This document shows positions 1 to 64,000 of a stretch of 64,000 nucleotides of DNA, in pieces. The notes below the pieces were generated by a model, which had not been told where the DNA came from, did no database searches, and worked only from the letters and a program-made list of their open reading frames with translations. This stretch comes from Rhodobacter sp. CZR27 (GTDB lineage Bacteria; Pseudomonadota; Alphaproteobacteria; Rhodobacterales; Rhodobacteraceae). Position 1 is the stretch's first letter. Each line of letters begins with the position of its first letter. A program made the translations under genes and the position numbers. The stretch covers positions 1-64,000 of the forward strand of contig NZ_CP023548.1 of the NCBI RefSeq assembly GCF_002407205.1, in the 5' to 3' direction.

Positions 1-1
1 G

Positions 2-1357
2 AATGAGACCTGGGTTCAAGTGCGCGAAGGGCTCCTCAAGCGGGTGGGGCGAAACAATTTCGTGACCTGGATCGAGCCGCTTCGGCTCATGGGCCTCAAC
101 GACGGCGTGGCGCGCTTCGAAGTGCCGACCATGTTCTTCGGCGACTGGGTTCAGCGCAACTTTGCCGACCATATCCGGCTGCGGCTGGCCGAGGCCGGTG
201 CCGCCGTGGAGCGGCTGGAGTTTGCCGTCTCGAACCTGCCGCGCCCGCCGCTGAAGGAAGTCGCACCCGCGCGCGCCCCGGCGCCGAAGCCCCGCCCCGC
301 CGCCGCCGAGGAGGACCTGCGCGGCGCGCCTCTCGACGCCCGCTTCACCTTCGACAGCTTCGTCGTCGGCAAGCCGAACGAACTCGCCCATGCCGCCGCG
401 CGCCGCGTGGCCGAGGGCGGGCCGGTGACCTTCAACCCGCTGTTCCTTTACGGCGGCGTGGGCCTCGGCAAGACCCACCTGATGCACGCCATCGCGCACG
501 AGCTGCAGAAGCGCCAGCCCGAGGCCCGCGTGCTCTACCTTTCGGCCGAGCAGTTCATGTACCGCTTCGTGCAGGCCCTGCGCGAGCGCGAGATCCTCGG
601 CTTCAAGGAGCTGTTCCGCTCGGTCGATGTGCTGATGGTCGATGACGTGCAGTTCATCGCCGGCAAGGATTCCACTCAGGAGGAGTTCTTCCACACCTTC
701 AACGCGCTGGTGGACCAGAACAAGCAGATCGTGATTTCGGCCGACCGCGCGCCGGGCGAGATCAAGGATCTGGAAGATCGGATCAAGAGCCGCCTGCAAT
801 GCGGCCTCGTGGTGGACCTGCACCCCACGGACTACGAGCTTCGTCTCGGCATCCTGCAGCAGAAGGTCGACTTCTACCGCGAGCAATACAAGGGGCTGGT
901 GATCGCCGACGGCGTGCTGGAATTCCTCGCTCACCGCATCACCACCAACGTGCGCGTGCTGGAAGGCGCGCTGACCCGCCTCTTCGCCTTCGCAAGCCTC
1001 GTCGGGCGCGAGATCACGCTGGATCTGGCGCAGGACTGCCTTGCCGACATCCTCCGCGCCAGCGACCGCAAGGTCACGATCGAGGAGATCCAGCGCAAGG
1101 TGGCCGAGCATTACAACATCCGCCTCTCGGACATGATCGGTCCGAAGCGGCTGCGCACCATCGCGCGCCCGCGTCAGGTGGCGATGTATCTCGCCAAGCA
1201 ACTCACGCCGCGCTCTCTGCCCGAGATCGGGCGTCGCTTCGGGGGCCGCGACCACACCACGATCATGCATGGCGTGCGCAAGATCGAGGAGTTGATGGCG
1301 ACCGATTCCCAGCTCGCCGACGATCTTCAGCTGCTGCGCCGTCTGCTGCAGGGCTGA
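2..1357 (+). CDS. dnaA: Chromosomal replication initiator DnaA (5' end cut by window edge)
   Basis: DnaA binds the replication origin and, with ATP bound, melts it and loads the replicative helicase. The reading frame is open from base 2 (NETWVQVREG...), so only the first few residues are missing, cut by the window edge; the GTG at 20 is internal. The N-terminal domain I is followed by a Pro/Ala-rich linker (nt about 240-310). The AAA+ domain carries Walker A GGVGLGKT at nt 452-475 and Walker B LMVDDVQF near nt 630. The C-terminal DNA-binding domain carries the DnaA signature GRDHTTIMHGV near nt 1243. dnaN and recF follow in the usual order. A GC hairpin lies just after the stop. Confidence 0.98.
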   Translation, partial: NETWVQVREGLLKRVGRNNFVTWIEPLRLMGLNDGVARFEVPTMFFGDWVQRNFADHIRLRLAEAGAAVERLEFAVSNLPRPPLKEVAPARAPAPKPRPAAAEEDLRGAPLDARFTFDSFVVGKPNELAHAAARRVAEGGPVTFNPLFLYGGVGLGKTHLMHAIAHELQKRQPEARVLYLSAEQFMYRFVQALREREILGFKELFRSVDVLMVDDVQFIAGKDSTQEEFFHTFNALVDQNKQIVISADRAPGEIKDLEDRIKSRLQCGLVVDLHPTDYELRLGILQQKVDFYREQYKGLVIADGVLEFLAHRITTNVRVLEGALTRLFAFASLVGREITLDLAQDCLADILRASDRKVTIEEIQRKVAEHYNIRLSDMIGPKRLRTIARPRQVAMYLAKQLTPRSLPEIGRRFGGRDHTTIMHGVRKIEELMATDSQLADDLQLLRRLLQG

Positions 1358-1362
1358 TGTCT

Positions 1363-1388
1363 GCCGGGGGGCGCTTGACGCCCCCGGC
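1363..1388 (+). terminator. GC-rich hairpin after dnaA
   Basis: GCCGGGGGGCG (1363-1373) pairs with CGCCCCCGGC (1379-1388) with one bulged G and the loop CTTGA. It starts five bases after the dnaA stop. No T-run follows, so termination may be weak or Rho-assisted. The hairpin contains the putative -35 element of the dnaN promoter. Confidence 0.45.
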
Positions 1389-1402
1389 AATCCATCCATA
1401 GT
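1375..1402 (+). promoter_or_regulatory. Candidate sigma70-type promoter of dnaN
   Basis: TTGACG (1375-1380) and CATAGT (1397-1402) are separated by 16 bp, about 70 bp before the dnaN start. The -35 hexamer sits in the loop and 3' arm of the hairpin that follows dnaA. This is a reading of the consensus only. Confidence 0.4.
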
Positions 1403-1473
1403 CGCGAAAAATCTTGAGCTTCGCCGCGAAACGGGGCAGTTTCGGCGTCCGCGTCAGGAAGAGGTGTGAGGGA

Positions 1474-2592
1474 ATGAAGATCAGCATCGAGCGCGGTGCC
1501 CTGTTGAAGGCCGTGGGCCAGGCCCAGTCGGTCGTCGAGCGGCGCAACACCATTCCCATCCTCGCCAACGTGCTGATCGAGGCCGAGGGCGATACCGTGT
1601 CGTTCCGCGCCACCGACCTCGACATCGAGGTGGTCGACCGCACCCCGGCCACGGTCGAGCGGCCGGGTGCCACCACCGTCTCGGCGGTGATGCTGCACGA
1701 GATCGTCCGCAAGCTGCCCGACGGCGCGCTGGTCGGTCTGACCGAGGATGCGGCCTCGGGCCGGCTGACCGTGACGGCGGGACGCTCGGTCTTCAGCCTC
1801 GCCACGCTGCCGAAGGAAGATTTCCCGGTGATGGCGAGTTCGGAATACGCCTCGAACTTCAGCGCGCCCGCCCCGGTGCTGCGGCGGCTGTTCGACAAGG
1901 CCAAGTTCGCAATCTCGACCGAGGAGACGCGCTATTACCTGAACGGCGTCTACATGCATGTGGCGCAAGGCGACAGCGGCCCGGTGCTGCGCTGCGTGGC
2001 GACCGACGGGCACCGTCTGGCCCGCATCGACGCGCCGCTGCCGGAAGGTGCGCAGGCGATGCCGGGCGTGATCGTGCCGCGCAAGACGGTGAACGAGCTG
2101 CGCAAGCTGCTCGACGACGACGAGGCACAGATCGCCGTATCGGTCTCCGAGACCAAGGTGCGCTTCGCCACGCCTGCGATCACCATGACCTCGAAGGTGA
2201 TCGACGGCACCTTCCCCGACTACAGCCGCGTGATCCCCATGGGCAACACGCGCCGTCTGGAAGTCGATGCCCAGGAATTCGCCAAGGCGGTGGACCGGGT
2301 GGCGACAGTGTCGTCGGAACGCTCGCGCGCGGTGAAGCTGTCGCTGGACGAGGACCGGCTGGTCCTGTCGGTGAATGCGCCGGATTCGGGTGCCGCCGAG
2401 GAGGAACTGGCCGTGGCCTATGGTGACGAGCGGCTCGAGATCGGCTTCAACGCCAAGTACCTGCTGGAGATCGCCTCCCAGGTCGATCGCGAGAACGCCG
2501 TCTTCCTGTTCAACTCCTCGGGCGACCCGACGCTGATGCGGGAAGGCAACGACATGTCGGCGGTCTATGTCGTGATGCCGATGCGGGTGTGA
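1474..2592 (+). CDS. dnaN: DNA polymerase III sliding clamp (beta subunit)
   Basis: The beta clamp is a ring-shaped dimer that tethers DNA polymerases to DNA. I place the start at ATG 1474 (MKISIERGALLKA), the canonical beginning; an in-frame upstream extension from 1414 has no family similarity. The product is 372 aa, normal for the family, with three similar clamp folds in a row. The C-terminal residues ...MPMRV match the conserved end that helps form the hydrophobic pocket for clamp-binding motifs. It follows dnaA and precedes recF in the usual replication cluster, and probably has its own promoter near 1375-1402. Nothing in it is unusual. Confidence 0.97.
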   Translation: MKISIERGALLKAVGQAQSVVERRNTIPILANVLIEAEGDTVSFRATDLDIEVVDRTPATVERPGATTVSAVMLHEIVRKLPDGALVGLTEDAASGRLTVTAGRSVFSLATLPKEDFPVMASSEYASNFSAPAPVLRRLFDKAKFAISTEETRYYLNGVYMHVAQGDSGPVLRCVATDGHRLARIDAPLPEGAQAMPGVIVPRKTVNELRKLLDDDEAQIAVSVSETKVRFATPAITMTSKVIDGTFPDYSRVIPMGNTRRLEVDAQEFAKAVDRVATVSSERSRAVKLSLDEDRLVLSVNAPDSGAAEEELAVAYGDERLEIGFNAKYLLEIASQVDRENAVFLFNSSGDPTLMREGNDMSAVYVVMPMRV

Positions 2593-2647
2593 CCCGCACA
2601 CCCGCTTCCGGCCGGGACGCGGCTGCATCTGAAGGAAAGGCACGAGG

Positions 2648-3739
2648 GTGCGCGGGCTTGCGGTCACCTCCCTGACGCTCTCGCACTTCCGGTCTCATCG
2701 CGCGGCGCGGCTGGCGTTTGACGGCCGGCCGGTGGCTTTCGTCGGTCCGAACGGCGCCGGCAAGACCAACATCCTCGAGGCGGTGTCGATGCTGTCGCCC
2801 GGCCGCGGCCTGCGCCGGGCGGGCGTTGACGAGATCGCGCGCCGACCCGAGGCTCTGGGCTGGAAGGTCAGCGCCGCGGTGCGCGGCCTGCATTCCGACC
2901 ATGAGGTGGAAACCTGGGCCGAGGCGGGATCGGCCCGACAGGTGCGGATCGACGGCAAGCCCGCCACGCAGGTGATGCTGGGCCGGATGCTGCGGATCGT
3001 CTGGCTGGTTCCCGTGATGGACCGGCTCTGGACCGAGGCGGCCGAGGGGCGGCGACGGTTCCTCGACCGGATCGCGATGAGCTTTTCCCCCGACCACGCC
3101 GATGCCGTGCTCGACTATGAAAAGGCCATGCGCGAGCGGAACCGCCTGCTGAAGGAGGAGATCGCGGACCCCCACTGGTATGGCGCGCTGGAGGGGCGGA
3201 TGGCGCAGGCCGCCGGTGCGATCATCGCCCATCGCCACGCGGCCATCGCGCGGCTGACGGTGGCGCAGGCCGAGGCCGAGACCGCCTTTCCGCGCGCAGA
3301 GCTTGCGATTGCCTCGGACGACCCCGAGGATCTGGGGGCGGCCTGGGCCGATGGCCGCCGGCGCGACATGGCGGCGGGCCGGACGCTGATCGGCCCGCAT
3401 CGCGCCGATCTCGTCGCCCGCTACGCCGCAAAGGGCATTCCGGCGGACCAGTGCTCGACCGGCGAGCAGAAGGCGCTGCTGATCTCGCTCATCCTTGCCA
3501 ACGCCCGCGCGCTGGCCGAGGATCTGGGAGCGGCGCCGGTCCTCTTGCTCGACGAGGTCGCGGCGCATCTGGACGAGGGGCGGCGGGCGGCGCTGTTCGA
3601 CGAGATCTGCGCGCTTGGTGCGCAGGCGCTGATGACCGGAACGGGACCGGAACTCTTTTCGGCGCTAGGCCGACGATCGCAGATGTTTGAGGTGACGGAG
3701 GCCGCCGGGCTGTCGCAGATACGGGAGGTGGAGCCATGA
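2648..3739 (+). CDS. recF: DNA replication and repair protein RecF
   Basis: RecF is an SMC/ABC-like ATPase that, with RecO and RecR, loads RecA at single-strand gaps. The GTG start at 2648 is preceded by GAAGGAAAGG. Residues 33-40 are the Walker A motif GPNGAGKT. The ABC signature is STGEQKALL near residue 271 and Walker B is VLLLDEVAAHLD near 298-309. The length of 363 aa is typical. Its stop overlaps the start of the following VOC gene (ATGA), so the two are probably translationally coupled. Confidence 0.95.
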   Translation: MRGLAVTSLTLSHFRSHRAARLAFDGRPVAFVGPNGAGKTNILEAVSMLSPGRGLRRAGVDEIARRPEALGWKVSAAVRGLHSDHEVETWAEAGSARQVRIDGKPATQVMLGRMLRIVWLVPVMDRLWTEAAEGRRRFLDRIAMSFSPDHADAVLDYEKAMRERNRLLKEEIADPHWYGALEGRMAQAAGAIIAHRHAAIARLTVAQAEAETAFPRAELAIASDDPEDLGAAWADGRRRDMAAGRTLIGPHRADLVARYAAKGIPADQCSTGEQKALLISLILANARALAEDLGAAPVLLLDEVAAHLDEGRRAALFDEICALGAQALMTGTGPELFSALGRRSQMFEVTEAAGLSQIREVEP

Positions 3740-4158
3740 CCCCGCAACGCGTCACGCTGATCACGCTGGGCGTCTCCGATATGACGGCTTCGGTCGCCTT
3801 CTACGAACGGCTCGGGTGGCAGCGCCACGGCACGGACGAGGGCGTGGCCTTCTTCCAGCTGCATGGCGCGGCGCTGGCGCTGTTCGGCAAGGCGGAACTG
3901 GCGGCGGATCAGGGCCGGCCTGGCGCGACACTCGGCACCGGCGCCATCACGCTCGCGCAGAACTTCGCGACCGAGGCCGAGGTCGATGCGGCCTTCGACG
4001 CCGCGATCGCGGCGGGGGCGACCGCTCTCAAGCGGCCCGAAAAGGTCTTCTGGGGCGGCTACTCCGGCTATTGGGCTGATCCCGACGGTCATGTCTGGGA
4101 AGTTGCCATGAACCCGTTCTGGCCGCTTGCCGAGGACGGTAGCCTGACGCTGCCGTGA
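3736..4158 (+). CDS. VOC (glyoxalase/bleomycin-resistance fold) family protein
   Basis: A 140-aa protein with the paired beta-alpha-beta-beta-beta units of the vicinal oxygen chelate superfamily. It opens with TLGVSDMTASVAFYERLGW and ends with GYWADPDGHVWEVAMNPFW, where the late Glu is a usual metal ligand. The family includes glyoxalase I-like enzymes, dioxygenases and binding proteins, and the substrate cannot be read from sequence. Its ATG overlaps the recF stop (ATGA), yet it has no evident role in DNA repair. It ends shortly before the gyrB promoter. Confidence 0.85.
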   Translation: MTPQRVTLITLGVSDMTASVAFYERLGWQRHGTDEGVAFFQLHGAALALFGKAELAADQGRPGATLGTGAITLAQNFATEAEVDAAFDAAIAAGATALKRPEKVFWGGYSGYWADPDGHVWEVAMNPFWPLAEDGSLTLP

Positions 4159-6684
<2,526 letters not shown>

Positions 6685-6735
6685 CCGCGCGGTCGCGCCT
6701 CTTTTCTGCGGCGCGGCATCGCAGTATACGGGCGC

Positions 6736-7812
6736 ATGCGCCAGACCCTGACCGAGATCTACGAGGCCCGCGTCGATGCGGGCGAGCTGAGGCCGGACCC
6801 GGCCCAGCATGCCGTCCTGCCAGAACTCGAGGAGATCCGCGTCTGGCTGGAGGCAAACCCCGAGCGCAAGCGCGGCCTGTTCAGCCTGTTCTCGGCGCGG
6901 GAGGAACCTCCCAAGGGCCTATATCTCTGGGGCGGCGTCGGGCGGGGCAAGTCGATGCTGATGGACCTGTTCACCGACAACGTCGCGATCCCGAACAAGC
7001 GCCGGGTGCATTTCCACTCCTTCATGCAGGAAGTGCAGCGCGGGATGCACGAGGCGCGCAAGAAGGGCGTCGAGGATGCGTTGCAGCCCGTGGCCGATGC
7101 GGTGGCGGCGCAGGTCCGGCTTCTGGCCTTCGACGAGATGCAGATCACCGACATTACCGATGCGATGGTGGTCGGCCGGCTGTTTCAGAAGCTGTTCGAC
7201 CTCGGGGTCGTGATCGTCACCACCTCGAACCGGGCGCCGGAAGGTCTCTACGAGAACGGCCTGAACCGGCAGGTCTTCCTGCCCTTCATCGCCCTGCTGC
7301 GCGAGCGGCTGAAGGTCGTGGAGTTGGAGAGCCCGACCGACTACCGCCAGCATCGGCTGAAGGGGGCGCAGGTCTATTTCTGGCCGGCCACCAAGTCGCA
7401 CGGCAGGATCATGGAGATCTGGACCGACCTGACCGGCGGCGACAGGGGCCATCCGCTTGTGCTCCCCGTCAACAGTCGCACGGTCGAGATTCCGTGCTTC
7501 GCGAATGGCGTGGGGCTCGCGACCTTCTGGGACCTCTGCGCGAAGCCGCTGGGGCCGGCGGATTTCTTGGCCATCGCGGAGGCCTGCCGGGTGCTGATCC
7601 TCGAGGACATCCCGCGGCTTTCGGCGGAAAACTATAACGAGGTCAAGCGCTTCGTCACCCTGATCGACGCGCTTTACGAGGCGAGGGTGCGCCTCATCGC
7701 CTCCGCCGCCGACGAGCCAGAGCAACTCTATATGGAAGGCACCGGCGCGTTCGAATACGAGCGCACCGCGAGCCGCCTGCGTGAGATGCAGGGCGCCGAC
7801 TGGGGCGCCTGA
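6736..7812 (+). CDS. zapE: Cell division protein ZapE (AFG1-like ATPase)
   Basis: A 358-aa ATPase of the AFG1/LACE1 family. In E. coli the family member ZapE associates with the FtsZ ring and destabilises FtsZ polymers; the eukaryotic member acts in mitochondrial protein quality control. Walker A is GGVGRGKS at residues 66-73 and Walker B is LLAFDEMQI at about 129-137. It begins 51 bp after gyrB with no clear promoter of its own, so read-through from gyrB is possible. It converges on serB, and no strong terminator is visible in the 88 bp between them. Confidence 0.92.
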   Translation: MRQTLTEIYEARVDAGELRPDPAQHAVLPELEEIRVWLEANPERKRGLFSLFSAREEPPKGLYLWGGVGRGKSMLMDLFTDNVAIPNKRRVHFHSFMQEVQRGMHEARKKGVEDALQPVADAVAAQVRLLAFDEMQITDITDAMVVGRLFQKLFDLGVVIVTTSNRAPEGLYENGLNRQVFLPFIALLRERLKVVELESPTDYRQHRLKGAQVYFWPATKSHGRIMEIWTDLTGGDRGHPLVLPVNSRTVEIPCFANGVGLATFWDLCAKPLGPADFLAIAEACRVLILEDIPRLSAENYNEVKRFVTLIDALYEARVRLIASAADEPEQLYMEGTGAFEYERTASRLREMQGADWGA

Positions 7813-7900
7813 GGCCTCCGAGCCCTGCGGACGGCCTGCTCTTGCCCCTCGCCCGATTACTCGCTGTTCTTGCGGCGGCCGCGACGCGCCTCCCGCACAA

Positions 7901-8776
7901 TCAGGCCACGAACTCGTCGCGGGAGTAGCCCTGCACGAAGAGCAGCGCAGTCAGATCGCCGTGATTGATCCGGATGTCGCATTCGGCGGCCACCACGGGC
8001 TTGGCGTGAAGCGCCACTCCCGCACCGGCACGCTTGAGCATCCCGAGGTCGTTCGCGCCATCGCCCACCGCCATCGCCTCCTCGACCGTGATCCCGATGC
8101 GTGCGGTGATCTCCTCCAACGCCGCCAGCTTCGCCTCGCGCCCAAGGATCGGCTCGGCCACCGTCCCGGTCAGCAGGCCGTCCTCGATATGGAGCATGTT
8201 GGCCTGATGCTCGTCGAACCCGAGGCCCTCGGCCACTCGGCAGGTGAAGGCGGTAAAGCCGCCCGAGACCAGCGCCGCCCGCGCCCCGTTCGCCTTCATG
8301 GTCTGCACCAACTCGCGCCCGCCGGGCATGTAGCGGATGCGCGTCTCGAACACCCGCTCGATCACCGACTCAGGCAGGCCCTTCAGAAGCGACACGCGCT
8401 CGCGCAGCGCGCTTTCGAAGTTCAACTCGCCGTTCATCGCGCGCCGGGTGATGCCTGCGACATATTCGCCGACACCCGCCTCGTCTGCCAATTCGTCGAT
8501 GCATTCCTGCCGGATCATCGTCGAATCCATGTCCGCGAGCAGCAGCTTCTTCTTCCGCCCTTCGGCGGGCTGGACGGCCAGATCGACCTTCAGCGTCTGA
8601 AGATCCTCCCAGACCTGCCAGAGGTTCTCGGGCCTTGCGGGCAAGGCGAATTCCGCCGCCACGCCCTTGTCGAGCCAGCGGGCCTCGCCGCCGCCCCAGG
8701 CATTGCGGAGGGCATCGACGGTCGCGTGGTCGAGGCTGGGCGAGGCGGGATCGGTGAGCAGCGTGGCGATGAACAT
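7901..8776 (-). CDS. serB: Phosphoserine phosphatase
   Basis: SerB removes phosphate from O-phosphoserine, the last step of serine synthesis. The HAD-superfamily motif I is DMDST at residues 82-86, with the motif III/IV region GDGANDLGML at about 238-247. The frame could start at a TTG at 8809, but the ATG at 8776 (MFIATLLTDPASPS) is the better start, giving 291 aa. Residues 1-80 form an N-terminal ACT-like extension typical of this subfamily. It lies divergent to serC and serA, so all three serine-pathway genes sit together. Confidence 0.95.
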   Translation of the reverse strand: MFIATLLTDPASPSLDHATVDALRNAWGGGEARWLDKGVAAEFALPARPENLWQVWEDLQTLKVDLAVQPAEGRKKKLLLADMDSTMIRQECIDELADEAGVGEYVAGITRRAMNGELNFESALRERVSLLKGLPESVIERVFETRIRYMPGGRELVQTMKANGARAALVSGGFTAFTCRVAEGLGFDEHQANMLHIEDGLLTGTVAEPILGREAKLAALEEITARIGITVEEAMAVGDGANDLGMLKRAGAGVALHAKPVVAAECDIRINHGDLTALLFVQGYSRDEFVA

Positions 8777-8835
8777 GGGGCGGTCCGGATGTCGCTTTTT
8801 CTGGGTCAAGCGCCGCTCTAGGACAATTCTTTTGC

Positions 8836-8864
8836 TTGCGCCAGAGCCGGCGGCCCGCTAAAGC
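8836..8864 (+). promoter_or_regulatory. Possible serC promoter
   Basis: TTGCGC (8836-8841) and TAAAGC (8859-8864) are spaced by 17 bp in the serB-serC divergent region, about 50 bp before the serC start. The match is only moderate. Confidence 0.3.
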
Positions 8865-8915
8865 CCACAGCGGGACACCTCTCCCCAACGAGAGGCATCT
8901 ATCTGGAAGGATACC

Positions 8916-10073
<1,158 letters not shown>

Positions 10074-10101
10074 GCGGGCTTTCCCCTCACGCATGACATG
10101 G

Positions 10102-10120
10102 GGCGGGGACTTTCCCCGCC
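10102..10120 (+). other. Intercistronic hairpin between serC and serA
   Basis: GGCGGGG (10102-10108) and CCCCGCC (10114-10120) form a perfect 7-bp stem with the loop ACTTT. No T-run follows, so I read it as an mRNA-stabilising or partial-termination element rather than a full terminator. Confidence 0.45.
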
Positions 10121-10151
10121 ACATTCCTCCCCATTCCACAGGATGCCCGAC

Positions 10152-11747
10152 ATGGCCCCCCGCGTTCTCGTTTCCGACGAACTCTCCGAAACCGCCGTCC
10201 AGATCTTCCGCGACCGTGGCGTCGAGGTCGACTACATGCCGAAGCTCGGCAAGGACAAGGAAAAGCTGGCCGAGATCATCGGCCAGTATGACGGCCTTGC
10301 GATCCGCTCGGCCACCAAGGTGACCGAGAAGCTGCTGGAAGCCGCCACCAATCTCAAGGTGATCGGCCGCGCCGGCATCGGCGTCGACAACGTCGACATC
10401 CCGGCCGCCTCGCGCAAGGGCGTGATCGTGATGAACACGCCGTTCGGCAACTCGATCACCACAGCCGAGCACGCCATCGCGATGATGTTCGCCGTGGCGC
10501 GCCAGCTGCCCGAGGCCAACGCCTCGACCCACGCCGGCAAGTGGGAGAAATCGCGCTTCATGGGTGTCGAGGTCTTCAACAAGACCCTCGGCGTGATCGG
10601 CGCGGGCAACATCGGCGGCATCGTCTGCAACCGCGCGGTCGGGCTGCACATGAAGGTCGTGGCCTACGATCCCTTCCTGTCGGAAGAACGCGCGAAGCAG
10701 TTGGGCGTCGCCAAGGTCGAACTGGACGAGCTGCTGGCCAAGGCGGACTTCATCACGCTGCACGTGCCGCTGACCGACAAGACACGCAACATCCTCTCGG
10801 CCGAGAACATCGCCAAGACGAAGAAGGGCGTGCGGATCATCAACTGCGCCCGCGGCGGTCTGGTCGATGAGGCCGCGCTGGCCGAGGCGCTGAAGTCGGG
10901 CCATGTCGCCGGCGCCGCCTTCGACGTGTTCGAGGTCGAGCCCGCCACCGAGAGCCCGCTGTTCGGCCTGCCGAACGTCGTCGTGACGCCGCACCTCGGC
11001 GCCTCCACCACGGAAGCGCAGGAGAACGTGGCGCTTCAGGTGGCCGAGCAGATGTCGGACTATCTGCTGACCGGTGCGGTGCAGAACGCGCTGAACATGC
11101 CCTCGGTCACCGCCGAGGAAGCCGCGGTCATGGGGCCGTGGGTCAAGCTTGCCGGCCATCTCGGCGCCTTCGTCGGCCAGATGACGGACGAGCCGATCAA
11201 GGCGATCAACGTCCTCTATGACGGCGCCGTGGGCGACATGAACCTCGCCGCGCTGAACTGCGCCACCATCGCCGGCATCATGAAGGCCACCAACCCCGAC
11301 GTGAACCTCGTCTCGGCTCCCGTCGTCGCGAAAGAGCGCGGGATCCAGATCTCGACCACCACGCAGGCGAAGTCGGGCAGCTTCGACGCCTATATCAAGC
11401 TGACCGTGGTCACCGACAAGCGCGAGCGTTCGGTGGCAGGCACCTGCTTCTCGGACGGGAAGCCCCGGTTCATCCAGATCAAGGGCATCAACATCGACGC
11501 CGAGGTCGGCCGCCACATGCTCTACACCACGAACGAGGACGTGCCGGGCATCATCGGCCTCCTGGGCATGACCATGGGCAAGAACGGCGTGAACATCGCG
11601 AACTTCACCCTCGGCCGGACGGCGGTGGGACAGGATGCCATCGCCATCCTCTACCTCGATCAGGCGATTGATCCGAAGGTCGTCGAGACTCTGGAATCGA
11701 CCGGCATGTTCCAGCAGGTCAAGCCGCTCGAATTCGACGTGGCCTGA
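10152..11747 (+). CDS. serA: D-3-phosphoglycerate dehydrogenase
   Basis: SerA oxidises 3-phosphoglycerate with NAD+, the first committed step of serine synthesis. I chose ATG 10152 (MAPRVLVSDELSE) because AGGA lies 8 nt upstream; ATG 10143 would itself overlap that AGGA. The product is 531 aa, the long form of the enzyme. The Rossmann motif GAGNIG is at residues 150-155, followed by the D-2-hydroxyacid dehydrogenase signature with RGGLVDEAAL. An intervening ASB domain and a C-terminal ACT domain (from about LYTTNEDVPGIIG) are the usual site of serine feedback. A terminator follows the gene. Confidence 0.97.
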   Translation: MAPRVLVSDELSETAVQIFRDRGVEVDYMPKLGKDKEKLAEIIGQYDGLAIRSATKVTEKLLEAATNLKVIGRAGIGVDNVDIPAASRKGVIVMNTPFGNSITTAEHAIAMMFAVARQLPEANASTHAGKWEKSRFMGVEVFNKTLGVIGAGNIGGIVCNRAVGLHMKVVAYDPFLSEERAKQLGVAKVELDELLAKADFITLHVPLTDKTRNILSAENIAKTKKGVRIINCARGGLVDEAALAEALKSGHVAGAAFDVFEVEPATESPLFGLPNVVVTPHLGASTTEAQENVALQVAEQMSDYLLTGAVQNALNMPSVTAEEAAVMGPWVKLAGHLGAFVGQMTDEPIKAINVLYDGAVGDMNLAALNCATIAGIMKATNPDVNLVSAPVVAKERGIQISTTTQAKSGSFDAYIKLTVVTDKRERSVAGTCFSDGKPRFIQIKGINIDAEVGRHMLYTTNEDVPGIIGLLGMTMGKNGVNIANFTLGRTAVGQDAIAILYLDQAIDPKVVETLESTGMFQQVKPLEFDVA

Positions 11748-11782
11748 GGCCCTTCCGGTTTCCGATCAGGGCGAATATGTTG

Positions 11783-11812
11783 CGGAGGTCCGGCGCTGTC
11801 GGGCCTCCGTTT
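11783..11812 (+). terminator. Rho-independent-type terminator after serA
   Basis: CGGAGGTCCG (11783-11792) pairs with CGGGCCTCCG (11800-11809) over 10 bp with one G-U pair and a 7-nt loop, followed by TTT. It lies 35 bp after the serA stop and just before the metallophosphoesterase gene. Confidence 0.7.
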
Positions 11813-11829
11813 CCACTTCAGGGACCGCC

Positions 11830-12561
11830 ATGCGAACCTACGCGATCGGCGACATCCACGGCCACCTGTCGCTGCTGCAGGAGATCCATGACCGGATCGC
11901 CCGGGACCGCCGGGCCGTGGGCGATGCCGAGGCGCCGGTGGTCCATATCGGCGATCTGGTGGACCGCGGACCGGACAGCCGGGGCGTGGTGGAATATCTC
12001 AGGCTGGGAATAGAGGGCGGCGAGAACTGGGTGGTGCTGAAGGGCAACCACGACCGGATGTTCGCCGGTTTCCTGCGCGACCACGCCCATCACGATCCCG
12101 GCCTTCGGCGTGACCTCAGCTGGCTGCATCCGCGGCTGGGCGGCGGTCCGACGCTGGAATCCTATGGCGTCCATCATGCGGCCGACCGTCCGCTGGGGGC
12201 GGTTTACGAGGATGCCGTGGCGCTCGTGCCGCCCGAACACATCGCCTTCATCGAGGCGCTGCCCTGCCACTACCGGCGGGACGGGGCCATCTTCGTCCAT
12301 GCCGGCATCCGGCCCGGCATCGCGCTGGAGGAGCAGCAGGAAACCGATCTCTGCTGGATCCGCGAGCCCTTCCTGTCCGACCCCCGCGACCATGGCGCGC
12401 TGGTGGTGCACGGGCACACGGCGATCGACGCCGTCTCGCACTACGGCAACCGGCTGAACCTCGACACCGGCGCGGCCTATGGCGGCCCGCTTTCGGTCGT
12501 GGTGATCGAGGGGCGGTCGGTCTGGCTGCTGGGGCCCGAGGGGCGCATTCCGATCGTCTGA
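11830..12561 (+). CDS. Calcineurin-like metallophosphoesterase (Ser/Thr phosphatase type)
   Basis: A 243-aa protein with the full metallophosphoesterase motif set: GDIHGH (residues 6-11), GDLVDRGPDS, GNHD, HAGI and HGHT. These ligate two metal ions. The closest known types are the PrpA/PrpE and ApaH-like bacterial protein phosphatases, and the natural substrate cannot be assigned. The start ATG 11830 is chosen because the motif begins at residue 6 there; the longer frame back to 11635 overlaps serA and lacks similarity. It sits alone between the serA terminator and a thiolase gene. Confidence 0.88.
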   Translation: MRTYAIGDIHGHLSLLQEIHDRIARDRRAVGDAEAPVVHIGDLVDRGPDSRGVVEYLRLGIEGGENWVVLKGNHDRMFAGFLRDHAHHDPGLRRDLSWLHPRLGGGPTLESYGVHHAADRPLGAVYEDAVALVPPEHIAFIEALPCHYRRDGAIFVHAGIRPGIALEEQQETDLCWIREPFLSDPRDHGALVVHGHTAIDAVSHYGNRLNLDTGAAYGGPLSVVVIEGRSVWLLGPEGRIPIV

Positions 12562-12631
12562 ACGCAACGTCACCGGAGCGGCGGGCCGGACCCGCGCTAT
12601 GCTGCGGCCGAACAGCGAGAGAGGCCGCGCC

Positions 12632-13801
12632 ATGTCCGACATCCTGATCCTGTCCGCGATCCGCACCGCCGTCGGAGCCTTCGGCGGCGCGCTGGCCGCG
12701 GTGCCCCCCGGCGAGCTTGCAACGATCGTCACCCGGTCGGCACTGGAGCGGGCAGGGGTCGAGCCCGGCCGGATCGGCCATGTCGTCTTCGGCCATGTCA
12801 TCAACACCGAGCCGCGCGACATGTATCTCAGTCGGGTGGCGGCCATCGGCGCCGGCATTCCGGCCGAGGTTCCGGCGATGAACGTCAACCGGCTGTGCGG
12901 ATCGGGCGCGCAGGCCATCGTTTCGGCCGCGCAATCGCTGATGCTGGGCGATGCCGATTTCGCGCTCGCCGGCGGCGCCGAGTCGATGAGCCGCGCCCCC
13001 TATGCCTTGACCGCCGCGCGCTGGGGGCAGAAGATGGGCGACACGAAGGCGCTCGACATGATGACGGGGGCGCTGAACTGCCCGTTCGGCACCGGTCACA
13101 TGGGCGTCACGGCCGAGATCGTCGCCGAGCGGCACAAGATCACGCGCGAGGATCAGGACGCCTTCGCCCTTGAAAGCCAGGAGCGCGCCGCCCGCGCGCT
13201 GGCCGAGGGGAGGTTCGACGGCCAGATCGTCCCGGTGGAGGTCGCCTCGCGCAAGGGTCCGGTCACCTTTGCCCGCGACGAGCATCCCAAGCCTACCACG
13301 GCCGAGGCGTTGGCAAGCCTCCGCCCCGCCTTCCGCAAGGACGGCACCGTGACGGCCGGCAACGCGAGCGGCATCAACGACGGCGCGGCGGCGCTTGTCC
13401 TGGCGCGGGCCGAGGCCGCCGGGGGCCTGAAGCCACTCGGCCGGTTGCTCGGCTATGCCCATGCCGGGGTCGAGCCGGAGGTGATGGGCCTTGGCCCGAT
13501 CCCGGCGGTGCGCGCGCTCTGTGCCCGCACGGGGCTTTCTGTGGACGACTTCGACGTGATCGAGTCGAACGAGGCCTTCGCGGCTCAGGCCCTTGCGGTG
13601 AGCCGGAACCTTGGCCTTGATCCCGTGCGGGTGAACCGGAACGGCGGCGCCATCGCGCTGGGTCATCCGGTCGGCGCGAGCGGCGCCATCATCACTGTCA
13701 AGGCGTTGCACGAGCTTCATCGGACGGGCGGCCGGCGCGCCCTTGTCACCATGTGCATCGGTGGCGGGCAGGGCATAGCGCTCGCGCTGGAGCGTATCTG
13801 A
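12632..13801 (+). CDS. Acetyl-CoA acetyltransferase / thiolase family protein
   Basis: A 389-aa thiolase, which makes or cleaves beta-ketoacyl-CoA (acetoacetyl-CoA in the biosynthetic type, longer chains in others). The nucleophilic Cys is C89 in NRLCGSGAQ. The catalytic His is about H345 in [10 protein letters not shown], and the second catalytic Cys is C375 in MCIGGGQG. The start is ATG 12632 ([15 protein letters not shown]). The gene stands alone, without the phaB or fatty-acid genes that would tell anabolic from catabolic use. Its last 15 codons are repeated immediately downstream in a tail-to-tail duplication with the end of pbpC. Confidence 0.93.
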
Positions 13802-13935
13802 CGGCCGGGTCGGTGCACGCGGATCGGCTTCGGGCCGAACCCTGTGCATCGCCGGCGGGCAGGGCATCGCCCTCGCGCTGGAGCGCATCTGACTGCCGAA
13901 GGTCAGTGCACGCGGATCGAGCTTCGGGCCGAGCG
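13752..13935. repeat. Imperfect tandem duplication of a convergent gene junction
   Basis: Two units of about 92 bp, at 13752-13842 and 13843-13935, are nearly identical; I count roughly seven substitutions and two small indels. Each holds the last 15 codons of the thiolase with its stop, a short spacer, and the last codons of pbpC on the other strand. The first unit carries the real thiolase end and the second the real pbpC end. The spare thiolase tail still reads [19 protein letters not shown], while the spare pbpC end has lost a base and its stop. There is no separate gene here. Confidence 0.9.
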
Positions 13936-15924
13936 GCCGTCACCGTCGATGACCGAGAGCGTCAGGAAGCCCGGCGCAAGGTCCAGCATCGTCTCGCGGC
14001 CCGGCAGAGCGATGGCCACCGGCGCCCCATCCGCAAGCCAGGTGAAGGGGCCGCTGCCGCCCTCGACCTTCACCTTCAGCCTGCCGCCCAGCCGCTCGAC
14101 CTCCGCCCCGTCCGGCGGGAAGGCCACGGCCGGGCCGTCCTCTGCCGCGAAGGCCGCGACGCGGGACCGGAACCGGCGCAGGGGCTGGGGAAGCTCGGCA
14201 TTGCTGACGGTCAGCGCGGCACGCGGAGGCGGCGGCAGGGGCGTGAGTGCGGGCTTCAGCCGGGCGAAGGCGCGGAACAGAACGGGCGCGGCCAGATCGG
14301 CGCCGAAAACGCCGGGCACCGGCGTCCCGTCCGCCCGGCCGAGCCAGACCCCCACCACATGCGCCCCGTCGAAGCCGATGGCCCAGGCGTCGCGGTGGCC
14401 ATAGCTGGTTCCGGTCTTGTAGGCGAGCCGGTTGGCGGGCGCGCCCGGGGGCGGCGGCATCCCGGACAGGATGTCGGCCACCTGCCAGGCGGATACCCCC
14501 GACAGCAGCCGCCGGCCTGTCTCGCCCTCGCCCCGGACATGCAGCGGCAGCACGACGCCTCCACGGGCCATGGCTGCGTAAAGCTGCACCATGTCGGCCA
14601 GTGTGACGCCGACACCCCCCAGCGCCACCGCCAGCCCCGGCTGGCCGCCCGGCAGGACGGGCCTCACCCCCGCCTGCTCCAGCGCCGACAGCAGCCGCGC
14701 CGGTCCCAGCGCATCCGTCAAGGCCACCGCGGGCAGGTTCAGCGACAGCTGCAACGCCTCGTGGGCGCGGATCTCGCCTCGGAAGATCCGGTCGAAGTTC
14801 TGCGGCCGGTAGCCGCCGAAGTCCATCGGCCGGTCGTCGAGCAGGGTCGCGGGATGCGCCAGACCCTCGTCGAAGGCAAGCCCGAAGATCAACGGCTTGA
14901 GCAGCGATCCCGGGCTGCGCAGCGCCACGGTCATGTCCATGAATCCCTGCCGCCGGTCCGCGCGGTAGCCGGCCGAGCCGACCGAGGCCAGCACCTCGCC
15001 CGAGCGATGGTCGGCCACCAGCATCGCCACCTGCAGCCGCTCGCCCTGTCCCTCGACCGTCTCCGACGCAAGGTCCTCCAGCCGCCGCTGAAGGCTCGCG
15101 TCAAGGGTCAGCCGGTGCTGGTGCAGCAGCGGATCCGCGTCCCGCACCCGGTCGGCGAGATGCGGGGCAAGCGCGGGGAAGGGTTTCCGGCCACGCGGCA
15201 CCGGCTCGCTCCTCGCCGCCTCGGCGCGCTCGGCCGCGATCACGTCGGCCCGCACGGCGCGCGCCAGCACGCGGCTCCGCGCGGTCTCCGCGCGGTCCGG
15301 GTGTCGGTCAGGGCGCCGCCCTTCGGGCGATTGCGGGATCGCCACCAGCAGCGCCGCCTCGGCCGCCGTCAGCCGCCACGGCTCCTTGCCGAGATAGGAG
15401 ATCGAGGCCGCGCGAACCCCCTCGAGGTTGCCGCCATAGGGTGCGAGCCGCAGGTAGAGCGACAGGATCTCGTCCTTGGACAGCCGCCGCTCCAGCGCCA
15501 GCGCCACCCGCATCTGCCGCAGCTTGCCGGCCATCTTTCCCGTGCCGCTGGCCTCGAGCAGGCGCGCGACCTGCATGGTCAGCGTCGAGCCGCCCGAGAC
15601 CACATGGCCGGACCGCGCCGCCTGCCAGACCGCGCGCAGCAGGGCGCGGGTATCGACGCCGGGATGGTGGTAGAAGCGGCCGTCCTCATAGGCCACCAGC
15701 ATCTTCAGGAACAGCGGATCGACCGGCCCCGGCTCCAGCCGCCAGCGTCCATCGCCGACCGTGTAGGCGCGAAGCAGCGTCCCCTCGCGGTCCAGCACCT
15801 CGACCGAGGTTGCTAGCGACAGGGGCGGCATCCGCGTCGCGGCGATCCAGTCGTCAAACCCGTCGCGGGCCACCGCAGCCAGCCAGAGCCCGACCGCCGC
15901 GGCAAGGAACCACCGCGCACGCAT
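13903..15924 (-). CDS. pbpC: Penicillin-binding protein 1C (bifunctional glycosyltransferase/transpeptidase)
   Basis: A 673-aa inner-membrane class A penicillin-binding protein acting in the periplasm on peptidoglycan. Residues 1-20 form a signal anchor. The GT51 domain shows the catalytic E80 in EDGRFYHHPGVD and GGSTLTMQ at 111-118. The transpeptidase domain shows SLLK at 340-343, SLN at 394-396 and KTG at 503-505. The C-terminal 90 residues match the PBP1C C-terminal domain. The ATG overlaps the stop of the alpha-2-macroglobulin gene (TAATG). This pairing is the classical pbpC-yfhM couple, in which the macroglobulin is thought to protect the envelope while PBP1C repairs the wall. Confidence 0.96.
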   Translation of the reverse strand: MRARWFLAAAVGLWLAAVARDGFDDWIAATRMPPLSLATSVEVLDREGTLLRAYTVGDGRWRLEPGPVDPLFLKMLVAYEDGRFYHHPGVDTRALLRAVWQAARSGHVVSGGSTLTMQVARLLEASGTGKMAGKLRQMRVALALERRLSKDEILSLYLRLAPYGGNLEGVRAASISYLGKEPWRLTAAEAALLVAIPQSPEGRRPDRHPDRAETARSRVLARAVRADVIAAERAEAARSEPVPRGRKPFPALAPHLADRVRDADPLLHQHRLTLDASLQRRLEDLASETVEGQGERLQVAMLVADHRSGEVLASVGSAGYRADRRQGFMDMTVALRSPGSLLKPLIFGLAFDEGLAHPATLLDDRPMDFGGYRPQNFDRIFRGEIRAHEALQLSLNLPAVALTDALGPARLLSALEQAGVRPVLPGGQPGLAVALGGVGVTLADMVQLYAAMARGGVVLPLHVRGEGETGRRLLSGVSAWQVADILSGMPPPPGAPANRLAYKTGTSYGHRDAWAIGFDGAHVVGVWLGRADGTPVPGVFGADLAAPVLFRAFARLKPALTPLPPPPRAALTVSNAELPQPLRRFRSRVAAFAAEDGPAVAFPPDGAEVERLGGRLKVKVEGGSGPFTWLADGAPVAIALPGRETMLDLAPGFLTLSVIDGDGRSARSSIRVH

Positions 15925-18900
15925 TACGGCGTGACAGTGACCGTGCCCGCGTCGGTGCGGGCACGGAAGTCGGGGCGATACATGTCCTCGACCGAGGCCG
16001 CCGCGTGGTGGAACACCCCAGGCGAGACCGCGCGGACGATATAGGCCAGCCGGAACGCCTCTCCGTCATAGCGATCGACCGCGGCGAGGAAGCGGTCCTG
16101 ACGGAACTCGGCATGGGCCACCTCCTCGACTGGCTCCAGCCAGTTCAGCGCATCGACCTGCCCGCCACGCATCAGGTTGGGGTTGTCGATCTCGAACCCC
16201 GCCGGCAGGGGGTCGCTGACCATCAGCCGGCCCTCGCCATTGCCGAAGGAAGTCACTTCCAGCACGGCCACCAGCCGCGTGCCCTGAGCGACGGAAGCCA
16301 CGTCAACCGCCTCGCCCTCCATCGTGTAATAGGTCCGCGAGATGGCATAGCCGTTGCCGCCCGCAGGTTCGGGCTCGGTCGGGATGCCGGTCGTGGTCAC
16401 CGTCAGCACCTGCGGCTGGCCGGAGTTCGTCACCTGCACCGCCGGCTCGCCGTCGCGGAGCAGCCGGACGAGCGGCCCGGTCACCGGCGCGCCTCCCACC
16501 GTCACCCCCTCGACCTCAGGCCGGTCGATCAGCGCGTTGGCCGCCAGCAGGGTCCAGGTCGCCTCCTGCGTGGAGAGCGGCCCGCTCCGCGCCGCGAGCG
16601 CGGTCGTGACCGCATCCCGGTCCACCGCCTGCGAGCCCGCTTCCGCCGCCAGCGTCAGGACGGCCGCGGCGTCGCGATAGGCGGTGCCGTAGTCGGCGCG
16701 GAAGACCTGCGTCGATTGCTGCGCCAGCGTGCCGTTCAGCCGGGCGGCGGCCTTGCGGAACATCGCATCGGCGCGCAGCTGGTCACCATAGCTCGCCAGC
16801 GCGGCGCCGAGTTGCGCCTGCGCCGCCGGGGTGGCAAAGGCATCCGCCTTCACATCGGCGTAGTAGCGCAGATCGCCGATCGCTGCCGCACCTTCGCGGG
16901 CCAGCACCATCAGCGCATAGGCCAGCGCCTCGCCGCCCTGATCGAAGTCGGCGGTGTAGTTCACCTGGTTGCGCAGGTTGTCGAGCGCGCGCCGAAGGGG
17001 CTCCTCCGGCACCGCGTGACCTTGCGCCTTGGCGCGCGACAGGAAGTCGGTGACATAGGCATCCAGCCAGAAGTCGCCGCTGCCGGGTTGCCAGAGACCG
17101 AAGGCACCCTCGGCGGTCTGGTTGGTCAGCACCTCCTCGACCGCCTGACCGATGCGCTGCGAGAGGTTGTCCGCCCCCGGCAGGTCCAGCGCACGCGCGA
17201 CCTGATCGAGGTAGAGCAGCGGCAGCGCCTTCGAGGCGACCTGCTCGGTGCAGCCATAGGGATAGCGGTCAAGACTGGCCAGAAGCCCCGCCGTGTCGAA
17301 CCGCGCGATCGGGCCGACGGCGAGGGTCGCGCGCCCGGTGCCGGGAACAAGGCCGGCAAACAGGTTCCCATCGAGCGTGAAGGTCTGGCCAGGGTCCAGC
17401 GTCAGGCGGTCCTGACGGGCGATCTCGGGATCGTTCACCTGCACCGGAACGCTCAGCCGCTTCGTCAGCCGCCGACCGTCCGGCGTCGTCAGAGCCACCT
17501 CGATCTGCTGCACGCCCACCGTGCCGGCGGTTACGGGAACCTCGAAGCGCGCGGTGGCCTTTTCCGCCAGATCGAACTGCCGCGGCACCTCGCCGAGGGT
17601 CAGGCCGGTGCCCGTGACCTCCAGCCCCATGCGCCCCGCGGGGCCCTTGGCATGCACGACCTCCAGCAGCAGCCGGCTCCGGTCGCCCGGCGACAGGAAG
17701 CGCGGGACGCTTGCCGTCACCACGACCGGATCGCGCACCAGCACGTCCGCCGCGGCATGGCCGACGCCGGTCTTCGACCAGACCACCGCCATGACCCGAA
17801 CCGTGCCGTTGAACGACGGCAGGTCGAACCGTGCCCGCGCGAGGCCATCGGCACCCACCTGCACCGGGCCGGAGAAGAAGGCCACCAGTTCCTCGGTCGG
17901 AGGCGGCGCCTGCAGGCGCGCCCGCGCCCCGTCACCGCCCGACCGGACCGAGCCCTGCGCGCCATTCATCCCGTCGATCAGACGGCCATAGAGATCGCGG
18001 ATCCCCACCCCCAGCTTGCGCTGGCCGAAATAGTGATCCTCGGGGTCGGGTGTCTCGAAGCCGGTCAGGTTCAGGATGCCTACATCCACCGCGGCAAGCG
18101 TGGCAAAGGCGGTCTCACCCGGCGCGAGGCCCTCGACCTTCACCGCCACCTCCATCGGGCCGCGCGGCGCGGCCTCGGCGGCGGTCTCGATCCGCGCCGC
18201 AAGCTGCTTCGTGCCCGGGTCGATGGCGGCGTGGGCCAGCCCCATCGCGCGGGCCGGATTGCGGCCGGCCGCCACGTCCATAGGGCGCAGCACCGTCGCC
18301 GCGACATAGACGCCGGTGCCCCAGTCATCGGTCACCGGAAGCTCGACCAGCGTCTCGCCCTCGCCGACCTCGACCGCCTTCATCGTCACCAGCCGGTTCG
18401 AGAGCACCGTCACCAGCGCCTTGCCGGCCGACCGCGGCACGATGCGCAGAACCGCCGTCTCGCCGGGGCGATAGGCGGGCTTGTCCAGCGACAGCTCCAG
18501 CGTGTCGGGCGTCGAGGTCGTGTCGGCAGGGGCATACCAGCCGGCGTGGAACCGGGCCGAACTGGCTGCCGTGCCGCCGTCCGCGCGCTCCACCACCAGC
18601 TCGAACTGGCCCCAGTCCACGGCGCCCGCGATCTCGACCGGGGCCGGGCCCAGATCGGTCTCGCCCTGTGCCACGGGATGGCGGGTCTCCACCGGTTCCC
18701 ACGCCCAGTTGCCCCACTGCTGATACCACTGGTAGTCGGTCTCGATCCGCTCGATGCGCCAGCGGACCTTCATCGGCACCGGCCGCTCCTCCGCACCGAC
18801 ACCCACGAGGGCGAACCTCGCGTCGGTGCCCTGCGCCGCTACGCCGTCGAACAGCGGCCGTATGCCGATCATCGGCGCGGCAGGGCGCAGCGCGCGAGTA

Positions 18901-21353
18901 ACCACGCGCTCGACCGGCCGCCCGGACCCTTCGGCCACCCGCGTGGCCACCACGATCTCGAGCGGGCGAGCCGGATCCTCGACCCGGGGAAGCGGCACCG
19001 CGAAGCTGGCGCGGCCCTGCGAATCGGTGAGCTGGCCGCCGAACGAGGCGACCTGCGGGTCGAACCCGTCACCCTCGCGGCCGAAGACATAGCCCGGGAA
19101 GGCCTTCAGCCCCTCGGCCTTGCGCAGCAGCACCTCGCCCTCGATGGCTAGGTTGGCGCCGGGCGCGCCGAACAGGTAGCGGGCCTCGACCGACAACTCC
19201 GGCGCATCGCCCAGACCGATCGGGGCTTCGGGCAGGCTTGCCGTCACGTCGATCCGCTCGGGCAGGAAGTCCTCGACCAGCAGGGTGCGGGCGGCGAGCG
19301 GCTCTGCGTCGAGATCGGCCAGAACCTCCAGCCGCCAGACGCCGCGCGGCGCCGAGCCCGCCAGCGGCAGGTCGAACACGTGGCCGCCCGCGCCTGCATC
19401 GGCCGCAAGCGCGCGGGAATATTCCACGCCATCGGGGCGCTTCAGGATGGCGGTCAGCGGCAGCCCCTCGATCGCCGCCGCCTCGCCGTCACGGGTGAGG
19501 GCGAGTGCGTGGACCGTCTCGCCCGCGCGATAGGCGCCGCGCTCGGTCGTGAGGAACACGTCCACCGGCGGCGCGGGCTCGTGCCCCTCGACGCCGCGGT
19601 CGGACAGGTCGAACTCGGGGTCGGTCAGCGAGAGGAAGGCGATGTCGGCCTCTGCGTCCTTCACCACCACCAGCGCAGGCTCGGCCGCGCCGGTGCCGCG
19701 GGTCACGCCAGGCTCGAACCGGGCATGGCCCTGCGCATCCGTCTCGGCCGTCCCCAGCACCGCATTGGCGCGAGAAAGGAGGTCGACCGTCACCCCCGGT
19801 TTTGGCTCGGCGGAGCCCAGGCCGCGCACGAAGACATGCAGCCCGTCCACCCCCGACAGCGTCGTCACCCCGAGGTCGGAGACCACGAACCATTGCCAGG
19901 CCGGCGGATGTTCATAGGGGTCCTGTCCAGGGATTGCAGCCTTCAGCGCGTAGATCCCGGCGGGAAGGCCGCGCAGCGGCTCCTCCATCGGCAGGCGGGT
20001 GGTCATGTCGCGGTTGACCTCCATCCCGACCTCGCCCGAGCCGGTCCAGATCCGCTCGCCCACCTGGCCGGTGAACTCCTCGGTCTGCCATTCGTCGAGC
20101 GGGCGTCCGAGGTAATCCTGCTGGATCGCCCGCAACAGGTTGCGGTCGGACACGCGGTAAAGTGCAAGATCAAGCGTCCGCGCATTCACCGTCTCGACCG
20201 GGATCGCCGGCGAGCCGGCCTTCGGCAGCACATAGGCCCGGCTCGGGAAGCGGACCGAAGGGCTGCGGTCGCGCACATAGGCGGCGATCTGCACCGACTT
20301 CGGCAGGGTCTGGCCATCGGCAGCCGGAAGCCCCTCGCGGAAGGTGAGGGTGTGGCGCGCGCCATGCGCCATGCCGCCGACGCAGATCCGGCGGTCGTCG
20401 GCCTCGACGGTCAGGCCCGGCTCGGTCAGCTGCACGAAGCTGGCGTAATCCACGCCATGCCCCGACAGCGGTTCCGAGAAGGTCGCGCAGATCCGCGGCC
20501 GCGTGGTGTCGGCCTCCACCGCGTGCTCGACGATGCGGAAACCGTATTTTCCCGCCGCCGCCTCGAGCAGTGCCGCGGTGTCGTCGCGCGGCTGGATCTG
20601 CTGGGCAAGCCGCAGCGCCTGCACCGTGTCCCGGCCGCGGTCGATCCTTTCGGCCGCCTGCCCCAGTTCCACCAGCGCCGTATGCCGCAGCGCCGGCGTC
20701 GCCGCCCGCAGGTAGCCGTTGACCGCCGCACGGAAGGCGCGGTCACGCAGCGCGTCCCGCGCAGCAGCATCCGCCTCGGCCGCGGCACGAAGTCGGCGGG
20801 CGTAGTCGATCCACGCCTCGGCCCGGTCCCCGGCATTCACCGCCGCTCCGGTGAAATTCGCGGCAGCCAGCAGGTCGCCGGCGGCCTCGGCCCGGCGGGC
20901 GCTGTCCAGATGCTCCTCGGCCGGGAAGCCGTTGACGGTATGTTCATTGGCCAGCAGGGCGGCCTGCTCCTTCGCGCGCGTCAGGTCGTATTCGGACAGG
21001 AAGGCAAGCTCGGCCGCGCGGCTGCGCGCGACCGCCTGCCGGGTCGGATCGGCCGCCACCGCCACCCCCGACAGCGCCCCCTGATAGGGCGACGAGTCGC
21101 CGGCGGCCGACTTCGGGAAGCACGAGCCGTTGCGTGAGTTGAAGGTGAACGCCCGGCAGTCCGCCCGCGACAGGCAGGCCCGCTCGCAGGCCTCGAGCGT
21201 GGTGTCGAGCAGCGTCGCCATGTCGCTGCCCGGAAGATCGGTGTCGGCGCTGAGCACGAACCGACGCTCGGGCAGCCAGTCCTGAGCGAGCGCCACCGAA
21301 GGAAGTGTCAGGCAGAGCAGGAGGGCAGACAGGAAACGGCTGATCGCACACAT
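15924..21353 (-). CDS. yfhM: Bacterial alpha-2-macroglobulin (YfhM type) with N-terminal PAN-like region
   Basis: A 1809-aa periplasmic protein. Residues 1-23 are a signal peptide (cleavage near ALA|QD). Residues about 50-80 hold four closely spaced Cys (56, 60, 66, 78) in a PAN/Apple-like segment. The rest consists of macroglobulin-like beta domains, a thioester segment with GCTEQ (Cys 1368, Gln 1371) and a C-terminal receptor-like domain. The thioester is the covalent trap for attacking proteases. The start is ATG 21353, preceded by GGAGG; upstream in-frame codons run into the divergent kinase region. It is the first gene of a two-gene operon with pbpC. Confidence 0.93.
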   Translation of the reverse strand: MCAISRFLSALLLCLTLPSVALAQDWLPERRFVLSADTDLPGSDMATLLDTTLEACERACLSRADCRAFTFNSRNGSCFPKSAAGDSSPYQGALSGVAVAADPTRQAVARSRAAELAFLSEYDLTRAKEQAALLANEHTVNGFPAEEHLDSARRAEAAGDLLAAANFTGAAVNAGDRAEAWIDYARRLRAAAEADAAARDALRDRAFRAAVNGYLRAATPALRHTALVELGQAAERIDRGRDTVQALRLAQQIQPRDDTAALLEAAAGKYGFRIVEHAVEADTTRPRICATFSEPLSGHGVDYASFVQLTEPGLTVEADDRRICVGGMAHGARHTLTFREGLPAADGQTLPKSVQIAAYVRDRSPSVRFPSRAYVLPKAGSPAIPVETVNARTLDLALYRVSDRNLLRAIQQDYLGRPLDEWQTEEFTGQVGERIWTGSGEVGMEVNRDMTTRLPMEEPLRGLPAGIYALKAAIPGQDPYEHPPAWQWFVVSDLGVTTLSGVDGLHVFVRGLGSAEPKPGVTVDLLSRANAVLGTAETDAQGHARFEPGVTRGTGAAEPALVVVKDAEADIAFLSLTDPEFDLSDRGVEGHEPAPPVDVFLTTERGAYRAGETVHALALTRDGEAAAIEGLPLTAILKRPDGVEYSRALAADAGAGGHVFDLPLAGSAPRGVWRLEVLADLDAEPLAARTLLVEDFLPERIDVTASLPEAPIGLGDAPELSVEARYLFGAPGANLAIEGEVLLRKAEGLKAFPGYVFGREGDGFDPQVASFGGQLTDSQGRASFAVPLPRVEDPARPLEIVVATRVAEGSGRPVERVVTRALRPAAPMIGIRPLFDGVAAQGTDARFALVGVGAEERPVPMKVRWRIERIETDYQWYQQWGNWAWEPVETRHPVAQGETDLGPAPVEIAGAVDWGQFELVVERADGGTAASSARFHAGWYAPADTTSTPDTLELSLDKPAYRPGETAVLRIVPRSAGKALVTVLSNRLVTMKAVEVGEGETLVELPVTDDWGTGVYVAATVLRPMDVAAGRNPARAMGLAHAAIDPGTKQLAARIETAAEAAPRGPMEVAVKVEGLAPGETAFATLAAVDVGILNLTGFETPDPEDHYFGQRKLGVGIRDLYGRLIDGMNGAQGSVRSGGDGARARLQAPPPTEELVAFFSGPVQVGADGLARARFDLPSFNGTVRVMAVVWSKTGVGHAAADVLVRDPVVVTASVPRFLSPGDRSRLLLEVVHAKGPAGRMGLEVTGTGLTLGEVPRQFDLAEKATARFEVPVTAGTVGVQQIEVALTTPDGRRLTKRLSVPVQVNDPEIARQDRLTLDPGQTFTLDGNLFAGLVPGTGRATLAVGPIARFDTAGLLASLDRYPYGCTEQVASKALPLLYLDQVARALDLPGADNLSQRIGQAVEEVLTNQTAEGAFGLWQPGSGDFWLDAYVTDFLSRAKAQGHAVPEEPLRRALDNLRNQVNYTADFDQGGEALAYALMVLAREGAAAIGDLRYYADVKADAFATPAAQAQLGAALASYGDQLRADAMFRKAAARLNGTLAQQSTQVFRADYGTAYRDAAAVLTLAAEAGSQAVDRDAVTTALAARSGPLSTQEATWTLLAANALIDRPEVEGVTVGGAPVTGPLVRLLRDGEPAVQVTNSGQPQVLTVTTTGIPTEPEPAGGNGYAISRTYYTMEGEAVDVASVAQGTRLVAVLEVTSFGNGEGRLMVSDPLPAGFEIDNPNLMRGGQVDALNWLEPVEEVAHAEFRQDRFLAAVDRYDGEAFRLAYIVRAVSPGVFHHAAASVEDMYRPDFRARTDAGTVTVTP

Positions 21354-21495
21354 GGCTTCTACCTCCGCGGATGCGCGGAATGCTGTCACCGCCCCGACAG
21401 CGAGGCAAGGATTCTCGGCCGCTTCCTGTGGCGCGGTTAAAGGTAGATTCATGGTGCCGCCGCAACATGCCGGCGAGACGCGGCAGGACGGACGG

Positions 21496-24042
21496 ATGGA
21501 CATCGAACAGAGGCTGGCCAAGGAGCGCCGCGCAAGGCTGGCGGCAGAGCGCCTTCTGGAATACAAGCAGCGCGAGCTGTTCGCTGCCAACGAAAAGCTG
21601 GCGATGCATGCCCGCGCCCTTTCGGACCAGATCATCGAGCAGCGCGCGGTGGTGAAGGTCGCGCTGTCCGAGGCCGAGAAGCTGAAGGGACAGAACAGCC
21701 GCTTCCTTGACGAACTGGACCGGGCACATACCGCCGCCGTCATGGCCGAGCGTCGGCTGTGGGATTCGATCAACACCATCGGGGATGGCTTCGCGGTCTT
21801 CGATTCGCGTCTGAAGCTTGTTGCGGCCAACGAAGCCTACCTGGCGCATTTCGGAGGCCCGGCGCTGCGGCCGGGCATGTCGCTCGCCGACATGTTGCGG
21901 CTGGCGCTGGAGGAGGGCGTGTTCGATCTCGGCACGGAACCGTCCGAGGTCTGGACCGCCCGGATGACGCGCTGCTGGGACGACGAGCCGGGAGAGCCGG
22001 TCGTGCTGCACCGCCCCTGCGGCAGCTGGCTGAGGCTGGCCAACCGGCGGGCCCGCGACGGCGACATGGTCAGCCTTCTGATCGATATCACCGAACAGAT
22101 GCGACTGCGGGCCGCCATCGATGCCATCCCGGACGGCTTCGTGCTGTTCGACCGCAACGAGCGGCTGGTGCTCTGCAACGACCGCTATCGCGAGATCCAC
22201 CCGAAATCGGCCGAATCGATGCAGCCCGGCGCCAGCTTCGAATCCATCCTGCGGCACGGGCTGGAGCGGGGACAGTATCGCGACGCCCTCGGGCGCGAGG
22301 AGGACTGGCTGGCCGCGCGGCTCGCCTCCTTCCGGGCCCTGGACGGCGCGAGCGAGCAGCAGCTGGACGACGGCCGCTGGCTGCGCGTGATCGAGCACGG
22401 AACGCCCGACGGCGGCCGCGTCGGGCTGCGCGTCGACATCACCGAGATGAAGCTGCAGCAGGAGGCGCTGGAGACCGCTCGCGCCGCGGCCGAGGCGGCC
22501 AGCCGCGCGAAATCAGCCTTCCTCGCCAACATGAGCCACGAGATCCGCACGCCGATGAACGGCGTCGTGGGCATGGCGGAACTCCTGTGCGAGACGCCGC
22601 TCACCGAGGACCAGCGCCTCTTTGCCGAGACGATCCGCTCGTCCGGCGAGGCGCTTCTGGTCATCATCAACGACATCCTCGACTATTCCAAGATCGAGGC
22701 GAACCGCCTGACGCTTCACCCCGAGCCCTTCGACTTCGAGCGCACGATCCACGAGGTCGCGATGCTTCTGCAGCCGCGCGCCCGGGCGAAGGGGATCGAC
22801 CTGCTCATCGACTTCGACATGTTCCTGCCGACGCGCTACGTCGGGGATCCCGGGCGGCTGCGGCAGGTGCTGACGAACCTGATCGGCAATGCGGTGAAGT
22901 TCACCGAGCAGGGTCACGTCCTCATCCGCGTCGTGGGGCTCGAGGCCGAGCCGGGGCATCACGACCTGCATGTGACGGTCGAGGATACCGGCATCGGCAT
23001 CTCCTCCGACAACCTCGAGCATGTGTTCGGTGAGTTCAACCAGATCGACGCCGAGACCAACCGCCGGTTCGAGGGGACGGGGCTGGGTCTCGCCATCACC
23101 CGCCGCCTGATCGAGCTGATGGAGGGCACGATCTGGGTCGACAGCGAATTGGGCCGCGGCTCGTGCTTCGGCTTCCGGCTGACGCTGCCGGCGGCCGATG
23201 ACGCGGCCGCGCCGCCCCGGCCGCTGCAGGTGCACCGGGCGCTGGTGGTGGATGACCAGTTCATCAACCGCACCATCCTAGAGCGGCAGCTTTCGCCCTG
23301 CGGCATCGACGTCACGCTCTGCCGCTCGGGGGCCGAGGCGCTGGCGCAACTGGCCGTGGATGCGGGCTATGACCTGCTTCTGACCGATCACGAGATGCCC
23401 GACCTCGACGGGCTGGCGCTGGCCGACCGGGTCCGCGAGGCGGGCTGGACCATGCCGATCCTGCTGCTCACCTCGAATCCCTCCGGCGTCAGGGACAACC
23501 CGGCGATGCGTCACCTGTCCGGCATGCTGCAGAAGCCGCTGCTGCGCTCGGACCTCTACCGCCGGCTGCAGACGCTGACGGCGCCCGCGCCCGCGCCGGA
23601 ACCGGAGCCGCCCCCGGCGGTGCCGTTGCCGCGTCGGATGCGGGTACTGGCGGCCGAGGACAACCGCACGAACCAGCTTGTCTTCCGCAAGATGGTCCGC
23701 GACCTCGACATCGACCTGACCTTCGCGGGCAACGGCCGCGAGGCGGTGGACCTGTTCCGGCAGCTGGACCCGGATCTGGTCTTCATGGACATCTCGATGC
23801 CCGAGATGGACGGACGCGAGGCCGCCCGCACCATCCGCGCGCTGGAGCCTCCGGGCCGCCGCGTGCCGATCGTGGCGCTGACGGCCCATGCGATGGAAAG
23901 CGACGCGGCGCAAAGCGCCACCGCCGGCATCGACCGCACGCTGACCAAGCCCCTGCGCCGCGCCGCCATTCTCGAGGCGCTGGCCGCCTTCTGCCCGGCC
24001 GAGGTGCGGCCACTGGTTCCGCAGGACGACGAGCCCGGATGA
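21496..24042 (+). CDS. Hybrid sensor histidine kinase with two PAS and two receiver domains
   Basis: An 848-aa cytoplasmic protein with no membrane segment. Order: coiled coil (about 1-85); PAS (about 90-190, INTIGDGFAVFDSR); PAS (about 205-310, IDAIPDGFVLFDRNERL); HisKA with H348 in SHEIRTPMNG; HATPase with NLIGNAVKFT near 461; receiver 1 with D631 in LLLTDHEMPDLDG; receiver 2 with D765 in LVFMDISMPEMDG. Both receivers keep the phosphoacceptor Asp and the late Lys. There is no Hpt domain and no adjacent response regulator, so the output partner lies elsewhere. The layout resembles BarA-type kinases. ATG 21451 is an alternative start. Confidence 0.93.
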   Translation: MDIEQRLAKERRARLAAERLLEYKQRELFAANEKLAMHARALSDQIIEQRAVVKVALSEAEKLKGQNSRFLDELDRAHTAAVMAERRLWDSINTIGDGFAVFDSRLKLVAANEAYLAHFGGPALRPGMSLADMLRLALEEGVFDLGTEPSEVWTARMTRCWDDEPGEPVVLHRPCGSWLRLANRRARDGDMVSLLIDITEQMRLRAAIDAIPDGFVLFDRNERLVLCNDRYREIHPKSAESMQPGASFESILRHGLERGQYRDALGREEDWLAARLASFRALDGASEQQLDDGRWLRVIEHGTPDGGRVGLRVDITEMKLQQEALETARAAAEAASRAKSAFLANMSHEIRTPMNGVVGMAELLCETPLTEDQRLFAETIRSSGEALLVIINDILDYSKIEANRLTLHPEPFDFERTIHEVAMLLQPRARAKGIDLLIDFDMFLPTRYVGDPGRLRQVLTNLIGNAVKFTEQGHVLIRVVGLEAEPGHHDLHVTVEDTGIGISSDNLEHVFGEFNQIDAETNRRFEGTGLGLAITRRLIELMEGTIWVDSELGRGSCFGFRLTLPAADDAAAPPRPLQVHRALVVDDQFINRTILERQLSPCGIDVTLCRSGAEALAQLAVDAGYDLLLTDHEMPDLDGLALADRVREAGWTMPILLLTSNPSGVRDNPAMRHLSGMLQKPLLRSDLYRRLQTLTAPAPAPEPEPPPAVPLPRRMRVLAAEDNRTNQLVFRKMVRDLDIDLTFAGNGREAVDLFRQLDPDLVFMDISMPEMDGREAARTIRALEPPGRRVPIVALTAHAMESDAAQSATAGIDRTLTKPLRRAAILEALAAFCPAEVRPLVPQDDEPG

Positions 24043-24052
24043 GCTTGCACCC

Positions 24053-24078
24053 GCCGGACCGCTCTGGCGCGGTCCGGC
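24053..24078. terminator. Bidirectional terminator hairpin between the kinase and yaaA
   Basis: GCCGGACCGC (24053-24062) pairs perfectly with GCGGTCCGGC (24069-24078) around the loop TCTGGC. It lies between two convergent stop codons (24042 and 24083) and can serve both strands. T-runs are lacking. Confidence 0.6.
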
Positions 24079-24082
24079 CCTG

Positions 24083-24856
24083 TCAGGAGGCGCGCAGGAA
24101 GACCGGCCGCTCCGGCGTGGAGAGCTCCGGTTCCCAGACGTAGCCGCCGGCGCGGAAGGACAGGATGGCCTCGGGATCCGTCAGGCGGTTCTCGGCGATG
24201 AAACGGGCCATGGCCCCGCGGGCGCGCTTGGCCCAGAAGCTCACGATCTTCTGCTCACCCGCCCGGTCTTCAAGGAAGACCGGCGAGATCACCGGCAGGC
24301 GCAGCGCCGCGCGATCGACCGCGGTGAAATATTCGACCGAGGCGCAGTTGACCAGCGTGCGGGCACCCGTTTCCTCGGACTGTTCGTTCAGCGCCCGGGC
24401 GATCCGGTCGCCCCAGTAGTCGTAGAGCGTGGCGCCGCGGGCGGTGGCGAGCCGCGTCCCCATCTCCAGCCGGTGCGGCTGGATCAGGTCGAGCGGGCGC
24501 AGCAGCCCGTAGAGGCCCGAGAGGATGCAGACCCGCCCCTGCACCCAGCGCAGGGCGTCGGCGTCCAGCGTCCGCGCCTCCAGCCCGGCATAGGTATCGC
24601 CGTCGAACAGCGCGAGCGCCGGCACTGCCTCGTCTCGCGCTTCGTGAAATGCCGCGAAGCGCGCGACGTTCAGCCGGGCGAGCGGTTCCGAGATATGCAT
24701 GAGGCGGCGCAGGTCCGCGGCGGTCAGCCCGTGCGCCACCTTGGCAAGCTCGTCAGCCTCGGGCTGGAAGCGGGGCCGGCCGGGCTCCATCCCCTCGGGC
24801 AGCGCGAGCGCAGGCCGCGCCGCAAGGCGCTTGGCCGGCGACAGGACAACCAGCAT
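24083..24856 (-). CDS. yaaA: Peroxide stress protein YaaA (DUF328)
   Basis: A 257-aa YaaA-family protein, beginning MLVVLSPAKRLA and containing GLYGLLRPLDLIQPHRLEMG and VNCASVEYF, all family hallmarks. In E. coli YaaA limits intracellular free iron during peroxide stress; later structural work describes a DNA-binding fold. The ATG overlaps the recQ stop by one base (TGATG on the minus strand), so it is the second gene of a recQ-yaaA operon. That pairing fits a role in oxidative DNA damage, which is inference. Confidence 0.92.
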   Translation of the reverse strand: MLVVLSPAKRLAARPALALPEGMEPGRPRFQPEADELAKVAHGLTAADLRRLMHISEPLARLNVARFAAFHEARDEAVPALALFDGDTYAGLEARTLDADALRWVQGRVCILSGLYGLLRPLDLIQPHRLEMGTRLATARGATLYDYWGDRIARALNEQSEETGARTLVNCASVEYFTAVDRAALRLPVISPVFLEDRAGEQKIVSFWAKRARGAMARFIAENRLTDPEAILSFRAGGYVWEPELSTPERPVFLRAS

Positions 24857-26898
24857 CAGGCGTCCCTCAGCACGTCGAGGAACGCCTCGCCGAACCGCTC
24901 GATCTTCTGCGGGCCAAGGTCGCCGACGCGGTCGAGGTCGCTCAGCGTCGAGGGCCGCGCCTCGGCGATCCGGCGCAGCGCGCTCTGCGGCAAGCTGAGT
25001 GGCTTGCCGGTGCCGTCCGGCCCCCGCATCAGCGCCACCTGCACCTCGGACAGCCGATCGAAGACCTCTCCCGCATCCCGGCCCGCGAGGCGCCGCCGCT
25101 GGGGATGCATCTCTTCGGCCTCGCCGTTGATCACCGCAAGGAAGGTCGTGCCGTAGCTTTCCAGCTTCTTCGCGCCGACGCCCGTGATCCCCGCCATGTC
25201 GTCGAGGTCGCGCGGCCGCCGCTCCGCCATCTCGATCAGGGTGCGGTCGGTGAAGATGACGTAAGCCGGCACCCCCGCCGCCTCGGCCAGCGCGCGGCGC
25301 TTCGCCTTCAGGGCCGAGAGCAGCGGCGCGTCCTCTTCCGAGACCAGCGCGCGGGCCTGCGGTCGGCTGGCGGCCGCGCGCACCGTGTCGCGGCGCAGCG
25401 TGATCGCTTCCTCTCCGCGCAGGATCGGCCGGGCGCCCTCGGTCATGCGCAGGGCGCCGTGTCGCTCGGTATCGGGACGGATCAGATCGCGGCCCATCAT
25501 CTGGCGGAACACCGCCTCCCAAGCCTGCTTGCTCAGGTCGCGGCCCACGGCGAAGGTCGGCAGCCGGTCGTGGCCCCGGTCGCGGACCTTGGCGGTCGCG
25601 TTGCCGGTCAGGATGTCGATCAGGTGGCCGGTGCCGAACCACTCGCCGGTGCGCAGGATCGCCGAGAGCGCCTTGCGCACCGCTTCGGTCGCATCGAAAA
25701 GCTCGGCCGGCCGGTCGCAAAGATCGCAGGTGCCACAGGGGGTGGAGGTCTCGCCGAAGTAGCGGAGCAGCACCTGACGCCGGCAGCCGGCCGCCTCGGC
25801 AAGGCCCAGAAGCGCGTTCAGCCGGGCGTGGTCGGCGGCCTTGCGGTCGGGGGGCGCCGCACCCTCGTCGATCTGCGCGCGGCGCAGGCGGATGTCGTCG
25901 GGGCCATAGAGGGTCAGGGTCTCGGCCGGTGCGCCGTCGCGGCCCGCGCGGCCGATCTCCTGATAGTAGCCCTCGATCGACTTCGGCAGGTCGGCATGCG
26001 CCACCCAGCGGATGTCGGGCTTGTCGATGCCCATGCCGAAGGCAACCGTTGCCACCACGATCAGCCCGTCCTCCTGCTGGAAGCGGATCTCGACCTGACG
26101 GCGCTCCTCGGCCTCCATGCCGCCGTGGTAGTGGCAGGCGGAATGGCCCGCCTCGCGCAGCGCCTGCGCCAGGGTCTCGGTCTTGGCGCGGGTGGCGCAA
26201 TAGACGATGCCGGAGCGACCCTTGCGCGCGGCTGCAAAGTTCAGGATCTGCGCGCGGGGGTTCTGCTTCACCGCGAAGGCGAGGTGGATGTTCGGCCGGT
26301 CAAAGCCGCGCAGGAAGGTGGCGGGAGGAATGCTGTCGAAGAGCCGGGCGACGATCTCGTCGCGCGTCTCGGCATCGGCGGTAGCGGTGAAGGCCGCCAG
26401 TGGCACGCCGAGCGCGCGGCGCAACTCGCCGATGCGCAGGTAGTCGGGGCGGAAGTCGTGGCCCCACTGGCTGACGCAATGGGCCTCGTCCACCGCGATC
26501 AGGCTGACGCCAATGCGCCGCAGCAGGGTCAGCGCTCCCGGAGAGGCGAGCCGCTCGGGCGCCATGTAGAGCAGCCTGATCCGGCCGTCATCCAGCGCCC
26601 GGAACACCTCTTCCGTCTCGGTGTCGGTGTTGCCCGAGGTGAGCGCGCCGGCCTCCACCCCCGCCTCGCGCAGGGACCGCACCTGATCCCGCATCAGCGC
26701 GATCAGCGGCGAGACCACGAGGGTCACCCCCTCGCGACAAAGCGCGGGCAGCTGGTAGCAGAGCGACTTGCCCCCGCCGGTCGGCATGATGGCGAGCGTA
26801 TTGCGCCCCGCGCGCACGGCTTCGACGATCTCCTCCTGCCCCGGCCGGAAGTCGGGGAAGCCGAAGACCTGATGGAGAAGCTCGCGCGGGGCCGGCAT
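24856..26898 (-). CDS. recQ: ATP-dependent DNA helicase RecQ
   Basis: A 680-aa 3'-5' helicase for recombination and repair. Walker A TGGGKS is at residues 40-45 and DEAH at 137-140, followed by the aromatic-rich loop CVSQWGHDFRPDY. The RecQ zinc segment has four Cys (CRRQ... and CGTCDLC, about 369-391), then the winged-helix RQC region. It carries two C-terminal HRDC-like modules (about 515-590 and 605-680; one helix-hairpin each: ITGVGAKKLESYG and VGDLGPQKIERFG). This is one more than the E. coli protein. It is cotranscribed with yaaA. Confidence 0.95.
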   Translation of the reverse strand: MPAPRELLHQVFGFPDFRPGQEEIVEAVRAGRNTLAIMPTGGGKSLCYQLPALCREGVTLVVSPLIALMRDQVRSLREAGVEAGALTSGNTDTETEEVFRALDDGRIRLLYMAPERLASPGALTLLRRIGVSLIAVDEAHCVSQWGHDFRPDYLRIGELRRALGVPLAAFTATADAETRDEIVARLFDSIPPATFLRGFDRPNIHLAFAVKQNPRAQILNFAAARKGRSGIVYCATRAKTETLAQALREAGHSACHYHGGMEAEERRQVEIRFQQEDGLIVVATVAFGMGIDKPDIRWVAHADLPKSIEGYYQEIGRAGRDGAPAETLTLYGPDDIRLRRAQIDEGAAPPDRKAADHARLNALLGLAEAAGCRRQVLLRYFGETSTPCGTCDLCDRPAELFDATEAVRKALSAILRTGEWFGTGHLIDILTGNATAKVRDRGHDRLPTFAVGRDLSKQAWEAVFRQMMGRDLIRPDTERHGALRMTEGARPILRGEEAITLRRDTVRAAASRPQARALVSEEDAPLLSALKAKRRALAEAAGVPAYVIFTDRTLIEMAERRPRDLDDMAGITGVGAKKLESYGTTFLAVINGEAEEMHPQRRRLAGRDAGEVFDRLSEVQVALMRGPDGTGKPLSLPQSALRRIAEARPSTLSDLDRVGDLGPQKIERFGEAFLDVLRDA

Positions 26899-26916
26899 GG
26901 CGGAATCCGGGATCGT

Positions 26917-26930
26917 CCGGCCGAAGCCGG
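26917..26930 (-). terminator. UUCG-tetraloop hairpin between yggT and recQ
   Basis: On the minus strand CCGGC-TTCG-GCCGG forms a stable 5-bp stem capped by a UUCG tetraloop, between the yggT stop and the recQ start. No T-run follows, so it may separate or stabilise messages rather than end them. Confidence 0.35.
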
Positions 26931-26952
26931 CAGTGTCGGGAAGGTCAGCGGA

Positions 26953-27240
26953 TCAGAGGAAGGCGTAGGCGTTGTTCCGGATCACGATCTCGAGCGCGAA
27001 GATCGCGACCAGCACGATCAGCGGCGCAAGGTCCAGGCCCCCCATCGCCGGCAGGATGCGCCGGACCTTCGAATAGATCGGCTCCAGCAGGCGGTTCAGC
27101 CCGTCCCAGATCTGGCCCACCAGCGGCTGGCGGAGGTTCAGCACCTCGAAGTTGATGAGCCAGCTCATGATGATATGCGCGAAGATGATGAACTTCGCGA
27201 TGCCGAGGATCAGCAGGAGGATCTGGAAGAGCGATATCAT
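26953..27240 (-). CDS. yggT: YggT family membrane protein
   Basis: A 95-aa integral membrane protein with two hydrophobic segments (about residues 3-25 and 65-88). Between them is the family core, HIIMSWLINF and QPLVGQIWDGLNRLLEPIY. YggT proteins are linked by genetics to osmotic adaptation and, in plastids, to the CCB3/YCF19 family; the biochemical role is unknown. The ATG at 27240 is preceded by GAAGGA. Longer frames over this gene lack similarity. It is divergent from the thioesterase gene. Confidence 0.88.
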   Translation of the reverse strand: MISLFQILLLILGIAKFIIFAHIIMSWLINFEVLNLRQPLVGQIWDGLNRLLEPIYSKVRRILPAMGGLDLAPLIVLVAIFALEIVIRNNAYAFL

Positions 27241-27369
27241 GGACGCGTCCTTCACGGAGAAACTTTGCCACAGGTATAGGCGGCCTCGCCAAAGGGCAAC
27301 CTTGTTCCGCGGCGTCGCTTCTTGACGCCGCCCGCGGGCCATAGCACGGAGGGCGTGAAGGAGAGATTG

Positions 27370-27897
27370 ATGTATCCCTACCTCCGCCTTTTCATGGAGA
27401 TGCGCCGTTCGCGGAAGCTGAAACCGCTGCCTCTGGACGGCGTGCACCGGTCCTCGCACCGCTGCCTGCCATGGGATCTGGATCCCTGGAACGAGCTGAA
27501 CAACGGTCGCACGCTCACGCTTTTCGACATCGGGCGCCTGCCGCTGATCCACCGGACGGGGATCGCCCGGGTCTGCGCCGAAAAGGGCTGGGGGCTGACG
27601 GTGGCGGGAAGCACGGTCCGCTACCGGCGCAGGGTCGTGCTGTTCGACCGGCTGGACATGGTCAGCCGCTGCCTGGGCTGGGACGGCCGGTTCTTCTACA
27701 TCGAGCAGAGCCTGTGGCGGAAGGGCGACTGCACCAGCCACATGCTGTTGCGCACGGCCGTCACCTCGCGTTCGGGGATCGTGCCGCCGGCCGAGGTCGC
27801 CTCGCTGATGGGCGCCGGGCAGAGCCCGCCCTTGCCGGACTGGGTGTCCGGATGGATCGAGGCGGACGCGCTGCGCCCCTGGCCGCCCTCGCACTGA
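27370..27897 (+). CDS. Acyl-CoA thioesterase-like hotdog protein (4HBT type)
   Basis: A 175-aa hotdog-fold protein starting at ATG 27370 (MYPYLRLFMEMRR) after GGAGAGA. The segment DLDPWNELNNGRTLTLFDIGR is the usual thioesterase opening (the D-x-x-x-H/E-N-N-x-x-Y region), with N/N in place of the more common H-x-N. The closest relatives are THEM6/4HBT_2-type proteins. The substrate is unknown. It precedes the Atg22-type transporter by 131 bp. Confidence 0.78.
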   Translation: MYPYLRLFMEMRRSRKLKPLPLDGVHRSSHRCLPWDLDPWNELNNGRTLTLFDIGRLPLIHRTGIARVCAEKGWGLTVAGSTVRYRRRVVLFDRLDMVSRCLGWDGRFFYIEQSLWRKGDCTSHMLLRTAVTSRSGIVPPAEVASLMGAGQSPPLPDWVSGWIEADALRPWPPSH

Positions 27898-28028
27898 GGG
27901 CGCGGGCCGGCGGGGCGAAACCTGCAGCCTACGGAAGCCTCTGGCACGCGCGCCCGGCGCCGGTCCGGAACGTCGCTTGCGCCGCAGGGGCATTTCGGGC
28001 TTCATCCGCACGATCGGGCAGAGGGGCC

Positions 28029-29399
28029 ATGGCACACGCGCGCAGACGAATCTGGGGCTGGTATTTCTTCGACTGGGCGAGTCAGCCCTACAGCACCCTG
28101 CTTCTCACCTTCATCTTCGCCCCCTACTTCTCCGAGGTTGCCCGCGCGCGCTTCATGGCCGAGGGGATGGACGCCACGGCCGCCGGCGCCGCCGCGCAAT
28201 CCTGGTGGGCAACGGGCCTCGGGCTGTCCAGCATCGTCGTGGCGTTTCTCGCCCCCGTCCTTGGCGCGGTGGCGGACATCAGCGGACGACGGCTCGTCTG
28301 GGTCTGGGGCTTCTCGGCGTTCTACATCGCCGGCGCCGCCGGGCTCTGGCGCCTGACGCCCGAGGGGGGCGGACTCGTCTGGGCGCTCGCCTGCTTCGGG
28401 CTGGGCTTCATCGGCATGGAATTCGCGACCATATTCACCAATTCGCTGCTGCCCTCGCTGGGGCCGCGGCAGCGGATCGGCGAGATTTCCGGCTCGGGCT
28501 TCGCCTTCGGCTATGCCGGGGGTGTTCTGGCGCTGGCGGTGATGCTGCTGTTCCTGGCCGAGGGCGCGGCGACCGGGCGGACCCTGATCGGGCTGGAGCC
28601 CGCCTTGGGCCTCGACCCGGCCAGCCGCGAGGGCACGCGCGCGGTGGGCCCGTTCACCGCGCTCTGGTATGCGGTCTTCATGCTGCCCTTCTTCCTGTGG
28701 GTGAGAGAGCCGCCGGCCGTCCACCGGGGCGTCCGCCTGGGCGCGGCGCTGCACAGCCTCGGCGCCTTCGTGGCCAGCCTGCGCCACCGGGTCAGCCTTG
28801 CGGCCTATCTCGGCTCGTCGCTGCTCTACCGCGACGCGCTCAACGCGCTTTACGGGTTCGGCGGCGTCTATGCCTCGGGCGTGCTGGGCTGGAGCGTGGT
28901 GCAGATCGGCGTGTTCGGCGTGGTGGGCGCGGTCACGGCCGCCGTCGCCTCGTGGCTGGGCGGGAAGGCGGACGGACGCTGGGGGCCGAAGCCGGTGATC
29001 GTCGCGAGCATCCTGCTTCTGACATGCGTCTGCCTGCTGATTGTAGGCACCTCGCGCGACAGCCTGTTCGGTCAGCCGCTGCCGCCCGGCTCGCGGCTGC
29101 CCGATCTCCTGTTCCTGATCTGCGGCGCGCTGATCGGCGGGGCGGGGGGCGCGCTGCAGGCCGCCAGCCGGACGATGATGGCGCGCCACACCGCACCCGA
29201 CCAGGCGACCGAGGCCTTCGGGCTCTACGCCCTTTCCGGCAAGGTCACGAGCTTCATCGCGCCTGCGCTGATCGCACTGGTGACGACCCTCAGCGGATCG
29301 CAGCGCGTGGGCATCGCGCCCCTGATCCTGCTCTTCCTTGCGGGGCTCGTTCTGCTACTCTGGGTGAAACCGGACGGTGAAGAACGGGCAGTATCATGA
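28029..29399 (+). CDS. MFS transporter of the UMF1/Atg22 type
   Basis: A 456-aa polytopic protein beginning MAHARRRIWGWYFFDWASQPY. DWASQPY...F is the hallmark of the vacuole-effluxer Atg22/UMF1 branch of the major facilitator superfamily, which in yeast exports amino acids. About twelve hydrophobic segments are visible. The N-terminal DWA motif and the cytoplasmic WVREPPAVHRG loop support the family. The substrate is unknown. Its stop overlaps the mepA start (ATGA), giving a three-gene unit with mepA and the phytase-like gene. Confidence 0.87.
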   Translation: MAHARRRIWGWYFFDWASQPYSTLLLTFIFAPYFSEVARARFMAEGMDATAAGAAAQSWWATGLGLSSIVVAFLAPVLGAVADISGRRLVWVWGFSAFYIAGAAGLWRLTPEGGGLVWALACFGLGFIGMEFATIFTNSLLPSLGPRQRIGEISGSGFAFGYAGGVLALAVMLLFLAEGAATGRTLIGLEPALGLDPASREGTRAVGPFTALWYAVFMLPFFLWVREPPAVHRGVRLGAALHSLGAFVASLRHRVSLAAYLGSSLLYRDALNALYGFGGVYASGVLGWSVVQIGVFGVVGAVTAAVASWLGGKADGRWGPKPVIVASILLLTCVCLLIVGTSRDSLFGQPLPPGSRLPDLLFLICGALIGGAGGALQAASRTMMARHTAPDQATEAFGLYALSGKVTSFIAPALIALVTTLSGSQRVGIAPLILLFLAGLVLLLWVKPDGEERAVS

Positions 29400-30274
29400 T
29401 CCGCATCCTTTCCCTCATCCTCGCGCTGGGGATGGCGACGGCCGCGCAGGCCGAGCCGAAGGCCAACAAGCTGTTCGGGGCGCAGGTGCGGCCCTCGCAG
29501 CAGTCGCCGATGCCGGTGGGCAGCTACAATCGCGGCTGCGGCGCGGGTCTGGTGCAGATGCCGGAATCCGGGCCGACGTGGCAGGTGATGCGGCTGTCGC
29601 GCAACCGCAACTGGGGCCATCCCGAGATGATCGAGTTCCTGCAGGCGCTGTCGGTGGCGGCGCGGCAGATCGGCTGGGCCGGGCTCTATATCGGCGACAT
29701 CAGCCAGCCGCGGGGCGGGCCGATGACCTCGGGCCATGCCAGCCACCAGATCGGGCTGGATGCCGATGTCTGGATGCTGCCGCCGCGGCGCCTCGACCTG
29801 ACGGCCTCGGACCGCGAGAGGATCTCGTCCGTCGCGGTGCGCTCGGCCGACCAGCGGAGCGTGACCCCGAACTGGACGAGGGCGCACCACACCCTGCTGC
29901 GATCGGCCGCCTCGGACCCGCGCGTGGACCGCATCTTCGTCGCTGCCGCGGTGAAGCTCGAGATGTGCAAGACCGCCACCCGGGCCGATCGCGCCTGGTT
30001 GCAGAAGATCCGGCCGGTGCCCGGCCATGACACGCATTTCCACATCCGTCTGAAGTGCCCCGCCGGTGCGGTGGCATGCCAGACCCAGAAGCCCACGGTG
30101 GCGGAACTCTCCAATGGCGGCAGCGGCTGCGACGACACGCTGCTCTGGTGGGTGACCGACTACCTGGAGCCCCCGAAGGGACCGCAGAAACCCGCCCCCC
30201 GCACCCGCGGTGCGCGCGACTTCACCTTGTCCGACCTGCCTCAGCAATGCCGCGAAGTCCTCGCCTCGCGCTGA
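29396..30274 (+). CDS. mepA: Penicillin-insensitive murein endopeptidase MepA
   Basis: A 292-aa periplasmic zinc endopeptidase that cuts D-Ala-meso-DAP cross-links in peptidoglycan. Residues 1-19 are a signal peptide (AAQA|EP). The LAS-metallopeptidase ligands are visible in SGHASHQIGLDADVWM and in HDTHFHIRLKCP. The C-terminal part has Cys pairs and a Pro-rich segment (LEPPKGPQKPAPRTRG). It is translationally coupled to the MFS gene upstream and overlaps the next gene by 28 nt. Confidence 0.93.
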   Translation: MIRILSLILALGMATAAQAEPKANKLFGAQVRPSQQSPMPVGSYNRGCGAGLVQMPESGPTWQVMRLSRNRNWGHPEMIEFLQALSVAARQIGWAGLYIGDISQPRGGPMTSGHASHQIGLDADVWMLPPRRLDLTASDRERISSVAVRSADQRSVTPNWTRAHHTLLRSAASDPRVDRIFVAAAVKLEMCKTATRADRAWLQKIRPVPGHDTHFHIRLKCPAGAVACQTQKPTVAELSNGGSGCDDTLLWWVTDYLEPPKGPQKPAPRTRGARDFTLSDLPQQCREVLASR

Positions 30275-31140
30275 CCGCGGGGCTCATGCTGGGACTTGCG
30301 CTGTGCAGCAGCGCGAGCGCGCCGCCCGTCGGAGGGACCGACTGCTTCGTCTGGCGCGAGGATGATGTCCTGTTCGGCGGGCTCTCGGCGATCGAGATGA
30401 GCGCGGACGGCCGCGAGATCACCGTCCTGTCGGATCGTGGCGCCTGGACGCGCGGCCACGTGCAGCGGGACGCTGCCGGGCGGATCACCGGCATCGAGGT
30501 GCCGCCGTTGCGCCCGCTGCTCGCCCGAGGGACCGCGCCACTTGCTCGCGCACGCAGTGACAGCGAGGGGCTGGCCATTGCGCCGGATGGCACCGCCTAT
30601 GTGTCTTTCGAGGGGGCGGCGCGCGTGCTGCGCTACCGCGACCTGACGGGATCGGCGGTGAACCTTCGGGTGCATCGCGACTTTGCGCTGATGCAGGGCA
30701 ACGCGGCGCTGGAGGCCCTGGCCATCGACCGCGACGGCAACCTCTACACCCTGCCCGAGCGCTCGGGCAGCGCGACACGGCCCTTCCCTGTCTATCGCTT
30801 CCGCGAGGGGCGCTGGGACCAGCCCTTCGCCATTCCCCGCCGCGGAGCCTATCTTGCCGTGGGTGCCGACTTCGGCCCGGACGGCCGGCTCTACCTGCTG
30901 GAGCGGCGGTTCCGTGGCCTGCTGGGCTTCGGAAGCCGCGTGCGCCGCTTCGAGCTGGGCCCGGCGGGCATCCTGTCGGAGGAGACGGTCTTCGAATCCC
31001 CCTCCGGGGTCTACGACAACCTCGAAGGGCTGGCGGTCTGGCAGGAGGCCGGCGGCGGCATCGTGATCAGCATGGTCTCGGACGACAATTTCCTGTTCGT
31101 GCAGCGCACGGAAATCGTCGAACACCGACTCGCGCATTGA
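30247..31140 (+). CDS. Esterase-like activity of phytase family protein (exported)
   Basis: A 297-aa exported protein. Residues 1-26 form a signal peptide; LALC resembles a lipobox but the -1 residue is Leu, so signal peptidase I cleavage at SASA is likelier. The remainder is a beta-propeller-like phytase-esterase domain (PF13449 type), with FGGLSAIEMSADGREITVLS near the start and GVYDNLEGLAVW near the end. The enzymatic activity is not established for this branch. The ATG at 30247 overlaps mepA by 28 nt with no good ribosome site, so coupled translation is likely. Confidence 0.75.
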   Translation: MPRSPRLALTAGLMLGLALCSSASAPPVGGTDCFVWREDDVLFGGLSAIEMSADGREITVLSDRGAWTRGHVQRDAAGRITGIEVPPLRPLLARGTAPLARARSDSEGLAIAPDGTAYVSFEGAARVLRYRDLTGSAVNLRVHRDFALMQGNAALEALAIDRDGNLYTLPERSGSATRPFPVYRFREGRWDQPFAIPRRGAYLAVGADFGPDGRLYLLERRFRGLLGFGSRVRRFELGPAGILSEETVFESPSGVYDNLEGLAVWQEAGGGIVISMVSDDNFLFVQRTEIVEHRLAH

Positions 31141-31165
31141 CAGGACCCGGTCCCCGGCGCTAGGC
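31137..31165 (+). promoter_or_regulatory. Candidate promoter of the queuosine-precursor transporter gene
   Basis: A perfect TTGACA (31137-31142) overlaps the stop codon of the upstream gene, with CTAGGC (31160-31165) 17 bp later. The start ATG is about 55 bp further on. Confidence 0.42.
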
Positions 31166-31222
31166 CGCGCTGTCCCCGCAGGGGGGCCAAGTCTCCGCGA
31201 CCTTGTCAAAACGGAAAAAGTC

Positions 31223-31849
31223 ATGACCCGCAGCCTGATCCCCGCCATCCTGGCGATGGCCGCCATCGTGGTGGCCTCGAACATCCTCGTGCAGTTCCTG
31301 TTCGGCCAGTGGCTGACGTGGGGTGCCTTCACCTATCCACTCGCCTTCCTCGTGACGGACCTCACCAACCGCCTGCAGGGCGCCGCTGCCGCGCGGCGCG
31401 TGGTGCTGGCGGGCTTCGCGACCGGCATTCTCTGCTCGCTGATCGGCACGCAGATCATGGGCGAGTTCGGCCCGCTCGTGACCCTGCGCATCGCGCTCGC
31501 CTCGGGGCTCGCCTTCCTCGTGGCGCAGATGCTGGATGTGACGGTCTTCGACCGGATGCGCCATAGCCGCCGCTGGTGGCGCGCGCCGCTGATCTCGACG
31601 CTGGTGGGGTCAAGCCTCGATACGGCGATCTTCTTCGGCGTCGCCTTCTCCGCCAGCCTCGTCTGGCTGGAACGGGGCAATGACGTGGCTTGGGCGAACG
31701 GGATTCTGCCGCTTCTGGGCATGGGTCCGGAGGCACCGCTCTGGGTTTCGCTGGCGGTCGCGGACTGGTCCGTCAAACTTCTGCTCGCTTTGGTGGCACT
31801 TCTGCCTTTTCGCATCATTGTGAGGCGGATGACCGCAGACGTTGCGTAA
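31223..31849 (+). CDS. yhhQ: Queuosine precursor transporter (YhhQ/VUT family)
   Basis: A 208-aa membrane protein with about six hydrophobic segments and the family core AFTYPLAFLVTDLTNRLQG near residues 35-53. In E. coli YhhQ imports the queuosine precursors preQ0/preQ1 used in tRNA modification. ATG 31223 is chosen as the first Met of the hydrophobic domain. I looked for a preQ1 riboswitch in the 82-nt leader and found none I could support. A separate candidate promoter lies before it. Confidence 0.88.
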   Translation: MTRSLIPAILAMAAIVVASNILVQFLFGQWLTWGAFTYPLAFLVTDLTNRLQGAAAARRVVLAGFATGILCSLIGTQIMGEFGPLVTLRIALASGLAFLVAQMLDVTVFDRMRHSRRWWRAPLISTLVGSSLDTAIFFGVAFSASLVWLERGNDVAWANGILPLLGMGPEAPLWVSLAVADWSVKLLLALVALLPFRIIVRRMTADVA

Positions 31850-31856
31850 TCATCAT

Positions 31857-31884
31857 TTGACAAACACCAGATCTGTGCCACCTT
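31857..31884 (+). promoter_or_regulatory. Candidate promoter of the leader ORF before arfB
   Basis: A perfect TTGACA (31857-31862) with CACCTT (31879-31884) 16 bp later. The -10 element is a weak match. It would start RNA near 31891, about 14 nt before the extended Shine-Dalgarno sequence. Confidence 0.4.
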
Positions 31885-31904
31885 TCCCCTATCGGCAACC
31901 ATTT

Positions 31905-31919
31905 GAAAGGAGGTGATCC
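31905..31919 (+). promoter_or_regulatory. Fifteen-nt Shine-Dalgarno complementary to the 16S rRNA tail
   Basis: GAAAGGAGGTGATCC matches, base for base, the complement of the bacterial 16S rRNA 3' tail GGATCACCTCCTTTC. A GTG codon follows at optimal spacing (7 nt after AGGAGG). Most genes in this window have 4-6 matching bases here. Bases 31907-31915 can also pair with CATCTCCTT at 32029-32037 further down the same RNA (9 bp with one G-U). Confidence 0.75.
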
Positions 31920-31920
31920 A

Positions 31921-31977
31921 GTGTCTAGAGTGATATTGGAGAGAAGTGTCGGGACAGCTTCCGGGGGTGTTTTCTGA
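31921..31977 (+). CDS. Short leader ORF, 18 codons, unknown
   Basis: Starting from GTG 31921 the peptide is MSRVILERSVGTASGGVF, ending at TGA 31975-31977. I do not recognise it. The reason to call it a gene is the setting: a TTGACA box 60 bp upstream, a 15-nt perfect Shine-Dalgarno at ideal spacing, an internal hairpin (GAAGTGT 31943-31949 with ACA-CTTC 31954-31961, one G bulged), a second small hairpin over the stop codon (GAGGG 31976-31980 with CCCTC 31985-31989), and a strong terminator at 32046-32075. It may be a regulatory leader for arfB, a small protein, or the coding part of a dual-function small RNA. Confidence 0.5.
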   Translation: MSRVILERSVGTASGGVF

Positions 31978-32045
31978 GGGCAGCCCCTCTTAAAACAGAC
32001 CGGATGTTGGGCTAGCTCCTAACTGGCTCATCTCCTTGGATCTCG

Positions 32046-32075
32046 GAAAGGGTCGCCACCCGTGGCGACCCTTTC
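32046..32075 (+). terminator. Strong intrinsic terminator immediately before arfB
   Basis: GAAAGGGTCGCCA (32046-32058) pairs perfectly with TGGCGACCCTTTC (32063-32075) around the loop CCCG, a 13-bp stem ending in CTTTCTCC. It closes the leader transcript that starts near 31891 and stands 20 bp before the arfB ATG, so arfB would be reached only by read-through or by an unseen promoter. Confidence 0.75.
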
Positions 32076-32095
32076 TCCATTCCGAACGGCCGTTC

Positions 32096-32521
32096 ATGTT
32101 GCGCATCACCGATACGATCACCCTCGCCGACTGGGAACTGACCGAGAGCTTCTCGCGCTCCTCCGGTCCCGGCGGGCAGAACGTCAACAAGGTCGAGACC
32201 GCGGTGGAGCTGCGGTTCGAGGCCGAGCGTTCGCCGCATCTGTCCCCGGCCGTGAAGGCGCGGCTGAAGCGGCTGGCCGGGCGGCGCTGGACGCAGGAGG
32301 GCGCCATCGTGATCCGCGCCGAGGAAACCCGCAGCCAGATCCGCAACCGCGAGCTGGCCCGCGAGCGTCTGGCCGAGCTGATCCGCGAGGCGCTGGTCGC
32401 GCCGAAGCGCCGGATCGCGACCAAGCCCACGCTGGGCAGCCAGCGCCGCCGGCTGGCCGCCAAGGCGATCCGCGGCGAGGTGAAGGCCGCCCGCAGCCGC
32501 GTCAGCGACGACGAGGCCTAG
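32096..32521 (+). CDS. arfB: Alternative ribosome-rescue factor ArfB (peptidyl-tRNA hydrolase)
   Basis: A 141-aa GGQ-domain protein that enters stalled ribosomes and releases the nascent chain. The catalytic GGQ is at residues 26-28 in SSGPGGQNVNKVET, and the C-terminal tail is basic (RRRLAAKAIRGEVKAARSRV), as needed to sit in the mRNA channel. I start it at ATG 32096. No Shine-Dalgarno precedes it; instead a perfect 12-bp palindrome, GAACGGCCGTTC, abuts the ATG at 32084-32095. A TTG extension to 32036 would run through the terminator hairpin and is unlikely. The stop overlaps the pncB stop on the other strand by 3 bp or so. Confidence 0.92.
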   Translation: MLRITDTITLADWELTESFSRSSGPGGQNVNKVETAVELRFEAERSPHLSPAVKARLKRLAGRRWTQEGAIVIRAEETRSQIRNRELARERLAELIREALVAPKRRIATKPTLGSQRRRLAAKAIRGEVKAARSRVSDDEA

Positions 32522-33810
32522 ACCCGGACCTCGTAGGCCACCTGCTCGCCCACGCCGAAGACGCGCTTGTAGCGCTCGATCTCGTCGGCCGGGCCCATCG
32601 CCTTCAGCGGGTTGTCCGACAGCTTGACCGTCGGCCGCCCGTTGGCCGAGACCGCCTTGCACACGAGGCTGAACGGCGCCAGCGCATCGTCCTGCACCAG
32701 ACCGCGGAAGTCGTTGGTCAGCATGGTGCCCCAGCCGAAGCTGATCTTCACCCGGCCAAAGAACTGGCGGTGCAGCTCCTCGATCTTCTCGACATCCAGC
32801 GCGTCCGAGAAGATCACCAGCTTCTTCTTCGGATCCTCGCCACGCTCGCGCCACCAGCGGATCGCGATCTCGGCTCCGACGGCCGGATCGCCCGAATCGA
32901 TGCGGATCCCGGTCCAGGTCGAGAGCCAGTCCGGCGCGCGCTTCAGGAAGCCTTCCGTGCCGTAGGTATCCGGCAGGATGATCCGCAGGTTGCCGTCATG
33001 CTCCTCGTGCCAGTCGGCCAGCACCTGATAGGGTGCGCGCGCCAGTTCCTCATCCGTCTCGGCCAGCGCCGAATACACCATCGGCAGTTCGTGGGCATTG
33101 GTGCCGATCGCCTCGACCTCGCGCCGCATGGCGATCAGGCAGTTCGAGGTGCCGGTGAAGGCGTCGCCCAACCCCTCGCTCATGGCCTGCACGCACCAGT
33201 CCTGCCACAGGAACGAATGCCGCCGCCGCGTGCCGAAATCGGCGATCTTCAGCCGCTCGATCCGGCGAAGGCGCTCGATCTTCTCCCACAGCTTGGTCAT
33301 CGCGCGGGCATAGAGCACCTGAAGCTCGAACCGGCCCAGATTGCCCAGCACGGCGCGGGAGCGCATCTCCATCAGCACCGCGAGCGCCGGGATCTCCCAC
33401 AGCATGACCTCGGGCCACTTGCCCTCGAAGGTCAGTTCATACTGCCCGTCGCGCTTTTCCAGATGATAGGGCGGCATCTGCAGCCCCTCGAACCACTCCA
33501 TGAAGTCGGGGCGGAACATCTGGCGCTTGCCGTAGAAGGTGTTGCCGCGCAGGAAGGTGCTCTCGCCGCGGCTGAGGCGCAGCGTGCGGATGTGGTCGAG
33601 CTGTTCGCGCAGCTCGCCCTCGTCGATCAGGTCGGCAAGGCGCACGCGCGAGGTGCGGTTGATCAGGCTGAAGCGGACAATGGTGTCCGGCTTGTTGCGG
33701 AACACCGACTGGCACATCAGAAGCTTGTAGAAGTCGGTGTCGATCAGCGAGCGGATGATCGGGTCGATCTTCCATTTGTGATTGTAGACGCGGGTGGCGA
33801 TGTCCACCAT
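32518..33810 (-). CDS. pncB: Nicotinate phosphoribosyltransferase
   Basis: PncB joins nicotinate to PRPP to form nicotinate mononucleotide in NAD salvage. The 430-aa protein shows the family start SLIDTDFYKLLM, the autophosphorylated-His region TNAHELPMVYSAL, and the phosphate-binding IRIDSGDPAVGA and FGWGTMLTNDF. It is the second gene of an operon with pncA, whose stop lies one base before the pncB start codon. pncA supplies its substrate. The gene converges on arfB, and the two stop codons overlap. Confidence 0.96.
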   Translation of the reverse strand: MVDIATRVYNHKWKIDPIIRSLIDTDFYKLLMCQSVFRNKPDTIVRFSLINRTSRVRLADLIDEGELREQLDHIRTLRLSRGESTFLRGNTFYGKRQMFRPDFMEWFEGLQMPPYHLEKRDGQYELTFEGKWPEVMLWEIPALAVLMEMRSRAVLGNLGRFELQVLYARAMTKLWEKIERLRRIERLKIADFGTRRRHSFLWQDWCVQAMSEGLGDAFTGTSNCLIAMRREVEAIGTNAHELPMVYSALAETDEELARAPYQVLADWHEEHDGNLRIILPDTYGTEGFLKRAPDWLSTWTGIRIDSGDPAVGAEIAIRWWRERGEDPKKKLVIFSDALDVEKIEELHRQFFGRVKISFGWGTMLTNDFRGLVQDDALAPFSLVCKAVSANGRPTVKLSDNPLKAMGPADEIERYKRVFGVGEQVAYEVRV

Positions 33811-33811
33811 C

Positions 33812-34417
33812 TCAGGCCTCCAGCCTTACGCCGGCGTCCAGCATCTGCGCCCGCATCGCGGCGAGCGAGCCGTTCAGGTCGATGGCGGCGCAGGCGCCTT
33901 CCAGCACCGTCACGCCGAAGCCCAGCCGCGCCGCGTCCAGCGCGGAATAGGCCACGCAGAAGTCGGTCGCCAGCCCCACGAGCGTCAGCGCCTCGATCCC
34001 GCGGCTGCGCAGGTAGCCTTCGAGCCCCGTGGGCGTGCGGCGGTCGTTCTCGAAGAAGGCGGAATAGCTGTCGATCTCGCGGCGGAACCCCTTGCGGATG
34101 ATCAGGTCGGCCGCATCCGTGTCGAGGTCGGGGTGGAAGCCGGCGCCGGCACTTCCCTGCACGCAGTGGGTGGGCCACAGCACCTGCGGGCCATAGGGCA
34201 TTTCGGTCAGGCTGAACGGCTCGGCGCCATGGCTGGCGGCAAAGGAGAGATGGCTCGCGGGGTGCCAGTCCTGCGTGAACACGCGGGCGGAGAATTCGGA
34301 GAGAAGCGCGTTGATGCGCGGTACGATCGCGTCCCCTCCTGCGACGGCAAGCGCGCCACCGGGGCAGAAGTCGTTCTGCACGTCGATGACGATCAGGGCT
34401 TCGGTCTTCGGCCGCAT
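33812..34417 (-). CDS. pncA: Nicotinamidase
   Basis: PncA hydrolyses nicotinamide to nicotinate and ammonia. The 201-aa protein has the catalytic triad D12, K109 and C154 (VGLATDFCVAYS) and the metal ligands D50, H52 and H56 in QDWHPASH. The ATG at 34417 has GAAGGAGG six bases upstream; a TTG start at 34435 would consume that ribosome site. pncB follows directly, making a two-gene NAD-salvage operon with a candidate promoter at 34449-34477. Confidence 0.95.
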   Translation of the reverse strand: MRPKTEALIVIDVQNDFCPGGALAVAGGDAIVPRINALLSEFSARVFTQDWHPASHLSFAASHGAEPFSLTEMPYGPQVLWPTHCVQGSAGAGFHPDLDTDAADLIIRKGFRREIDSYSAFFENDRRTPTGLEGYLRSRGIEALTLVGLATDFCVAYSALDAARLGFGVTVLEGACAAIDLNGSLAAMRAQMLDAGVRLEA

Positions 34418-34448
34418 CTCCGCCTCCTTCGGCAAGGTCAGGAGTCAC

Positions 34449-34477
34449 GGGGTAAGGAGTGCGCTGCAGGAGGTCAA
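34449..34477 (-). promoter_or_regulatory. Candidate pncA-pncB promoter
   Basis: On the minus strand TTGACC (34477-34472) and TACCCC (34454-34449) are spaced by 17 bp, about 35 bp before the pncA start. Confidence 0.35.
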
Positions 34478-34551
34478 TGTTGCGCGTCGCCCGCCTGGCT
34501 TGACGCCGAAGCCGTGTCCGCGCCACAACAGGCGGGCCGGGACGCCGTTGC

Positions 34552-34656
34552 CCCGACACCTTTGCCGCCGGCGTGCTGTTCCTGGCCGCGCCCGCCGGGC
34601 GGATCATCGCCGGCCAGACCCTTCTGATCGAAGGCGGCGTGGTGGGGACGGGATGA
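34552..34656 (+). pseudogene. C-terminal stub of a short-chain dehydrogenase/reductase
   Basis: The frame from about 34552 to the TGA at 34654-34656 reads PDTFAAGVLFLAAPAGRIIA then GQTLLIEGGVVGTG-stop. This is the standard C-terminal end of a classical SDR enzyme (the family ends with xxxITGQxLxVDGG). No Rossmann start, Ser-Tyr-Lys motif or start codon is found upstream; the region 34436-34551 looks unrelated. The stub's stop overlaps the dgoK start (ATGA), the way an operon partner would. I infer that an upstream SDR gene was deleted and only about 34 codons remain. Confidence 0.7.
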
Positions 34657-35570
34657 AGCCTGACTGGATTGCGGTGGACTGGGGCACGACGCAGCTGCGC
34701 GCCTGGGCGATGGGACCCGAGGGTCCGCTGGCCGAGGCTGCCTCGGCCGACGGAACGGCGCAGCTTGCGCCCGACGAGTTCGAGCCGGCGCTGCTCCGCC
34801 TGCTGGACCCCTGGCTTCACGGCCGCGCGTCGGTGCCGGTCGTGGCCTGCGGCATGATCAACACGGAGGGCGGGGCCGAGGCGCGCTTGCGCAGCCTGCC
34901 CTGCGCGCCGGTCGATCCTGCCGCACTGGTGGCGGTGCCGATTGCGGACCCCCGCCTATCGGTCCGCGTCGTTCCCGGCCTCGGCCAGTCCGACCCCGCC
35001 GACGTGATGCATGGCGAGGAAACCCGGATCGCCGGCGCGCTCGCAGCGCTCGGGCGGTTCGACGGGGTGATCTGCCTGCCTGGCCCCAATTCGAAATGGG
35101 CGCAGGTTTCGGCGGGCGAGGTGGTCAGCTTCCGGACCTTCATGACCGGAGAGTTGTTCGCGCTGCTGTCGCAGCAGTCGGTGCTGCGGCCCGGTCTTGC
35201 CGGCGAGGGCTGGGACGAGGCCGCCTTCCTTGCCTCGGTGTCCGACGGGATCGCCCATCCGCAGAAGCTTTCCACGAAGCTCTTCGGGTTGCGCGCCGAG
35301 GCGATCCTGCGCGACCTGCCCGCGGCCACGGCACGGGCGCGGCTGTCGGGGCTGCTCATCGGGCTGGAACTGGCCGGCGCGCGGCCCTACTGGCTGGGCC
35401 AGCCGGTGGTCCTGGTGGGAGACGGGGCGCCCTGTGCCTCCTACGCCGCCGCGCTTGACGCGCAGGGCCATGCGCCGCGCAGGCTGTCGGGTGCGGCCTG
35501 TGCGCTGGCGGGCCTTGCCGCGGCGCGAGGTCAGGTCCGGATCGCGGCATCCGCCGGCACCGCGAGATAG
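34653..35570 (+). CDS. dgoK: 2-dehydro-3-deoxygalactonokinase
   Basis: A 305-aa sugar-acid kinase of the DgoK family, which phosphorylates 2-keto-3-deoxygalactonate in the De Ley-Doudoroff galactose pathway. The start MKPDWIAVDWGTTQLRAW is the phosphate-1 loop of the ASKHA fold. Also seen are CLPGPNSKWAQV with FMTGELFALLSQQSVL. The aldolase partner dgoA is not next to it. The gene follows a dehydrogenase stub and overlaps the frameshifted alpha-glucosidase by 40 nt at the 3' end, so this looks like a decaying sugar-use locus. Whether the kinase is still active cannot be judged; its own frame is intact. Confidence 0.87.
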   Translation: MKPDWIAVDWGTTQLRAWAMGPEGPLAEAASADGTAQLAPDEFEPALLRLLDPWLHGRASVPVVACGMINTEGGAEARLRSLPCAPVDPAALVAVPIADPRLSVRVVPGLGQSDPADVMHGEETRIAGALAALGRFDGVICLPGPNSKWAQVSAGEVVSFRTFMTGELFALLSQQSVLRPGLAGEGWDEAAFLASVSDGIAHPQKLSTKLFGLRAEAILRDLPAATARARLSGLLIGLELAGARPYWLGQPVVLVGDGAPCASYAAALDAQGHAPRRLSGAACALAGLAAARGQVRIAASAGTAR

Positions 35571-37143
35571 GCAAAACCGTTCGGGCCGAGCGTCAGCCGC
35601 TCGCCCACCAGCCAGGCGGCCTGCGAGGGGCTGGCGAGGTCCTGCGCCCCGCTCACCCCGACCTCGACCGAGCCGGGGCCAAGGTTGAACACGCAGGCCA
35701 GCGCCCGGTCCTGCCAGGTGCGCAGGAACCCCAGCGCCGGCTCGGGCAGGTCGAAGAACCGGCTGCGGCCCCGGATCAGCGCAGGCTCGGCGCGGCGGAA
35801 GCCGAGCAACGCGCGGTAGGTCTCCAGCACCGAGCCGGGAACGCCCTTCTGCGCCGCCACGTTCCGCGCCAGTTGCGGCGGCTTCACCGGCAGCCACGGC
35901 CGGCCCACGGTGAAGCCACCCTGTGGCCCGCCGTCCCAGACCATCGGCGTGCGGCAGCCGTCCCGGCCCTTGTCCTCGGGCCAGAACCGCAGGCCCTGCG
36001 GATCGGTCAGTTCGCCGTAAAGCAGGTCGTCTGCGTCTGCCCCAGCTCCTCGCCCTGATAGAGGCAGACGGAGCCCTCGAAGCTCAGCAGCATCGCCGCT
36101 GCCAGCCGCGCCAGATCGTCAGGCGCGCCGTGGCCTGCCCAGCGGGTGACATGGCGCACCACGTCGTGGTTCGAGAACGCCCAACAGGGCCAGCCGTGCG
36201 GGGCGATCGCGAAGAATGTCTCGATCCGGCTGCGGAAATGGCCGGCGGTGAAGACCGGCGACAGCATCTCGAAGGTATAGGCCATGTGCAGCCGGTCCTT
36301 GCCGCTGGTGTAGTCCGCCATCAGCGCCATGGCGCGAATGCCCTCGGCCACCTCTCCCACCATCGCCCGGTCCGGATAGCCGTCCAGCAGTCGCCGCATC
36401 CTGAGCAGGAAACCCAAGGTCTCGCCCTGGGACTTCGAGAAGGCGTGGTCCTGCATGTCATAGGGGTTGATCGCCGGAAGCGGTCCGTTCAGCGGGCTTG
36501 GCGGGTTCGACCGCAACTGCGCGTCGTGGAAATAGAAGTTCACCGTGTCGAGGCGGAAACCGTCCACGCCGCGGTCCAGCCAGAAGCGCATCTGCTCCAG
36601 AAGCCAGTCCTGCACCGCCGGGTTGTGGAAGTTGAAGTCCGGCTGCGTGGCCAGGAAGTTGTGCAGGTAATACTGCCGCCGCCGCGTCTCCCATTCCCAT
36701 GCCGGTCCGCCGAAGATCGACAGCCAGTTGTTCGGCGGGCTGCCGTCCGGCTTCGGATCGGCCCAGACATACCAGTCCGCCTTCGGATTGTCGCGACTGC
36801 CGCGGCTTTCCCGGAAGAACGGATGGTCCGAGGAGGAATGGCTCAGCACCTGGTCGATCATGACCTTCAGGCCAAGGTCATGCGCCCGCGCGACGAGGGC
36901 GTCGAAGTCGGTCATCGTGCCGAACAGCGGGTCGATCGCGGTATAGTCCGCCACGTCATAGCCCATGTCGCGCATCGGCGAGGGGAAGATCGGCGACAGC
37001 CAGATCGCATCCGCGCCAAGCCAGGCCACATGATCGAGCCGGGCGAGGATGCCCTTCAGGTCGCCGATCCCGTCGCCGTCCGAGTCCTGAAACGAGCGGG
37101 GATAGATCTGATAGGTCACCGAGCCGCGCCACCAGTCCGCCAT
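35531..37143 (-). pseudogene. Alpha-glucosidase, GH13 family, frameshifted
   Basis: A GH13 enzyme broken into two frames. The first part, 37143 to 36007, starts MADWWRGSVTYQIYPRSFQD and holds the catalytic motifs DGFRLDTVNF (nucleophile), VGEVAEG (acid/base) and FSNHD. The frame is lost just after LYQGEELGQT and ends in an unrelated tail. The correct continuation (DLLYGELTDPQGLRFWP, then DKGRDGCRTPMVWDGG) is in another frame down to 35531. A one-base loss (or two-base gain) near 36029-36041 in the repeat CAGACGCAGACG explains it. The intact product would be about 537 aa. It stands alone, without agl transporter genes. A sequencing error is possible. Confidence 0.85.
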
Positions 37144-37283
37144 GATCCCACCCTCCCTGCCGGGTCAGGCTAACCGGGCCCGGCCCGTTCCCCATCACGA
37201 TTCGTCAAAGGGATCATCAGGAAATACCGATTGACCGGGCGCCGGGGGCGACGCACCCTGCGCCGCCGCCATCGGAGCCTGCC

Positions 37284-38522
37284 ATGACCAAAGCCCCGCT
37301 CTTCACGCCCGTCCTGATCGCGGGCTGCATCATCCTCATGCTGGGCTTCGCGATCCGGGCGAGCTTCGGCGTGTTCCAGATCCCGATCGCCGAGGAATTC
37401 GGCTGGCTGCGGTCGGATTTCTCGATGGCGATCGCGATCCAGAACCTCGCCTGGGGCATCGGGCAGCCGATCTTCGGCATGCTGGCCGAGAAGTTCGGCG
37501 ACCGCCGGGCGATCATCCTCGGCGCGCTGATGTATGCGGCGGGGCTGGTGCTTTCGAGCTTCGCCGTCACCCCGCTCCAGCACCAGCTGCTCGAGGTGCT
37601 GGTGGGCTTCGGCATCGCGGGCACCGGCTTCGGGGTGATCCTTGCGGTGGTCGGCCGCGCGGCGGCGCCCGAGCATCGCTCGCTCGCGCTGGGGGTCGCC
37701 ACGGCGGCGGGGTCGGCCGGGCAGGTCTTCGGCGCGCCCGCGGCCGAGATCCTGCTGGGGTTCTATTCCTGGCAGGTGGTGTTCGTGATCTTCGCCGCCG
37801 TGATCCTTGCCGCGCTCTTCGCGCTGCCCTTCATGCGCGCGCCGGTGACGGCCACGAAGGCCGAGCTGGAGGAGTCGCTCGGCACCGTGCTGCGCCGGGC
37901 GTTCCGCGATCCGTCCTACACGCTGATCTTCGTGGGCTTCTTCTCCTGCGGCTACCAGCTGGCCTTCATCACGGCGCATTTCCCGGCCTTCGTGACCGAG
38001 ATGTGCGGCGCGATCGACCCGAGGGGGCCGCTCGCCGCGCTGGGCATCACCACGACATCGGCGCTGGGCGCGGTGGCAATCTCGCTGATCGGACTGGCGA
38101 ACATCGTGGGCACGGTGACGGCCGGGTGGCTGGGCAAGCGCTATTCCAAGAAATACCTGCTTGCGGCGATCTATGCCGGGCGGACGCTGGCGGCGGCGCT
38201 GTTCATCATGCTGCCGATGACGCCCGCCTCGGTCCTGATCTTCTCGCTGTCGATGGGGGCCTTGTGGCTGGCCACCGTGCCGCTGACCAGCGGGCTTGTC
38301 GCGCATCTTTATGGCCTGCGCTACATGGGCACGCTTTACGGCTTCGTCTTCCTCAGCCACCAGCTTGGCAGCTTCATGGGCGTCTGGCTGGGCGGGCGGA
38401 TGTATGACCTGACCGGCGGCTACACGATGGTTTGGTGGATCGGTGTGGGCGTCGGCGCCTTCTCGGCCATCGTCCACCTGCCGATCCGCGAGGATCGCGG
38501 CGGCGCGCTGCAAGCGGCCTGA
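37284..38522 (+). CDS. MFS transporter
   Basis: A 412-aa polytopic membrane protein with about twelve hydrophobic segments. FGVFQIPIAEEFGWLRSDFS and the loop GMLAEKFGDRRAIILGALMY (the MFS motif A region) place it in the major facilitator superfamily, near the oxalate/formate and monocarboxylate branch. No substrate can be read from the sequence. It is followed 102 bp later by a second MFS gene, with a hairpin between, so the two are probably separate units. Confidence 0.88.
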   Translation: MTKAPLFTPVLIAGCIILMLGFAIRASFGVFQIPIAEEFGWLRSDFSMAIAIQNLAWGIGQPIFGMLAEKFGDRRAIILGALMYAAGLVLSSFAVTPLQHQLLEVLVGFGIAGTGFGVILAVVGRAAAPEHRSLALGVATAAGSAGQVFGAPAAEILLGFYSWQVVFVIFAAVILAALFALPFMRAPVTATKAELEESLGTVLRRAFRDPSYTLIFVGFFSCGYQLAFITAHFPAFVTEMCGAIDPRGPLAALGITTTSALGAVAISLIGLANIVGTVTAGWLGKRYSKKYLLAAIYAGRTLAAALFIMLPMTPASVLIFSLSMGALWLATVPLTSGLVAHLYGLRYMGTLYGFVFLSHQLGSFMGVWLGGRMYDLTGGYTMVWWIGVGVGAFSAIVHLPIREDRGGALQAA

Positions 38523-38545
38523 CCGTTCACGAAGCGCGAAATGAG

Positions 38546-38562
38546 CGGGCGTTCCACGCCCG
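38546..38562 (+). terminator. Hairpin after the first MFS gene
   Basis: CGGGCG (38546-38551) and CGCCCG (38557-38562) form a 6-bp stem around TTCCA. A second small GC hairpin follows within 20 bp. There is no T-run. Confidence 0.35.
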
Positions 38563-38624
38563 ACCGGCCTTGCCCCCGCAAGGGGCATGGCTATACCTCG
38601 ACAGCCTTTTGAGGAGGAGACGCG

Positions 38625-39797
38625 ATGCGTGCCGGGATAGCCTGTCTCGTATTGGCCTATGTGCTGAGCCAGTTCTACCGTGCCTTCCTGGCGGTGATGA
38701 CCCCGGTGCTGAAGGCCGAGCTGGGCATCACCTCCGAGGATCTGGCGGCGGCCTCGGGCATCTGGTTCCTGGCCTTCGCGCTGATGCAGTTCCCGGTCGG
38801 CTGGGCGCTGGACCGGATCGGGCCACGGCTGACCTCGATGGCGCTGCTGTCGCTGGGCGGCGCCGGGGGCGCAACGGTCTTCGCGCTGGCCGAGGGGCCG
38901 GTCGCGATCATGGTGGCGATGGGCCTGATCGGCATCGGCTGCTCGCCCGTGCTGATGGCGAGCTACTACATCTTCGCGCGGTCCTTCCCGCCGGCGGTGT
39001 TCGGCACGCTGGCCGGTGCGGTGGTGGGCATCGGCAGCCTCGGCAACATCGCGGGCTCGCTGCCGCTGGCCTGGGCGGTGGATGCCTTCGGCTGGCGCGA
39101 GACGCTGTTCGCACTGGCTGCGGTGACGCTGGCGGTGGCCGCCGCCATCGGCCTAATGGTGCGCGATCCCGCCCGGGTCGAGGGGGAGGCGAAGGGCTCG
39201 GTCCTCGACCTGCTGAAGATGCCGCTGCTCTGGCCGGTGCTGATCATGATGGTGGTCTGCTACGCCCCTGCCGCGGGGCTGCGCGGGCTGTGGATCGGCC
39301 CCTACTACGCCGATGTCTTCGATGCCTCGGCAGGACAGATCGGCACGGCGACGCTGGTGATGGGGCTGGCCATGGTGGCGGGCAGCTTCGCCTACGGGCC
39401 GCTCGACCGGCTGCTCGGCACAAGGAAGGGCCTGATCCTGGGCGGCAACCTGATCGTCGGCCTCTGCCTTCTGGCGCTTTGGGCCATGCCCACGGCCAAC
39501 GGCTGGACGGCGCTGGCGCTGTTCGCGGGGATCGGCCTCTTCGGCGCCTCGTTCCCGATGGTGATCGCCCATGGCCGGGCCTTCGTGCCGCCGCACCTGC
39601 TGGGGCGCGGGGTGACGCTGCTCAACTTCTTCGGCATCGCGTCGCCCGGCCTGATGCAGTTCGCGACCGGCAGGTTGCATGCCTCGGTGGCGCCCACCCC
39701 GCCCGAGGCGCCCTATGCGGCGCTGTTCCTGTTCTTCGCGCTGTTCGTGCTGGCGGGCTGCGCCGTCTATGCCTTCAGCCGCGACCGGACGGACTGA
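38625..39797 (+). CDS. MFS transporter
   Basis: A 390-aa polytopic protein starting MRAGIACLVLAYVLSQFYRA, with GGAGGAG upstream. The motif A region reads FPVGWALDRIGPRLTSMALL. It is of the same superfamily as the preceding gene but not closely similar. About twelve hydrophobic segments are visible. The next gene, an LPS core glycosyltransferase, begins 48 bp later. That spacing allows cotranscription, but a link in function is only a guess. Confidence 0.87.
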   Translation: MRAGIACLVLAYVLSQFYRAFLAVMTPVLKAELGITSEDLAAASGIWFLAFALMQFPVGWALDRIGPRLTSMALLSLGGAGGATVFALAEGPVAIMVAMGLIGIGCSPVLMASYYIFARSFPPAVFGTLAGAVVGIGSLGNIAGSLPLAWAVDAFGWRETLFALAAVTLAVAAAIGLMVRDPARVEGEAKGSVLDLLKMPLLWPVLIMMVVCYAPAAGLRGLWIGPYYADVFDASAGQIGTATLVMGLAMVAGSFAYGPLDRLLGTRKGLILGGNLIVGLCLLALWAMPTANGWTALALFAGIGLFGASFPMVIAHGRAFVPPHLLGRGVTLLNFFGIASPGLMQFATGRLHASVAPTPPEAPYAALFLFFALFVLAGCAVYAFSRDRTD

Positions 39798-39845
39798 CTT
39801 CCCGCCCGCATCCATCTGCGCTAACCAAGGCGCGGGGGGTAGGCC

Positions 39846-40880
39846 ATGTCAGTCAATGTCGCCGGGATCGAGGTCATCGCGCCGAACCTCAAGCGCCGCC
39901 TGTCGGGGGTGACGGCCACGATCGCGCGGCTGGTTCCGGTTCAGGCGCGGATGATCGGCATTGCCGCGACCGGCCCCGGCCTGCCCGACAGCCTGCCTCA
40001 CCTGCCGCTGTGGCGCCTGCCGCTTTTGCAGCGCGACCGCTGGCGGGTCTGGCACGCGCGGCGCAACACCGAGATGCTGATGGGGCTGGTGCTGCGCCAC
40101 GTCTTCCGGCGGCGGCTGAAGCTCCTGTTCACCTCGGCCTCGCAGCGCAGGCATACCGGTTATACCCGCTGGTTGATCGGTCGGATGGATGAGGTGGTCG
40201 CGACCTCGCGCCGGACGGCGCGCTATCTGGAGCGGCCTGCAGAGGTGATCCTGCACGGCATCGACACCGAGAGCTTCCGCCCTGGCGACCGGGCCGAGGT
40301 CCGGGCCCGGCTGGGCCTGCCGCAGGCGGTGCTGGTCGGCTGCTACGGCCGGATCCGGGCGCAGAAGGGCACGGATGTCTTCGTCCACGCCATGATGCGC
40401 CTGCTGCCCACGCGCCCCGGCGTGGCGGCGGTGGTGATGGGCCGCGCGGTGGGCGAGCATCAGGCCTTCCTCGACGCGCTGAAGGCCGAGATCGCGCAGG
40501 CGGGGCTGGCCGATCGCATCCTGTTCCTCCCCGAAGTCACCGTGGACCGGATGCCCGACTGGTATCGCGCGCTCGACCTCTACGTGGCGCCGCAGCGGTG
40601 GGAGGGGTTCGGGCTGACCCCGCTGGAAGCCATGGCCTGCGGCGTGCCGGTGGTGGCCACCCGGGTCGGCGCCTTCGAGGAACTGGTGGATGACGCGACG
40701 GGCCTGCTGATCCCGCCTGGCGACGTCGAGGCGATGGCCGAAGCGGTGGCGCCGCTGCTGGATGACGCCTCCTTGCGCGCCCGCATGGCCGAGGCCGCCC
40801 GCGCCCGAACGCTGGCGGGCTTCCGCATCGAGGACGAGGCCGCGGCGCTCGTCGCCCTCTATCGGAGACTTCTCGCGTGA
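39846..40880 (+). CDS. lpcC: LpcC-type LPS core mannosyltransferase (GT4 family)
   Basis: A 344-aa GT-B glycosyltransferase. The opening VIAPNLKRRLSGVTATIARL is the mark of the LpcC branch, which adds the first mannose to Kdo in the rhizobial LPS core. The C-terminal nucleotide-sugar site is RWEGFGLTPLEAMACGVPVV with the E-x7-E pattern. It acts at the cytoplasmic face of the inner membrane. Its stop overlaps the GTG start of the GT29 gene (GTGA), so these two enzymes are made together and probably modify the same core oligosaccharide. Confidence 0.9.
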   Translation: MSVNVAGIEVIAPNLKRRLSGVTATIARLVPVQARMIGIAATGPGLPDSLPHLPLWRLPLLQRDRWRVWHARRNTEMLMGLVLRHVFRRRLKLLFTSASQRRHTGYTRWLIGRMDEVVATSRRTARYLERPAEVILHGIDTESFRPGDRAEVRARLGLPQAVLVGCYGRIRAQKGTDVFVHAMMRLLPTRPGVAAVVMGRAVGEHQAFLDALKAEIAQAGLADRILFLPEVTVDRMPDWYRALDLYVAPQRWEGFGLTPLEAMACGVPVVATRVGAFEELVDDATGLLIPPGDVEAMAEAVAPLLDDASLRARMAEAARARTLAGFRIEDEAAALVALYRRLLA

Positions 40881-41503
40881 ACCGGCTGAGCTTTCTTCTC
40901 GCCCGCACCCTGCGCCGCGAGGCGCCCCTTGCAGCCCTGTCGCTGTCTGAAGACGCGCTGCTGGCCCGCTTTGCCACCGAGCGCATCGCGCTGGTGGGCA
41001 ATGCGCGCAGCCTGTCGGGGACGAGCTTCGGCGAGGAAATCGACGCCGCGGATCTGGTGATCCGGCTGAACCGGGCGCCGATGCCCTCGGCCACCAGCCA
41101 CGGAACGCGGACCGACGCGCTGGCACTCGCCACGTCGATCAAGGCCGAGGCGCTGGAGCGGCTCTCGCCGCGCCTGACGCTCTGGATGTCGCACAAGCGG
41201 AAGCGCCTGCCGTGGCATGTCGCGATCCGGCGCGGGTTCTACCTGCACCCGCGCGAGGATCATGCCGACCTGAAGCAGCGCCTCGGCGCACCGCCTTCGA
41301 CGGGGCTGATGATGATCGACCTGCTCGCCCGCAGCCGGGCGGCCGAGGTGACCCTTTTCGGCTTCGACTTCTTCGCCAGCCTCTCGCTGACCGGCAGCCG
41401 CAGCGCGGATCGGGTGCCGCACGACTTCGCCGCCGAGGCCGCCTTTGTCCGCGACCTGTTGCAGCGCGACCCGCGCTTCGCGCTGCGTTCGGCCCAGACC
41501 TGA
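40877..41503 (+). CDS. GT29-type glycosyltransferase (sialyltransferase-like fold)
   Basis: A compact 208-aa protein. It has all three sialylmotif regions: L (37-68, VGNARSLSGTSFGEEIDAAD then VIRLNRAP), S (139-165, PPSTGLMMIDLL then VTLFGFDFF) and VS (H182 to E187, HDFAAE, an H-x4-E). The family transfers sialic acid or, in plants and some bacteria, probably Kdo, from the CMP-sugar. Coupled to lpcC by a GTGA overlap, it is likely an LPS-core enzyme, and CMP-Kdo is my guess for the donor because no sialic-acid synthesis genes are near. There is no transmembrane anchor, unlike eukaryotic members. Confidence 0.82.
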   Translation: MNRLSFLLARTLRREAPLAALSLSEDALLARFATERIALVGNARSLSGTSFGEEIDAADLVIRLNRAPMPSATSHGTRTDALALATSIKAEALERLSPRLTLWMSHKRKRLPWHVAIRRGFYLHPREDHADLKQRLGAPPSTGLMMIDLLARSRAAEVTLFGFDFFASLSLTGSRSADRVPHDFAAEAAFVRDLLQRDPRFALRSAQT

Positions 41504-41571
41504 TTCCCCTTTTACCGTGACCCCTCATGCGCTATGGGGGCGCGTCATTCCGACATCAGAAGGGGTCCCCG

Positions 41572-42594
41572 ATGGGCTACAGGGTCGTCGTCGCGGGTGC
41601 CACGGGCAACGTGGGCCGCGAAATGCTGAACATCCTCGCCGAGCGCGAGTTTCCGGTGGATGAGATTGCCGCTCTCGCGAGCCGCAAGTCGCTCGGCACC
41701 GAGGTGAGCTTTGGCGACAAGACCCTGACGACCAAGGACCTCGACACCTTCGACTTCACCGGCTGGGACATCGCGCTGTTCGCGGTGGGCTCCGAGGCCA
41801 CGAAGATCTACGCGCCCAAGGCCGCGGCCGCCGGCTGCGTGGTGATCGACAACTCATCGCTCTACCGCTACGACCCGCAGATCCCGCTGATCGTGCCGGA
41901 AGTGAATGCCGACGCGATCGAGGGCTACAAGGCGAAGAACATCATCGCCAACCCCAACTGCTCGACCGCGCAGATGGTGGTGGCGCTGAAGCCGCTGCAC
42001 GACCGCGCGAAGATCAAGCGGGTGGTGGTCTCGACCTACCAGTCGGTCTCGGGCGCCGGCAAGGCCGGCATCGACGAACTCTGGGACCAGACCAAGGGCG
42101 TCTACGTCCCCGGGCAGGAAGTGGCACCGTCGAAGTTCACCAAGCAGATCGCCTTCAACGTGATCCCGCACATCGACACCTTCATGGAGGACGGCTCCAC
42201 CAAGGAAGAGTGGAAGATGGTGGCCGAGACGAAGAAGATCCTCGACAAGAACGTCAAGGTCACCGCGACCTGCGTCCGCGTGCCGGTCTTCGTGGGCCAT
42301 TCGGAATCGATCAACATCGAGTTCGAGGATTTCCTGGACGAGGACGAGGCGCGGAGCATCCTGCGCGAGGCGCCCGGCGTGCTGGTGGTCGACAAGCGCG
42401 AGCCCGGCGGCTACATTACCCCCGTGGAATGCGTGGGAGATTACGCCACCTATGTCAGCCGCATCCGGCAGGATTCCACGATCGATAACGGCATCAATCT
42501 CTGGTGCGTGTCGGACAACCTGCGGAAGGGCGCTGCGCTCAATGCGGTGCAGATCGCCGAAGTGCTTGGCAACCGGTGCCTGAAAAAGGGATGA
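41572..42594 (+). CDS. asd: Aspartate-semialdehyde dehydrogenase
   Basis: Asd reduces aspartyl phosphate to aspartate semialdehyde, the branch point to lysine/diaminopimelate, threonine and methionine. The 340-aa protein has the NADP-binding GATGNVG at residues 9-15 and the catalytic C130 in NPNCSTAQ. GAGKAGIDEL follows. The start ATG 41572 has GAAGGGG upstream. It supplies the pathway of dapD and dapE, which lie about 11 kb to the right in this window. Confidence 0.97.
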   Translation: MGYRVVVAGATGNVGREMLNILAEREFPVDEIAALASRKSLGTEVSFGDKTLTTKDLDTFDFTGWDIALFAVGSEATKIYAPKAAAAGCVVIDNSSLYRYDPQIPLIVPEVNADAIEGYKAKNIIANPNCSTAQMVVALKPLHDRAKIKRVVVSTYQSVSGAGKAGIDELWDQTKGVYVPGQEVAPSKFTKQIAFNVIPHIDTFMEDGSTKEEWKMVAETKKILDKNVKVTATCVRVPVFVGHSESINIEFEDFLDEDEARSILREAPGVLVVDKREPGGYITPVECVGDYATYVSRIRQDSTIDNGINLWCVSDNLRKGAALNAVQIAEVLGNRCLKKG

Positions 42595-42598
42595 GTGC

Positions 42599-43195
42599 AT
42601 GGTGAAGGCAGGTTCGGCCATTGTTGCAGGGGCAGCGCTCGCGGCGCTCCTTGCGGTCGCCGGATCTGCCCAAGCCGAACAGCGCTCGTTCAGCATCTTC
42701 GCCGGGATCCTGACCGACAACACCTGGGAGGACTATTTCCTCACTCCCTGGGAAACCGATCCGCAGGACCCCGGCCTTCTGGGCATCGCCTTCACGCAAC
42801 CGCTCGGCCGCGGTTTCGACACCCGCTTCGGCGAGGTCCGCTGGGAGATCGAGTTCCAGATCGTCCGCCATGCCGGCGTGCAGTCGAACTGGGAATTCAA
42901 CCTGCCCATCGCGGCCCGGCTGATGCCGGAGAAGCCGGTCCTGGGCGTCTTCGACACGATGGCCTTCGGGATCGGCCCCTCGCATGCCGACAAGGAACCC
43001 GCGCTGGAACTGGCGCGGGGCGATGCGGCGCAGAAGGATCAGGTCTACTGGTATGCCGAGGTCGAGCGCCGCTCGCGCGAGCGTGACTGCTGCAGCTTCT
43101 TCGCCCGCATCCACCACCGCTCCGATGCCTATGGCCTCATCGGCGAGGGCGGTTCGTCGAACGGGCTGGTCGTGGGGATGCGGACGACCTTCTGA
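42599..43195 (+). CDS. Exported, outer-membrane-type protein, possibly PagL-like
   Basis: A 198-aa protein with a signal peptide (1-26, AQA|EQ) and alternating hydrophobic strands suggesting a small beta barrel. The C-terminus ends in Phe (MRTTF), as outer-membrane proteins often do. The segment FFARIHHRSDAYGLIGEGGS places a His and a Ser as in lipid A 3-O-deacylases (PagL, acyloxyacyl hydrolase-type). I do not see a convincing full match, so the deacylase call is tentative. It starts 4 bp after asd and converges on the carbonic anhydrase gene. Confidence 0.6.
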   Translation: MVKAGSAIVAGAALAALLAVAGSAQAEQRSFSIFAGILTDNTWEDYFLTPWETDPQDPGLLGIAFTQPLGRGFDTRFGEVRWEIEFQIVRHAGVQSNWEFNLPIAARLMPEKPVLGVFDTMAFGIGPSHADKEPALELARGDAAQKDQVYWYAEVERRSRERDCCSFFARIHHRSDAYGLIGEGGSSNGLVVGMRTTF

Positions 43196-43212
43196 GCCGG
43201 CGCCGGCTCAGA
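43191..43212. terminator. Palindrome spanning both stop codons of two convergent genes
   Basis: A perfect 22-bp palindrome with arms TCTGAGCCGGC and GCCGGCTCAGA. It contains the TGA of the gene on the left (43193-43195) and the stop of the carbonic anhydrase (43208-43210, complement). As RNA it makes a 9-bp stem with a GCGC loop on either strand, so it can terminate both genes. Confidence 0.65.
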
Positions 43213-43852
43213 CCGGCACGAACCCCACCGACGGCACATACTGCTCCAGCCCGCCCTCGCCGATATGGGTCCACAGGCCGTGCAGCGTAAGCAGGTCGTT
43301 CTCGACCGCCTCACGCACGAAGGGGAAGGTCATCAGGTTCGCGAGGCTCACGAGGACGGCCTCCTTCTCCAGCGCCTCGACGCGCTCCGCCTCGGGCAGG
43401 TCCTTCACCCGGTCGTAGCCGGGGCGCAGGATGTCCATCCAGCGGCCGACGAAGCTCGACCGGTCCTCGAGTTCAGGCGCCCGGCCGGAGCACATGTCGT
43501 GGCAGCCCTTCACGCCGCCGCAGTTCGAATGGCCCAGCACCACGATATGGGCCACCTTCAGGGCCGTCACCGCATATTCCACCGCGGCCGAGGTGCCGTG
43601 CGGCTCGCCATCCGGGCTGTAGGCCGGCACGAGGCTGGCGATGTTGCGGTGGATGAAGAACTCGCCCTCGTCCGCGCCGAAGATCGAGGTGACATGCACG
43701 CGCGAGTCGCAGCACGAGATCACCATGGCGCGGGGATGCTGCCCGCTTTCGGCCAGTCGCCGATACCATGCCTTGTTGTCGGCATAGGTCGTGGCCCGCC
43801 AGCCATAGAAGCGCTGGGTCAGGTAGTTCGGAAGCGGCCTCGCATTGTGCAT
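43208..43852 (-). CDS. can: Beta-class carbonic anhydrase
   Basis: A 214-aa zinc enzyme interconverting CO2 and bicarbonate, in the cytoplasm. Zinc ligands C47 and D49 are in SCCDSRV and H108 with C111 in LGHSNCGGV, followed by the ADEGEFFIHRNIAS segment typical of the clade. The ATG at 43852 (MHNARPLPNYLTQRFYGWR) has GAGGA upstream. It is a single gene with a shared terminator at its end. Confidence 0.95.
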   Translation of the reverse strand: MHNARPLPNYLTQRFYGWRATTYADNKAWYRRLAESGQHPRAMVISCCDSRVHVTSIFGADEGEFFIHRNIASLVPAYSPDGEPHGTSAAVEYAVTALKVAHIVVLGHSNCGGVKGCHDMCSGRAPELEDRSSFVGRWMDILRPGYDRVKDLPEAERVEALEKEAVLVSLANLMTFPFVREAVENDLLTLHGLWTHIGEGGLEQYVPSVGFVPV

Positions 43853-43990
43853 CGCATCATCCTCAGTCGGTCCACGCGCCTGATTAGGGCGGGACCCGGG
43901 AAAATTCGAGGGATTTCTTGTAGCACCCGAAACCTTTTCTTCAGCAGGGGAAGCCAGTCTCGGGGCGGGTGTGACAAGAGGTAGGGTAAG

Positions 43991-44374
43991 ATGACCTGCA
44001 TGATTACGGCGCTTCGGCCGGTGGACCGCGTGCGCCAGGATGCCGAGCCGATTGCCGCGATGTATCGCGAAATGGGCACGAAAGCCGCCGAGCAGATCGT
44101 GAACCGCGCGCTGGGAGAGCTTGCGCTGACGATCTCGGGCCTGTCGCAGCAGGTCCGCTCGCGCGATCTGGCCGAACTTCCGCGCCGGTTGCGGCGGCTG
44201 CAGCGGATGTCGGAGAACCTCGGGATGGTCAGTCTGGGGCTGGTCGCGGCGGATGCGCGCAGGGCCTTCGAGGTGAACGACACGACCGCCTTCTCCGCCA
44301 TCTGGGCGCGGCTGATGCGCGTGGCCGAACGGTCGCTTGCAACCGACAAGGACCTGCTCGACCAGAGGTCGTGA
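43991..44374 (+). CDS. Conserved hypothetical protein, helical
   Basis: A 127-aa protein, mostly helical by composition, with no signal peptide or membrane segment. The middle (LPRRLRRLQRMSENLGMVSL) recalls the helix of Hpt phosphotransfer domains but lacks the phosphorylated His, so a phosphorelay role is doubtful. ATG 44000 (MITALRPVD) is an alternative start. It is divergent from the carbonic anhydrase gene and precedes the M17 peptidase, with no clear operon. I do not know its function. Confidence 0.6.
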   Translation: MTCMITALRPVDRVRQDAEPIAAMYREMGTKAAEQIVNRALGELALTISGLSQQVRSRDLAELPRRLRRLQRMSENLGMVSLGLVAADARRAFEVNDTTAFSAIWARLMRVAERSLATDKDLLDQRS

Positions 44375-44477
44375 TCCGGCGACGGGGCGAATGATCCCGG
44401 CCGTGGCAACCGACGGGGTTGCGGGCACCGGGGGAACGGCTAGGCTCGCCACGATTGTCCTGCCTGCGGAACGCGCC

Positions 44478-45860
44478 ATGCCCCTTGCCTTCGCCGATCC
44501 CTCCGCGCCCTCGCGGCCCGTCCATGTCGTCGCCTCGGAGGCGCTTGCCGACTGGCGCGCCACGCAGCCCGAGCCGGTCCGGGCCTGGCTGGCCGCGACG
44601 GGGTTCGAGGCCTCGCTGGGCGAACTGCGCCTCGTGCCTTCGACCGAGGGGGGCATCGCCGCGGCCGTGGTGGGCTTCGGCACGGCGCGGTCGCGGGCGC
44701 GCAGCCGCTTCGGGCTGGCGCGGGGCCTCGCCGCCCTGCCGGAAGGCGACTGGCATCTCGAAGGCGACCTGTCGCCCGCGGAGGCCGCCGAGGCCGCGCT
44801 GGGCTGGCTGCTCTCAGGCTATGCCTTCACGCGCTACAAGGCGGCCGGTGCGGTCAAGGCCCGGCTCAAGCTGCCCGCCGGCTGCGACGGGGCGCGCCTT
44901 CTCGCCATGGCCGAGGCCGAGGTTCTGACCCGTGACCTGATCAACACGCCCGCCTCCGACATGGGGCCGCAGGAGCTGGAGCAGGCCTTCCTGGCACTCG
45001 CCGACCGCTTCGGCGCCGAGACCATGGCGATCCGCGGCGACAAGCTGATCGAGCGCAACTTCCCGATGATCCATGCCGTCGGCCGCGCCTCGCCCCGCGA
45101 ACCGCGCCTGCTCGAGATGCGCTGGGGCGAGCGGGGCCCGCGGCTGACGCTGGTCGGCAAGGGAGTCTGCTTCGACACCGGCGGCCTCGACATCAAGCCG
45201 TCCTCCGGCATGCTCTTGATGAAGAAGGACATGGGCGGCGCGGCGACGGTGATGGGGCTGGCGCAGATGATCATGGCGATAGACCTGCCGGTTCGCCTGC
45301 GCGTGCTGGTCCCGGCGGTCGAGAATGCGATCTCGGGCAATGCCATGCGGCCGCGCGACATCCTGACCTCGCGCAAGGGCTTGACGGTCGAGGTGAACAA
45401 CACCGATGCCGAGGGGCGGCTGATCCTCGCCGATGCCCTAGCGCTTGCGGATGAGGAGCGGGCCGACCTGATCGTCTCGATGGCGACTCTGACCGGCGCG
45501 GCCCGTGTCGCGGTGGGGCCGGATCTCGCGCCGTTCTACACCGACGACGAGGCGCTGGCCGCAGCACTGCAGGCCGCGGCGGCCCCGGCCTGCGATCCGG
45601 TCTGGCGGATGCCGTTCTGGGAGCCCTACGAGCCACTGATCGAGCCGGGTATCGCCGATCTCGACAACGCACCCTCCGGCGGCTTCGCGGGCTCGATCAC
45701 GGCGGCGCTGTTCCTGCGCCGCTTCGTCGCGAACCCGCGCTACATGCATTTCGACATCTATGGCCACACGCCCTCGGACGCGCCGGCGAGGCCCAAGGGC
45801 GGCGTGGGGCAGGGGGCCCGCGCGCTGTTCACCGCCCTGCCGCAGATGCTGGGGCTGTAA
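44478..45860 (+). CDS. M17 leucyl aminopeptidase family protein
   Basis: A 460-aa metallopeptidase that removes N-terminal residues from peptides. The two-metal site is seen in VGKGVCFDTGGLDIKP and MLLMKKDMGGAA, and the M17 signature is NTDAEGRLILADAL. The N-terminal macro-like domain is shortened and divergent compared with E. coli PepA, as in the PepB-like group. The start is ATG 44478 (MPLAFADPSAPSRP). It overlaps the NlpC/P60 gene by one base (TAATG), so the two are cotranslated. A joint role in recycling wall peptides is an inference. Confidence 0.87.
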   Translation: MPLAFADPSAPSRPVHVVASEALADWRATQPEPVRAWLAATGFEASLGELRLVPSTEGGIAAAVVGFGTARSRARSRFGLARGLAALPEGDWHLEGDLSPAEAAEAALGWLLSGYAFTRYKAAGAVKARLKLPAGCDGARLLAMAEAEVLTRDLINTPASDMGPQELEQAFLALADRFGAETMAIRGDKLIERNFPMIHAVGRASPREPRLLEMRWGERGPRLTLVGKGVCFDTGGLDIKPSSGMLLMKKDMGGAATVMGLAQMIMAIDLPVRLRVLVPAVENAISGNAMRPRDILTSRKGLTVEVNNTDAEGRLILADALALADEERADLIVSMATLTGAARVAVGPDLAPFYTDDEALAAALQAAAAPACDPVWRMPFWEPYEPLIEPGIADLDNAPSGGFAGSITAALFLRRFVANPRYMHFDIYGHTPSDAPARPKGGVGQGARALFTALPQMLGL

Positions 45861-46675
45861 TGGACCGGCGGTTGACGCCCTTCAGCGGGCAAGTGGCGCA
45901 TGTCTCGCTGAAAGACAGGGTTCGGGCGGAGCGCTTCACTGAAGGAGAGCCCGCCGCGGTCGCCGTGCCGCTGGCGGATCTGCTCTCCAGCCCCGGGGGG
46001 GCGCGGGATCGGCAGCTGCTGATGGGCGATGCCTTCCTCGTGATCGACCGGTGCGACGGGCATGCCTTCGGCCAATCCGCGAAGGACGGCTATTGCGGCT
46101 GGCTGGAGGAGGAGGCTCTCGGTTCCGCGGCACAGCCCACGCATGTCGTGGCGGTTCCGGCCACCCATCTCTACCCCGAACCAAGGGTTCAGGCCCGCGA
46201 ACTAGCCGGTCTCAGTTTCGGCGCAAGGGTCGTGGTCATCGGCGAAGCGCGAAACTTCCTTGAGACAACGGCGGGATGGTGCCCGGCCATGCATCTGCGG
46301 CCAGTGGATGCGCCTTTCGATGACCCGGTGGAGGTGGCGCGGCTGTTCTTCGGCACGCCCTATCTGTGGGGCGGCAACAGCCGGGCGGGGATCGACTGCT
46401 CGGGTCTGGCGCAGGCGGCGCTGCTGGCCTGCGGCATCGACTGCCCGGGCGACAGCGACCTGCAGCAGCGCATCGGCACCGAGGTGGCCGAGCGCGACCT
46501 GCGTCGCGGCGACCTGCTGTTCTGGAAGGGCCATGTCGCGATGGCGGTTGACGCCGAGCGGATGATCCATGCCACCGGCTATGTGATGGGCGTGATCGAG
46601 GAGGAGATTGCCGCGGCCGTGGCGCGGATCACGGCCGAGGGCGGTGGGCCGGTCGTCGCGCGCCGCCGGCCCTAG
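45860..46675 (+). CDS. NlpC/P60 family peptidase
   Basis: A 271-aa protein with two SH3-like repeats in the first 150 residues and a C-terminal NlpC/P60 domain. The catalytic residues are C180 (GIDCSGLAQ), H225 (WKGHVAMAV) and probably H237. These enzymes cut the D-Glu-meso-DAP bond in peptidoglycan peptides. No signal peptide is visible, so it is likely cytoplasmic and acts on recycled muropeptides. It is coupled to the M17 peptidase gene, and its stop overlaps the ycaQ stop on the other strand. Confidence 0.85.
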   Translation: MDRRLTPFSGQVAHVSLKDRVRAERFTEGEPAAVAVPLADLLSSPGGARDRQLLMGDAFLVIDRCDGHAFGQSAKDGYCGWLEEEALGSAAQPTHVVAVPATHLYPEPRVQARELAGLSFGARVVVIGEARNFLETTAGWCPAMHLRPVDAPFDDPVEVARLFFGTPYLWGGNSRAGIDCSGLAQAALLACGIDCPGDSDLQQRIGTEVAERDLRRGDLLFWKGHVAMAVDAERMIHATGYVMGVIEEEIAAAVARITAEGGGPVVARRRP

Positions 46676-47871
46676 ACAGGATCGCGCTGCCAGCCGGGAT
46701 CGAAGGCTACGCGCTCGCAGCCGGCGAACCGCGCCATGCGGTCAAGCTCGGCCTCGAGCCGGCCAAGCCGTCCGGCGCCCAGACGGATGCCGGGCTCGGG
46801 CCAGAGCGCGCGGACCTGCAGCGTGCCGCGGTCCCGCCGGGCCTTCATGTCGATCCGCCCGATCAGGCGCCCGCCCTCGAGGATCGGGAAGACGTAATAG
46901 CCGAAGGTGCGCTTCGGTTCGGGCACATAGATCTCGATGCGGTAGCGGAAGCCGAACAGCCGCTCGGCGCGGTTCCGGTCGCGCAGCGCCGGGTCGAACG
47001 GCGAGAGGATCCGGATGCGCGAGGGCGGCTCGGGCGCGGCCTGTGCCTGTTCGACCAGATCGGGGCGGGCGTAGCTGCGGCGAAGCGTGCCGTCGGCGCC
47101 CTCGATGCGGACCTCGACGATCCGGCCCTGGGCAAGGGCGTCATGGCACCACGCCTGCGCCTCGGCCGGGGTTGCCGCCGCCCAGAAGGCGGCGAGTTCG
47201 CCCGACGTGGCGAAGCCCAGCCGGGCGAGCGCCGCCGAACAGGCCCAGTCGATCGTGGCCGCGTCGCCGGGATCCTGTGCAAGGATCTCCTCCGGGATGA
47301 CGCGGGAGGTGAGGTCATAGACCTTCCGGAAGGCGTCCCGCCGGGTGATCGACAACTCTCCCACACGCCAGAGATATTCCAGCGCCGCCTTGGACGGATG
47401 CCAGTCCCACCAGCCGCCGGTGCCGCGCGTCTCGTCCTCGCCGACGTCGGAGGCCGAGACCGGGCCACGCTCGGCGATGCGGGCAAGGACGGTCTCGAAC
47501 TGGTCCTCGAAGCCGTCGCGCTGCCATCCGCGCCAGCGCGCCAGCAGCCGCGGCCGGTCGCGCCGGAAGCGGTGGCGCCAGAACGGGAAGAAGCGCGTCG
47601 GGATGACGGCCGCGTCATGGGTCCAATGCTCGAAGAGGCCGCGCCGCGCGAGAAGCGGGTCCAGTCCGTCCTGCCGATAGCTCTGGCGGCGCGCGAAGAG
47701 GATCATGTGATGGGCGCGCGCCACCGTGGCGATGCTGTCGAGCTGCACGAAGCCCAGGCGGTCGATCAGCGCCTGCAGCGCGTCACCCCTGGCCGGGCCG
47801 ATGGGCGGCTCGGCCAGGGCGTGAAGATGCAGGAACAGCCGCCGCGCCAGCGGATTGGGCAGGGTCAGCAC
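46672..47871 (-). CDS. ycaQ: YcaQ-type winged-helix DNA glycosylase (interstrand crosslink unhooking)
   Basis: A 399-aa protein of the AlkZ/YcaQ family (formerly DUF1006), which unhooks interstrand crosslinks and other bulky alkyl lesions. The catalytic Q-x-D motif is Q43-L44-D45 in FVQLDSIATV, with HH at 54-55. The rest is three tandem winged helices and a C-terminal beta domain (PKRTFGYYVFPILEGGRLIG). It follows rlmN with a 6-bp gap, so the two are probably one operon. Members in producers give self-resistance; here a housekeeping role is more likely. Confidence 0.87.
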   Translation of the reverse strand: MLTLPNPLARRLFLHLHALAEPPIGPARGDALQALIDRLGFVQLDSIATVARAHHMILFARRQSYRQDGLDPLLARRGLFEHWTHDAAVIPTRFFPFWRHRFRRDRPRLLARWRGWQRDGFEDQFETVLARIAERGPVSASDVGEDETRGTGGWWDWHPSKAALEYLWRVGELSITRRDAFRKVYDLTSRVIPEEILAQDPGDAATIDWACSAALARLGFATSGELAAFWAAATPAEAQAWCHDALAQGRIVEVRIEGADGTLRRSYARPDLVEQAQAAPEPPSRIRILSPFDPALRDRNRAERLFGFRYRIEIYVPEPKRTFGYYVFPILEGGRLIGRIDMKARRDRGTLQVRALWPEPGIRLGAGRLGRLEAELDRMARFAGCERVAFDPGWQRDPV

Positions 47872-47877
47872 TGCCCG

Positions 47878-49056
47878 TCAAAGGCCGGTTTCGGCGGCGA
47901 TCTCGGCCCGGCTTTTCCGGGCGCGCTCGGTGGCGGATTTCAGCTGGCCGCAGGCGGCCATGATGTCCTCGCCGCGCGGGGTGCGGATCGGCGAGGCATA
48001 GCCCGCCTTGTAGATGATGTCGGCGAAGGCCGCGATCCGCTCGGGCGTCGAGCGGCGGTAGGGCGCGCCGGGCCATTCGTTGAACGGGATCAGGTTGATC
48101 TTGGCCGGGATGCCCGCAATGAGCTTCACCAGCCGACGCGCATCGGCGTCGCTGTCGTTGATCCCGTCGAGCATCACGTATTCGAAGGTGATCCGCTCGG
48201 AGTTCGACAGGCGGGGATAGTCGCGCAAGCTGTCCAGCAGGGTGCGGATGTTCCACTTCCTGTTGATCGGCACGAGAATGTCGCGCACGGCATCTGTCGT
48301 GGCGTGGAAGGACACGGCGAGCTGGCAGCCGATCTCTTCCGCGGTGCGGGCGATCTCTGGCACCACGCCCGAGGTCGAAAGCGTGATCCGGCGGCGCGAG
48401 AGCGTCAGCCCTTCGCCGTCCATCACCACCTTCATCGCGTCGCGGACATTCTCGAAATTATAAAGCGGCTCGCCCATGCCCATCAGCACGAGGTTCGACA
48501 CCAGCCGCGTCTCGTCCTTCGGCGCGCCACGCTCGGGCCACTCGCCGAGATCATCGCGCACCAGCATCAGCTGGCCCACGATCTCGCCCGGGGTCAGGTT
48601 GCGCACCAGCTTCTGCGTGCCGGTGTGGCAGAACGAACAGGTCAGCGTGCAGCCGACCTGGCTCGAGACGCAGAGCGTGCCGCGGCCTTCCTCGGGGATG
48701 TAGACGGTCTCGACTTCGTGGCCGCCGGCGATGCGGACGAGGTATTTCCGCGTGCCGTCCGAGGAGATCTGCCGGCTGACGACCTCGGGAAGGGCGATGG
48801 TGAAATGCTCGGCCAGCAGGGCGCGGTAGTCCTTGGCGAGGTTCGTCATCTGCGCGAAGTCGCGCACGCCCCAGTGGTAGACCCATTGCCAGACCTGCCC
48901 CAGCCGCATCTTCGCCTGCCGCTCCGGCGTGCCGGCGGCGATCAGGGCTGCCTGAAGCTGCTCGCGCGTCAGGCCGACGATGTTGGTCAGGCCACCCTCG
49001 GCCGGCTTGCGCGGCAGGGTCAGCACGTCCTGAGTGATCGGAGCGGTGGCGGTCAT
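47878..49056 (-). CDS. rlmN: Dual-specificity RNA methyltransferase RlmN
   Basis: A 392-aa radical SAM enzyme that methylates C2 of A2503 in 23S rRNA and A37 in some tRNAs. The iron-sulfur CxxxCxxC is C136, C140 and C143 in [12 protein letters not shown], and the methyl-carrying Cys is C369 near the C-terminus (MAACGQL). The start is ATG 49056 ([11 protein letters not shown]). ycaQ follows closely on the same strand. The longer open frame upstream covers the ialB terminator and is not coding. Confidence 0.96.
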
Positions 49057-49136
49057 GGCAAGCCTCGGGAAGCGGGGAAGCGCCTCATATAGGGGATTCG
49101 CGGCGAAAACGAAACCCGTATGAGAGCGGGAGGCCC

Positions 49137-49167
49137 AAACACAAACGCCCCGGCCAGGGCCGGGGCG
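49137..49167 (-). terminator. Rho-independent terminator of the IalB gene
   Basis: On the minus strand CGCCCCGGC and GCCGGGGCG form a perfect 9-bp stem with a 4-nt loop (49167-49146), followed by TTTGTGTTTG. It lies 24 bp after the stop of the IalB gene and is the clearest T-tailed terminator in the window. Confidence 0.8.
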
Positions 49168-49190
49168 CGGAGAAGCCCTTGGGACCCTGC

Positions 49191-49721
49191 TTACTTGCAG
49201 CGGGCCTCGGCGTCGGTCATCGCGGCGGTGAAGCCCGAGAGCGAGAAGGTGTCCTTGGTCTGCGTGCCGCGGGCCGAGCGCGCGGTCATCACGGCGGTGC
49301 TGCCGCGCTTCATCGAGGCCAGCAGCGCCGCATCGTCCTGCGCATTCGCCGGCCAGGCCCACTCGCCGTCGGTGAAGAGTTCGAAGGTCGACCCGCCGAT
49401 GTTGACGTTCACCGTCGATCCGGGCGCGAAGGGATAGCCGCCGGTGAAGGACACTTCGCCCTTGGCGCCGGCTCCGGGCCGGTAGGTCACGAACAGCAGG
49501 ATGTCGCCGCGTTTCACGGACACGGGCTTGCCGTCGCGGGTGCTTTCGGTCTGCTTCGGGCTGGAAACGCCCCAGCATTCCTTCGGCGATTCCTCGGTGA
49601 AGACGCTCCAGTCGGTCTTCGTGGCCACCCGGTTGGTGGATTCCTGAGCCGCCACGCCCGTCGCGAGACCGGCCAGCGCGATTGCCGCTGCCGAGAGCAG
49701 GCGCCCCATCGTGGTCCTCAT
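49191..49721 (-). CDS. Invasion-associated locus B (IalB) family protein
   Basis: A 176-aa exported protein with a signal peptide (about 1-26, VAAQ). The IalB domain is shown by [17 protein letters not shown] and the late [18 protein letters not shown]. In Bartonella the family affects red-cell entry, but it is common in free-living alphaproteobacteria, where its role is unknown. The chosen start is ATG 49721 (GGAGG 11 nt upstream); a GTG at 49730 is also possible. It has its own T-tailed terminator. Confidence 0.85.
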
Positions 49722-49889
49722 GTCGTTCACAGCCTCCAGCTGCCAGTGCCTCTGCCCGCCCCATGCCGCCTTGAGGCGTGCTTTTCCTGTGGCGCAGGGC
49801 GTTTCAACCCGATAACGCTTCTTAGCGCAAGCATCCCGCGCCTAGAAAGCCCCCTTGGGCACAAAATCGCGCAGCTGTGAGGGGGACGG

Positions 49890-50879
49890 ATGGCAGAACC
49901 TGTCCGCATGGTCGAACTCTGGCGGGGCGGTCTGCTGGAAAGCTGGCATGTCGGCCATGCCGTGATCTGGAGCGACGACGGCGGGCTGGTGGAGGCCTGG
50001 GGCGACCCGGACACCGTGATCTTCCCGCGCTCGTCCTGCAAGATGATCCAGGCGCTGCCGCTGCTGGAAAGCGGCGCGGGCGAGGCGCTTTCGACCGAGC
50101 GGCTGGCGCTGGCCTGCGCGAGCCATCAGGGCGCCGCGCTGCATGTCGGGCTGGTGCGGCGCTGGCTTCTCGACATCGGGATGGACGAGGCCGACCTGCG
50201 CTGCGGCGCCCATGCCCCGGCGGATATCGAGGAGCGGGACCGGCTGATCCGGGCCTGGGAACGTCCCTGCCAGATCCACAACAACTGCTCGGGCAAGCAC
50301 GCTGGGTTCCTGATGCTGGCAAGGCACCTGCACGCCGGGCCGGAATATGTGGCGCCGGACCATCCGGTGCAGCTGGCCGTCCGCTCCGCCTTCGAGGAAG
50401 TGACGGGCGAGACGAGTCCCGGCTTCGGGATCGACGGCTGCTCGGCGCCGAACTTCGCGACCACCGTCGCGGGCCTCGCGCGGGCCATGGCGTTCTTCGC
50501 CGGTGCCGTAGAAGGCAGCGGCGCACGTGCCCGGGCCGCCGCCCGGCTGACCGAGGCAATGATAGCCCATCCCGACCTGGTGGCGGGCGAGGGTCGCGCC
50601 TGCACCGAGCTGATGCGCGCGATGCGCGGCCGCGCGGCCATCAAGACCGGGGCCGAGGCGGTCTTCGTGGCCATCGTTCCCGGGCGGCGGCTGGGCATCG
50701 CGCTGAAGATCGTCGATGGCTCGACCCGCGCCTCCGAGGCCGCCATTGCGGCGCTGCTGGTGCGGCTGGGCCTGCTCGATCAGGATCACCCCGCCACGCT
50801 GAAGCGGCTCGATGCCGTGCAGACCAACTGGCGCGGGTTCGAGACCGGCATCCTGCGCGCCGCTCCGGGTTTCCCCTGA
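49890..50879 (+). CDS. L-asparaginase of the ReAV/ReAII (Rhizobium etli) class
   Basis: A 329-aa asparaginase of the Asparaginase_II family, unrelated to the E. coli enzymes. The catalytic Ser-Lys pair (SSCK, S48 and K51) lines up with the numbers reported for ReAV. The metal site residues C133 and K136 (NNCSGKHAG) and C184 (GIDGCSAPN) lie at nearly the same distances. The enzyme is cytoplasmic and hydrolyses asparagine. The gene stands alone, with a small hairpin after it. Confidence 0.88.
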   Translation: MAEPVRMVELWRGGLLESWHVGHAVIWSDDGGLVEAWGDPDTVIFPRSSCKMIQALPLLESGAGEALSTERLALACASHQGAALHVGLVRRWLLDIGMDEADLRCGAHAPADIEERDRLIRAWERPCQIHNNCSGKHAGFLMLARHLHAGPEYVAPDHPVQLAVRSAFEEVTGETSPGFGIDGCSAPNFATTVAGLARAMAFFAGAVEGSGARARAAARLTEAMIAHPDLVAGEGRACTELMRAMRGRAAIKTGAEAVFVAIVPGRRLGIALKIVDGSTRASEAAIAALLVRLGLLDQDHPATLKRLDAVQTNWRGFETGILRAAPGFP

Positions 50880-50895
50880 ACGCAGGCAGGAGACC

Positions 50896-50911
50896 CCGGA
50901 CGCGGGTCCGG
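50896..50911 (+). terminator. Hairpin after the asparaginase gene
   Basis: CCGGAC (50896-50901) and GTCCGG (50906-50911) form a 6-bp stem around GCGG, 17 bp after the stop. No T-run follows. The rest of the 249-bp gap to the next gene holds no feature I can support. Confidence 0.4.
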
Positions 50912-51128
50912 AGCCTCCGCCGCACTCGGCCGGTTTGGGCGACAGGCAGGGGACAGTTTATGCCATTCGCCGGAACCGGTCACTCGTCACGAGATGTCAC
51001 CATGGCCGGCAAATGCGGCCCGCCGGGGGTCGATCCATGGCCTTTTGCGGGCTTTCCGCGCCGTGGTCGCCGCATCGCGGCGGGCAAGCGGTCTTGCCAT
51101 GCCGGGCTGATTGCGTCAGCCTCGAAGG

Positions 51129-51470
51129 ATGACTGTCCAGCCGCCGATCCCCTTCGCCCCGCACAGCCTCGACCAGGTACGGTTCGACCGGCAGGAACTG
51201 GGGCTGATCCTCGCTCTCTATGGCCGGATGGTGGCGATGGGAGAGTGGCGCGACTACGGCATCTCCCACCTGCAGGACATGGCGGTCTTCTCGGTGTTCC
51301 GGCGGACGGCGGAAAGCCCGCTCTACCGGATCGAGAAACGCCCGAGGCTCCGCACCCGGCAGGGCATGTTCGCCGTGGTGGGGATGGACGGGCAGATCCT
51401 GCGCCGCGGGCATGATCTGGCCCAGGTGCTCCGCGTGCTGGAACGCAAGCTCATCCGTCCGGTCGAATAG
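51129..51470 (+). CDS. DUF2794 domain protein
   Basis: A 113-aa alphaproteobacterial protein beginning MTVQPPIPFAPHSLDQVRFD. The core reads FDRQELGLILALYGRMVAMG and MAVFSVFRRTAESPLYRIEK. No function is known. Its stop is directly next to the stop of the LOG gene on the other strand, with no space for a terminator. Confidence 0.82.
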   Translation: MTVQPPIPFAPHSLDQVRFDRQELGLILALYGRMVAMGEWRDYGISHLQDMAVFSVFRRTAESPLYRIEKRPRLRTRQGMFAVVGMDGQILRRGHDLAQVLRVLERKLIRPVE

Positions 51471-52280
51471 TCAGTCCCACTCGTCCAGCGCCTCGAGCGC
51501 CTCGTCCGCGGTCTCGACGAAGCGGAAGAGGCGGAGGTCCTCGGGCGAGATGGTGCCGATCTCGGCCAGCGCCTGCCAGTTGATGATCTTTTCCCAGAAG
51601 GCCTTGCCGAACAGCAGGAAGGGGATGGGCTTCATCCGCTTGGTCTGGATCAGCGTCAGGCTCTCGAACATCTCGTCGAGCGTGCCGAAGCCGCCGGGGA
51701 AGACCACCACCGCCCGCGCCCGCATCAGGAAGTGCATCTTGCGGATGGCGAAGTAGTGGAAGTTGAACGACAGGTCCGGCGTGACATAGGCATTCGGCGC
51801 CTGTTCGTGCGGCAGCACGATGTTCAGCCCGATGGACTGCCCGCCGGCCTCGTGCGCGCCGAGGTTTCCCGCCTCCATCACGCCGGGCCCGCCGCCGGTG
51901 ACGATCACGAACTCGCGCCCGTAGGTTTCCATGCTGCGCTCGGTCACGGCACGGGCGAATTTGCGTGCCTCGTCATAGTAGGGCGCGAGTTCGGCGAGGC
52001 CGGGGTGGCTGGCGGTCTCCTTGCGCTCGGGCGAGGGGATGCGGGCGCCGCCGAACATCACCACGGTCGAGACGATGCCGCGTTCGTCCATCACGATCTG
52101 CGGCTTCATCAACTCCAGCTGCAGCCGCACCGGGCGCAGCTCGTCCCGCATGAGGAACTCGACATCCGAAAAGGCAAGACGATAGGCCGGCGCACGGCTC
52201 TGCGGCGTGTCCGGCACCCGGTGGGCGGTCTCCATGTCCTGCGAGCTGTCGCGGAACGGGTGGCGGCGGTCATCCTTCAT
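51471..52280 (-). CDS. LOG family protein (TIGR00730/Rossmann, cytokinin-riboside phosphorylase-like)
   Basis: A 269-aa Rossmann-fold protein of the LOG/YgdH type, the longer group. The signature PGGFGTLDE and the loop TGGGPGVMEAGN are both present. Family members hydrolyse nucleoside monophosphates to base and ribose phosphate; the natural role in non-plant bacteria may be nucleotide turnover. The chosen ATG at 52280 has AGGA 8 nt upstream; ATG 52298 is an alternative. It is divergent from dapD. Confidence 0.88.
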   Translation of the reverse strand: MKDDRRHPFRDSSQDMETAHRVPDTPQSRAPAYRLAFSDVEFLMRDELRPVRLQLELMKPQIVMDERGIVSTVVMFGGARIPSPERKETASHPGLAELAPYYDEARKFARAVTERSMETYGREFVIVTGGGPGVMEAGNLGAHEAGGQSIGLNIVLPHEQAPNAYVTPDLSFNFHYFAIRKMHFLMRARAVVVFPGGFGTLDEMFESLTLIQTKRMKPIPFLLFGKAFWEKIINWQALAEIGTISPEDLRLFRFVETADEALEALDEWD

Positions 52281-52362
52281 GCTGATCCTGCGGCGCATTG
52301 CGGCGAATGGCCCCAGCCTTTATAGCCTTGAGCGGTAAAGAACCATGAAAAAGGACGCCGCC

Positions 52363-53187
52363 ATGACGAGTGCTGCCCTCGAGACCGCGATCGAAGCCGC
52401 CTGGGAGGTTCGCGACACGATCACGCCGGACACCAAGGGCGAGGTGCGCGACGCGGTCGAGGCGACGCTCGAGGCGTTGGACAAGGGAGAGCTGCGCGTG
52501 GCCGAGAAGCGCGGCGCGGACTGGCACGTGAACCAGTGGGCGAAGAAGGCGGTCCTGCTCGGCTTCCGGCTGCATGACATGGAGCTGCACGACGGCGGCC
52601 CGCAGGGCGGCGGCTGGTGGGACAAGGTGGACAGCAAGTTCGCCGGGTGGCGCAAGAAGGACTGGCGCAAGGCGGGCTTCCGTGCGGTGCCGAACTGCAT
52701 CGTCCGCCGCTCGGCCTATATCGGCAAGGGTGTGGTGCTGATGCCGTCCTTCGTGAACCTCGGCGCCTATGTCGACGAGGGCACGATGGTCGACACCTGG
52801 GCCACCGTCGGCTCCTGCGCGCAGATCGGCAAGAACGTCCACCTGTCCGGCGGCGTGGGCATTGGCGGCGTGCTGGAGCCGATGCAGGCCGGCCCCACGA
52901 TCATCGAGGACAACTGCTTCATCGGCGCGCGGTCCGAAGTGGTCGAGGGCTGCATCGTCCGCGAGGGCTCGGTGCTGGGCATGGGCGTCTTCATCGGAAA
53001 GTCCACCAAGATCGTGGACCGCGAGACGGGCGAGGTCATGTATGGCGAGGTGCCCGCGGGCTCGGTCGTGGTGGCGGGTTCGATGCCGTCGAAGGGCGGC
53101 ATCAACCTCTACTGCGCGGTGATCGTCAAGAAGGTGGACGCGCAGACCCGCTCCAAGACCTCGATCAACGAGCTTCTGCGCGACTGA
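52363..53187 (+). CDS. dapD: 2,3,4,5-tetrahydropyridine-2,6-dicarboxylate N-succinyltransferase
   Basis: DapD succinylates tetrahydrodipicolinate in the succinylase route to meso-DAP and lysine. The 274-aa protein has an N-terminal helical domain and a left-handed beta helix of hexapeptide repeats ([20 protein letters not shown] and onward). The chosen ATG at 52363 has AAGGA 7 nt upstream; ATG 52345 would put that site inside the gene. dapE, the next enzyme but one, lies about 1.1 kb downstream, with two small unrelated genes between. Confidence 0.96.
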
Positions 53188-53241
53188 GGAACCGCCCGGG
53201 GCACGGGACGTTGGGGCGCATCGCCTTGATGTTCCGGTGCC

Positions 53242-54051
53242 ATGGACGAACCCGCCGTTCCCTTCGATCTTGTCCGGATGTTCCTCGGGGACGATCCGCC
53301 GCTCTTCCTGCTCGAGATCCTGTTCCGGACGCTGGTGATCTACGTCTGGACGCTGCTTTTGCTGCGCTGGGTCGGCGGGCGCAGCATCGCGCAGCTGTCG
53401 ATCGTCGAATTCCTGCTGGTGATCGCGCTCGGCTCGGCGGTGGGGGATGCGCTGTTCTACCCCGAGGTGCCGCTGGTCCATGCGATGCTCGTCGTCGCCG
53501 CGGTGGTCGGGCTCGACAAGCTGCTCGACGCGCTGATCCGCCGGTTCCGGACGGTGAAGATCGCCGTGGACGGCCGCGCCGTCGCGGTGATGAAGGACGG
53601 CGTGATCCTGTCGGCCGGCATGGCCGCGCGCCGGATCGGGACGCCCGAACTGCTTGCGCTTCTCCGGATGCAGGGCATCGAGAACCTCGGCGAGGTGCGC
53701 GCCGCCTTCATCGAGGCGGACGGACAGCTGTCCGTCTTCCGGACGGATCCGCCTCGGCCCGGTCTTGCCATCGTTCCGCCCTTCGAGGTTGCCCCGCCGG
53801 TCCCGCCGGCGCCGGGCGAGCGTGCCTGCTGCATGAACTGCGGCCTGCTGCTGGCTGCCGAGCCCGCGGAGGCGCCCTGTCCGGCCTGTGGCCGGCGCGA
53901 CCGGGCGCGCGTCGCCCTTGCGCGGTCGCTTAAATCCTGCGAACCCGTCCCGGAACCCGAAGGAGAGGTGCCGCATGACGGAAGAGAAGAAGCCGAAGCG
54001 GCCGCAGCAGGTCTACACGCTGGTCATCGAGGTTGGTCGCAAGGCCGGTGA
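53242..54051 (+). CDS. DUF421 (YetF-like) membrane protein with C-terminal zinc ribbon
   Basis: A 269-aa protein. Three hydrophobic helices at about 22-42, 52-70 and 77-95 are followed by the DUF421 soluble domain (VDGRAVAVMKDGVILSAGMA). After this comes a four-Cys module at C197, C200, C213 and C216 (CMNC...CPAC), which is a zinc ribbon, not part of the usual family. The last 40 residues lie over the start of the next gene (77-nt overlap). DUF421 function is poorly known (YetF affects spore and envelope traits in Bacillus). Confidence 0.78.
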   Translation: MDEPAVPFDLVRMFLGDDPPLFLLEILFRTLVIYVWTLLLLRWVGGRSIAQLSIVEFLLVIALGSAVGDALFYPEVPLVHAMLVVAAVVGLDKLLDALIRRFRTVKIAVDGRAVAVMKDGVILSAGMAARRIGTPELLALLRMQGIENLGEVRAAFIEADGQLSVFRTDPPRPGLAIVPPFEVAPPVPPAPGERACCMNCGLLLAAEPAEAPCPACGRRDRARVALARSLKSCEPVPEPEGEVPHDGREEAEAAAAGLHAGHRGWSQGR

Positions 54052-54307
54052 CGGCCTGCCCAAGGGCGCGACCGGCGCGGCGCTGATGTGCTATGCCAGC
54101 GGCGTGGACGAGGCCGAGGCGGTGCGCGAGACCGTGGCGCTGCTCAAGACCGCGGACATGGCGCCGCTCGATGTCTCGGGCTACGGGACGCTGGACGAAC
54201 GGCTGGCCAACGGCGACGAGATCGATGACGAGGAGCGCGCGCTGATGCAGCGGGCGCTGGACGAGAATTCCGTCGTCGTCGCGCAGGTCACCCCCTTCTA
54301 CGATTGA
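53975..54307 (+). CDS. Conserved hypothetical protein in the dapD-dapE interval
   Basis: A 110-aa acidic protein. ATG 53975 has AAGGAGAGG upstream, a strong site, supporting it as real. The sequence [20 protein letters not shown] leads to an alpha-beta domain with [19 protein letters not shown]. No motif is recognised. It overlaps the end of the DUF421 gene by 77 nt and ends 13 bp before dapE, so it is probably translated with dapE. Confidence 0.7.
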
Positions 54308-54320
54308 GCCGGAGATACCG

Positions 54321-55463
54321 ATGCCCGTCGATCCCGTCGCCCTGACGGCCGCCCTGATCCGCTGCCCCTCGGTCACGCCCGCCGAGGGCGGGGCGCTGCG
54401 GCTGCTCGAGGATCTGCTGACCGAGGCCGGCTTTTCCTGCACCCGTGTGGATCGCAACGGCACGCCCAACCTTTTTGCCCGCTGGGGCCGCAAGGGCGCG
54501 AACCGCACCTTCGGCTTCAACGGCCATACCGACGTGGTGCCGGTCGGCGATGCCGCCGCCTGGACCCGCGACCCGTTCGGCGGCGAGATCGCGGACGGCT
54601 GGCTCTGGGGGCGCGGGGCCACCGACATGAAGTCGGGCGTCTCGGCCTTCGTCGCCGCTGCGGTCGATTTCGTGCGCGAGACGCCGCCCGACGGCGCGCT
54701 GATCCTGACGCTGACCGGCGACGAGGAGGGCGACGCCACGGACGGCACGGTGGCGCTGCTGGACTGGATGGCGACCGAGGGCGAGGCGATGTCGGTCTGC
54801 CTCGTGGGGGAACCGACCTGCCCCGAGCGTCTGGGCGAGATGATGAAGATCGGCCGGCGCGGATCGATGACAGCGTTTTTCACGGCGCGCGGCGTGCAGG
54901 GCCATTCCGCCTATCCGCACCGGGCGAAGAACCCGGTCGCCGTCATGGCGCGGCTGGTCGACCGGCTGTCGTCGCAGCCGCTGGATGCGGGCACGGCGCA
55001 TTTCGATCCCTCCACGCTGGCGGTCACGACCATCGACACCGGCAACCCGGCGACCAACGTGATCCCCGCGCTCTGCCGCGCCACGGTGAACATCCGCTTC
55101 AACGACCTGCACAGTGGCGCGAGCCTGAACGATTGGCTGACCGCCGAGGCGGCCGCGGTGCAGGCTGAAACGGGTGTCGAGATCGGCCTGACCGTGAAGA
55201 TCTCGGGCGAAAGCTTCCTGACGCCGCCGGGCGACCTCTCGGATCTGGTGGCCCGCGCGGTCGAGGCCGAGACCGGCCTGCGGCCTGAACCGTCGACCTC
55301 GGGCGGCACCTCGGACGCGCGCTTCGTCAAGGCGCATTGCCCGGTGGTCGAGTTCGGGCTGGTCGGCAAGACCATGCATCAGGTCGATGAGCGGGTCGAG
55401 GTCGCGCAGATCCCGGCGCTGAAGGCGATCTACGGCCGCATCCTGAAAGACTATTTCGCATGA
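54321..55463 (+). CDS. dapE: Succinyl-diaminopimelate desuccinylase
   Basis: DapE removes succinate from N-succinyl-L,L-DAP in lysine and peptidoglycan-precursor synthesis. The 380-aa M20-family zinc enzyme shows [36 protein letters not shown] and GGTSDARFV, which together carry the metal ligands and catalytic Glu. Its stop overlaps the GNAT gene start (ATGA). Confidence 0.96.
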
Positions 55464-55876
55464 GGATTGCGCGCACCGACGATCTGGCTGCCTGCCGCGC
55501 CCTGCGCCGCACGGTCTTCATCGAGGAGCAGGGCGTTCCCGAGGCCGACGAGCTGGACGATCTCGACGGCGAGGCGATCCACCTGCTTGCCAGCATCGAC
55601 GGCACCGCTGTCGGAACCGCCCGCCTGCTGCTGCGGGGCGACATCGGCAAGATCGGCCGGGTCTGCGTGCTTGCGCGATGCCGGGGCGCCGGCATCGGCG
55701 CCGCGCTGATCCGCGCCGCGGTCGAGGAACTGCGCCACCAGCCCGGCCTGCGGCAGGTGAAGCTCGGCTCGCAAAGCCACGCGACGGGCTTCTACGAGAA
55801 GCTGGGTTTCCGTCCGGTGGGCGAGGGTTACATGGACGCCGGGATCCCGCATCGGGACATGGTGCTCGACCTCTGA
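55460..55876 (+). CDS. GNAT family N-acetyltransferase (ElaA-like)
   Basis: A 138-aa acetyltransferase of the GNAT superfamily. The opening [19 protein letters not shown] is characteristic of ElaA/Pat-like members, and the acetyl-CoA loop is [14 protein letters not shown]. The substrate is unknown. It overlaps dapE by ATGA and ends 50 bp before rnr. Confidence 0.88.
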
Positions 55877-55926
55877 CCGCTTGCTTTGCGGATGACGGGG
55901 CGCCGGCTGCGTGCTACCCCAATCCC

Positions 55927-58179
55927 ATGGACCAGATCCCCTCCCGTAGCCAGATCCTCGACTGGATCGCCGAAAACCCCACCCTGACAGCGAAGCGCGA
56001 CATCGCCCGCGCCTTCGGCATCAAGGGCAGCGCCGCACGGATCGAGCTGAAGCGCCTGCTGCGCGAGATGGAGGCCGACGGCGCTCTGGACAAGCGCAAG
56101 CGCACCTACACGGCGCAGGGCGAGCTGCCCCCTGTCAGCGTGCTTCAGGTGCTTGCCCCGGATGCGCAGGGCGACCTGTTCGCACGGCCGCTGGAATGGC
56201 GCGGCGAGGACGAGCCGCCGCGGATCCTTCTGGTGCAGAAGAAGGGCGATCCGGCGCTGGGCGAGGGCGAGCGGATCCTTGCCCGTCTCACGCCGGTCGA
56301 GGGCGAGGATCACAGCCACGAGGCGCGGCTGATCCGGCGGCTGGGCGGCAGCGCGCATAAGATCCTCGGCATCTTCCGCGCCGGCTCGGACGGCGGGCGG
56401 ATCGTGCCCATCGACAAGGGCGAGGACAAGGAATGGCGGGTGGCCCGCGACCTGACCGCCGGCGCCCGCGACGGCGAACTGGTCGAGGCCGAGCAGACCG
56501 GGCCGAAGCGCCTCGGCCTGCCGCAGGCGCGCGTCGTGGCGCGGCTGGGCGATCCGATGGGGCCGCGGGCGGTGTCGATCATCGCGATCCACCAGCATGG
56601 CATCCCCGACGCCTTCCCCGACGCGGTGCTGGCCGAGGCCGAGCGCGCCGAACCCGCGCCGCTGGGCGAACGCGAGGACCTGCGCCACCTGCCCTTCGTC
56701 ACCATCGACCCCGTCGATGCGCGCGACCGCGACGATGCGGTGCTGGCCGAGCCCGACCCCGATCCGCAGAACCCCGGTGGTCATATCCTCTGGGTCGCGA
56801 TCGCCGATGTGGCGCATTACGTCCGCCCCGGCTCGGCGCTGGACCGCGAGGCGCGGAAGCGCGGCAACTCGACCTATTTCCCCGACCGGGTGGTGCCGAT
56901 GCTGCCGGACGCGCTGTCGGGCGACCTCTGCTCGCTGCACGAGGATGTGGACCGGCCCTGCATGGCGGTCCGGATGCGTCTGTCCGCTCAGGGCGAGAAG
57001 ATCTCGCACCGCTTCACCCGCGGCATGATGCGCTCTCGCGCGAGCCTGAACTATGCGCAGGTGCAGGCGGCGCAGGACGGGCAGCCCGACGAGAAGACCG
57101 CGCCGCTGCTGGACGAGATCATCCGCCCGCTCTACGCCGCCTATGCCGCGACGAAGCACGCCCGTGCGCTGCGCCAGCCGCTCGACCTCGACCTGCCCGA
57201 ACGCAAGATCGAGCTGTCGGACGAGGGCAAGGTCCTGTCCGTGGCCTTCCGCGACCGTTTCGACGCGCACCGGCTGATCGAGGAGTTCATGATCCTCGCC
57301 AATGTCGCCGCCGCCGAGGAGCTGACCCGCCTGCGCCGCCCGCTTCTTTTCCGCGTTCACGAGGAGCCGAGCCCCGAGAAGCTCGACGCGCTGCGCGAGG
57401 TGGCCGAGGCCTCGGGCTTCACGCTGGCCAAGGGGCAGGTGCTGAAGACCTCACACCTGAACCGCCTGCTCGCGCAGGCCGAGGGCACCGAGTTCGACGA
57501 GTTGCTGAACATCACCACGCTGCGCTCCATGACGCAGGCCTATTACCACCCCGAGAATTTCGGCCATTTCGGGCTCAGCCTGCGCAGCTATGCGCATTTC
57601 ACCTCGCCGATCCGGCGCTATTCCGACCTGATCGTGCACCGGGCGCTGATCCTCGGCCACGGCTGGGGCAATGACGGGCTGTCGCCGCAGGACATCGAGA
57701 CCCTCGAGGAGACGGCGAAGCTGATCTCGGACACCGAGCGGCGCAGCATGGCGGCCGAACGCGACACCACCGACCGCTACCTCGCGGCGTGGCTGTCCGA
57801 CCGGGTGGGGGCGGAGTTCACCGGCCGGATCTCGGGCGTGCAGCGCTTCGGGCTGTTCGTGAAGCTGGACGAGAGCGGCGCGGACGGGCTGATCCCGATC
57901 CGCTCGGTCGGTCGCGAATTCTTTCACTATGATCCCGACAGCCAGACCCTGATGGGCGCCGATACCGGCACGGTCCTGGGCATCGGCCAGCGGGTGACGG
58001 TGCGGCTGGCCGAGGCGGTGCCGATGACCGGCGGGCTGATGCTCGAGCTGCTGACGGTCGAGGACCGCGGCCTGCCGGGGCCGAAGCCGCGCCGGGGCCG
58101 CTCGAAGCCGCGCAAGCCGGGGCGTGATGCGGCACGGACCGAGAAGGCGAAGCGTCGCGTGGTGCGCACGCGGCGCTGA
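55927..58179 (+). CDS. rnr: Ribonuclease R
   Basis: A 750-aa 3'-5' exoribonuclease that degrades structured RNA and mRNA fragments. An N-terminal winged helix (ILDWIAENPTLTAKRDIARA) precedes cold-shock domains, the RNB domain (DARDRDDAVLAEPDP with the catalytic Asp), the S1 domain (EFTGRISGVQRFGLFVKLDE), and a basic tail (RRGRSKPRKPGRDAARTEKA). ATG 55927 is the family start; the longer upstream frame overlaps the GNAT gene. Confidence 0.96.
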   Translation: MDQIPSRSQILDWIAENPTLTAKRDIARAFGIKGSAARIELKRLLREMEADGALDKRKRTYTAQGELPPVSVLQVLAPDAQGDLFARPLEWRGEDEPPRILLVQKKGDPALGEGERILARLTPVEGEDHSHEARLIRRLGGSAHKILGIFRAGSDGGRIVPIDKGEDKEWRVARDLTAGARDGELVEAEQTGPKRLGLPQARVVARLGDPMGPRAVSIIAIHQHGIPDAFPDAVLAEAERAEPAPLGEREDLRHLPFVTIDPVDARDRDDAVLAEPDPDPQNPGGHILWVAIADVAHYVRPGSALDREARKRGNSTYFPDRVVPMLPDALSGDLCSLHEDVDRPCMAVRMRLSAQGEKISHRFTRGMMRSRASLNYAQVQAAQDGQPDEKTAPLLDEIIRPLYAAYAATKHARALRQPLDLDLPERKIELSDEGKVLSVAFRDRFDAHRLIEEFMILANVAAAEELTRLRRPLLFRVHEEPSPEKLDALREVAEASGFTLAKGQVLKTSHLNRLLAQAEGTEFDELLNITTLRSMTQAYYHPENFGHFGLSLRSYAHFTSPIRRYSDLIVHRALILGHGWGNDGLSPQDIETLEETAKLISDTERRSMAAERDTTDRYLAAWLSDRVGAEFTGRISGVQRFGLFVKLDESGADGLIPIRSVGREFFHYDPDSQTLMGADTGTVLGIGQRVTVRLAEAVPMTGGLMLELLTVEDRGLPGPKPRRGRSKPRKPGRDAARTEKAKRRVVRTRR

Positions 58180-58254
58180 TGGCGCCTCGCGGCGCTTTGC
58201 CGCGCACCCGTTTCGCGCTAGGGTTGCCGAAACGACAAGATCGGCGGGGGCGGA

Positions 58255-59508
58255 ATGCGGGCAGTCCTTCTGGGTCTGGGACTCGTTGCGGCGGCAGGGG
58301 TAGCGGCGGCAGAGCCGCTGGCGGTGCCGCAACCGGCGGCGATGCAGGGAGAGGTTGCGGTGCCGGACCCGAATGCGGCGGCGCAGGCCGGGCTGGAGGA
58401 GTGGGTCACCGGGTTCCGGCCGCGCGCGCTGGCGCAGGGCATCCGGCCCGAGACCTTCGAGCGCGCCTTCCGCGGCATCCGCTACGATGCCGATGCCGTG
58501 GCGCGCGACCGCAATCAGGCCGAGTTCAACCGGACGCTCTGGGATTACCTCGACTCAGCCGTCTCCGAGACGCGGATCGCGAATGGCCGTGTGGCGCTGG
58601 CGCAGCACGGGGAGCTGCTCGCGCGGATCGAGGCGCGGTTCGGCGTGCCGAAGGAGATCGTCGTGGCGGTCTGGGGCATGGAGACCTCCTATGGCACGCG
58701 GCGCGGGGATCATCCGCTGGTGGGCGCCCTGGCGACGCTGGCGCATGACGGCCGGCGCGCGGCCTTCTTCGAGGAACAGCTGATCGCGGCGCTGAAGATC
58801 CTCGACACTGGCGACGTGCGGCCCGAGGCGATGACGGGAAGCTGGGCCGGGGCCATGGGGCACACCCAGTTCATGCCGACCTCCTATCTCGCCCATGCGG
58901 TGGATTTCACCGGCGACGGGCGGCGGGACATCTGGTCCGACGATCCCTCGGACGCGCTGGCCTCGACGGCGGCCTATCTCGCGCGCTCGGGCTGGCGCAG
59001 GGGCGAGCCCTGGGGCGTCGAGGTGCGGCTGCCGCGGGGCTTCGATTTCTCGCAGAGCGGCAAGGGGCTGCGGCAGCCCGCGGCGCGCTGGCAGGCGCTG
59101 GGGCTGGAGACGGTGGATGGCGCGCCGCTGCCCGCGGGCGAGGCGGCGCTGCTGTTGCCGGCGGGGGCGCAGGGGGCGGCCTTCCTGATCTATCCGAACT
59201 TCCGGGCCATCGCGCGTTACAACCCCGCCGATGCCTATGTGATCGGGGTGGGCCATCTGGCGGACCGGCTGCGCGGCGGACCGGCCATCGCGGGCGGCTG
59301 GCCGCGGGGCGACCGGGCGCTTGCCGCGGCGGAGAGGATGGAGCTGCAGCGGCTGTTGACGGCCGCCGGCCATGACACCGGCGGGGTGGACGGGATGATC
59401 GGGCCGAACACGCTGGCCGCGCTGCGCGCCTGGCAGAAGGCCGCGGGTCTGGTTGCCGACGGCTATGCCAACGAGGCAATCCTGAACCGTCTGCGCAAGG
59501 GCGCCTGA
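58255..59508 (+). CDS. Membrane-associated lytic murein transglycosylase (MltB family)
   Basis: A 417-aa exported enzyme with a signal peptide (1-19, AAA|EP). The MltB-type SLT_2 domain has the catalytic E143 in GMETSYGTRRG and GSWAGAMGHTQFMPTSY. The C-terminal 60 residues form a peptidoglycan-binding domain (LLTAAGHDTGGVDGMIGPN, then TLAALRAWQKAAGLVADGYA). It cleaves the glycan strands of the cell wall non-hydrolytically. It is the last gene before the SOS cluster. Confidence 0.93.
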   Translation: MRAVLLGLGLVAAAGVAAAEPLAVPQPAAMQGEVAVPDPNAAAQAGLEEWVTGFRPRALAQGIRPETFERAFRGIRYDADAVARDRNQAEFNRTLWDYLDSAVSETRIANGRVALAQHGELLARIEARFGVPKEIVVAVWGMETSYGTRRGDHPLVGALATLAHDGRRAAFFEEQLIAALKILDTGDVRPEAMTGSWAGAMGHTQFMPTSYLAHAVDFTGDGRRDIWSDDPSDALASTAAYLARSGWRRGEPWGVEVRLPRGFDFSQSGKGLRQPAARWQALGLETVDGAPLPAGEAALLLPAGAQGAAFLIYPNFRAIARYNPADAYVIGVGHLADRLRGGPAIAGGWPRGDRALAAAERMELQRLLTAAGHDTGGVDGMIGPNTLAALRAWQKAAGLVADGYANEAILNRLRKGA

Positions 59509-59537
59509 GCGGCAAGGCCGCGCCGGTGGCCGGGAAT

Positions 59538-59621
59538 GCGTCACGGCACATCCGGGGACTTCGCCGGATGCCGATCTGCGCGCGCATGCGGTCGTAAAGC
59601 GTCACGGCGCATCCGGGGACT
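59538..59621 (+). repeat. Pair of 23-bp direct repeats before dnaE2
   Basis: GCGTCACGGCACATCCGGGG plus ACT at 59538-59560 recurs at 59599-59621 with one change (A to G). The starts are 61 bp apart. They lie just upstream of the LexA box. The use is unknown. Confidence 0.8.
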
Positions 59622-59646
59622 CCCCTTCCGCGCCGCGGCGGGGTAT

Positions 59647-59661
59647 GTTCCTGTTTCGTTC
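59647..59661 (+). promoter_or_regulatory. LexA (SOS) operator of dnaE2
   Basis: GTTC-CTGTTTC-GTTC is an exact match to the alphaproteobacterial LexA box GTTC-N7-GTTC. It lies 20 bp before the chosen ATG of dnaE2, which indicates SOS repression and shows that the longer frame from 59645 is not the real start. Confidence 0.88.
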
Positions 59662-59680
59662 AAGCGACTCGGGCACTGCC

Positions 59681-62467
59681 ATGCCTTTCGTCGAGCTTTC
59701 GGCCACGTCGAACTTCACCTTCCTCACCGGGGCGTCGCATCCGGAAGAACTGATGCGGCGCGCGGCCGACCTCGGGCTGCCGGCGCTTGCCATCGCGGAC
59801 GAGAACTCGGTCGCGGGGATCGTGCGGGCCTTCTGCGAGGCGAAGGAGATCGCGCGCGAGCGGGGAACCGCCCCGCGGCTGATCCCGGCCGCGCGGGTCG
59901 TGACGCGCGAGGGCTTTACCGTGACGCTCCTGCCACGGGACCGCGCCGGCTGGGGGCGGCTCTGCCGTCTGCTGACCAAGGGGCGGCGGGCGGCGAAGAA
60001 GGGCGGCTGCGACCTTGGCCTTGCCGATCTTCTCGACCATGCCGAGGGGCAGGAGATGCTGCTGCATCCGCCGGCCCGCCCGACCGCCGAGTGGCGCGAC
60101 ATGGCCGGGCGGCTTGCCTGCCGCTGTCCGGGGCAGGTGGCGCTGATCCTTGCGCCGACCTATGCCGGGCAGGACGCCGCCCGCTTCGCGCGGCTGGCCG
60201 AACTCGCGCGGCGGCTTGGCGTGCCCACCGTCGCCTCGGGCCTGCCGATGATGCACCACGGCTCGCGCCGCCGCCTCGCCGACGTGCTGACCGCCATCCG
60301 CCTCGGCTGCCGGGTGGACCAGCTGGGCCGGCGCGCCCTGCCGAACGGCGAGCAGCGCATCCGCTCCGAGGCCGAGATGCTCCGCCTCTACCGCGGCCAC
60401 GAGGATGCGATCCACCGCAGTGCCGAGATCGCGGCGCGGCTGACCTTCTGCCTTGGCCAGCTGCGCTACGAATACCCGTCCGAGATCGCGGGGGGCGAAA
60501 GCCCGGCCGACCGCCTCGCGCGGCTGACCGCCGAGGGGCTCGACTGGCGCTATCCGGCGGGGGTGCCCGACCGCGTGCACCGGCAGGCCGCCCATGAACT
60601 CGCCCTGATCGCCAAGCTCCGCTACGAGCCCTATTTCCTGACCGTTCACGACATCGTCCGCTTCGCGCGTAACCGGGGCATCCTGTGCCAGGGCCGCGGC
60701 TCGGCGGCCAATTCCATCGTCTGCTACGCGCTGGGCGTGACCTCTGTTTCCCCCGAGATCGGCACCATGGTCTTCGAGCGTTTCGTCTCCGAAGCCCGCA
60801 ACGAGCCACCCGACATCGACGTGGATTTCGAGCACGAGCGCCGCGAGGAGGTGATCCAGCACATCTACGAGCGTTACGGCCGCCACCGCGCCGGCCTCTG
60901 CGCCACCGTCATCCACTATCGCGGCAAGCGGGCGGTGCGCGAGGTCGGCCGCGCGATGGGCCTGTCCGACGACACGCTTGCCGCCATGTCGAGCCAGATC
61001 TGGGGCTGGGGCGGGCCGGGCAGCCTGACCGAGCAGCGCCTGCGCGAGATCGGCCTCGACCCCGCCGACCGCAGGCTCTGGCTGACGCTGCAACTGATCG
61101 ACGAGATCCAGGGCTTCCCGCGCCACCTGTCCCAGCATGTCGGCGGCTTCGTCATCACCGAGGGGCGGCTGGATGAACTCGTCCCCATCGAGAACGCCGC
61201 GATGGAGGATCGCACGGTGATCTCGTGGGACAAGGACGACATCGACGCGCTGGGGATCCTCAAGGTCGACGTGCTGGCGCTGGGGATGCTGACCTGCATC
61301 CGCAAAGCGTTCGAGCTGATCGAGACCCACCACGGCATCCGCCACACCCTCGCCACCCTGCCGGACCAGGACTCGCGCACCTACGACATGCTCTGCCGGG
61401 CGGATTCGCTGGGCGTCTTCCAGGTCGAGTCTCGGGCACAGATGAACTTCCTGCCCCGGATGCGGCCGCGCTGCTTCTACGACCTCGTGATCCAGGTCGC
61501 GATCATCCGCCCCGGGCCGATCCAGGGCGACATGGTCCATCCCTATATCCGCCGCCGCAACCGCGAGGAGGAGGTCAGCTTCCCCTCGGACGAACTGGGC
61601 CGCGTGCTGGGCAAGACGCTGGGCGTGCCGCTGTTCCAGGAGCAGGCGATGCAGATCGCCATCATCGGCGCGGGCTTCACCCCGGATGAGGCCGACCGCC
61701 TGCGCCGCGCGCTCGCCACCTTCAAGAAGCACGGCAACGTGACGGCGCTGAAGGACCGCTTCATGGAGGGGATGCGGGCCAACGGCTATGACGAGGACTT
61801 CGCCACGCGCTGCTTCTCGCAGATCGAGGGCTTCGGCTCCTACGGCTTCCCCGAGAGCCACGCGGCGAGCTTCGCCTTCCTCGTCTATGCCTCGGCCTGG
61901 ATCAAGTGCCACCACCCCGGCATCTTCGCCTGTGCGCTGCTGAACTCGCAGCCGATGGGCTTCTATGCCCCGGCGCAGATCGTGCGCGACGCCCGCGCGC
62001 ATGGAGTCGTGGTGCTGCCGCCCTGCATCAACGCCAGCCGCTGGGACAACATCATGGAGCCGGACGGGCGGGGCCGCCTCGCCCTGCGCCTTGGCTTCCG
62101 CCAGATCAAGGGCGTGGCCGAGGAGGAGGCGCTCTGGATCGCGGCCGCCCGCGGCAACGGCTATCGCGCGGTCGAGGATGTCTGGCGCCGTGCCGGCGTC
62201 GCGCCCGCGACCGTGACGCGGCTGGCGGAGGCCGACTGCTTCGCAGCCCTCGGCCTTTCGCGGCGCGAGGCGATGTGGCAGGCCCGCGCGCTCTCGGGCG
62301 ACAAGCCCCTGCCGCTCTTTGCGGGCGATCTGGACGGCGAGGGGATCGTGGAGCCCGCGGTGGCCTTGGCCGAGATGACGCTCGGCCAGCAGGTGGTCGA
62401 GGATTACGTGGCCTTCCGCCTCACGCTCCGCGCCCATCCGATGGCGCTCTTGCGCGAGATGGTGTGA
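59681..62467 (+). CDS. dnaE2: Error-prone DNA polymerase DnaE2 (ImuC), short C-terminus
   Basis: A 928-aa family C polymerase acting in SOS mutagenesis with ImuA and ImuB. The PHP domain (FLTGASHPEELMRRAADLG), the palm Asp motif PDIDVDF near residue 377 and a third Asp in KVDVLALGML near 529 are intact. The beta-clamp/HhH region follows (FRQIKGVAEEEALW). It stops after LTLRAHPMALLREMV, whereas family members continue for roughly 130-160 residues with an OB-fold domain and end in DFH; here that part is absent. It is under a LexA box. It faces imuB, although the two usually run in one operon. Confidence 0.93.
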   Translation: MPFVELSATSNFTFLTGASHPEELMRRAADLGLPALAIADENSVAGIVRAFCEAKEIARERGTAPRLIPAARVVTREGFTVTLLPRDRAGWGRLCRLLTKGRRAAKKGGCDLGLADLLDHAEGQEMLLHPPARPTAEWRDMAGRLACRCPGQVALILAPTYAGQDAARFARLAELARRLGVPTVASGLPMMHHGSRRRLADVLTAIRLGCRVDQLGRRALPNGEQRIRSEAEMLRLYRGHEDAIHRSAEIAARLTFCLGQLRYEYPSEIAGGESPADRLARLTAEGLDWRYPAGVPDRVHRQAAHELALIAKLRYEPYFLTVHDIVRFARNRGILCQGRGSAANSIVCYALGVTSVSPEIGTMVFERFVSEARNEPPDIDVDFEHERREEVIQHIYERYGRHRAGLCATVIHYRGKRAVREVGRAMGLSDDTLAAMSSQIWGWGGPGSLTEQRLREIGLDPADRRLWLTLQLIDEIQGFPRHLSQHVGGFVITEGRLDELVPIENAAMEDRTVISWDKDDIDALGILKVDVLALGMLTCIRKAFELIETHHGIRHTLATLPDQDSRTYDMLCRADSLGVFQVESRAQMNFLPRMRPRCFYDLVIQVAIIRPGPIQGDMVHPYIRRRNREEEVSFPSDELGRVLGKTLGVPLFQEQAMQIAIIGAGFTPDEADRLRRALATFKKHGNVTALKDRFMEGMRANGYDEDFATRCFSQIEGFGSYGFPESHAASFAFLVYASAWIKCHHPGIFACALLNSQPMGFYAPAQIVRDARAHGVVVLPPCINASRWDNIMEPDGRGRLALRLGFRQIKGVAEEEALWIAAARGNGYRAVEDVWRRAGVAPATVTRLAEADCFAALGLSRREAMWQARALSGDKPLPLFAGDLDGEGIVEPAVALAEMTLGQQVVEDYVAFRLTLRAHPMALLREMV

Positions 62468-62487
62468 GGCCAGGCCCGCCGGCCTCA
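62465..62487. terminator. Inverted repeat containing the stops of dnaE2 and imuB
   Basis: TGAGGCC (62465-62471) and GGCCTCA (62481-62487) form a 7-bp stem with a 9-nt loop. The left arm begins with the dnaE2 stop codon and the right arm ends with the imuB stop codon (complement), the same plan as at 43191-43212. Confidence 0.55.
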
Positions 62488-64000
62488 GGCCATCTCGCCC
62501 TCGAACCACCACCCGCCGGACAAGAGGCCCCCCATCGCCTCGAACATCCAGACCCGCTCGCCCTCGTCGAGTTCCAGCCGCCAGTAATCCCGCGGCCCCG
62601 AGCGCCAGTCGGGATCGTCGAGCCACCATTCCGGCAGGATGCGCTCGGGGCCTTCCGCCCGCACCACCCGACGCTCGCGGCGGCGCCAGCGCAGGCGGGT
62701 GGGGGGAGAGCCATCGGCCTCCACCGGCTCGGGCGGGAACAGGACCAGCGGGCGCGGGGCAGAGGGGTCGGGCCACGGACCGGCGGGCTCGGACCAGGCC
62801 GCGGTCAGGATCAGGGCGGATTTTGCTGGAATGTGGCTCTCGGCCGGGTGGAGGCGTGTCACCGCTTCCATCCCCAGTCGCGCGCCGAGGCGGCCGATCA
62901 GGTCCCCCAGCGCATCCGCACGGCCCGCCGCCTCGGCCGGGCCGCGATGGGGGCGGGCCAGCATCGGCTCGGTCTCGACCGCCGACAGGCGCAGGGTGTC
63001 GATGCCGAAGCCCGCGTCGATCCCCGGCAGCTTCAGCGCGAGAAGCGGCCGGATGCGGTCGGGGCTGTCGGCGGGGCGGGCGAGGCCGACCTCGACCGTC
63101 GGCACCTGCCCGTCGGTCCGGAACGCCTGCAACCGCACCCGCCGCGCGCCGCGCCCCCTTTCCTTCAGCCGGGCGCAGAGCGGGGGCAGCAGCCGGTCCA
63201 AGCCGGCCTCGACATCCGCCAGGAGGCCAATCGGCTCGGGCAGCGTCAGGCGCACCGCGAAATGCAGCGGCGCGCTGGCCGGCGAGACCGGCTCGGGCTC
63301 CAGTCCCAGCGCCTGATCCAGCCGACGCAGCACCTCGAGCCCGAAGCGGCGGGCGAGGGTGGCGCGCGGCAGGTCCATGAGATCGGCCACCCGGCGCAGG
63401 CCCAGACGGGTAAGGCCCAGCGCCGTCTCCTCGGGAAGGCGCAGCGCGGCCACGGGCAGCGGGCCGAGCGCCTGCCGCATGTGCCCGGTGGCGGCGATCA
63501 TCCCCAGCGTGCCGCCGGGCGGCGGAGGCAGCATCCGCCGCTTCGCCGCGCGCGAGCGGGTCGCGTGCGCCTCCTGCTCGATGGCGTCGCCGCTGCGCGC
63601 CGCGGTGGCCTGACGCCCCGCATGGCGCGCCAAGGCCCAGGCCGCGCCGGGCGTATCGGCGATGGCCGCGCGGACCGACAGGCCCAGTGCCGCGCAATCG
63701 GCCTCGACCACGCCGAGCAGGGCTGCCTCGCCGCCGAAGAGATGGGCGCAGCCGGTAAGATCGACCGTCAGGCCCGCGGGAGGTTCTTCCGCGATCCATG
63801 GCGAGAACTTGCCTGCCCAGCGGCGAAGCACCGTGAGAAAGGCGGCCTCGGCCGCCGCATCCTCGGCGCAGGTCTCGAGGACGGGGCAGATCGCGGTCGC
63901 GTCGCGCAGCGGCAGGCCGGGGCCGAGACCCAGCGCCTCGGCCTCGACCGAGACCGAGGTCAGGACTTGCGCGCCGCCCCGCTCTTCCACCACCGCCAGC
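62485..64000 (-). CDS. imuB: ImuB, Y-family-like accessory protein of SOS mutagenesis (N-terminus beyond the window)
   Basis: The frame runs off the right edge (64000), with only a couple of dozen N-terminal residues missing, judging from family members. It is 504 codons within the window. ImuB is a catalytically degenerate Y-family polymerase that links ImuA, DnaE2 and the sliding clamp. The visible part spans fingers/palm-like and little-finger regions, with DLMDLPRATLARRFG as the helix-hairpin element. The end is the WWLDDPDWRSGPRDYWRLEL segment typical of the family's C-terminus. A cognate imuA would lie to the right. dnaE2 faces it on the other strand. Confidence 0.9.
   Translation of the reverse strand, partial: LAVVEERGGAQVLTSVSVEAEALGLGPGLPLRDATAICPVLETCAEDAAAEAAFLTVLRRWAGKFSPWIAEEPPAGLTVDLTGCAHLFGGEAALLGVVEADCAALGLSVRAAIADTPGAAWALARHAGRQATAARSGDAIEQEAHATRSRAAKRRMLPPPPGGTLGMIAATGHMRQALGPLPVAALRLPEETALGLTRLGLRRVADLMDLPRATLARRFGLEVLRRLDQALGLEPEPVSPASAPLHFAVRLTLPEPIGLLADVEAGLDRLLPPLCARLKERGRGARRVRLQAFRTDGQVPTVEVGLARPADSPDRIRPLLALKLPGIDAGFGIDTLRLSAVETEPMLARPHRGPAEAAGRADALGDLIGRLGARLGMEAVTRLHPAESHIPAKSALILTAAWSEPAGPWPDPSAPRPLVLFPPEPVEADGSPPTRLRWRRRERRVVRAEGPERILPEWWLDDPDWRSGPRDYWRLELDEGERVWMFEAMGGLLSGGWWFEGEMA

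Follow-up and report, generated by a model that had tools for sequence, protein, structure and literature searches.

The locus described here lies within a stretch of 64,000 nucleotides from Rhodobacter sp. CZR27, which is referred to below as the window, and by direct reading of the sequence all of the predicted elements of this small-RNA locus fall within positions 31857-32078 on the + strand. Its upstream neighbour is a gene for a transporter of the Vut_1 type (31223-31849; identified by Pfam), which we take to be yhhQ, and the next gene downstream, on the same strand and with its ATG at 32096, is arfB (32096-32521), recognised by its RF-1 domain (PF00472, E 5.3e-22), as the initial annotation of this DNA had stated; a further neighbour, a nicotinate phosphoribosyltransferase gene according to Pfam, is on the opposite strand. 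The predicted RNA extends on the + strand from an inferred start at 31891 to 32078, where a putative terminator would end it. It carries on that strand an extended Shine-Dalgarno (SD) sequence (31905-31921), an ORF of 18 sense codons (31921-31977) with the GTG start (31921-31923) that had been noted and a TGA stop (31975-31977), a hairpin P1 that includes the start codon (31917-31940; arms UCCAGUGUC/GAUAUUGGA), a hairpin P2 over the stop codon (31955-32009; apex GGGCAnCCC), a small hairpin P3 (32009-32027; UUGG/CUAA), an anti-SD block CAUCUCCUU (32029-32037; read as CATCTCCTT), which can close on the SD and resembles the 16S rRNA tail, and a stem-loop of the intrinsic-terminator type (32046-32075). 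The predicted fold of this 188-nt RNA has an energy of -83.9 kcal/mol vs -64.6 kcal/mol (sd 5.04) for shuffled sequences (z -3.83). At the Rfam cut-offs, the window as a whole contains only a serC leader (RF00517; 8868-8919, + strand, 69.9 bits).

Related loci are widespread in the family Rhodobacteraceae, where blastn detects similar DNA in 242 of the 295 genomes at E<=0.01 (222 at E<=1e-5 and 20 above 1e-5). For the comparative work 133 family loci were taken, of which 131 gave the SD motif, and the other two, L223 (cut past the motif) and L299 (with a rearranged SD), were left out; L002, L007 and L008 were dropped, as they represent the same places as L001 and L006, and 100 additional family loci are the better-scoring blastn matches among those listed. 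An alignment of 33 rows uses 33 of 35 references picked by hand from the 131 loci, with L247 and L297 excluded due to cut ends that looked wrong. A set of 179 loci from the class Alphaproteobacteria was reduced by the removal of 11 duplicates to 168, 18 of which are of the family type and 150 of other peptide types. In all of the comparative tests the statistics ignore the kinship of the loci.

The view that this is a self-contained gene agrees with the presence of promoter-like and terminator-like elements of its own and with the retention of its features in the family. The -35-like hexamer TTGACA (31857-31862, + strand) is present as had been reported and its placement is conserved, since 116 of the 131 family loci have TTGAC, TTGCC or CTTGA in the 62 nt that precede the SD, 104 of them at -47 to -49; a simple promoter scan does not report the hexamer, as no matching -10 box was found. 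The sole sigma-70-like match in that scan is at 31903-31931 on the + strand (TTGAAA, 17 nt, TAGAGT; 9/12), overlapping the SD together with the beginning of the ORF, and it is probably a by-product of the conserved sequence. At the other end, the perfect 13-bp palindrome with a 4-nt loop, which had been described as a terminator, is indeed present, but a simple terminator scan omits this stem, whose U-run is weak (CTTTCTCC), and reports as its only terminator-like site 31949-31964. By a loose pattern, at least three T residues occur at the site following the terminator-like stem in 110 of the 131 family loci.

The most striking element is the SD, whose first 16 nt (31905-31920) read GAAAGGAGGTGATCCA. 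Its perfect complementarity to the tail of 16S rRNA, as claimed initially, is borne out, with the difference that duplex computation extends it over 17 nt (GAAAGGAGGTGATCCAG vs CTGGATCACCTCCTTTC) rather than 15. The tail sequence used for this purpose, GCGGCTGGATCACCTCCTTTCTAAGG, comes from five further family genomes and, as far as the portion of that article covered here goes, it agrees with an oligonucleotide in a Sinorhizobium study (PMC6943124); the conserved 16S stretch was found in none of five genomes of the organism's own genus, the source genome included, perhaps due to masking. The first 16 nt of the SD are GAAAGGAGGTGATCCA in 72 of the 131 family loci and GAAAGGAGGTGGTCCA in 53. 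The exact 16-mer occurs once in the 4.44 Mb genome, and 10 other sites among the matches listed all have 2 mismatches; the one of these that falls in the window (60843-60858) sits within a long coding frame, presumably dnaE2-like. When computed as separate duplexes, the pairing of the SD with the 16S tail is stronger than its pairing with the locus' own 3' region in all 131 loci (-31.8 vs -18.6 kcal/mol).

Across the class, 75 of 385 genomes contain a 21-nt motif covering the SD and the start codon when up to 2 mismatches are allowed, whereas the reversed motif used as a control gives 0 among the matches listed for these genomes, and in a sample of the phylum the motif with 1 mismatch is present in 28 of 51 alphaproteobacterial genomes vs 0 of 149 others. 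A count with 3 mismatches (247 of the 295 family genomes) is not used as the main figure, because the antisense 16S sequence (GAAAGGAGGTGATCCAGCCGC) also matches. The loci with the motif, among the matches listed, include those from Sphingomonas, Novosphingobium, Bradyrhizobium, Bosea, Methylobacterium, Mesorhizobium and Brevundimonas. One further locus (L103), from a metagenome-assembled genome labelled Gemmatimonadetes, has the alphaproteobacterial motif with a TTG start, and the label of this bin may be wrong.

The initial annotation knew of no described family with this architecture, and this statement does not hold, since the Rfam family RF01867 (CC2171, a Caulobacter sRNA) is a recognisable relative. 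In a permissive scan of 31700-32200 the entire model aligns with 31897-32072 at 39.7 bits (E 5.4e-7), the score lying below the gathering score of 75 bits, and over the 5' block of the model (GAAAGGAGGUGAUCCAGUGUCU) the locus is identical. The pairing by which RF01867 closes, between codons 3-5 and a segment before the last stem, is not formed here in standard manner, several of the 7 pairs being non-standard, and ORF-start:3' stems above the 95th percentile of cross-order pairs occur in 5 of 145 family-type loci, i.e. at the chance rate. Judged by its sequence, the locus is hence best described as a relative of RF01867 below the cut-off and not as a formal member. The RF01867 model matches 85 of the 385 class genomes at E<=0.001 (13 over the cut-off), and only Caulobacter vibrioides among 14 named control genomes; of 12 loci scanned with it, those from Methylobacterium (L145), Bosea (L111) and Brevundimonas (L162) reach the cut-off. 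In six genomes of the class (G309, G335, G455, G539, G565 and G572) the model matches two or three places; some of the second matches are weak and the others may be paralogues. It should be noted that the 21-nt motif is the main ground for assuming kinship across orders, and a strong SD alone could favour this motif.

With regard to earlier reports, CC2171 appears as an sRNA in the part of the Rfam 15 paper that was covered, and for Mesorhizobium huakuii an RF01867 candidate with a sequenced extent of 215 nt is given in the covered portion of PMC5596092, where 'no' in the table stands for undetected candidates. A text search of the literature gave nothing on this locus among the matches listed, and the passages found on StsR and other known Rhodobacter sRNAs (including those of PMC8307010) do not tie them to it. 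It is possible that an RNA-seq supplement already lists the locus under a number.

The 18 sense codons of the ORF specify VSRVILERSVGTASGGVF, the first residue being read as Met. The ORF is exactly 18 codons long in 128 of the 131 family loci, and 17, 19 and 20 codons long in the other three. At codon 19 of the 131 loci there are 60 TGA, 42 TAG, 26 TAA, 3 other codons and 0 TGG, for which free variation of the two purines would predict 19.7 occurrences (again with kinship ignored). The start codon is ATG in 79, GTG in 86 and TTG in 3 of the 168 distinct class loci, always at the same position, a count that includes some probable ordinary genes with a strong SD (e.g. L047 and L061); further, L299, despite its rearranged SD, retains an ATG and 18 codons. 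Because of the 18-codon length, the fixed start codons and the stops without TGG at codon 19, it is very probable, on comparative sequence grounds, that the ORF is translated. In three loci, L043, L061 and L169, the same extended SD is located before frames of 56-59 codons resembling secreted small proteins, and in L047 before one of 39 codons; these four probably represent ordinary genes whose SD is strong.

In the ORFs of 128 family loci, S2 is present in 128, L6 in 124, E7 in 128, V10 in 120, G11 in 116 and T12 in 125, while the residues encoded by codons 4-5 and 14-18 are variable. At positions 1, 2 and 3 the entropy is 0.7, 1.5 and 0.5 bits for codon 4 and 0.92, 0.91 and 0.56 bits for codon 5, a pattern that is the reverse of protein constraint and matches the demand of P1. 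Since codons 4-5 are least variable at position 3 and the last codons track the stop hairpin, the act of translation, more than the peptide, seems to be under selection, and the residues conserved in the family (VSR..LE..VGT) may at the same time be compatible with a role of the peptide. Between orders the peptides are unrelated by eye (VSRVILER.., MSHGSAER.., VSHCHQP.., MSSDF..) and mostly 14 to 26 residues long. The MSHGS type (Sphingomonadales) mostly has ORFs of 18 codons, the Bradyrhizobium type has ORFs of 14, and the remaining types mostly have ORFs of 20 to 26; in 12 class loci the ORF is at least 30 codons long or runs off the contig.

The three hairpins differ in the evidence behind them. 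P1 is predicted by folding and in the 33-row alignment 97.7% of its cells are paired, with no two-sided changes. In shortened window RNAs that end no later than 32028 the start codon has an unpaired probability of 0.00, which becomes 0.08 in the two longest RNAs; because P1 alone pairs the start codon, an open SD need not mean an open start. For P2, whose existence over the stop codon had been proposed from the window and which is kept in the family, the native sequences fold at -24.06 kcal/mol vs -18.35 kcal/mol for two-locus chimeras (128 loci), a difference of 5.7 kcal/mol. When pairs are counted in the fold of each locus, each of the positions -8 to -2 relative to the stop has a partner on its other side in 64 to 111 of the 128 loci, with six kinds of pairs represented at each position, and codons 16-18 pair with sequence 3' of the stop. 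RNAalifold does not recover P2, also not from the 33-row alignment, and its arms differ in register between loci. As far as predicted folds can tell, the chimera test on P2 is the strongest structural evidence available here. P3, recognised from counts and from the consensus fold of the 33-row alignment, gives no signal in the chimera test (-9.97 vs -9.99; 98 loci).

The possible pairing of the SD with the anti-SD, another feature pointed out at the beginning, is also retained in the family. A C[AG][CT]CTCC block is present in 119 of the 131 family loci vs 215 of 2620 shuffled sequences, and CA[TC]CTCC in 99 of 131 vs 70 of 2620. On the 33 chosen rows RNAalifold pairs the anti-SD with the SD unaided, and all 7 pairs of this helix are intact in 33/33 rows; the changes seen are compatible but one-sided, with two-sided changes in 0 of the 7 pairs, due to which the helix rests on conservation. 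The covariation score of the whole structure is likewise reached by 47 of 500 shuffles, and 97.6% of the cells of the whole tested structure pair vs 48 to 56% when slid, with column shuffles reaching 97.3%. At the one variable SD position, the 12th base (A/G), pairing with the partner is present in 62 of 116 loci, and in 53 an A faces a C.

In fold predictions for the window, the unpaired probability of the SD lies at 0.42-0.47 as long as the RNA ends no later than 32028 and at 0.03 when it ends at 32040; for the family its mean openness goes from 0.60, when the RNA is cut after the stop, to 0.18 at full length, and in 122 of the 131 loci the predicted partner of the SD is mainly the 3' region. 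A minimum-energy count in which 122/122 loci were closed by SD:anti-SD pairing is set aside, because those loci were preselected for an anti-SD and cut just 3' of it. The anti-SD block reads CUGGCUCAUCUCCUU where the 16S tail has CUGGAUCACCUCCUU, its CUGG part being only partly kept in the family, and a 16S-like extension of it over the start codon, which brings the window duplex to 15 pairs, is partial in the family (the pattern for it leaves 15 of the 131 loci unmatched, and 28 of the 116 matched loci carry 5 mismatches). Taken as predictions of structure, these results suggest that the SD is shut by a conserved 3' anti-SD and that ribosomes could gate its opening.

The same relationships are less uniform in the other orders of Alphaproteobacteria. 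Enrichment of SD:anti-SD pairing is clear only in the family type (-17.8 vs -14.3 shuffled), the differences in five other groups being 0.1 to 2.6 kcal/mol. For P2, whose covariation is clear in the family, native sequences of the MSHGS type (-20.6 vs -16.7) and of the Bradyrhizobium type (8 loci; -22.5 vs -19.7) also fold better than chimeras made within each group, whereas the gain is weak or absent in three other groups (-19.7 vs -19.0; -16.1 vs -16.4; -20.2 vs -18.9). A 3' segment matching codons 3-5 is seen in 13 of 62 loci of the SH type (TCATTGTC/GACAATGG) and 20 of 32 of the MSHGS type (CATGGTT/GACCATG), and native duplexes between the ORF start and the 3' region surpass cross-order ones by a mean of 3.5 to 7.1 kcal/mol in four groups, compared with 1.4 kcal/mol in the family type and 1.8 kcal/mol in the Bradyrhizobium type. 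Closing stems above the 95th percentile of cross-order pairs occur in 10/62, 3/25, 0/32, 0/10 and 0/8 loci from these orders, and the consensus folds of the other-order groups lack ORF-start:3' closing helices. The cross-order closing helices and stop hairpins are, accordingly, put forward here as leads only, derived from modelled structures.

The initial annotation had further proposed that the locus is a leader in which the formation of the terminator depends on ribosomes occupying the ORF, so that arfB would be regulated by transcription attenuation. In favour of this explanation, arfB is the next gene on the same strand in the window and in 28 of the 33 family loci with flanks and is also in the stretch in 13 of the 18 family-type loci of the class set, and the ORF, SD, anti-SD and terminator-like stem are all there. 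However, the anti-SD (32029-32037) and the terminator stem (32046-32075) do not overlap and both helices occur in the minimum-energy fold, because of which no pair of mutually exclusive structures is seen. Moreover, five of the family loci (L023, L025, L030, L031 and L034) keep the ORF intact with arfB missing from the stretch; the distance from the SD to the arfB start varies from 183 to 467 nt; and arfB is downstream in 0 of the 150 loci of other peptide types, 139 of which have at least 600 nt of downstream sequence. The linkage of the RNA to arfB is thus local to the family Rhodobacteraceae, where the upstream neighbour, yhhQ, is shared by 32 of the 33 distinct loci with flanks. On the grounds of the coexisting helices and the synteny, the role of an arfB attenuator or leader was rejected, and we regard it as very improbable. 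In a single case among the 150 other-type loci, L144 from a metagenome-assembled genome of Hyphomonadaceae, arfB is upstream of the RNA and on the opposite strand, which is possibly an old linkage with arfB.

The interpretation that we prefer, with a probability of roughly one half (about 0.52), is that the locus is a free-standing, translated, ribosome-gated small-RNA gene, representing the Rhodobacteraceae branch of a class-wide group that includes RF01867. For Rhodobacteraceae, the comparison of sequences has shown conservation of the locus, a signature of translation and the stop hairpin, and the ORF is more constant in frame and length than in its residues. While the RNA is being made, the SD would be partly open and a 30S subunit could load through its 16S tail, after which the translating ribosome would melt P1 and P2. 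If no ribosome is present, the anti-SD, which is an imperfect copy of the 16S tail, would shut the SD and the RNA would fold closed. There would be in this way two forms, a ribosome-bound open one and a closed one, the 3' block being exposed only in the former. The candidate outputs of such an RNA are pairing with other mRNAs, the holding of 30S subunits and RNA stability, our preference being for a 3' block that, once exposed, acts in trans. The suggestion made at the outset of a dual-function small RNA fits with this, the translation of its ORF being indicated by the evolutionary signature.

Two other explanations concern the role of the ORF. According to one of these, the locus is a small mRNA for a functional peptide of 18 residues, with the structure just tuning its translation. 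The conserved frame, start and stop and the six residues kept in 116-128 of the 128 loci are consistent with such a function, and in the covered portions of PMC10117765 and PMC4117421 some alphaproteobacterial sRNAs are described as translated. We nevertheless consider it unlikely, as codons 4-5 and 14-18 vary, the least change in codons 4-5 is at position 3, pairing extends across the stop, and the peptides differ by eye between orders. The opposite explanation, that the RNA is a non-coding sRNA or a 30S-binding decoy whose ORF is incidental and whose SD merely holds the 30S subunit, could account for a 16S pairing that far exceeds the needs of initiation, for the predicted pairing of the start codon in P1 before the anti-SD is made, and for the typing of the relative RF01867 as an sRNA by Rfam. 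However, start codons confined to ATG, GTG and TTG and stops distributed over TGA, TAG and TAA with no TGG would be unexpected in an untranslated sequence, and this explanation is judged to be rather unlikely.

The preferred reading of a translated, ribosome-gated RNA can be taken one step further, to a sensor of free 30S subunits that tunes initiation to the supply of ribosomes, a proposal which we advance as a speculation and hold to be quite improbable. In such a sensor the SD would be held shut by the built-in imperfect copy of the 16S tail, and the real tail, with its perfect 17-nt pairing, would displace the copy by strand exchange. Translation of a near-arbitrary ORF and the stop hairpin would then set the time for which the RNA is open, during which the freed 16S-like block would compete for SD sequences in other mRNAs.

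Anti-SD sRNAs of Rhodobacter (CcsR and the 'cuckoo' RNAs) have the motif CCUCCUCCC, which is anti-SD-like as in this locus. For these sRNAs we know of no description of an RNA that combines a translated ORF and a complementary SD. CC2171 resembles the locus in its similar length and in having a 3' stem-loop, besides the full-length alignment and the identical 5' block noted above; however, the RF01867 consensus closes by CAUUGUC:GACAAUG, which joins codons 3-5 to the stretch preceding the last stem, whereas the locus closes by SD:anti-SD, and Rfam types the family as sRNA, its annotation in the scan naming no coding function. As described in the covered portion of PMC10117765, rnTrpL/peTrpL of Sinorhizobium meliloti is likewise a short RNA with a translated ORF (14 codons, compared with 18 here) that is able to act apart from the next gene, but it is a leaderless tryptophan attenuator, in contrast to a locus with an extreme SD and no operon attenuation seen. 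The extended SD motifs of Staphylococcus aureus also involve long SD:16S pairing for initiation; these, in the part of PMC13009471 that was covered, are on mRNAs, while here the motif is on a tiny RNA that also has an imperfect copy of the 16S tail. In the sections of PMC4117421 covered, two earlier Caulobacter ncRNAs are reported to be translated.

The significance of these results is that for an RNA type filed in Rfam as an sRNA, the comparison of sequences indicates translation, with the site at which translation takes place kept more strictly than the peptide, and an SD that matches the end of 16S rRNA. If the binding of ribosomes does gate the RNA, it would offer a direct route to how cells read their supply of ribosomes, and should the interpretation as a 30S sensor be true, Alphaproteobacteria would tune initiation to this supply with one small RNA. 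Such a route would be of interest in bacteria in which many genes lack an SD, as in Caulobacter, where this applies to 75.4% of the genes according to the portion of PMC4117421 covered here.
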